From IMG/VR virus record IMGVR_UViG_3300036760_000392, positions 1-27,535 of that record: a stretch of DNA of 27,535 nt; one strand, given 5' to 3'. Below, piece after piece: positions 1-27,535 of the stretch. Position 1 is the first letter of the stretch, and each line of letters starts with the position of its first letter. This DNA is from a virus. The notes beneath the pieces are model-generated. The model searched no databases. It was not told the DNA's origin and saw only the letters and a program-made list of their open reading frames with translations. The translations under genes were made by a program, and so were the position numbers.

Positions 1-3000
1 ATTTCCATCTACGTCGAAGTTGATCAACGCAAAGTGAGATTGTAGCTTATCTTCATAGAAATTGTCATTTAGAACCTCACCATCGCTAACAGGCTCTGCG
101 GGCATAGCAGGAGTATCTGGCTGGTCACTTGTGGCGGTTTGCGCCTGTAGGTAAGTATATGTAATGCTAATAGAGTCTCGTCCAAGAACTGGTCGACCAA
201 ATGCCTGTTCGCTATCGATGCTGGGGCCGAGCAATACAAAGTTGGCGGGTAAACCGAAACCGTCGGCATCCCTATACAACTGAACTAACTGCTTGACTCC
301 ATCGTCTGTCTGAAGAATTGCTTCCGTGAGCGCGAACTGCGCCACAATAGAACCCTTACCCCCTCCGTTTATCAGGGCATTGGTATGGGGTTTAATGTTT
401 CCAGTTATACTTGGAAGAGGAAGCACACGGTTAGCTGTAATGTCAGGAATCTCAATCATAATAGCGCCGCAGTCATCAACCACGTACCAGTTAGATATTT
501 CTACATCGGACTTCTGGTATTGAACTACGTGATAGGCTGTAGCCGCAACGGTTCCAGCTACCTCGTCTTCCACCGCAACACCCGACAAGCTCTGTTCTGC
601 GAGTTCTGTATCTTTACTTACAAGATCGTCATCAGAGGGTTGATTTCCAATCCGGAGGTTTCTGTTCCTGAAGCGCCAACCCATGTATCCGTAAGCAAAC
701 TTAATAGCCTCATTTCCGACTGCCTGATGGGGTTCCGCAGTAATCTTCCCGCCTTTGGTAATATCTGAAGATACGATACCAAGTTTGCCCCCGCCGGCGC
801 CAGTACTGTTCATGGAGAAGTCTTTACCCTCGAACGAGCTCTGCATAGGAATGGAATGAAGGAAGCGATAGTCTACCAAAACAGAGTCCGAGAGGATTTC
901 AAACTCGTTGATTATGAGGAACACATAGATCTTATTGGAGTCGTTATGGATAAGGTCTACGGTCTGGAAGGATTGCCAGAATCCTCGTCCATCTACAGCA
1001 ACAGAGGCGTAGCCAAGAGGGGAGGTGGAATCATTCAAGCGTTGTTCATCTTCCAGTTGACTAAAGATATCCAGAAGAGTACTGGGGAGGACATCTCTGA
1101 AGGCGGGTGCGTCAGGCAAAGCAGTCGGTAAGTCCTGTACGAAGTTAGGGGTACCAAGAAAATCATTGTATCTATTTCTGTTTCTGAGTGCGGTATCGTT
1201 GATTATGACTACTTTGGTGTCAGGAGTGGCCGTTCCAAACATCGTGAGCTTGTTCTTATCTGCGCTCCAAGTGCGATAGATAAAGGGCTGGTTCCCCTTT
1301 TTAGGATGGGTAATGTTCAGGCGATTTATCGTAGGAACGCTGGATTGAAAAATATGATTAGGAAACTGAGGAGGCTGATCAAGATTCAACGCTTCTGATC
1401 CGGGCTCGGTTCTATACTCAGATTTGCTAATAGAGAACGTATCGAAATTATCTATAGAGACTTTGTTCATCTGAATCATCTCATAGTTATCTGCTGCCAG
1501 AGCACCGGGATTATCCTCGTCCGCAAGGAACAGAACTTTCGGCTTATAGAGAATCAAATCTTCGATGTCAGGCGTTCCAAAGACATCGACGTATTGATCA
1601 AAAGCCCAAATGAAAGGAGTTGAGAATCGGTTTTTGAACTGCGTTTCTGGATCTACATAACGATCCCAGTCATCAGATCTAAATCGGATTTCTTGTAAAG
1701 CTTCAGCCGTAATGTTCTTTCCAATATCTAACTTCTCATCCGTTGCGTATTGCCAAGCTTCGCCAGTATAGAAATCGCAATCTGTTCGGACACCGTTGCA
1801 GGGCAGGGTTCCATCTGAGGGGTTATTCCATTGCTCGGCGATATTATTATCTTCAAAGAAAAACTGGCATTTGCTAAACGAGCGAATTGCCGAATATTGC
1901 ATGTTCTTGGAGCAACGTCTCAAGTTGGCGGCGGACGTTGCTGCGTTCTGAGAAGCGGCCTGCCCGGTACCAGCATTGGATGCTACCTCAGCAAGGACGG
2001 CTATCTCCTCAAACTTTTCCCCAAGTTCTACAGATGCCGCTTCGGCATCATCGAACGTGTTAGAATTAACTATGATGCCGATGAGATCAAGAGCGTCCTC
2101 TCCGGCGGCCTGGGAATCCGCAGCGGCAGCGCAGGCTTTCTCTTGACGCTCCGTAACATCATCCAAACTTGCCTGGGTGCCGGTGATGCGTGCACCATCT
2201 GAGCTGTTAACGGCAGTCTGATAATAATCCTGCTGACGAGTAAGCTCCGCAGTAAGTTCATTACACACCGCACCGGTAGCATTTACGGTATCAACCAAAA
2301 CCTGAGAGCATTGAGTAGCTGCTTGTTTTACTCGGACCAGAGGAGCATTAGTGTCCCCCTCAGTACCAAAAATAACACCATCGCCAGGTTTTGGCAACCC
2401 AGTTCTGGGCTCCAAATAAAAAGAAGGTTGGCCCTCAAACCCCGCGACTACTGTTAGTCCGGTAGGGGCGAAAGAGCCAACCTCATCTGGGAAAGCTGGG
2501 TGTGTTATTAGGATGCCCGCTAGGAACATACTGTTGCCGTTCTCATCCTGAATTTCTTTGAAGTCGGGGCCGTCGATTATGGTGGCCAAGTAAAACTTGC
2601 TTGGAATTCCGTCTCCAAAGTTCCAGCGGCAGCACTTGGCGATCTGCGCCATGATGTTCTTGTAAATGATGTGCAGAGGAAGCTGATCACGCTGAGTAGC
2701 ATTGACAGCATTAGGAGGAAACGCTACCAAGTTGGGCGAGCGAATGTTTTCTTCCGTCAGTCCCTTTCCGAACTGCCGCAAAAATTCCAGCGGCGGAGAA
2801 TGACTAATCCCCAATCGCATTCCACCATACTTGTACTTAGAGCAAGGTAGGCACTGGCCGGAACCATTGCATTGACCTTCGTTGAAACAGGTAATATCAG
2901 ACCGCGCAAAAAAAGAATTAGCGATACATTGATTACTTGAGGAGTCTGGGTTCTCAGTTGCCACTTCTGGAGAAACACCCGTCCCCTTTAATGCAGCAAA

Positions 3001-3096
3001 GTCTTTCTGCACGTTAGTTCGAACATCTGATCTCCAAAAAGTGCAGGTAGGAACATTCTCTCCGTCAAAAGAAGAGCCCGATAAGAATTTAACCAT
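1..3096 (-). CDS. Large Cys-rich putative virion/tail protein, C-terminus beyond the window (at least 1032 aa)
   Basis: I read this frame codon by codon: there is no stop between the ATG at 3096 and the left edge, so at least 1032 codons are present and the C-terminus is missing. The ATG follows a strong SD (GAAGGAGGGG). Residues 18-85 are Cys-rich (C18, C57, C70, C76, C82, C85, the last three in a tight cluster), and C155/C156 form a pair, which suggests disulfides or a metal knot. Residues about 255-390 are Ala/Glu/Gln-rich and probably helical or coiled-coil. The remainder is mixed beta-rich sequence with many Asp-Gly and Asn turns, as in phage tail or fibre proteins. I recognise no named family. 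It is the last gene of the visible series, 27 nt after the 115-aa gene, so a receptor-binding or late tail role is inferred from context only. Confidence 0.85.
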   Translation of the reverse strand, partial: MVKFLSGSSFDGENVPTCTFWRSDVRTNVQKDFAALKGTGVSPEVATENPDSSSNQCIANSFFARSDITCFNEGQCNGSGQCLPCSKYKYGGMRLGISHSPPLEFLRQFGKGLTEENIRSPNLVAFPPNAVNATQRDQLPLHIIYKNIMAQIAKCCRWNFGDGIPSKFYLATIIDGPDFKEIQDENGNSMFLAGILITHPAFPDEVGSFAPTGLTVVAGFEGQPSFYLEPRTGLPKPGDGVIFGTEGDTNAPLVRVKQAATQCSQVLVDTVNATGAVCNELTAELTRQQDYYQTAVNSSDGARITGTQASLDDVTERQEKACAAAADSQAAGEDALDLIGIIVNSNTFDDAEAASVELGEKFEEIAVLAEVASNAGTGQAASQNAATSAANLRRCSKNMQYSAIRSFSKCQFFFEDNNIAEQWNNPSDGTLPCNGVRTDCDFYTGEAWQYATDEKLDIGKNITAEALQEIRFRSDDWDRYVDPETQFKNRFSTPFIWAFDQYVDVFGTPDIEDLILYKPKVLFLADEDNPGALAADNYEMIQMNKVSIDNFDTFSISKSEYRTEPGSEALNLDQPPQFPNHIFQSSVPTINRLNITHPKKGNQPFIYRTWSADKNKLTMFGTATPDTKVVIINDTALRNRNRYNDFLGTPNFVQDLPTALPDAPAFRDVLPSTLLDIFSQLEDEQRLNDSTSPLGYASVAVDGRGFWQSFQTVDLIHNDSNKIYVFLIINEFEILSDSVLVDYRFLHSIPMQSSFEGKDFSMNSTGAGGGKLGIVSSDITKGGKITAEPHQAVGNEAIKFAYGYMGWRFRNRNLRIGNQPSDDDLVSKDTELAEQSLSGVAVEDEVAGTVAATAYHVVQYQKSDVEISNWYVVDDCGAIMIEIPDITANRVLPLPSITGNIKPHTNALINGGGKGSIVAQFALTEAILQTDDGVKQLVQLYRDADGFGLPANFVLLGPSIDSEQAFGRPVLGRDSISITYTYLQAQTATSDQPDTPAMPAEPVSDGEVLNDNFYEDKLQSHFALINFDVDGN

Positions 3097-3123
3097 GCGA
3101 CCCCTCCTTCTCCTTAATACTGG

Positions 3124-3471
3124 TTAGAATGGTTCTGTTTCGTAGGTCATTTTACCAGTAGCTTCTTCCACCCGCAAAAGTACTTTACACTTCTCCTCGA
3201 GATCGTAATATCCGATTACACGGGAGTGAATACCTTGGGAAGTCCCGAAGGAATTCACATCCACATAACCTTTCTTTGATGGTACGGTATAGTGCTCTTT
3301 GTTATCGAGGCTCCAAAAACGATCCTCCCACTTTAGGATCATCCTTTGAATGTTCTTCTTATTTGGAACCTTATTCCAGGGCATGTCGTCTTCGCAGATC
3401 GTGGAGCCATCGTGAAACTGGACGACCCAACCGCGAGGCATAATGATCTCACGTTCACCGATCCAGATCAT
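3124..3471 (-). CDS. Hypothetical 115-aa charged protein coupled to a homing endonuclease
   Basis: The ATG at 3471 overlaps the endonuclease stop (TAATG), and GGAG lies about 8 nt upstream inside the endonuclease gene, so translation is probably coupled. A second in-frame ATG at codon 11 is possible. The product is soluble, charged and Trp-rich (for example WNKVPNKKN, WEDRFW), with no signal peptide or membrane segment. It does not resemble the Ser/Thr/Gly-rich virion proteins around it. The C-terminal half alternates beta-like strands (YYDLEEKCKVLLRVEE). I do not recognise the family. Sitting directly behind a homing endonuclease, it may have moved with it, or it may be an ordinary phage accessory gene. 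Confidence 0.8.
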   Translation of the reverse strand: MIWIGEREIIMPRGWVVQFHDGSTICEDDMPWNKVPNKKNIQRMILKWEDRFWSLDNKEHYTVPSKKGYVDVNSFGTSQGIHSRVIGYYDLEEKCKVLLRVEEATGKMTYETEPF

Positions 3472-4253
3472 TAGGTTTCTCCTATTAACAACCTACCGGA
3501 AGCATCTATGAGTTCTAACTCAATAAGATCATCGCGATACAAAATAACCAAATTGTTTATTTGGCGTTTAATAGCCTCTATCTTTTGTTCGGCGGCAGCA
3601 TCACAAAACCCTTTGATTTCAACATAACATGGGATACTCTTGGCAAGTCCGGAAGGTAAAAAGAAATCAGGTACATAGGTTCTGTATATCCCCCCGTACA
3701 GGTATTTAATTCGGCGGGTTTCATACTCCCATTCTATACCCAATCTATCAAGATGTAGAGCAAAACCATACTCCCACCTGGATCGGAATTTACAATCCTT
3801 GTACTCCACTCTCTTTCCGTAAATGTTGTTATGAGACGAGGTGATGTCCTTAGAACCATCAAAAACTACATCCGACATTTTCTGACGAGTTTCGTCGGTG
3901 TGTCCTATTCCAAAAAGAGGATTTAACTTGCCAAGGCGAGCTTCAGATTTAGTCCTAAACTCTATTCCAAACTCAAGCATCTTTTTGATTACGGTGTTCT
4001 TATGAATGCCAAATACCTTACCAATCTTGGCTGGGTGCATCTCTTTATCCCAGTACATTTCTTTGAGTACGGTTTTATCTACCTGTGCGGTGATCCGATC
4101 ATTAGAGGGTCGCATCTTTATTCCGGCTCTGAATAAGCGTTGTTGAACCAAAGCCACGGAACACTCTAACTTTTCAGCAATCTCCCGGCCTATCAACCCA
4201 CTTTGATACAGCCTTACTATCTCGTCTGTACTTACATCTTTTCGTTGAACCAT
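3471..4253 (-). CDS. Free-standing PD-(D/E)XK homing endonuclease with HTH/NUMOD DNA-binding region
   Basis: The 260-aa protein has two helix-turn-helix-like segments near residues 8-45 and 60-97, then a NUMOD3-like motif at about 111-128 (NPLFGIGHTDETRQKMSD). The C-terminal nuclease core carries RSRWE (E161), VPDFFLP (D196) and VEIKG (E212, K214), the Glu...Asp...Glu-x-Lys pattern of PD-(D/E)XK nucleases. HTH and NUMOD parts joined to a nuclease domain are typical of homing endonucleases, which cut an allele lacking the gene and spread by repair. The ATG has GGAGG 9 nt upstream. Unlike the other endonuclease genes here it has its own sigma70-like promoter and a leader hairpin in the 123-nt upstream gap. 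Its stop overlaps the start of the 115-aa gene. The DNA target is unknown. Confidence 0.85.
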   Translation of the reverse strand: MVQRKDVSTDEIVRLYQSGLIGREIAEKLECSVALVQQRLFRAGIKMRPSNDRITAQVDKTVLKEMYWDKEMHPAKIGKVFGIHKNTVIKKMLEFGIEFRTKSEARLGKLNPLFGIGHTDETRQKMSDVVFDGSKDITSSHNNIYGKRVEYKDCKFRSRWEYGFALHLDRLGIEWEYETRRIKYLYGGIYRTYVPDFFLPSGLAKSIPCYVEIKGFCDAAAEQKIEAIKRQINNLVILYRDDLIELELIDASGRLLIGET

Positions 4254-4270
4254 CTCATATTACCTCCTCG

Positions 4271-4287
4271 GGAGAACAAGGTTCTCC
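4271..4287 (-). promoter_or_regulatory. 5-prime leader hairpin next to the endonuclease SD
   Basis: Perfect inverted repeat GGAGAAC-CTT-GTTCTCC (minus strand), 7-bp stem and 3-nt loop. It lies between the predicted transcription start and the SD GAGGAGG, which begins 1 nt after the stem. No U-tract follows, so it is not a terminator. It could stabilise the 5-prime end, tune translation or be an operator. Confidence 0.6.
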
Positions 4288-4294
4288 AAAGAGA

Positions 4295-4322
4295 AGTATA
4301 AGAGAAAAAGGAGGAATGTCAA
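4295..4322 (-). promoter_or_regulatory. Sigma70-like promoter for the PD-(D/E)XK endonuclease
   Basis: On the minus strand TTGACA (4322-4317) is followed after 16 nt by TATACT (4300-4295), a near-consensus bacterial sigma70 promoter. It lies in a 123-nt non-coding gap in an otherwise packed gene series. The predicted start near 4288 would give a leader of about 35 nt beginning at the hairpin 4287-4271. Confidence 0.7.
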
Positions 4323-4376
4323 GTATGGAATGTATTTTGTGCTATAAAAGTCTAAAACTTCAATGATTTCAAGGGG

Positions 4377-5981
4377 TTACGAGAAGTCAAAATAGGTCCT
4401 GTAATTTATTGTACTATTAGCCCCAGTCTCGTTTGCGCCTAATTTGATCGCCAGGTATACGAAGTCGCTGACCACGCCCCCCAGGTAGTTACCCAGGGTT
4501 TCTGCGCTATCTGCGGAGTTTACTACCGCCAAGTCCGCCTTGGTTGCGAATAGGTAGGACGGGGCAGTATCCGAATCAATGTCAGTAGCAGCAACGTTTC
4601 CAACGCCGTTCGTATTCACGGGGAACTCGGTCTGGCTGTTGGAGGTTGCACCGCCACCAGGAGCATCGTTTCCGGCACCGACGGTTCCATAGTGAAACTC
4701 GGTGTCCGCGTTACCTTCGTCGTGGTGCTGGAAAGTACCATCCGACTGAAGGCTGAACTTTACCGTGCTCATAGAAACCGCACCACTGATAAGCTCAAAC
4801 CAAACCACCTTTACAGAACTCTGGGTGGATACCGTCACGTTACCGAAGTTTAGTTGGGTAACATCGGAGTTGGTCGGCTGTGGTCCTCGGCAATGAATTC
4901 GGAAGACCTCACGCAAGGAGAGGGTACCCGAGTTGCTGAAGGACACGGTAACTCCACGAGTACCGATCTGAGTACCGGTGGTCTGAGTGGTAATGGCAGC
5001 AATGCTATGTGCTTTCGTAGAATCTTCCTGGCTGGAAGTGAAGATGTACTTCGCAGCAGCCACCGCCTTTGGATAACCGGTACCAGACCCAGGGCTTCCC
5101 ACAACAGTGAAGGAGTCTCCGTTTCCGAATACCGCGTCTGTGAACTTGATTCTAACTCCTAGGTTAGCAACATCGTACCAGTGAAGAGGATAGAGTAGCT
5201 CGATAGGATTGGCGTTATCATCGGTACCCGGAGTGTCAGCAACCGTGAAGGTCGGTACGTTACCAGATCCCGCACCCATTACCGAACCAGCGGTAGTGTC
5301 GATGGTAATCGTGTAAGTATCAGTGGCAGTTCCGGTGTAGATACCACCAGTGGTGCCAGTTCCAATGTAGGTGTTTCCACCGTTCGGGACCGCACTTCCT
5401 ACCGTTTCATTTTCAGCAATCATGATGGAGTAGAAATCATCAAACTGACCACCATAGGAGCCTGAAACTACCAAGGTCCCGGTGTAAGAACCACCGGAGA
5501 AGTCTACTCCTGCCTGCTCATCTACGGTATCGAAACCAACAGTAGCTCGAGCATCGCGGGCACCCGGAGAAGTTACGTTTACGTCGTTAGCGCCGGCATT
5601 GGCACCTAAGGCGCCAGAATAGATGATGAACGAGTTACGAGAGTTGGTTCCGCCGCCGCCATTTCGGAACTCGCACTGCGAGAACTTAAACGCGTTATCT
5701 GAGTTGGCAGAGTGAAGCTTATAGGCAATGTCGCGAGCAACAAAGCGAGGGTCCAGGTCAGTGCCTGAAGCCAGGGTGATCGTTGCGGTTGCGACTGCGT
5801 TGATATTAACCGCGAGCTGATCGTTTACGTTTAGGGCGATGGTAAAACTATCATCACCAGAAGAAAGTCCAGTACCACGGCTGAAACCGCGACTACCTTT
5901 GCAGGTGGCCTGCGTGGAATTTCCGGTGGCGAAAGTTTGACCGGTTGCCGAAAACTCGACAAACCTACTAACAGCAACCAT
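4377..5981 (-). CDS. Putative virion structural protein with flagellin-IN-like module (534 aa)
   Basis: A 534-aa Gly/Thr/Ser/Asn-rich beta-type protein with few charges, as in phage tail or decoration proteins. Residues about 45-160 contain TATITLASG, a VARDIAYKL helix, an NSFIIYSG strand and ARATVGFD, the same order of motifs as in the 317-aa protein encoded at 17907-16954. This resembles the flagellin-IN type beta-alpha-beta unit; the homology call is mine from pattern only. The start is an ATG with AAGGAGG 10 nt upstream. A candidate terminator separates it from the methyltransferase gene, and a 123-nt gap follows it, so it may be expressed as its own unit. No signal peptide. The precise virion position is unknown. 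Confidence 0.85.
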   Translation of the reverse strand: MVAVSRFVEFSATGQTFATGNSTQATCKGSRGFSRGTGLSSGDDSFTIALNVNDQLAVNINAVATATITLASGTDLDPRFVARDIAYKLHSANSDNAFKFSQCEFRNGGGGTNSRNSFIIYSGALGANAGANDVNVTSPGARDARATVGFDTVDEQAGVDFSGGSYTGTLVVSGSYGGQFDDFYSIMIAENETVGSAVPNGGNTYIGTGTTGGIYTGTATDTYTITIDTTAGSVMGAGSGNVPTFTVADTPGTDDNANPIELLYPLHWYDVANLGVRIKFTDAVFGNGDSFTVVGSPGSGTGYPKAVAAAKYIFTSSQEDSTKAHSIAAITTQTTGTQIGTRGVTVSFSNSGTLSLREVFRIHCRGPQPTNSDVTQLNFGNVTVSTQSSVKVVWFELISGAVSMSTVKFSLQSDGTFQHHDEGNADTEFHYGTVGAGNDAPGGGATSNSQTEFPVNTNGVGNVAATDIDSDTAPSYLFATKADLAVVNSADSAETLGNYLGGVVSDFVYLAIKLGANETGANSTINYRTYFDFS

Positions 5982-6021
5982 TTGTTGTTTCCTCCTTACG
6001 GAATTTAGTCTTGTGTATCAT

Positions 6022-6051
6022 CAAAGAAAGTAGGTCGTAGTGGGTACGACC
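6022..6051 (-). terminator. Candidate intrinsic terminator downstream of the methyltransferase gene
   Basis: On the minus strand GGTCGTA-CCCAC-TACGACC (6051-6033) forms a perfect 7-bp stem and is followed by TACTTTCTTTGA, a moderately T-rich tail. It lies in the 101-nt gap before the 534-aa gene. The imperfect U-tract keeps confidence moderate. Confidence 0.5.
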
Positions 6052-6061
6052 CCTTGTGGCG

Positions 6062-6077
6062 AGGCGAAAACTCGCCT
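6062..6077 (-). other. Short hairpin just after the methyltransferase stop
   Basis: Inverted repeat AGGCGA-GTTT-TCGCCT (minus strand), 6-bp stem and tetraloop, between the methyltransferase stop codon and the candidate terminator. It may help protect the 3-prime end of the mRNA or add to termination. No U-tract directly follows it. Confidence 0.4.
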
Positions 6078-6082
6078 TACCC

Positions 6083-6643
6083 TTAAACCTTCTGAAACAG
6101 CATGCCGTATTTGCCATCTGTTTCTATTAGCTTGAATCCTAGGGATAGCATGTACTCTGCTGCTCCTTCTGTATTTCCACCACTGTTGAGAAGATCGTGT
6201 TCGTGTGCTAGGTAGTATCCGTCTTTGTTTAGCAGCCGATTAAAAGTCTGAATGAGTTCTGATTTTACAGGCTCAACGTTGTGCTGAACTACTGCACGAG
6301 TAAAGATGAGATCGTACGTTTCGAGTTCTTCTATTCCGCGAAATGTTTTTCCTGGATTCTTCTCTCTTGCTATTTCCAACATCGCAGGGGTTCGATCAGC
6401 GCCGGTATAATCCAGACCCTCGAACAACCCTACGAACAGACCGATCCCACACCCGAAATCCAGAACTGATCTCACTGGCAGGGAAAGAAGGGTTTGGCGA
6501 AGCCAGGAGAGTTCTGCTGCGCCTGGGGAAGACACGCCGCAGTCTTGGATTACAGCTAGACCATCGAAGAGACAAGGTGTGAACTCGGAAAGAAGCTGGG
6601 GAACGTGAAGGTTCCAGTCAGATTCTCTATACTCGCTAATCAT
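6083..6643 (-). CDS. Class I SAM-dependent methyltransferase (186 aa)
   Basis: Motif I is clear at residues 60-68 (VLDFGCGIG), followed by the YTGAD strand with acidic D83 for the SAM ribose and a YDLIFTRAVVQHN motif IV-like region at 110-122. This is a Rossmann-fold methyltransferase with no obvious added target-recognition domain. The substrate cannot be read from sequence; it is small and lacks the NPPY/DPPY motif of DNA adenine or N4-cytosine enzymes, so a protein, small-molecule, glycan or lipid substrate is at least as likely. SD AAGGAG lies 7 nt before the ATG, 15 nt after the stop of the 877-aa fibre-like gene. Its place in a tail-fibre block suggests modification of a virion component or a host surface molecule, which is inference. 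Confidence 0.9.
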   Translation of the reverse strand: MISEYRESDWNLHVPQLLSEFTPCLFDGLAVIQDCGVSSPGAAELSWLRQTLLSLPVRSVLDFGCGIGLFVGLFEGLDYTGADRTPAMLEIAREKNPGKTFRGIEELETYDLIFTRAVVQHNVEPVKSELIQTFNRLLNKDGYYLAHEHDLLNSGGNTEGAAEYMLSLGFKLIETDGKYGMLFQKV

Positions 6644-6658
6644 CTGCGCACTCCTTGC

Positions 6659-9292
6659 CTATGGGTGGGGCTCTATCGTAAAAGTGTGCGTGAAGGACAT
6701 AAAGTTTCCTTCCAAATCCATTGCCGAGAATTCCAGAGTGATAGTCTTCCCGTATTCAAAGAAGGTGTTTAGCACATTCAAGGAAGCAGGAAGATCAGCA
6801 ATCTCAATGTTGGAAGTAATAGAAGCACCGAGATCCTTACGGCTCACGTTATCCGTTAGGAAGCTGAAGAACTCGGAACCAAGTGCGTAGTTAACCGCAT
6901 AGTTCTTGATCTCGGTCAGAACAGAGATGTTCGTTATGTGTGGGAATCTGGTCTCTGGTCCACCTTCTGGATACTTGGATTTGTTCGGCCAATAAGCGTC
7001 ATAGCCCGGGCGCAAAACGAAAGTTTCCTCTTTGACGACTGGATAGGAGCCAGGGAACTGGTTTTCCGCGTGAACAAAAATCTCGATGTCGGATCGGAAA
7101 TCTACCTCGGGTTGGAGCGGGAACTCGAAGCGTAGGAACGGAGGTAAGCTTCCTGTAACTGTAGTAAGAAGGGGTGCCGGGGTATGTCCATTTACGGTGA
7201 TATACGTAGTACCACTTGCCACTCCATAAGTGAAGTCCTCTACATCTACGCGAGCCACAGTCCCTGTGGTCAAAAGAATGGATTCCTCTGTCGCCATGAA
7301 GAAGTTAGTGATGTGAAGACTATCATCAAAGACGGTGGTGAATTCGTAGGTCAGAGTTCCAGTATTGGGACCAGTAGTAGAGAAGTCCGCAGCCATGATC
7401 GTACCGGTAACAGTCTCACCAAAACCAAACGGCTGGTTAGGAATGTAGATGTAATCGAAACCCAAATTTGAATTGGCGGTAGAAAAGAAAGTACCATTCG
7501 TAGCAATCTCATTTTGAAGAACCACATCTCCATTGATGAGAAGTCGGGTCTTGGTGGTATCCACACCAGAAGCGTCGTCGGCCGTCGTCCAAACAATGGC
7601 CGTGTTAGGGGAAACATTGGTCTGCAGAGCCACGGGTTCTACAGGGGTGATCAGGGGAGCAGTACCATCGGCATCGCCAGTAATCATCGCATTCAGCGAA
7701 CCTGAACCAAGAATCTGGAACTGGTAGAACTGGGTATTTTCGTTGCTAACGGTGGCAAAGTCTGAGAAGGTGCCGCTAACGGTTACGGTAGATTGCTGCT
7801 GGAAAGGAGGAGTACGCGTAAAGGTATAGGCAATGTCATTGGGGGCAAGAACGGTCTTTAGTCCTGTCGCCCAAGGAGGACTTAATACCACTGATCCGTT
7901 ATTTACCACTTGGACGTTATCAATAAATGCGTCGATGCTTCCCTGATTCAAAGCAGAAGAGACATCCTTGATGTGGAACGTTACAGGGGAGGTGGTAGGA
8001 TTGAAAGTAGTGCCGGAGCCTGGGGAAACTTCATCAAAGAAAGGAGGCGTCAGATCTATTATGATAATGTTGTCGCTGCCAGAAACGGTGAAGGGAAATC
8101 CAGAGGTGGTAGGATTGGTAGTAAGGATGTGACCAAATTCGCTGGTTCTCTTTAGCTCGTTTGTTAGAATGTTGGCGTTAAGCTGTACGTCATCCAAAAG
8201 AACGCTAGTATTACCAGAAGAAGTATCAAAGATGAACCACAGGTCCATGCGATCAAAAGCTATAGTCGCGAGTTCTAAATCTGCGCGTAGATCCCTACTT
8301 ACTGAGGTGATAACATCTTCGGTGGCGGATAGAGTAATGAGCTTCAAAGGAAGAGAGGCAACAGCGCTGCCCGTCGGTGCGGTCGGAATGCCCATTCCTG
8401 AAACTCTATAAATCAGGTTTTTAAGAACAGCCCCGTTTCGATAGAAGATAACATTAGACTGGAACAAACGACTGGTGGCAATCGCATTGAACACGGCCTT
8501 GAAGTTAAAGGTCAAAAGATCATCAGTAGAAAATGTGCCAGTCGAACTACCAATGTCAATGGTTTGATAGAGATAAGCCTGTCTCGTAGTATTGGTCTTT
8601 GCTATGTATGCCCAATTGCCACCATCTGGTGGGGATACCGGAGATCCATCATTAAACCCAACGCCCGTAGGTTGAGTAGATCTTACTTGAAGAATATCAG
8701 AAACGTGACCACTAAATGTAGTCCAATGGGAGAATCCACTCTCAAAACTTCCATTGCTTACGAGATTATTAGGAAATACAGCACCTACACCAATGTCTCC
8801 CTTAACCGCGATAATCTGAGTAGGGCTAATGGTACTTCTAAAGTTATCATAGGATTGAAGAGTCGTCTGAGAAAAGATAAGGAATTGCTGCGCTTCACTA
8901 ATATCACGTAAAGTGTTAGAGTCTGTTTCGTGCGAACTGAAGAAGAAAGGACTTCTATCAAAGAACTTCTCTATAGTTTGCTCAGTACCGACAACTCCAA
9001 AGAGATTTACCCCACGAGAAAAATCAGGGAAATAGACTGTTAGCTGAGTAGCAGATCCAATCTCAATTCCACTTGATATGAGAAGATTAGTTTCTTGTTC
9101 GGCTCCCTCATATTGGGAGACGATGTTGTTATTGGAAAATCCACCCGGAGTTACAATGTGAGTAAGAGCATCAAATCCGTCTATAGATCGAAATGTAGTA
9201 GTAGCAGTCGCATTCCCACCCTGACTAAAGGTTGTATTGCTTTGTATACCAGAAGCCTGGACCAAAGCGGTGGAGGCAACAATAAGTATCAT
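6659..9292 (-). CDS. Putative tail fibre/adhesin with CBM-like and Ig-like domains (877 aa)
   Basis: The N-terminal 170 residues are not recognised. Residues about 176-373 look like a jelly-roll carbohydrate-binding module of CBM_4_9 type: it opens with NLVSNGSFESGFSHW, continues with GNWAYIA and closes with VLLDDVQLN. Then come two Ig-like units (about 412-530 and 547-655, each opening with a TPP or TAP stretch and holding an ING- or IDN-type strand), and a C-terminal region of similar beta character ending in HTFTIEPHP. Such a chain suits a host-surface (glycan) binding tail fibre. The ATG lacks a normal SD: AAAGG is 12 nt upstream with a small GC-rich hairpin between. The preceding 791-aa gene stops in the same frame only five codons earlier. 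Confidence 0.85.
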   Translation of the reverse strand: MILIVASTALVQASGIQSNTTFSQGGNATATTTFRSIDGFDALTHIVTPGGFSNNNIVSQYEGAEQETNLLISSGIEIGSATQLTVYFPDFSRGVNLFGVVGTEQTIEKFFDRSPFFFSSHETDSNTLRDISEAQQFLIFSQTTLQSYDNFRSTISPTQIIAVKGDIGVGAVFPNNLVSNGSFESGFSHWTTFSGHVSDILQVRSTQPTGVGFNDGSPVSPPDGGNWAYIAKTNTTRQAYLYQTIDIGSSTGTFSTDDLLTFNFKAVFNAIATSRLFQSNVIFYRNGAVLKNLIYRVSGMGIPTAPTGSAVASLPLKLITLSATEDVITSVSRDLRADLELATIAFDRMDLWFIFDTSSGNTSVLLDDVQLNANILTNELKRTSEFGHILTTNPTTSGFPFTVSGSDNIIIIDLTPPFFDEVSPGSGTTFNPTTSPVTFHIKDVSSALNQGSIDAFIDNVQVVNNGSVVLSPPWATGLKTVLAPNDIAYTFTRTPPFQQQSTVTVSGTFSDFATVSNENTQFYQFQILGSGSLNAMITGDADGTAPLITPVEPVALQTNVSPNTAIVWTTADDASGVDTTKTRLLINGDVVLQNEIATNGTFFSTANSNLGFDYIYIPNQPFGFGETVTGTIMAADFSTTGPNTGTLTYEFTTVFDDSLHITNFFMATEESILLTTGTVARVDVEDFTYGVASGTTYITVNGHTPAPLLTTVTGSLPPFLRFEFPLQPEVDFRSDIEIFVHAENQFPGSYPVVKEETFVLRPGYDAYWPNKSKYPEGGPETRFPHITNISVLTEIKNYAVNYALGSEFFSFLTDNVSRKDLGASITSNIEIADLPASLNVLNTFFEYGKTITLEFSAMDLEGNFMSFTHTFTIEPHP

Positions 9293-9295
9293 AGC

Positions 9296-9306
9296 GGCGC
9301 ACCGCC
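9296..9306 (-). promoter_or_regulatory. GC hairpin between SD and start of the 877-aa gene
   Basis: On the minus strand GGCG-GTG-CGCC (or the alternative GCGG-TGCG-CCGC) folds between AAAGG (9309-9305) and the ATG at 9292. The linear SD-start distance is 12 nt; folding would bring them close, as described for T4 gene 38. It could instead simply repress initiation. Confidence 0.4.
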
Positions 9307-9307
9307 T

Positions 9308-11683
9308 TTAACTTTCCGTTACCGTTGCGGTCACAGTTGAAACGCCTACGCTAGAACCCACGGTATATTGGGAAGTAGCTCTTCCTCCACCTGACGTTAC
9401 ATCGGTGGAAGGGGTAATAGCACCGTCACCGGCGGTCACCGAGAAGGTAACAGTCTTGCCATCCAGCGACTCTCCCCAAGCGTTGATAACATCCGCATTG
9501 ACGAAGGTCTGTTGCGAAGTTCCGGCAGGAAGGGTTACGTCTTCCGCGTTCACCGCCATGAAGGCAGAGATACGATCGTCGATGTTAAAGGACTGAAGAT
9601 TAGTACTGGTATCAACAAAGTAAAGGGTATCAAAGTCGTTCTGATCGTAAAACACCTTCAAGGGTTGGGTTGTATAAGAAGAAGAAATGCTTAACAGAAC
9701 CTGTTTAGTATCTGTGTTATCCTGAAGGGTTACGTGATTCAAGGTCTTGAGATGGGTGATGTTGAGAGTGCTGTCGTGCTCGATGTAGGTAAGGAATGGA
9801 GTTCCTCCTACACCAGACTCGTGAGTCCAAGCAAAACTGTTGGTGCCGTCCTTAGGAAGTTGGGCAGTAGTTGAAACAGTAGCGCTGCTCCCATCCTCGG
9901 TACCCAAAGCAACGTTGTTCGCATACTTGTATAGGGTATTGTTGATCTTAATATAGATGAAGCCTCCACCAGTACCAGAAGCCGTGGCGGCTATCTGAAC
10001 CCGACCTTCCAAGAAGTCGTTATAGGTAAGGCTCGGGTCTCCAATCACGTCGAAGGATTCTATTAGAGGGGGATTTATTACGTCTCCCTCATCATCAGTT
10101 TTCTCTACGGTGAATACCGCAATACTTGGGAATTCCGCTGAGCCTGTGATCACATTGTAATTGTCAGCACTTACGTTTATCGAGCCGTTGGTATTACCAA
10201 ACAATTCTATGGTGACAGAATCTGTAGGAACCGTTACTGGAGACAATAGAACGTTATTGGTTGTAAAGTTGGCGGACGAGCGAGCAAGCCTCAAAACCCC
10301 AGTAGCCGTAGGGAACTTATTTACGTAGTTCGTCACAAGATCGAAGGTGAACTGCTCACCAATAGTGGGGCTGGAAGTGGAAGAAATCAAGAACTCGAGC
10401 GGAGTATTGGCATCGGTAGTAGAGTCGTAGATAACACCCGTGGTGGCATTGTTTCTTGCTCCTGTCAACGTACCAGAAACAGCCCAGGTTGCACCATTGA
10501 AGGTCATATTGAAGGCGTCTGTTCCAGATACCGAGCTATGCCATAGGGGGCGAACCTCGCGAAGATCGCAAGAGGCCGTGGCGTTTATTAGGTTAGAGAT
10601 TCGGTTAACGAACCAAACACCTGTAGTAGTAGGAGAAGTTTCAAGACCCACACCTTCGCTCATGATGGTGTTGTTGTTATCATCCAACGCGCGCATCGTG
10701 AGCCACATGGGCTTCGTAGTTACAGTAATAGGAGTTACGTCCAACATCACGCTAAAGTCACCAGCCAGAGTGTAGTTGGTTTCCAACTGGCCTTTACCAA
10801 TAGCGGCGTTATACGATAGTTTGTTAGATACTCGTAAGAACTGTGTGTTTACGTTATTTTCATTCCATCTGGCGGGGTTGAAGTTGTTAGTACCCGAAGC
10901 AGTTCCGGAATCCGCATCACCGAAGTTATCATCCACGCTTACCGTCGAAGTTCCAACGTTATCCGTATTGAAGCGAATAGTATAGAACACATCGTTAACG
11001 TTGTCATATGCAGCATCCAGAATGTTAGCTTCTTGGAAAGTAAAGGAGCTAGCAAACGACCCATCCGTATCGAAATAGGATAGCGTAGGGGTTAGTGGCT
11101 GAAGAATTTCTACTTCGGAAACGTTATTGAAAGCTCCCGCAGTTACGTGCCCTATTCTCCAGAAGGGAAGTCCCACACTGGTTGTATCTATAGAGGGGGA
11201 GGTAACAGTAATAGTATAGCGAAACTGGTTTCCACCGTCGATGGTAGGAACTATCGCCTGGACAACGGTGGATATGGTAGCTACGAAGGCAGAGTTAGCG
11301 TACTCTGATTCCAGATCGTTCAAGCTGGTGCGAACTGACCAATTACCCACGGTAGCGCTGATGGCAGAGGTAGAAAAGAGCCTAATAGTGGTGGTGGTGA
11401 TCAACTTTCCAAATCCAATGGTGATTAGATTGATGTCAGAGCTAGTATTTGCGACGAAGGAAGAATCAATGTATCCTAGAGTGCTGGTTCTTAAGGTACC
11501 AGAAGCATTACCTCTAGTCGCAGTCTCCGGTTGCGGGCGTCGAAGAGCTAGCCGAACAAACTGAGTACCGTTATGGATAACTCTATCTACAGAAGATGTA
11601 GAGGTAACGACAGAATCGTTGTAGAAGTTCTCCATGTTTTTAGTTGTATCTATCGGACTTAGTCTACCTTGTTGAACAACCAC
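9308..11683 (-). CDS. Putative tail fibre/adhesin with C-terminal Big_1-like domain (791 aa)
   Basis: GTG start at 11683 with AAGGAGG 8 nt upstream, the SD touching the TAA of the 429-aa gene. The protein is Thr/Ser/Asn-rich and beta-type throughout. A central region (around GKGQLETNYTLAGDFSVMLD) resembles lectin/LamG-like jelly rolls. The last about 90 residues (from AFMAVNAEDVTLPAG, through DVINAWGESLDGKTVTFSV, to VSTVTATVTES) match the pattern of the bacterial Ig-like Big_1 domain of invasin/intimin type. Both 439-aa paralogs upstream also end in a Big_1-like domain. A host-binding fibre or baseplate adhesin role is inferred. Its TAA is in frame with the 877-aa gene. Confidence 0.85.
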   Translation of the reverse strand: MVVQQGRLSPIDTTKNMENFYNDSVVTSTSSVDRVIHNGTQFVRLALRRPQPETATRGNASGTLRTSTLGYIDSSFVANTSSDINLITIGFGKLITTTTIRLFSTSAISATVGNWSVRTSLNDLESEYANSAFVATISTVVQAIVPTIDGGNQFRYTITVTSPSIDTTSVGLPFWRIGHVTAGAFNNVSEVEILQPLTPTLSYFDTDGSFASSFTFQEANILDAAYDNVNDVFYTIRFNTDNVGTSTVSVDDNFGDADSGTASGTNNFNPARWNENNVNTQFLRVSNKLSYNAAIGKGQLETNYTLAGDFSVMLDVTPITVTTKPMWLTMRALDDNNNTIMSEGVGLETSPTTTGVWFVNRISNLINATASCDLREVRPLWHSSVSGTDAFNMTFNGATWAVSGTLTGARNNATTGVIYDSTTDANTPLEFLISSTSSPTIGEQFTFDLVTNYVNKFPTATGVLRLARSSANFTTNNVLLSPVTVPTDSVTIELFGNTNGSINVSADNYNVITGSAEFPSIAVFTVEKTDDEGDVINPPLIESFDVIGDPSLTYNDFLEGRVQIAATASGTGGGFIYIKINNTLYKYANNVALGTEDGSSATVSTTAQLPKDGTNSFAWTHESGVGGTPFLTYIEHDSTLNITHLKTLNHVTLQDNTDTKQVLLSISSSYTTQPLKVFYDQNDFDTLYFVDTSTNLQSFNIDDRISAFMAVNAEDVTLPAGTSQQTFVNADVINAWGESLDGKTVTFSVTAGDGAITPSTDVTSGGGRATSQYTVGSSVGVSTVTATVTES

Positions 11684-11696
11684 CAGTTCAACCTCC

Positions 11697-12986
11697 TTAG
11701 AGAGACCGCAGCACTCTCGGTCTGACTATTACTGTTCTCAAATTGTTATCCACCCTTACTTCTAGGGTGGAAATGTCCAACCCGGCCACGTCTCCGTAAA
11801 CCTCAAAGCGAAGACCTGTATCCGTGTCAATAAAACTGGAGCAGGGCTCTGGGTCAAAGTTTACGAAGTAGGGAGGGTTACTTTCTTCGGTATCGAAAGA
11901 ACAAATAATAAGAGTTCTATTCTGAAGCGGGGAAAGATCGGCAGCTTCAATACCCACGGTAACGTTAGAAGCATAGCGGAAAGCTCTATCCGGATGTTCC
12001 CATAGGACGTGGTATCCCGTACCAGAGGACAGGGTTATAGCGTCGAATGTGATGCCGCTGCAGACAGGTAATCCTTCTATGCTCAGAACGACGGTGGATA
12101 GATCTACGCCATGTCCCACATCAATAACATCGAAAGAGACTGGAGAATTTACAGAAACATTGGATTGCCCACAAGGTATTACGTTGCTTACAATAGGAGC
12201 TCTGGTATCTGTGACGGTGCGAAAATTACATCGCACTTCGAAGATGTTTACTGGGTCTGCAGTATCTTGAATCTTTACGTATACGGTCACCACAGAATCA
12301 AACTGGAAGTTCTCGGGAGGATTGTAGAAGAGCTCAAGACCGTTACCCAGATCAGTCTGTGTAAAGTCAGAGGTATCCTGAACATCAACTCCGTTCACTT
12401 GAAATATAAGCGTATCTACGTCAAAAGGAAACCCGAAGTCCCGGATTCTCCACAAAAGATTGCTGTCTACTGGGTTCTTTATGCTGCCGCACGGAGGAAA
12501 TACCAACTCTATGAATTCGAATTGTTCGATGACTACTGTATTCTCAATCTTCGGCTTTTGCTCCACAGGGGTACCGGTCGCATCCGTCTTTCTACTAGTT
12601 ATTCTTTGCTCTAAAGGTTTAGAAGCGGTTCCATCCCCAGAAAGATTGCTGATATTACTGAAGGCAAGCTGCTGTAATAATCCAGCATATGTGTTATCTA
12701 TTGGAGATTGTATCTTTATCTGCTGTATACTCGCACCTTCATCAGGACTGCTGGAAGTAAGTGTTGAAAGGGAACTCCTTTGTAGTATGGGACGAGAAGT
12801 AGAACCGGAGCCTACGTCCGTTGCGGTTGTTAGAGCAGGGATCTGCTGAATGTTACTCTCAAAAACAAATAGTCTAGGGTTGGTGCGCTGCTCAAGAGGA
12901 GAACTGGAGCTAGGAATGAGATTGCTTGGATTAGCGCTAAAATTTCCTCTCTGCTCCGTCATCGCCTCTACCACTCTTGATCCCAT
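11697..12986 (-). CDS. Putative tail protein: repeat-bearing disordered N-terminus plus Ig-like repeats (429 aa)
   Basis: Residues 1-155 are Ser/Gln/Pro-rich and probably disordered, with a recurring short element around P-L-E-Q-R (EQR at 11-13, PLEQR at 30-34, PILQR at 66-70, PLEQR at 124-128, PVEQK at 140-144) and IQQI at 46-49 and 87-90. Residues about 159-262, 264-369 and 370-429 are three Ig-like units; each opens with a Pro-Cys (PPCGS, IPCGQ, EPCSS) and has an LSIEG- or VRVDN-type strand. The last unit is truncated. The C-terminus resembles the end of the 196-aa protein. The ATG overlaps the stop of the upstream 439-aa gene (TAATG). A role as a fibre or connector protein is inferred from composition and neighbours. 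Confidence 0.85.
   Translation of the reverse strand: MGSRVVEAMTEQRGNFSANPSNLIPSSSSPLEQRTNPRLFVFESNIQQIPALTTATDVGSGSTSRPILQRSSLSTLTSSSPDEGASIQQIKIQSPIDNTYAGLLQQLAFSNISNLSGDGTASKPLEQRITSRKTDATGTPVEQKPKIENTVVIEQFEFIELVFPPCGSIKNPVDSNLLWRIRDFGFPFDVDTLIFQVNGVDVQDTSDFTQTDLGNGLELFYNPPENFQFDSVVTVYVKIQDTADPVNIFEVRCNFRTVTDTRAPIVSNVIPCGQSNVSVNSPVSFDVIDVGHGVDLSTVVLSIEGLPVCSGITFDAITLSSGTGYHVLWEHPDRAFRYASNVTVGIEAADLSPLQNRTLIICSFDTEESNPPYFVNFDPEPCSSFIDTDTGLRFEVYGDVAGLDISTLEVRVDNNLRTVIVRPRVLRSL
12555..12956 (-). repeat. Degenerate PLEQR short linear repeats in the 429-aa protein
   Basis: Five spaced copies of an EQR/LQR/EQK element (protein residues 11-144), usually preceded by Pro and a hydrophobic residue, in a Ser/Thr-rich background. 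Spacing is irregular, so this is a set of short motifs rather than a tandem DNA repeat. Confidence 0.45.
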
Positions 12987-14305
12987 TATAGCGCCTTACC
13001 TGTAATGTTGACCAGAAGATTTACGGGAGAAGCACTAGGAGTATACGTACTTGCGGCTATACCGGAGGTATTCGTAATCGCTATTACTGGACTTAACGTG
13101 CCAGGGGCACCAGGAGGACTTGAATCACTTAGAACAGCACCAAACTGAACACTTTGACCAAGAACAGGAAAACCGAATTGGTCTTTTACGTGCGCCTCGA
13201 CGTAGATTCTATCGTTGGAGGGAAAGGGCCTAACAAAGCGAGTATTCATGCTCAATCCTATAGAGTTTACTACAGGCGTGGTTACTTGGGTTTGGAAGTT
13301 ATACCGGGGGGCAGGTGTAAATGTAGTAGTAGTGAAAGCTCCCGTACCAACAGATTCCGTAGTCTCTCTATCCTGAAGTTTTAGAAGCACATTAGAATTA
13401 AAATCTGCGATAAGATCAAAAACTTCAATGAAGGTGAACATGTCGTCCTGTACGAGATTAGCTTCTAATGAAGACTGAAGATCGAACGTAGGATTGAAGA
13501 CGTTCAGCTGAATAATCTGAGAACCCCGTACCCAAGCTAAAGTACTTCCATCGTAGTCTGCGGCGGACACGTCATGGTATTTTCCTCCTGTATCTACCTT
13601 AAGCTGAAACTTTCCAGGGTAAGAAAACTGAACAAGAGTGCCTCTATTATCAACAAGTCCGGTGAAGGAGTGCTGATTAAAGATAAAGAGAGACTTCGAA
13701 TAGTCTACAGGATCATTTGAAACGTAGCTATTTTGAATAGGAGAATTTAGGGTTACCTGCCGTGTAGAAACGTTAACGAACACCGCACGTTTGGTCTCTT
13801 CGTTTCCAATGAAGCCACCGAAATCACTGGGGCCCAGATAGATATCATCGCCGATGTTTAGATGCTCTACGCTATCCAGTCGTATGATAGAAACACCTGC
13901 CAGAAAAGAACCATCCAAGAATCTATGATAATGCTCTACAGCAAAAGCGTCAGCTTCCCAACGAATATTAGGTCCATGGATTAGAGTTAGTTCGTCTTGC
14001 CAGCGAAATTCAAAAGGAATTGCGCTAGGTAAAAATCGAGTCTTAAAAGGAAACAATCTCCACTTCTTGATTACGATACCAAGATCGGACGGAAGGTCTT
14101 CTAAAGTCCAAAAAAAAGTCCCGTCATAATGAAGTTCCTTTACCGGATTGCGAAGCTGTGATAGGGAGATAGGAAAAGAATCAACGATAGTTCCGTCCGC
14201 TTCTACTTTAAGCATAGAGTTTAGATCTTTACTAACAGAATAGAAGAAACCCTCTTCAGGCCCTAATGAAAAATTTGGATCTTGTAGACTAACATTTACG
14301 GGCAT
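12986..14305 (-). CDS. Putative tail/fibre protein, paralog B of a 439-aa pair
   Basis: This protein and the one encoded at 16348-15029 both have 439 residues and align end to end: an N-terminal segment with FFYSVSKDLNSMLKVEADGT against YFYSFDHQTDTMIQKADDGT, HYDGTFFWTLEDL against EHDGESFWTLDRI, EADAFAVEHY against ESDAFTIERY, a Y/FLGPS loop, FIFNQHSFTGL against WFFNQNYLTTL, and a C-terminal Big_1-like domain (about 345-439). The ATG at 14305 lies inside the 3-prime end of the HNH gene (17-nt overlap), with AGAGGG as SD. The stop overlaps the next start. A beta-propeller-like middle is possible from the repeated strand pattern but unproven. The role is inferred to be a host-contact or baseplate-peripheral protein. 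Confidence 0.85.
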   Translation of the reverse strand: MPVNVSLQDPNFSLGPEEGFFYSVSKDLNSMLKVEADGTIVDSFPISLSQLRNPVKELHYDGTFFWTLEDLPSDLGIVIKKWRLFPFKTRFLPSAIPFEFRWQDELTLIHGPNIRWEADAFAVEHYHRFLDGSFLAGVSIIRLDSVEHLNIGDDIYLGPSDFGGFIGNEETKRAVFVNVSTRQVTLNSPIQNSYVSNDPVDYSKSLFIFNQHSFTGLVDNRGTLVQFSYPGKFQLKVDTGGKYHDVSAADYDGSTLAWVRGSQIIQLNVFNPTFDLQSSLEANLVQDDMFTFIEVFDLIADFNSNVLLKLQDRETTESVGTGAFTTTTFTPAPRYNFQTQVTTPVVNSIGLSMNTRFVRPFPSNDRIYVEAHVKDQFGFPVLGQSVQFGAVLSDSSPPGAPGTLSPVIAITNTSGIAASTYTPSASPVNLLVNITGKAL

Positions 14306-15026
14306 ATATCCCTCTCATTTTTATATCTGAAAGGTTCCTCTTATTTATGTTATCGGCTTTCCATAACGGCCTTAGATTTGTATAATGGCAAACTATTTTT
14401 ATTTGCTGTATATCTGTTAGGTCGAACGCTATCAAAGGCTTTATGTGGTCTATCTGCCATTCTCCATAGTTCTCCCAAGTCATTTCTGGTTGGAATAAAG
14501 ACTCCAAATACTTTTTCAAATCTTCAATAGAACATCCTAGATTTGTAACAGCGGATCCTACTTTAGAATCATTCCTAATAGCCTGGGACATTCTAGTACG
14601 AAGAGCGCATGATAGTTTGTATTGAATATCCCGTTCTTTACGGTTCTTGTCTCTTTTATTTCTCCGCTCTTTCGTAGATTGTAAGGCACTGTATTCGCGG
14701 TACTTGGTTAGTAACAGTTCTCTATTTATGTGTTTGTATTCTTTCTGATACTGCGCAATAACCTCTTTATTCTTATCATAGTAAAGTTTAGTTTTGGCTA
14801 AAATGTCTTCTTTATTTTCCTGGTAATAGGATTTTTTTTTCTCTAGTATAGAATCTCTATTGTTATGATACCTTTTTGTAGCTTGTTCTGCATACAAAGG
14901 TTTTTTGTCCTGGTATTGCCTTTTTCTACATGTTTTACACTGCGCTCGATGTCCGTCTTTACTGGTAGATTTCCGATCAAATTCAAATAATGCTTTCTCT
15001 AATTTACAAACAGAGCATCTTTTCAT
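14289..15026 (-). CDS. Free-standing HNH homing endonuclease, copy 2 (245 aa)
   Basis: The N-terminal treble-clef-like zinc site has C4, C7, C30 and C33. Residues about 38-112 are a basic helical linker built from an exact 15-residue period. The C-terminus holds the HNH core: WQIDHIKPL (D193, H194), HYTNLRPLW (N217) and DNINK (N226, K229), preceded by LGCSIEDLKKYL. It is clearly paralogous to the HNH at 18950-18333. It sits exactly between the two 439-aa paralogs: 2 nt after the stop of one, overlapping the other by 17 nt. There is no SD before its ATG, so it probably depends on re-initiation after the upstream gene. It is AT-rich (one 60-nt sample, 14701-14760, is 32% GC against 47% at 15301-15360), a sign of separate ancestry. 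Confidence 0.9.
   Translation of the reverse strand: MKRCSVCKLEKALFEFDRKSTSKDGHRAQCKTCRKRQYQDKKPLYAEQATKRYHNNRDSILEKKKSYYQENKEDILAKTKLYYDKNKEVIAQYQKEYKHINRELLLTKYREYSALQSTKERRNKRDKNRKERDIQYKLSCALRTRMSQAIRNDSKVGSAVTNLGCSIEDLKKYLESLFQPEMTWENYGEWQIDHIKPLIAFDLTDIQQIKIVCHYTNLRPLWKADNINKRNLSDIKMRGIYARKC
14691..14870 (-). repeat. Four 15-residue repeats in the HNH linker
   Basis: Asn recurs at residues 56, 71, 86 and 101, and Tyr at 67, 82, 97 and 112, giving an exact 15-residue period with basic residues between. This predicts a long helical DNA-contacting linker. The second HNH protein has a similar, less regular set. Confidence 0.6.
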
Positions 15027-15028
15027 AA

Positions 15029-16348
15029 TTAGGTAGCAATAGTAACGGTTGCGCCAATGGTAACCAGGCCCGCGGTAGGTCCCGAGTTGTAAGTTACGAA
15101 GGCTTGGGCATTCGAGTTCAAAGGAATCGCACCAGTATTACTCAAGCTAGAACCAGTGCCTCCACCAGTAGTCGTAAAAGCGATAGTGGATGCAGGCAGA
15201 GTAACGAACGGCAATGCGTATTGATCGGTAACCGTAGCGGTGATCAGAGAAGTAGAAACACCTACGCCCGCGGCAAGAATGGCTTCCACCGCAGTCAACG
15301 CAATAGCTGTTGGAAAAGGACGGAAGGTAGCAAGCTGATAGTTGAAGGTGGATTCCGTTGATTCTGTCCCGTTGATGTTAAATTGCGTCTGCAGTCGGAA
15401 AATGGTATTTCCTGAAATACCCATATCAGATACCGTAAAGGCCGCTGTGGCGGCAGTATTAAGATTGTTCTGGATCGCAGAGAGCACCACGGGAAGATTG
15501 GAGTCATTAACATCAATGAATAGCAAGTTGTTGGTTCTAATAAACAGCAGATAGTGCCCGTTGAAGTCCTCGAGAGCAGTTCCAGCAGGAAAGGATTCAA
15601 CATTATGGAAAGCAGCAGCCCCAATATCTCTGAACGCGCCCCCTTGCGTTCGATTGAGAACAGTCCCCGTAGAGATAGAAGCTTTGTATAGCGCTCCGGC
15701 AGAAAGTGTGGTTAGATAATTCTGGTTAAAGAACCAAATGTTCTTACTGAAAACAACATTATCGCCAGAGCTAAAGCCTACAGTTTTCGGAGAGGTTAGA
15801 GTTACCAAATTAGGAGCGGTAATACTGTTAACCGTCACGCGCAATGTTTGACCTGTGAAATTGGTCGGGGAAATTTTACTACTTGGTCCCAGGAAGAGAG
15901 GCGTGCCCGGTGTAAGGAGGTTAAAAATAGTGGCATGATCTCCATCGAAGGTGACGTTGATAGTGTTTGTATTCTCTGTTCCGTTAGCCACCACAATCCC
16001 TTCGTATCTTTCAATAGTGAAGGCATCAGATTCAAAGACGTCGGTCCCGTTAGTGGCGTATTCAAAGGTTTGCTGAAGCACCATGACGAAGTTTTCGATA
16101 ACCCACCGACGAATACGAAATCCGTTGGCGGGTGTGGCTTCCGTGATTCTATCCAGAGTCCAAAAGCTCTCACCGTCATGTTCCAGAGAACGAACGGTGT
16201 TAGTAATTGGGGTGTCCATTGGATAAGCAAACGCCAAGGTACCATCGTCTGCTTTCTGAATCATGGTGTCCGTCTGGTGGTCAAAGCTATAGAAGTACGG
16301 ACTAATGTTAGTCATGTTGGGATTCAGCAATCGGATGTTTTTAACCAT
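15029..16348 (-). CDS. Putative tail/fibre protein, paralog A of a 439-aa pair
   Basis: This is the sister of the 439-aa protein encoded at 14305-12986, with the same length and motif order (N-terminal YFYSFDHQTD, FWTLDRI, ESDAFTIERY, LFLGPS, IWFFNQNYL, then a C-terminal Big_1-like domain about 345-439 containing ITATVTDQYALP and FTTTGGG). The ATG follows AGAGGGATA; the same leader string precedes the paralog. The gene starts 11 nt after the stop of the 196-aa Ig-like gene and is followed after 2 nt by the HNH endonuclease. No signal peptide or membrane segment. It is Thr/Asn-rich and beta-type like other phage fibre components; the exact function is unknown. Confidence 0.85.
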   Translation of the reverse strand: MVKNIRLLNPNMTNISPYFYSFDHQTDTMIQKADDGTLAFAYPMDTPITNTVRSLEHDGESFWTLDRITEATPANGFRIRRWVIENFVMVLQQTFEYATNGTDVFESDAFTIERYEGIVVANGTENTNTINVTFDGDHATIFNLLTPGTPLFLGPSSKISPTNFTGQTLRVTVNSITAPNLVTLTSPKTVGFSSGDNVVFSKNIWFFNQNYLTTLSAGALYKASISTGTVLNRTQGGAFRDIGAAAFHNVESFPAGTALEDFNGHYLLFIRTNNLLFIDVNDSNLPVVLSAIQNNLNTAATAAFTVSDMGISGNTIFRLQTQFNINGTESTESTFNYQLATFRPFPTAIALTAVEAILAAGVGVSTSLITATVTDQYALPFVTLPASTIAFTTTGGGTGSSLSNTGAIPLNSNAQAFVTYNSGPTAGLVTIGATVTIAT

Positions 16349-16359
16349 AGGTTATCCCT

Positions 16360-16950
16360 CTAACTGAAAAGTCTTTTTGGTCTGTGGATTATCGTCATGT
16401 CAAAGATGTTTCCTCTAAACTCTACATCCATGGCAGGTTCTGACACACCGTTTATTATCACTGGTAATCCGTTGATAGACATGCTGATGGTCGAGATATC
16501 TATTCCGGCCGCGGGAAGAGGATCCTGCAGATGGACTATGATGTTGCTGGTGATAGGAACGTTTGTAGTTTGGGTTAAAGGAGGAGTAAGATCAACCAAT
16601 TGAGGAGCGAATATATCCTCTAATGGAATCCCCCAGTCTACCTTCTGTCCCAGCCTTCCTATAGCAGCTTCGAGTTCTAAATGGACGGTATCCTTGGTAA
16701 CCAGATTGACGATTTCTGGCGGAATAGGATCACCATTAACATCTCTCTCCGTAGTGGAAACACTCAAAATCCAAATACGATTACCTTCGGAATCCAAAAG
16801 GTTTGGAAAGCCTATGCCTGTTCCGGCCGAATTTTGGTCCGGGCGAGTAAGATCCTGATAGGCAACCACCGACTCCAGGTTCAGAGCGACGGTGATGGGT
16901 ACTATTTTACCCTGAGGTATTCGACTATTACGGAGATAAAATAAGACCAT
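16360..16950 (-). CDS. Putative tail protein with C-terminal Ig-like unit (196 aa)
   Basis: Residues 1-115 are mixed alpha/beta and not recognised. Residues about 116-196 form one Ig-like unit with the same pattern as those of the 429-aa protein (APQLVDLTPP opening, GIDISTISMSINGLPV strand) and a basic C-terminal tail (HRPKRLFS) comparable with VRPRVLRSL there. The ATG lies 3 nt after the stop of the 317-aa gene with no clear SD, which suggests translational coupling. It is probably a small partner of the 439-aa tail proteins next to it. Confidence 0.8.
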   Translation of the reverse strand: MVLFYLRNSRIPQGKIVPITVALNLESVVAYQDLTRPDQNSAGTGIGFPNLLDSEGNRIWILSVSTTERDVNGDPIPPEIVNLVTKDTVHLELEAAIGRLGQKVDWGIPLEDIFAPQLVDLTPPLTQTTNVPITSNIIVHLQDPLPAAGIDISTISMSINGLPVIINGVSEPAMDVEFRGNIFDMTIIHRPKRLFS

Positions 16951-16953
16951 AGA

Positions 16954-17907
16954 TTACGGGAACTGGATCTGGTTTACGATACTATCGATACCGAATCGGT
17001 ATAGCCCGTCTACGGTGGTTAGAGCAGAGACCGGATCAGCTACGTCAATGTTGTGGAGCTTTCGAACTAGGGCCCCTGAAGCATAGGTGTTAGCAAGACC
17101 GGTGCTTATTCCAGAACCTGTGATAAAGCGAATCTGAGCGGCACTGAGACCATTAGCAACCCCAGCACCCGAGATGAGAACATTCTGGTTGTGGGTGGCA
17201 TTGAGGATCTGCATAGCATCCCCAGCGGCGAAGCCGGCGGTACTAGTTACTTCAATGATGTCGCCCGAAGAATACGAGCTTGCCAAGGAATCTTCCGTAA
17301 TTTGGCGAGAAGCTAGGGTTTCACTCGCAACCGGAAGATCGAATCCAAGAAGGGCACGAGCATCAGTACCAGTGCTCGGAGCCCCCAGTACTACGGAGCT
17401 CTTACCAGTTCCAGTAAAGGAAGAGGTTACAGTTCCGGACTCGATGCTAATGCGACCGCCCACCACGCGCACCTGAGCGTTCAGGTAGGACAAGTCTCCA
17501 ATCTTCGCTCCACCGCCGCCTACGCGGGCCTGGGCGCGAATCTTATCTTCGATGTCCTGTGCTACGTCTTCCAGAAGCTTATTGTTACCGGAAGCCAGGG
17601 TGATGTCTACACCGCTGCCGATGTCCTCATCAATCGCTATCTTCATCAGATAAGATACAGGAACGTTGATTAGACCAGAAACAAGACCGGAGCTACGGAT
17701 GAATCCGCGCTTCATATCGTTCTTGAAAATGCTTTGAATGGCGCCTCCACCAGACGCCGTCGCTGTGGTAGTTGCAGAAGTCACCCAGATTTCGTCACCT
17801 TCTGGGCTGCCTCCAACGGGAACTACCTGAACAACATCGACGGTAATCGTCTTGGGAGTGGCGCCCGGAAAATTAACTATGTCGCGCACTGTAACGTTAA
17901 CTGCCAC
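16954..17907 (-). CDS. Putative virion structural protein with flagellin-IN-like module (317 aa)
   Basis: GTG start with AAGGAGG 9 nt upstream. Residues about 88-200 carry DITLASG, a VAQDIEDKI helix, GRISIESG and DARALLGFD, the same motif order as in the 534-aa protein. The rest is Ser/Ala/Gly-rich with a GDIIEVTSTAGFAAGD stretch typical of phage virion proteins (a small beta motif seen in tail proteins). It starts the fibre-like block and is followed by the 196-aa gene after 3 nt. A structural role is likely from composition; the specific position in the particle is not known. Confidence 0.85.
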   Translation of the reverse strand: MAVNVTVRDIVNFPGATPKTITVDVVQVVPVGGSPEGDEIWVTSATTTATASGGGAIQSIFKNDMKRGFIRSSGLVSGLINVPVSYLMKIAIDEDIGSGVDITLASGNNKLLEDVAQDIEDKIRAQARVGGGGAKIGDLSYLNAQVRVVGGRISIESGTVTSSFTGTGKSSVVLGAPSTGTDARALLGFDLPVASETLASRQITEDSLASSYSSGDIIEVTSTAGFAAGDAMQILNATHNQNVLISGAGVANGLSAAQIRFITGSGISTGLANTYASGALVRKLHNIDVADPVSALTTVDGLYRFGIDSIVNQIQFP

Positions 17908-17928
17908 TTTGATATCCTCCTTACGAGA

Positions 17929-18333
17929 TTAGATTTCGTAGTACCGCGTTCCTAGAACTATAACGCGGTTCCGGTTGAAATGATTAACACTTCCACTTAG
18001 CGTTGCGAAATCCTCGAATGTAACCGGGCAGGTTCCTGAGACCACAAAGCGTCTGCCCGCTTGAGGCACTGCTGTTGTAGCAGCGCCGGTATAAAAACTG
18101 CACGCATTATCTGCGCACACCCAACCCATTCCTCCGCCCAGAGAATAAGAATGGAGCTTACCCCCGGTCTCAGAATGGAAAACCTTTTGACCAGAAGGAA
18201 TGCGATTGTCCTGATTATAATCAGTACTTTGCGTAGAGTAGGCGCATTTCTTCCATCTATGTCCCGCCGTCATCTTACTACCAGAAATAACAGGACCAGG
18301 AGCAAAAATGTCACCCTGTGGAAGAATAACCAC
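17929..18333 (-). CDS. Small putative structural protein (134 aa), GTG start overlapping the HNH stop
   Basis: The start is a GTG overlapping the TAG of the HNH endonuclease (TAGTG), with only a weak GGCGGG-type SD, so coupling is likely. It has five Cys in the body (KKCAY, VCADNACSFY, GTCPVT) and a mixture of Gly, Ser and aromatic residues. It resembles other short baseplate-peripheral proteins in composition, but I recognise no family. The preceding HNH gene probably inserted directly at its start. Confidence 0.7.
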   Translation of the reverse strand: MVILPQGDIFAPGPVISGSKMTAGHRWKKCAYSTQSTDYNQDNRIPSGQKVFHSETGGKLHSYSLGGGMGWVCADNACSFYTGAATTAVPQAGRRFVVSGTCPVTFEDFATLSGSVNHFNRNRVIVLGTRYYEI

Positions 18334-18950
18334 TAGTAGCGCCCGCCTTTTGAAAGATTATCTCTCGCCCAAAGAGGTTGGAGATTAGTGTAATGAAAAG
18401 CAAGAGCTACTTGTGCGTCGGACGCGAGATCAAACGCAGAAAGCGGGACGATATGATCGATGTGCCACTTTCCGTGGTTTTCCCAGGACATGCCGCGGAG
18501 AAACTTGGCTTCTAGATAATCTTTGAGTTCTTTAACACTACATCCCAACACCTTTCTCCACTTGGTTTTTCTATAGTTATGAATTACAACCTCGTAAAAG
18601 CGAGCACGTAATACTTTTGATAAACGAAAAGATGGGTCTTTGTGATAGCGAGACATAACACGGTCGTTAATCTTCTGCTTATTTTCTGCAAAGTATTTCT
18701 TGCTTTGATCTTTTATCTTGTCAGGATTACTCAATCGATACTGTTTGGAGTATTCCTTAAGAGCATCTCTGTTTTCCTTATAGTATTCTTTACGTTGAAT
18801 ACTGACTTTTTCTCTATCTTTTTCCCAATCTCCTTTACGACAGGATTTACAAACTTCTCTATAACCGTCTTTTCTTCCCTTGTGTTTATGAAATTCCGTT
18901 AAGGGTTTAGATGACAAACATTTAGTACATTCCTTATCTGTCCTCTTCAT
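18333..18950 (-). CDS. Free-standing HNH homing endonuclease, copy 1 (205 aa)
   Basis: I chose the ATG at 18950 because GGAG lies 6 nt upstream; a GTG at 18962 would add four residues but has no SD. The N-terminus has a zinc site (C8, C11, C34, C37), then a basic helical linker with about 15-residue spacing of Tyr and Asn, then LGCSVKELKDYL and the HNH core WHIDHIVPL (H166), HYTNLQPLW (N189) and DNLSK (N198). It is a paralog of the 245-aa HNH at 15026-14289. It overlaps the 3-prime end of the 151-aa gene by 17 nt and the GTG of the 134-aa gene by 1 nt. It is AT-rich like the other mobile genes here. Confidence 0.9.
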   Translation of the reverse strand: MKRTDKECTKCLSSKPLTEFHKHKGRKDGYREVCKSCRKGDWEKDREKVSIQRKEYYKENRDALKEYSKQYRLSNPDKIKDQSKKYFAENKQKINDRVMSRYHKDPSFRLSKVLRARFYEVVIHNYRKTKWRKVLGCSVKELKDYLEAKFLRGMSWENHGKWHIDHIVPLSAFDLASDAQVALAFHYTNLQPLWARDNLSKGGRY

Positions 18951-19389
18951 ATTTTTCTCCACCGTCTACCTTACGGATTTCAGAATAGTACACAAGATGA
19001 AACGGGTGTTTTTTCTCCTCGTGATCCGCGCAGTCGATTAGGATCCAGTCGGAGTTTCGCAGCACCTCTAATGAATTAACGTGCTTGCCTTTTATAGTTG
19101 CGCCTTTCAAAAAAACCTTCTCCCCTTTGTATTCGACCCCTTTCCATTTCAGGGTTGCTTGGTAATACTCCGGGATAAAGATCCGGTGCTGCAGCGTCAT
19201 ATCCAGCGTTAGCTGATCGTTCGGATTGATTCTTGCCGTTTCCGCCAACACTGGTCCTACGAAATACGCACCATTTAGCTGCGCCACTTGCTTGTCGCCA
19301 TAGGACACATCGTCCCAACGGAGCTCCAATCGGTACTTATTCAAGATCCGGAATTCTTTCTTGGCCAGCTTTGCTTTCGGAACCTTCAT
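18934..19389 (-). CDS. Hypothetical 151-aa charged protein
   Basis: ATG with GAGG 4-5 nt upstream. The protein is Lys/Glu-rich, soluble and probably beta-rich, with no membrane segment or signal peptide; the end is strongly acidic (GGEKYEEDR). It differs in composition from the neighbouring virion proteins. Its 3-prime 17 nt are shared with the HNH start, so those last residues may be partly new sequence. I do not recognise a family. It may be a small baseplate or assembly factor, or a gene that travels with the endonuclease. Confidence 0.8.
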   Translation of the reverse strand: MKVPKAKLAKKEFRILNKYRLELRWDDVSYGDKQVAQLNGAYFVGPVLAETARINPNDQLTLDMTLQHRIFIPEYYQATLKWKGVEYKGEKVFLKGATIKGKHVNSLEVLRNSDWILIDCADHEEKKHPFHLVYYSEIRKVDGGEKYEEDR

Positions 19390-19405
19390 AAAACCTCACC
19401 CGCTC

Positions 19406-20089
19406 TTAGAAGAAGATCAATTGATGGGGTATGGACGCTGAGGCATTTCCTCGCTTACCATCTTCTTTACCTACGCCCCCACCTACTTGGGTCACCTTAC
19501 CGAATGTCTGGGTATCATCTTGCCCCAGTCCTGGAGACCCCGCACTAACACTGAGGCTTCTTCCTTGGGCATCAAAAGAGGTAGAAACCACTGAGCCGGT
19601 AAGCACGATACCGTCATTGCTGACGATGTCCGCGCCCTCGAGCCTATTACCCTCAGAGAATCCTTGTACGAAGGAGATGTTACCCGTATAACCAGGAATC
19701 TGAGGCTTACCCTGAAGGCTCCAGCTTTCCTGACCAAACCCCTGGAAATCCTTGGAGTAGGAGAAGCTGGTGATAAAGAGAGCCTCCGTACCCGTACGAC
19801 TAATAGGAGTAGTGGATCCCGCACAGGGGGCGGGGGTAATCACAACATCCATCCTTGCGGTAGAATCATCGCAGGAGGTGGATGGCTCTAGGGCAACCGT
19901 TGTTGAAGCGCCGCCGTAATTTGTGAGGCTTACGCTCTCCTGGTTCTGGAGCTGAATATCGAAAGCATCAAAACTTCCCAACTGGAAAAGACGCTCTACG
20001 CTGGGGGATAAACTGAAGCTTACAGACACAAATCCACCAGAGATGATGTTAGATGTGACGGTAGTTCCCGCACCGACGATTACTGTTAT
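19406..20089 (-). CDS. Putative baseplate/tail protein, probable ATA start (about 227 aa)
   Basis: The frame is open from an in-frame TGA at 20116-20114 to 19406, but between that stop and the GTG at 20029 it has no ATG, GTG or TTG. A very strong SD (GGGAGGAGG, 20106-20098) lies 8 nt before an ATA at 20089-20087. Translation from there gives an extra 20 residues opening with TVIVGAGTTVTSNI, which reads like a virion-protein N-terminus. I therefore extend the gene to 20089; a caller using only standard starts would give 20029 (207 aa). The product is Ser/Gly/Gln-rich and beta-type, with a FITSFSYSKDFQGFGQESW stretch and a Gly-rich C-terminus. It belongs to the hub-like block. Confidence 0.75.
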   Translation of the reverse strand: MTVIVGAGTTVTSNIISGGFVSVSFSLSPSVERLFQLGSFDAFDIQLQNQESVSLTNYGGASTTVALEPSTSCDDSTARMDVVITPAPCAGSTTPISRTGTEALFITSFSYSKDFQGFGQESWSLQGKPQIPGYTGNISFVQGFSEGNRLEGADIVSNDGIVLTGSVVSTSFDAQGRSLSVSAGSPGLGQDDTQTFGKVTQVGGGVGKEDGKRGNASASIPHQLIFF

Positions 20090-20106
20090 GGTAGTGTCCT
20101 CCTCCC
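20087..20106 (-). promoter_or_regulatory. Strong SD facing an ATA codon
   Basis: GGGAGGAGG (20106-20098), then 8 nt, then ATA (20089-20087) on the minus strand. No ATG/GTG/TTG in this frame exists between the upstream TGA and 20029. This decides the start proposed for the tail gene here. Confidence 0.55.
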
Positions 20107-20128
20107 GATCTTCTCAAGGAAAGATCGG
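20105..20128 (-). promoter_or_regulatory. Hairpin abutting the SD of the ATA-start gene
   Basis: Perfect 8-bp inverted repeat CCGATCTT-TCCTTGAG-AAGATCGG (minus strand). It ends directly at GAGGAGG, with no U-tract, so it is not a terminator. It lies between the 72-aa gene stop (20137) and the SD. The layout copies that of the PD-(D/E)XK gene leader. Confidence 0.6.
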
Positions 20129-20136
20129 CAAATACG

Positions 20137-20355
20137 TTATGTCTTGTTTTCCGCCGCCGGAATTTTTGGATTGCCGCAGATGGAGCATTTATTATCCGAA
20201 TCAGACGCGGTAAGCGCATCACAAGTAGCGCAGGTGCTACCGATAAGCTCCAACTGCCGAGCGCGCTGTTCCTTACTCAAATAAGCATAGCGCTCATAGT
20301 AAGCAGCTTCTTTGTTCTTATTCGCTCTATTGTTGGCGCGGCCGCAACAAGGCAT
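20137..20355 (-). CDS. Small zinc-ribbon-like protein (72 aa)
   Basis: Starts at ATG with AAGGAGG 7 nt upstream, the SD overlapping the stop of the 99-aa gene. The N-terminus is MPCCGR; the C-terminal half has CATC and CSIC pairs about 15 residues apart, a probable four-Cys zinc ribbon. The middle is a basic, Tyr/Arg/Glu-rich helix (YYERYAYLSKEQRARQLE). There is no recognised family name. In the middle of a baseplate-like cluster it may be a small structural metal-binding part or an assembly factor; a regulatory zinc-binding role is also possible. Confidence 0.75.
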   Translation of the reverse strand: MPCCGRANNRANKNKEAAYYERYAYLSKEQRARQLELIGSTCATCDALTASDSDNKCSICGNPKIPAAENKT

Positions 20356-20367
20356 GTCGTTTCCTCC

Positions 20368-20667
20368 TTAGGTCAAGGGTGCGCGCGTAGCGCCCCTAGG
20401 GCAATCTGTAGCACACCCCACGGCCGTCATCACAAATTTATGCTCATACACGACTGGAATGGACGCCGGGATTATGTTCGAATCCAATTGCGTCACCCAA
20501 CCCTTGAAATCCACCCCTCCAAAAGTAAGCTCGGTAAATACGCGAGGAGGATTGATACCTGGGACTGGCTCCGTTGATACGACCGTCATACTAACGGTAG
20601 CCAACCCGTTTTGAGCATAGGAGATTTGGATCGATGAGCAGTCGATAAATTCCCAGCTTTCACTCAT
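20368..20667 (-). CDS. Small hub-like beta-barrel protein (99 aa)
   Basis: The ATG overlaps the GIY-YIG stop by 4 nt (ATGA). The sequence reads as one small beta-barrel: IQISYAQNGLATVSMTV, FTELTFGGVDFKGWVTQLD and VYEHKFVMTAVGC. The barrel pattern, with an F-x-G-x-V turn, is like the first domain of the 309-aa hub-like protein (IFTGRVLSV). It contains three Cys. I infer a small baseplate/hub component; the alternative is an unrelated tail protein with the same simple fold. Confidence 0.75.
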   Translation of the reverse strand: MSESWEFIDCSSIQISYAQNGLATVSMTVVSTEPVPGINPPRVFTELTFGGVDFKGWVTQLDSNIIPASIPVVYEHKFVMTAVGCATDCPRGATRAPLT

Positions 20668-21593
20668 TTACGCAGCCCCCCCCCTCTTTTAGCATCCACC
20701 GCCCTTCTACAACGACGGCACTGTCTGGCACCGGCAGGTGTTATGTAGGTGTCTGCTTCTGTCCCAGACAGAGGGTGGTTATTTACACACAACTCTTTCC
20801 TGTGTTTTGATTTGCGTCCGCGTAGACTTTCGGAAATCCTCTCCCGGTGTTCTTGAGAAAATACTCTTCCTTGTAAAGCGATACGTAACTTCTCGCGGAA
20901 TTCTTCTGACCTTATTTTCCCCACATTATGATGGGGAAGCCCCGACTCGGCACGCTGTTGATTGCTTATTAGCAAACCAGCGCTAATTTTCTTTTTAGTT
21001 TCTTCCGACTGGACTTTTCCTTTATTCTTTCCAATCATAGACTGTCGCATCTTCTGGACAGTTTCTGGAGATCTCTCTTTCCCTATTAAAGCCTCTCGCT
21101 GTTTTTGACGAGTTTCCTCGGAAGGAGATTTACCGTAATTTGGATTATTATCTGCCAATTTACTTTGGCGTATCTTTTCTTTGCTCTCCACACTGTGTTT
21201 CCTGCCCAGCTGAGCTTGCCGCATACTTTCTCGCCAATCTTCATCAAAACCTCTGGTCCTATTTTTTGCGGAAGCTGACATCTTGTTACGAGTTTCTTCG
21301 CATGGAACCCCGCCCATATCCCCACCCGCCTTCAAATTATAGCCAGTAGGGGACAGGGTGTTAAGTTCCGAAATCCAATACTTCTCCTTCTCATTAGATT
21401 CTTCTTGATTATCTAAAGTCTCAATAATGACCATCTCAAAGTTATCGGATCCGTATTTCTCAATAGCTCTGCGTAAATATAAGCAGTTAGAAGATTTGGA
21501 TAAATGCAGGCTCCATCTTCTGTCCAGATCCAGGGTCTGCCCCACATACATCTTCCCGTTGATTAGATTTTCAACTACATAGATGAAGAACAT
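20664..21593 (-). CDS. Free-standing GIY-YIG homing endonuclease, copy 1 (309 aa)
   Basis: GIY-YIG nuclease domain at residues 1-91: FIYVVENLINGKMYVGQT (Y5, Y16), R26, E70 and N86 (GYNLKAGG), which align without gaps to the second copy at 23260-22619. Residues 92-270 carry about seven NUMOD3-like repeats (GRKHS-x-E...KIR type), the usual modular DNA-binding tail, and the C-terminus ends with a small zinc knuckle (CVNNHPLSG...RQCRRCRR). The gene is tied to its neighbours by TAATG at its start and ATGA at its stop, so it probably inserted at a junction between two tail genes. Only weak SD (GGGG) is seen. The target is unknown. Confidence 0.9.
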   Translation of the reverse strand: MFFIYVVENLINGKMYVGQTLDLDRRWSLHLSKSSNCLYLRRAIEKYGSDNFEMVIIETLDNQEESNEKEKYWISELNTLSPTGYNLKAGGDMGGVPCEETRNKMSASAKNRTRGFDEDWRESMRQAQLGRKHSVESKEKIRQSKLADNNPNYGKSPSEETRQKQREALIGKERSPETVQKMRQSMIGKNKGKVQSEETKKKISAGLLISNQQRAESGLPHHNVGKIRSEEFREKLRIALQGRVFSQEHRERISESLRGRKSKHRKELCVNNHPLSGTEADTYITPAGARQCRRCRRAVDAKRGGGLRK

Positions 21594-21931
21594 TAGATTA
21601 GCACCCCAATTCCAGGTACTTCTGTCTCATCAATGATTTGGGGCCGCCGAGTTTCCGTAGCCTGGAAGACGATCTCTCCGGTGTCCGGATCCAAAAATCG
21701 TTGGGCGGAATAACTGGCAGAGATAAACAATCCCCCAAGTCCCAACATATCGTTGGAACAGAGAAGCTCAGTTTGGTCTTCACAAGTGTCCGTGATCACG
21801 CGCTCGGCAAGAAAAGTCTGTAATACAAAACCTATAGTGGGAGGATTTGGGTCTATTGTTGATGGGCATTCCCCTTTTACTGGCTGCGGACTTGCCGCTC
21901 TCAATCTATAAGACGTGCTACGTGTGCTCAT
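21593..21931 (-). CDS. Small putative baseplate protein (112 aa)
   Basis: The ATG overlaps the stop of the 213-aa gene (ATGA), and the TAA overlaps the GIY-YIG start (TAATG). It has three Cys (EC, TC, LC), a short Thr/Ser/Arg-rich start and a beta C-terminal half (FISASYSAQRFLDPDTGEIV). No family recognised. Position in the hub-like block points to a small tail component, probably translated by coupling to the 213-aa gene. Confidence 0.75.
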   Translation of the reverse strand: MSTRSTSYRLRAASPQPVKGECPSTIDPNPPTIGFVLQTFLAERVITDTCEDQTELLCSNDMLGLGGLFISASYSAQRFLDPDTGEIVFQATETRRPQIIDETEVPGIGVLI

Positions 21932-22569
21932 ATTAGATCTCCTTCGCAGCTGGGAATTGAATAAGAAAATGAAAATGAGCTGGTGGCTACGGAAGGCACA
22001 GTCACCGAAACTCCGAATGATGTTAGTTTGGTAGCGAGCCCAAGTATATTAAAGTCCAAAGTGTCAACATCTCTACTATCAAAGGGAAAAGGGGGAGTGG
22101 TATTAACTAAATCTGTCCCTATAAAGCGCACTGTATCAGTAATTCTGTTGAAGGGCCCACCTTGGGCACTTGCGTTAAGGGTGCGAAAAGAGCAAATGTC
22201 TCCCAATAGGGTGATCCCGTCAATTGGGTCCCCTTCTCGGAAGGCTTCTCCAGTTTTAGTTCTTATGATCCTGGTGATGTTATTTTCGCAATCAAACCGC
22301 TGCTGGGTTGGAAAAGAAATCCCAGCAGAAGAAGGACAGGACGTCCCCAGGAACTTATTGGTAGATCCTTGTGGAAAGGCGTAGGTTGTAAGCGAAAGGG
22401 TTCCAACCGAGGGACCCTTTAATTTGCGGCGGGCTTCTTCAAAAACATTGGGGGCAGACGAGCATGAGCTCACGATGTCTATGAACTCACTTGAGCCAGT
22501 TAGAGTAGCAGAGATGATGCCGTCGTATTGAATTTCAAATAATCCAGCGACCTTACACTCGCATGCCAT
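21928..22569 (-). CDS. Putative baseplate/tail protein, Cys-rich (213 aa)
   Basis: ATG with GGGAGG upstream, but at 13 nt the spacing is long. The N-terminus is MACECK and seven Cys are scattered along the protein. It is beta-rich with Gly/Thr/Ser-rich strands (GIISATLTGSSEFIDIV, SFGVSVTVPSVATSSFSFSY). It overlaps the 112-aa gene by 4 nt. I recognise no family; together with the 112- and 99-aa proteins it looks like part of a baseplate or hub subassembly. Confidence 0.8.
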   Translation of the reverse strand: MACECKVAGLFEIQYDGIISATLTGSSEFIDIVSSCSSAPNVFEEARRKLKGPSVGTLSLTTYAFPQGSTNKFLGTSCPSSAGISFPTQQRFDCENNITRIIRTKTGEAFREGDPIDGITLLGDICSFRTLNASAQGGPFNRITDTVRFIGTDLVNTTPPFPFDSRDVDTLDFNILGLATKLTSFGVSVTVPSVATSSFSFSYSIPSCEGDLI

Positions 22570-22618
22570 CGGCTGTAGTTATCCTCCCAATGATAAGAGA
22601 TTTTGCCCAATAAAGCAA

Positions 22619-23260
22619 CTATGGGGACTGCTGGGACTTCTTTATGTTTTCCCAGCGGATACGCTGGGCTTCCCGCATCTTTGTCTTAGTTTCTTCAGAG
22701 TGTCTTTTGCCAAACATTGGATTTTTCTCACCTATTTGATTCCCCATGTGAGACTTAGACAATTGGATCCTTGTCGCGGTAGAATGCTTTCTGCCTAAAA
22801 AGGTCTTCTGGGTTTTACGTCTAATCAAATCGTCAGGGGACAAATTTATCTTCTTGCCCGTCTTAGATGCACTTATCCTATCCTTACTTTCGTCAGAATG
22901 ATTTCTTCCATAAAAGCTGTTTCTTTCTCCCAACTTAGACAGCCTTTTCTTCTCTCTGGTTTCTAAAGAATCAGGTCCTCCCCCTAATCCTCCCTCTTTT
23001 AGATTGTAACCATTCGGGGATAAGGTAGTTAAGGTACTAATCCAATAGACCTCTTGCGTGTTAGCTTCCTCTAAATTTTCACATCGCTGTATAAGGGAAA
23101 AATCAAAACTTTTGCGCCCGTACTTTCTAATGGCACGATGTAGATGAGGGCAATCTAATCCAGCCTTCTTATGCTTTTTCCATCTAAATTCCGGATACAT
23201 AGTTTGACCAACATAAGCTTTTCCGTTAATCAAGTTTTCAACTATGTAAATGAAATACAC
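22619..23260 (-). CDS. Free-standing GIY-YIG homing endonuclease, copy 2 (213 aa)
   Basis: GTG start with AAGGAG 6 nt upstream (in a 24-nt gap after the hub-like gene). The GIY-YIG domain (1-91) is FIYIVENLINGKAYVGQT with Y5, Y16, R26, E70 and N86; it matches copy 1 position for position. NUMOD3-like repeats follow (GRNHSDESKDRISAS, GRKHSTATRIQLSKS, GKRHSEETKTKMREA). It is shorter than copy 1 and has no zinc knuckle. A 49-nt gap separates its stop from the 213-aa tail gene. The two copies probably descend from one recent duplication or from independent invasions by the same family. Confidence 0.9.
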   Translation of the reverse strand: MYFIYIVENLINGKAYVGQTMYPEFRWKKHKKAGLDCPHLHRAIRKYGRKSFDFSLIQRCENLEEANTQEVYWISTLTTLSPNGYNLKEGGLGGGPDSLETREKKRLSKLGERNSFYGRNHSDESKDRISASKTGKKINLSPDDLIRRKTQKTFLGRKHSTATRIQLSKSHMGNQIGEKNPMFGKRHSEETKTKMREAQRIRWENIKKSQQSP

Positions 23261-23284
23261 AAAAACTCCTTTATAATCAAGTAC

Positions 23285-24214
23285 TTACTCACTTCCGTAC
23301 ACGGAAAAGGCGGGTCCCCCGCTGCCGAGAGAGGAGTGGTCATGGATAGGAATTCCTGTTGCTGTTGCTTTACCTGTAAAGAGAGTACCTGCATCCGCTC
23401 CTGCTTTGAGGAAGATAATGGTATTTTCCCCCAAGGCCAGCTGGGTATAGATAGCGAAACCATTTTGCTGATCCTGGATAGTGCCAATTTTAGGGTCTGA
23501 CACTGACCAAGCATCTCCGGCCTCGTAGGTGGTTCCTTCAACGTTAAAACGAACCGAGACTCCGGGCGATAGGGAAACTGCCTTTGGCTTAATGTCAATA
23601 GTAGATTGGCCCGTTACTCCGGTTCTATTTTCCAAATTCTCTGGATCTTTGGCAGGGCTAAAAGGGTCCCACGACACTCGATCTGTTCTTACGAGCTTAC
23701 TGTGCTCTCTAATGTTTGTATCGAGATTGGTGATTTGAAAGGCTCCTCCGCCGCTAGATTCGCGTTTCTCCAAGGAAATACCTTTCTGGGGGGCTTTGGA
23801 ACTTATACTGGCGATAGCCGCAAAGGATGAAAGTCCTCGGGCTCTCTGTCGTCTGGAAATGTTCTTACCTTCAAGCTCATAGAAGCGATCTTGACCGGAC
23901 ATATTGACTACATAACTGGAGGCGTCTTCAAAGGAAGGATTAACGGTTACGCTTAGAACTCTTCCTGTAAAGATGCGACGCATGTTTCCTTCTGTTCCTG
24001 CTTCGATAACAATGTCCTCCCCCGCAGGGATGGCAAAGTCAGAGGGTATTTCAATAGAGGCGCTGAATTGAGAAGATAAATTTCCTCTACTCTTGGAAAC
24101 CGTAAAGGACTTTACATCCGGCGTTTCAAACTTGGGAGAGGAGACATCGTCAGGGCTTCCAAATGAAACACGAGCTCTAATCCTCTCGAGCGTTATATTT
24201 GCGCAACTAGCCAT
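23285..24214 (-). CDS. Baseplate hub-like protein (309 aa)
   Basis: Residues about 30-118 read as a hub barrel: VKSFTVSKSRGNLSSQFSA, IVIEAGTEGNMRRIFTGRV, then a SGQDRFYELEG segment. This is the pattern of gpD/Mu gp44-type hub proteins (f-x-G-r-v and G-x-D motifs); the family assignment is by eye. The rest is beta-rich, ending in HDHSSLGSGGPAFSVYGSE. One nt after the stop of the 757-aa gene, with a GGAGC SD about 10 nt upstream. These two adjacent proteins may form one hub subassembly split over two genes. Confidence 0.7.
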   Translation of the reverse strand: MASCANITLERIRARVSFGSPDDVSSPKFETPDVKSFTVSKSRGNLSSQFSASIEIPSDFAIPAGEDIVIEAGTEGNMRRIFTGRVLSVTVNPSFEDASSYVVNMSGQDRFYELEGKNISRRQRARGLSSFAAIASISSKAPQKGISLEKRESSGGGAFQITNLDTNIREHSKLVRTDRVSWDPFSPAKDPENLENRTGVTGQSTIDIKPKAVSLSPGVSVRFNVEGTTYEAGDAWSVSDPKIGTIQDQQNGFAIYTQLALGENTIIFLKAGADAGTLFTGKATATGIPIHDHSSLGSGGPAFSVYGSE

Positions 24215-24215
24215 G

Positions 24216-26489
24216 TTAGAAGTGCTCCTGAGGGTGATTGTATAGTCTGACTGAAACTTTATCTCCCGCCGTTATTTCGTCCAGAACCATGCTCAAACAG
24301 TTTAGTTCTCCGAATCCATCTACTCTCACCACGTACTCGGCACCATTTCCTTTATCCTGAACCACTATGCCTTCTCTAGTAACATCCTCGGTCGATAGTT
24401 GGTATTTGGAATCCTGAAAACTTCCAGCGGTTAGATACTTTGGTCCTGCCGTTACTGTGATCAAGTACTGGCTGGCATCGGAATACGAGTAGTTGATTTC
24501 GTTGATGATAGATCCGTCAGGAAGAACATCTCCCAAGCGAGGTACGGAATCTGGCCCAAGAACGATGGACTGCGTATCTACAATTTGACTCTGGAGGGCA
24601 AGAAAGTTCTGAGCAATCTGGAGGCATTCAGTTTCAGTACAGAATGGGAGGGTTATGTCGATGGTCGCACCATTCGTATTATCCTGAAGGACTTGAATCT
24701 GGCTCTCACCAAAATCCTGGGTCGTGCTGGGATCAGCATCTACAATTCCGTCTGTCTGGTCGATAATTCCGGCGGCGGGAAGAATAACTACCCCTGGCTG
24801 TCCTGTTTGCGCATCAATGCTTTGAAGAGGCCCGGTTGCTGCATACGCTATAGGGGCAGGTTCGTCTACTATTACAATGGGGGTGTAGCGAATACCGTAA
24901 AGACGACGCTGTCCAGAAATAGCTACACCGTGTTGAAAGACTATAGATTCATTAGCCGCCGGCGTCAATTCCAAGAACTTCAGAGCGATAGTCTCCGCGT
25001 CTCCATTAGGAGAAAAGATATCTATGCTAGGACGCTTTCTTTCTACGACCAAACAAAGAGTGTTATTTACCGCCAGATAGCCTAATCTATCTCCTATGTT
25101 AGCAATCAAACCATCGAACGCAGCAGTCCCTGTCGCTTCAAGTCCGGACGGGCTTGCTGGGCTTGAACCACTGCGACGAAACAGTTGTGTCGGGGGAGGC
25201 GGAGGATTTGCGTAGAAATCAGCAATACCGGCGGCAGGACCATCCTCTAAGACACTGAATAGCTCTATTTCAACATCTCCGTTAGGCAGCACTGTCCAGG
25301 TCCAGTTCTTGCCTTGAGGTAGGCTAATAAATTCTTTCTGTACCTTTATGAATACCGTAGCGAAAATCTCCTCAAACACATTTATTTGAAGTACTTTACG
25401 GCCGGAAAAAACAACATCCTGAACACCAAGAAAATCAGACTCTTCCTTACCGAACTTATTGAGTCTGGTAAATCTAGAAGCGGGAATGATAATCTTGCTA
25501 CCTACGATACTGGTTACTTCTGTCGAACACTCGCCTGTTTGGGGATCCACAGAACTAATGGACAGCGTAGTACTGTTGCTGTTAGCTGCGTTTCCATACT
25601 TAGCCGATCCTGAAGCAACTCCTTGCTGACCAGTTATAAAGCCCGTAGAGGCACCAAGAGGAGAAGTAGTTCCTACTTGAAGAAAGTTATTCAAGAGAGC
25701 TGAATCAACAGTGATGTATTCTTTCGTCGTGTCGCCAAAGGTAATCTTGATACCTCTATCTTGGGCAAAATCCGGGTCAGTTCCGTCTGGTAAATCCAAA
25801 TCAACCACATAGCCTATGATGGACTCGAAGGCTTGGATCTCGTAGGAGTTTACAACATCGTCAAGGTATACCTGATCAAGCAAAGGGTCATCGTAGGAAA
25901 TAGACGCAAACTTACCCACAGCATTTTCATCGCACGAACTAGCAGCACATTCACCATAGGTGAAGATCTCAGCATTCTTAAGTCCGTCGAATGAAGTTCT
26001 CAACTCTCTGCGGGGCGGAGGATCATAGCCACGAACCACCACAAGATCGGCGGGGGATCTCAGCTGGCTAGTAGGAATACAATAGCGAATGTCTAGGTCT
26101 TGCGCGGGAACAGCACCAACAATGAAAAATCTGGCGACACCGAATTCATCTAATTCGATCTCTGCGAATTCATTTACTCCCGCGGGATCTGGAGTACTGC
26201 CGCCCGGCGGGTCCCGAAGCTCCACCACGAGGGAGAGCTTCATCATAGTTGTGGCATCTTGGTTTCTTATGTCGTATCCAGGAAGCGAACCACCCAGAAC
26301 TCGTCCTACTTCCGGATTGGGAGAAAAGGGAATACCAAAGGTTTCCAGAATGAACTGGGACACCGGTCTGTTAGGATCAGGATCAAGTATGTAATTGGTC
26401 GGAGCGGAAGCCCCAAGATCTTCTACTGAAGCAAAACTCGGATCGCCGTCTTCTACAATGACGGTGCCATCCGGTAGTACGATGACCAT
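24216..26489 (-). CDS. Large baseplate/hub-like protein (757 aa)
   Basis: ATG with AAGGAG about 8 nt upstream. It begins MVIVLPDGTVIVEDGD and has a Pro-run (NPPPPPT) near residue 428. The C-terminal part carries LPDGSIINEINYSYSDASQY followed by TVTAGPKYL near residues 657-686, a motif type often seen in phage tail hub or distal tail proteins. The protein has eight or so Cys (for example AASSCDEN, TETECLQ). It follows the coiled-coil protein and precedes the 309-aa hub-like protein by 1 nt, the typical order of tape measure, then tail-tip or hub genes. No catalytic motif recognised. Confidence 0.75.
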   Translation of the reverse strand: MVIVLPDGTVIVEDGDPSFASVEDLGASAPTNYILDPDPNRPVSQFILETFGIPFSPNPEVGRVLGGSLPGYDIRNQDATTMMKLSLVVELRDPPGGSTPDPAGVNEFAEIELDEFGVARFFIVGAVPAQDLDIRYCIPTSQLRSPADLVVVRGYDPPPRRELRTSFDGLKNAEIFTYGECAASSCDENAVGKFASISYDDPLLDQVYLDDVVNSYEIQAFESIIGYVVDLDLPDGTDPDFAQDRGIKITFGDTTKEYITVDSALLNNFLQVGTTSPLGASTGFITGQQGVASGSAKYGNAANSNSTTLSISSVDPQTGECSTEVTSIVGSKIIIPASRFTRLNKFGKEESDFLGVQDVVFSGRKVLQINVFEEIFATVFIKVQKEFISLPQGKNWTWTVLPNGDVEIELFSVLEDGPAAGIADFYANPPPPPTQLFRRSGSSPASPSGLEATGTAAFDGLIANIGDRLGYLAVNNTLCLVVERKRPSIDIFSPNGDAETIALKFLELTPAANESIVFQHGVAISGQRRLYGIRYTPIVIVDEPAPIAYAATGPLQSIDAQTGQPGVVILPAAGIIDQTDGIVDADPSTTQDFGESQIQVLQDNTNGATIDITLPFCTETECLQIAQNFLALQSQIVDTQSIVLGPDSVPRLGDVLPDGSIINEINYSYSDASQYLITVTAGPKYLTAGSFQDSKYQLSTEDVTREGIVVQDKGNGAEYVVRVDGFGELNCLSMVLDEITAGDKVSVRLYNHPQEHF

Positions 26490-26513
26490 TGTTAAAGCTC
26501 CTTATCGCTTCGG

Positions 26514-27535
26514 CTAGAGTGCCAAGTTAAGCGCCCGCTGGGCCTGGCTGAGAGCACTTTCGGTCTTGCCATGAACTCTCTGAATATACGTAGCATTGTC
26601 CGTAACCTTGGTTTCCAGCTTGAATAGCGAGTTGCTGAGGTCGCGATCTGCGGTCTCGGAAAGTTGTCTGTTGCTGGTGATAGAAGTGGAAAGCGCGGTT
26701 AGAGAATCCTTCAGGTCCGTAACCGCCGCGGTCGCAGCAATAGCCTTATCTTGCGCACCGGTGACTCGGGTATTGATGTCGGCGATAGTAGCTTCGAAAC
26801 CTTTCACCAAGGTTACAGCCTTGTCGTTGGAAGTTACCACTTCGTCCACCAAGAGCTTGATATCCCCGTTAGAATCTGTTACGTCGTTGATTAGCTTTGC
26901 ATTCGCATCCACAGTGCTCTTAAGGGCAGTAGTGCCGTCGGTATTGGTTTTCACCTGCGCGATAAGAGTAGTGACGCCGTCTTCTAGTAAGGCAACCTGT
27001 GTTCCTAGGGCAGACAGCGGAGCAAGAGCCTTAACCTGCGAAAACAAATCGCCAACACTGTCCTCGATGGCAATGAGGGCGTTTCCGGCAATATCCAGGT
27101 TAGCGGTAAGGGACTCAGTAGCCGCAGTGATTCTATCTTCAACCGAAGGTCCGCTTGGATCAATAATACTTTCCAGAACTTCAAGACGCAACCTGGCGTC
27201 AGCAACTTGCGAACCAACAGAACCAAGACCAGAGCTTTTAAATGCGCCAGAGAGAGCGGCCTCCAACCCATCGACACCTACCACAGGAATGTTATCAACG
27301 GAAACAGAAAGAGTTCCACCCAAGAGTTCAGCAAGAGTAGCACCACTATCGGTGATGGCCGTAACGATTTCCTGGGAGCTCTGATCTGGGGTGTTGGCTA
27401 GAGCATTGATAGCCTCGATAAGAGTAGCAAATTGCTCGGATAGAGAAGTAAGGGCTTCGGTCTGTCCCTCGGCACCTGGGGTCGTTTTGCCTGTGGCGAT
27501 GTCGTCTACCTGGGAACCAGGGGTTCTTCCATTCT
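26514..27535 (-). CDS. Ala-rich coiled-coil protein, N-terminus beyond the window (possible tape measure C-terminus)
   Basis: The frame is open from the right edge (27535) to TAG at 26514, giving 339 residues; a TTG at 27323 is not needed as a start. The sequence is nearly all helical: Ala/Leu/Ser/Thr/Asp-rich with long heptad-like runs (for example IAATAAVTDLKDSLTALS) and very few aromatics. Such C-terminal parts occur in tape measure proteins, and the following genes look like hub/baseplate genes, as expected directly after a tape measure gene. Without the N-terminus, a tail-length or coiled-coil fibre role cannot be separated. Confidence 0.75.
   Translation of the reverse strand, partial: NGRTPGSQVDDIATGKTTPGAEGQTEALTSLSEQFATLIEAINALANTPDQSSQEIVTAITDSGATLAELLGGTLSVSVDNIPVVGVDGLEAALSGAFKSSGLGSVGSQVADARLRLEVLESIIDPSGPSVEDRITAATESLTANLDIAGNALIAIEDSVGDLFSQVKALAPLSALGTQVALLEDGVTTLIAQVKTNTDGTTALKSTVDANAKLINDVTDSNGDIKLLVDEVVTSNDKAVTLVKGFEATIADINTRVTGAQDKAIAATAAVTDLKDSLTALSTSITSNRQLSETADRDLSNSLFKLETKVTDNATYIQRVHGKTESALSQAQRALNLAL

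Follow-up and report, generated by a model that had tools for sequence, protein, structure and literature searches.

The window, i.e. the whole stretch of 27,535 nt analysed here (IMG/VR record IMGVR_UViG_3300036760_000392), includes part of the structural region of a phage genome, in which a minus-strand gene of 227 codons (19406–20089) encodes a virion or tail-region protein of unknown fold. Its proposed initiation codon is ATA (20087–20089). An extended Shine–Dalgarno (SD) sequence, GGGAGGAGG (20098–20106), lies upstream across an 8-nt spacer, ACACTACC (20097–20090, minus strand). The frame remains open from ATA back to a TGA (20116–20114), a stretch of eight codons, none of them canonical, and no ATG, GTG or TTG occurs from that TGA down to a GTG at codon 21 (20027–20029). 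This layout agrees in every element with that given by an earlier reading of the sequence alone (hereafter the sequence-only reading). The next gene upstream (20137–20355, minus strand; 72 aa, MPCCGR...) is syntenic in relatives and abuts the target gene in those that lack the endonuclease described below.

Several analyses bear on the strength of this SD. Examination of 2868 ATA, ATT and ATC codons on the two strands of the window gave 20 whose duplex with the anti-SD, at suitable spacing, is at least as stable as −11.9 kcal/mol. Two of the 20 begin a frame open for at least 60 codons (the cut-off used), and only the one at 20089 is without an upstream canonical start in frame; its SD is thus not explained by chance. 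The duplex is −12.1 kcal/mol both here and in the one relative with an ATT start, compared with −9.1 to −11.9 kcal/mol in six ATG genes, so that the window SD ties for best among eight orthologues. The start codon is predicted to be unpaired with values of 0.98 and 0.81 in the two non-AUG leaders, against 0.03–0.43 in the six ATG leaders computed. By contrast, openness of the SD shows no single direction between the two kinds of leader, and the SD region in the window is predicted to be partly paired (0.36 unpaired). No claim is made for a hairpin 5′ of the SD, which has a z-score of −1.28 and is matched by 17 of 200 shuffles.

Viral contigs yielded homologues, as did one genome contig (L011, WJJK01000099.1), which carries the same cluster of phage genes and, although binned as a Candidatus Altiarchaeales MAG, is probably of phage origin and binned in error. 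The INPHARED database yielded no match for the target protein or for its 757-aa neighbour. The sequence-only reading had proposed comparing the start codon in related phages, and the ATA column reads ATG in 11 homologous records and ATT in one. The ATG records comprise seven close ones (six distinct, as L007 and L010, from one metagenome, look near-identical) and four distant ones. Close homologues are 63–86% identical over residues 1–227, starting at the ATA codon; the distant ones, which were reached through a neighbouring gene, are 32–37% identical to the window protein and have ATG in the column behind an SD-like stretch. The ATT copy lies on IMGVR_3300032177_000019 (one contig, handled as L003, L008, L012 and L123), with GGAGGNNACTACC before the codon, as in the window, and ACA after it. 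Its next canonical in-frame codon is a TTG at codon 34, inside invariant sequence. A scan of viral contigs for the motif gave three matches, of which a stricter pattern kept only that on this contig (L123); the other two (L121 and L122) arose by chance within a single long frame that belongs to a different, presumably capsid-like, gene.

Codons 2–20 are unchanged or mostly synonymous relative to all seven close relatives compared. Between the window and L008, six are identical, 11 synonymous and two non-synonymous; the corresponding counts against L004 (the same contig as L002) are three, 12 and four. This pattern shows purifying selection on codons 2–20. The start column is conserved and old. 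It also bears out the earlier proposal that the 20-residue extension is coding. A rather unlikely alternative is that the gene is truncated, with translation from GTG 20029 and the preceding 20 codons a decaying leftover. That GTG comes first among the canonical starts of the frame, could give a shorter protein and has GGTGG just 5′ of it. However, its anti-SD duplex is weak (−6.2 kcal/mol, against −12.1 kcal/mol at ATA), the same codon reads GTT in L002 and L003 and is not conserved as a start, the codons it would discard are those with mostly synonymous changes, and the ATT relative has no start at all before codon 34. Both records thus have a non-AUG codon in a conserved start column, with no canonical alternative before codon 21 in the window or codon 34 in L003, and in the window it stands behind an extended SD at suitable spacing, as in known AUA/AUU-initiated genes. 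The target gene therefore probably starts at AUA 20089, as the sequence-only reading had proposed. Structure prediction with AlphaFold reached a mean pLDDT of 27.7; the model was discarded and has no bearing on whether residues 1–20 are needed.

In L003, an intact 221-aa open reading frame (ORF) (2351–3016) separates the ATT codon from the syntenic gene upstream. It matches PF01844 (HNH; 24.6 bits, cut-off 21.4) and PF07460 (NUMOD3; 36.4 bits, cut-off 20.4) in Pfam and appears to be a free-standing HNH homing endonuclease, for which cleavage and homing activity would be expected from its family. Its stop ends 13 nt beyond the ATT codon, giving a 16-nt overlap with the target gene, and the SD of the target gene sits within its 3′ end. 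The genes that flank it are adjacent or nearly so in L002/L004 and in the other ATG copies inspected. The endonuclease gene begins TAGGTAATGCCTGTT; the start in L005, which is empty, reads much the same (TAAGTAATGCCTGTG), a likeness that may be due to chance.

The window retains a remnant of the same gene. The 47-nt spacer between the upstream stop and ATA (20090–20136, minus strand), which carries the SD, is colinear, to the last base, with the 45 nt of the HNH gene that immediately precede ATT (L003 2956–3000; identity 32/45, one 1-nt gap). Neither 2000 dinucleotide shuffles nor 2382 other window segments reached this alignment score. The remnant translates as FLEKIGRRTLP, compared with LLEKVERRVLP in L003, and its frame ends in a TAA (20088–20086) that overlaps ATA and shares one frame with the stop of the upstream gene. 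Every homologue found without the HNH gene or its tail has ATG in the start column.

Phylogenetic analysis places the ATT copy (L008) as sister to an ATG copy (L009; support 100/99), while the window groups with L004 and other ATG copies (fork support 89/93, drawn open). Since each thus groups with ATG copies, the two non-AUG starts, known from two records only, appear to lie in different lineages and to track the endonuclease and not one clade, a distribution that either movement of the endonuclease by homing or its loss from the other copies might produce. The same result weighs against ATG as the true codon, whether ATA arose as an error in sequencing or assembly or as a sporadic point mutation in a decaying copy. 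ATA is one base (20087) from ATG, yet ATT occupies this column, with the same SD and tail context, in a lineage that is not its sister, and the remainder of the target ORF is intact and conserved, which makes this alternative improbable. The sequence-only reading had also suggested that a G-to-A change lost an ATG. ATG is probably ancestral in this column, but such a change is at best part of the story, as the loss came together with the endonuclease 3′ end and its SD. Amino acids of the first 20 codons looked suggestive of co-conversion; nucleotide identity did not bear this out past codon 4.

Taken together, these observations suggest, with a probability of about three in four, that a homing-endonuclease insertion displaced the ATG and SD of the target gene, which now starts at AUA with an endonuclease-derived SD. 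The ancestral gene would have had ATG and its own SD directly after the upstream gene. A free-standing HNH endonuclease, still intact in L003, would then have inserted at this start and displaced both signals, and its last codons (...ERRVLP..., AGGAGGNNACTACCATN) would have supplied a strong new SD to the displaced gene, which would begin at AUU in L003 and at AUA in the window. In the window, deletion would later have removed nearly the whole endonuclease gene but spared the SD-bearing tail, in keeping with dependence of the downstream gene on that tail; insertion followed by deletion is the probable order of events, and the tail was probably retained by selection. Initiator fMet-tRNA, positioned by the extended SD, would initiate at AUA with reduced efficiency and a lower yield. 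It is plausible from reporter data (PMC13009471) that the AUA start holds expression low, as the sequence-only reading had suggested.

Two other translational or splicing routes fare worse. An endonuclease borne by a group I or II intron, whose splicing restores ATG, was rejected, because no intron RNA around the endonuclease matched Rfam at the gathering score in the window, L008, L004, L009 or L011. Coupling or recoding from upstream translation (i.e. termination–reinitiation, frameshift or bypass) in place of independent SD-driven initiation is very unlikely: the HNH frame overlaps the target gene by 16 nt in L003, the upstream stop and the TAA over ATA share a frame in the window, and T4 gene 60 has an HNH endonuclease beside a translational bypass (PMC3014915). 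The window, however, no longer has the endonuclease, 47 nt separate the upstream stop from ATA, and no ORF spans the start barring readthrough. Coupling may help in L003 without being common to both, and the Rfam result again gives no intron. A bypass of the gene 60 type would resume coding beyond a gap in a single protein; here the upstream and downstream genes are separate in the relatives compared.

We also considered how unusual such a start is. Orthologues of the 18 non-endonuclease genes of the window in seven related records have 106 starts, i.e. 92 ATG, 12 GTG, one TTG and one without a canonical start, the last being the ATT copy in L003. Two side observations concern other window genes: relatives remain similar for about 70 codons upstream of gene 26514–27323 (minus strand), towards the window edge, and its listed TTG start is probably too short; and ORF 6083–6643 (minus strand), methyltransferase-like by eye, has no match in the fetched orthologous regions. 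A survey of HNH loci (54 examined, from 80 kept out of 127) included 37 with a downstream ORF. In 36 of these 37 pairs, no more than 23 nt separate the stop of the endonuclease from a canonical start, and the exception (83 nt) is the present locus. HNH family endonucleases thus often end on the start of the next gene but usually leave a usable one, and a non-AUG start is not the usual outcome of such insertions.

Five endonuclease-like genes lie at gene junctions in the window between 3124 and 23260 on the minus strand (i.e. 22619–23260, 20664–21593, 18333–18962, 14289–15026 and 3471–4253), of which 3471–4253 is conserved in three relatives (52–62%). At junction B, the GIY-YIG gene 20664–21593 opens in a TAATG overlap, at the very position where the next gene opens in L002 and L003, and the downstream gene now begins at an ATG inside the last codons of the endonuclease. 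A run of nine G lies just 5′ of this ATG (20667) in the gene end (20664–20690, minus strand); it may serve the next gene as its SD region and might be liable to slippage. The endonuclease-like gene at junction C (14289–15026) opens 2 nt past the upstream stop, the position at which the next gene opens in L110. At junction D, the gene 17929–18333 (minus strand) behind endonuclease 18333–18962 has GTG where L002 and other relatives have ATG, and on this sequence comparison the start has been downgraded at a second endonuclease junction. The endonuclease at junction E sits 5′ of the native SD and leaves the ATG as it was.

Two further possible causes of the AUA start found no support. A phage-encoded IF3 (PF00707) was rejected, with no match in seven records and a control match in 10 of 14 genomes; the PF03420 profile matched nowhere, controls included. 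The related 296–298 kb phages L100–L105 have about 30 tRNA genes, among them several with anticodon CAT and, in L103 (17834–17910), one with anticodon TAT that reads AUA; these tRNAs of relatives explain nothing about the AUA start here.

AUA or AUU initiation behind an extended SD is established in host genes, e.g. infC and pcnB of E. coli. According to PMC13009471, S. aureus infC, ccpN and cvfC1 are initiated in this way, and in S. aureus reporters natural AUA/AUU starts with an extended SD reach ∼10% of AUG, a figure that rises to as much as 30% when ccpN is assayed in rich medium. The S. aureus and E. coli genes resemble the present one in the AUA/AUU codon, the unusually strong SD, good spacing and conserved coding from that codon, but they are host genes in which the non-AUG codon is conserved within the lineage, whereas here a phage gene has ATG relatives and an endonuclease-linked change. 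Free-standing T4 endonucleases (seg and mob), as described in PMC2988022, displaced promoters of downstream genes and carry substitutes in their own coding regions, which favours their retention; the displaced control signal and its internal substitute are alike, but promoters are involved there, while SD and start codon are involved here and the window keeps only the signal-bearing tail. T4 mobA and gene 60 share with our locus an HNH endonuclease adjoining a gene that needs non-standard translation (PMC3014915), yet theirs is an elongation bypass within a split gene and ours non-AUG initiation at a gene start. The literature searched, with subscription papers mostly outside it, reports neither a phage gene with an AUA or AUU start nor a homing endonuclease that supplies a start site. 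The tie between the two appears to be new, within that literature, and the explanation of the AUA start as a homing-endonuclease scar is probably a variant of known things and not a new initiation principle.

A broader and much more tentative idea is start-site capture, in which free-standing homing endonucleases of these large phages would settle on the resident ATG and SD of a structural gene and bring a replacement module (a strong SD plus AUG, GUG or AUU/AUA) in their 3′ codons. The downstream gene would become addicted to the tail and, after decay of the endonuclease, the module would be domesticated, with AUA as a selected, low-output and IF3-sensitive setting.

In brief, the comparison shows a route by which a gene may lose its ATG and yet survive on AUA or AUU, with a selfish gene providing the compensating SD, i.e. 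an initiation-level counterpart to the embedded promoters of T4 endonucleases. Gene callers restricted to ATG, GTG and TTG would either miss such genes or place their starts wrongly. The three versions of this gene (ATG, ATT and ATA) form a natural series for gauging how far an extended SD can rescue a near-cognate start.
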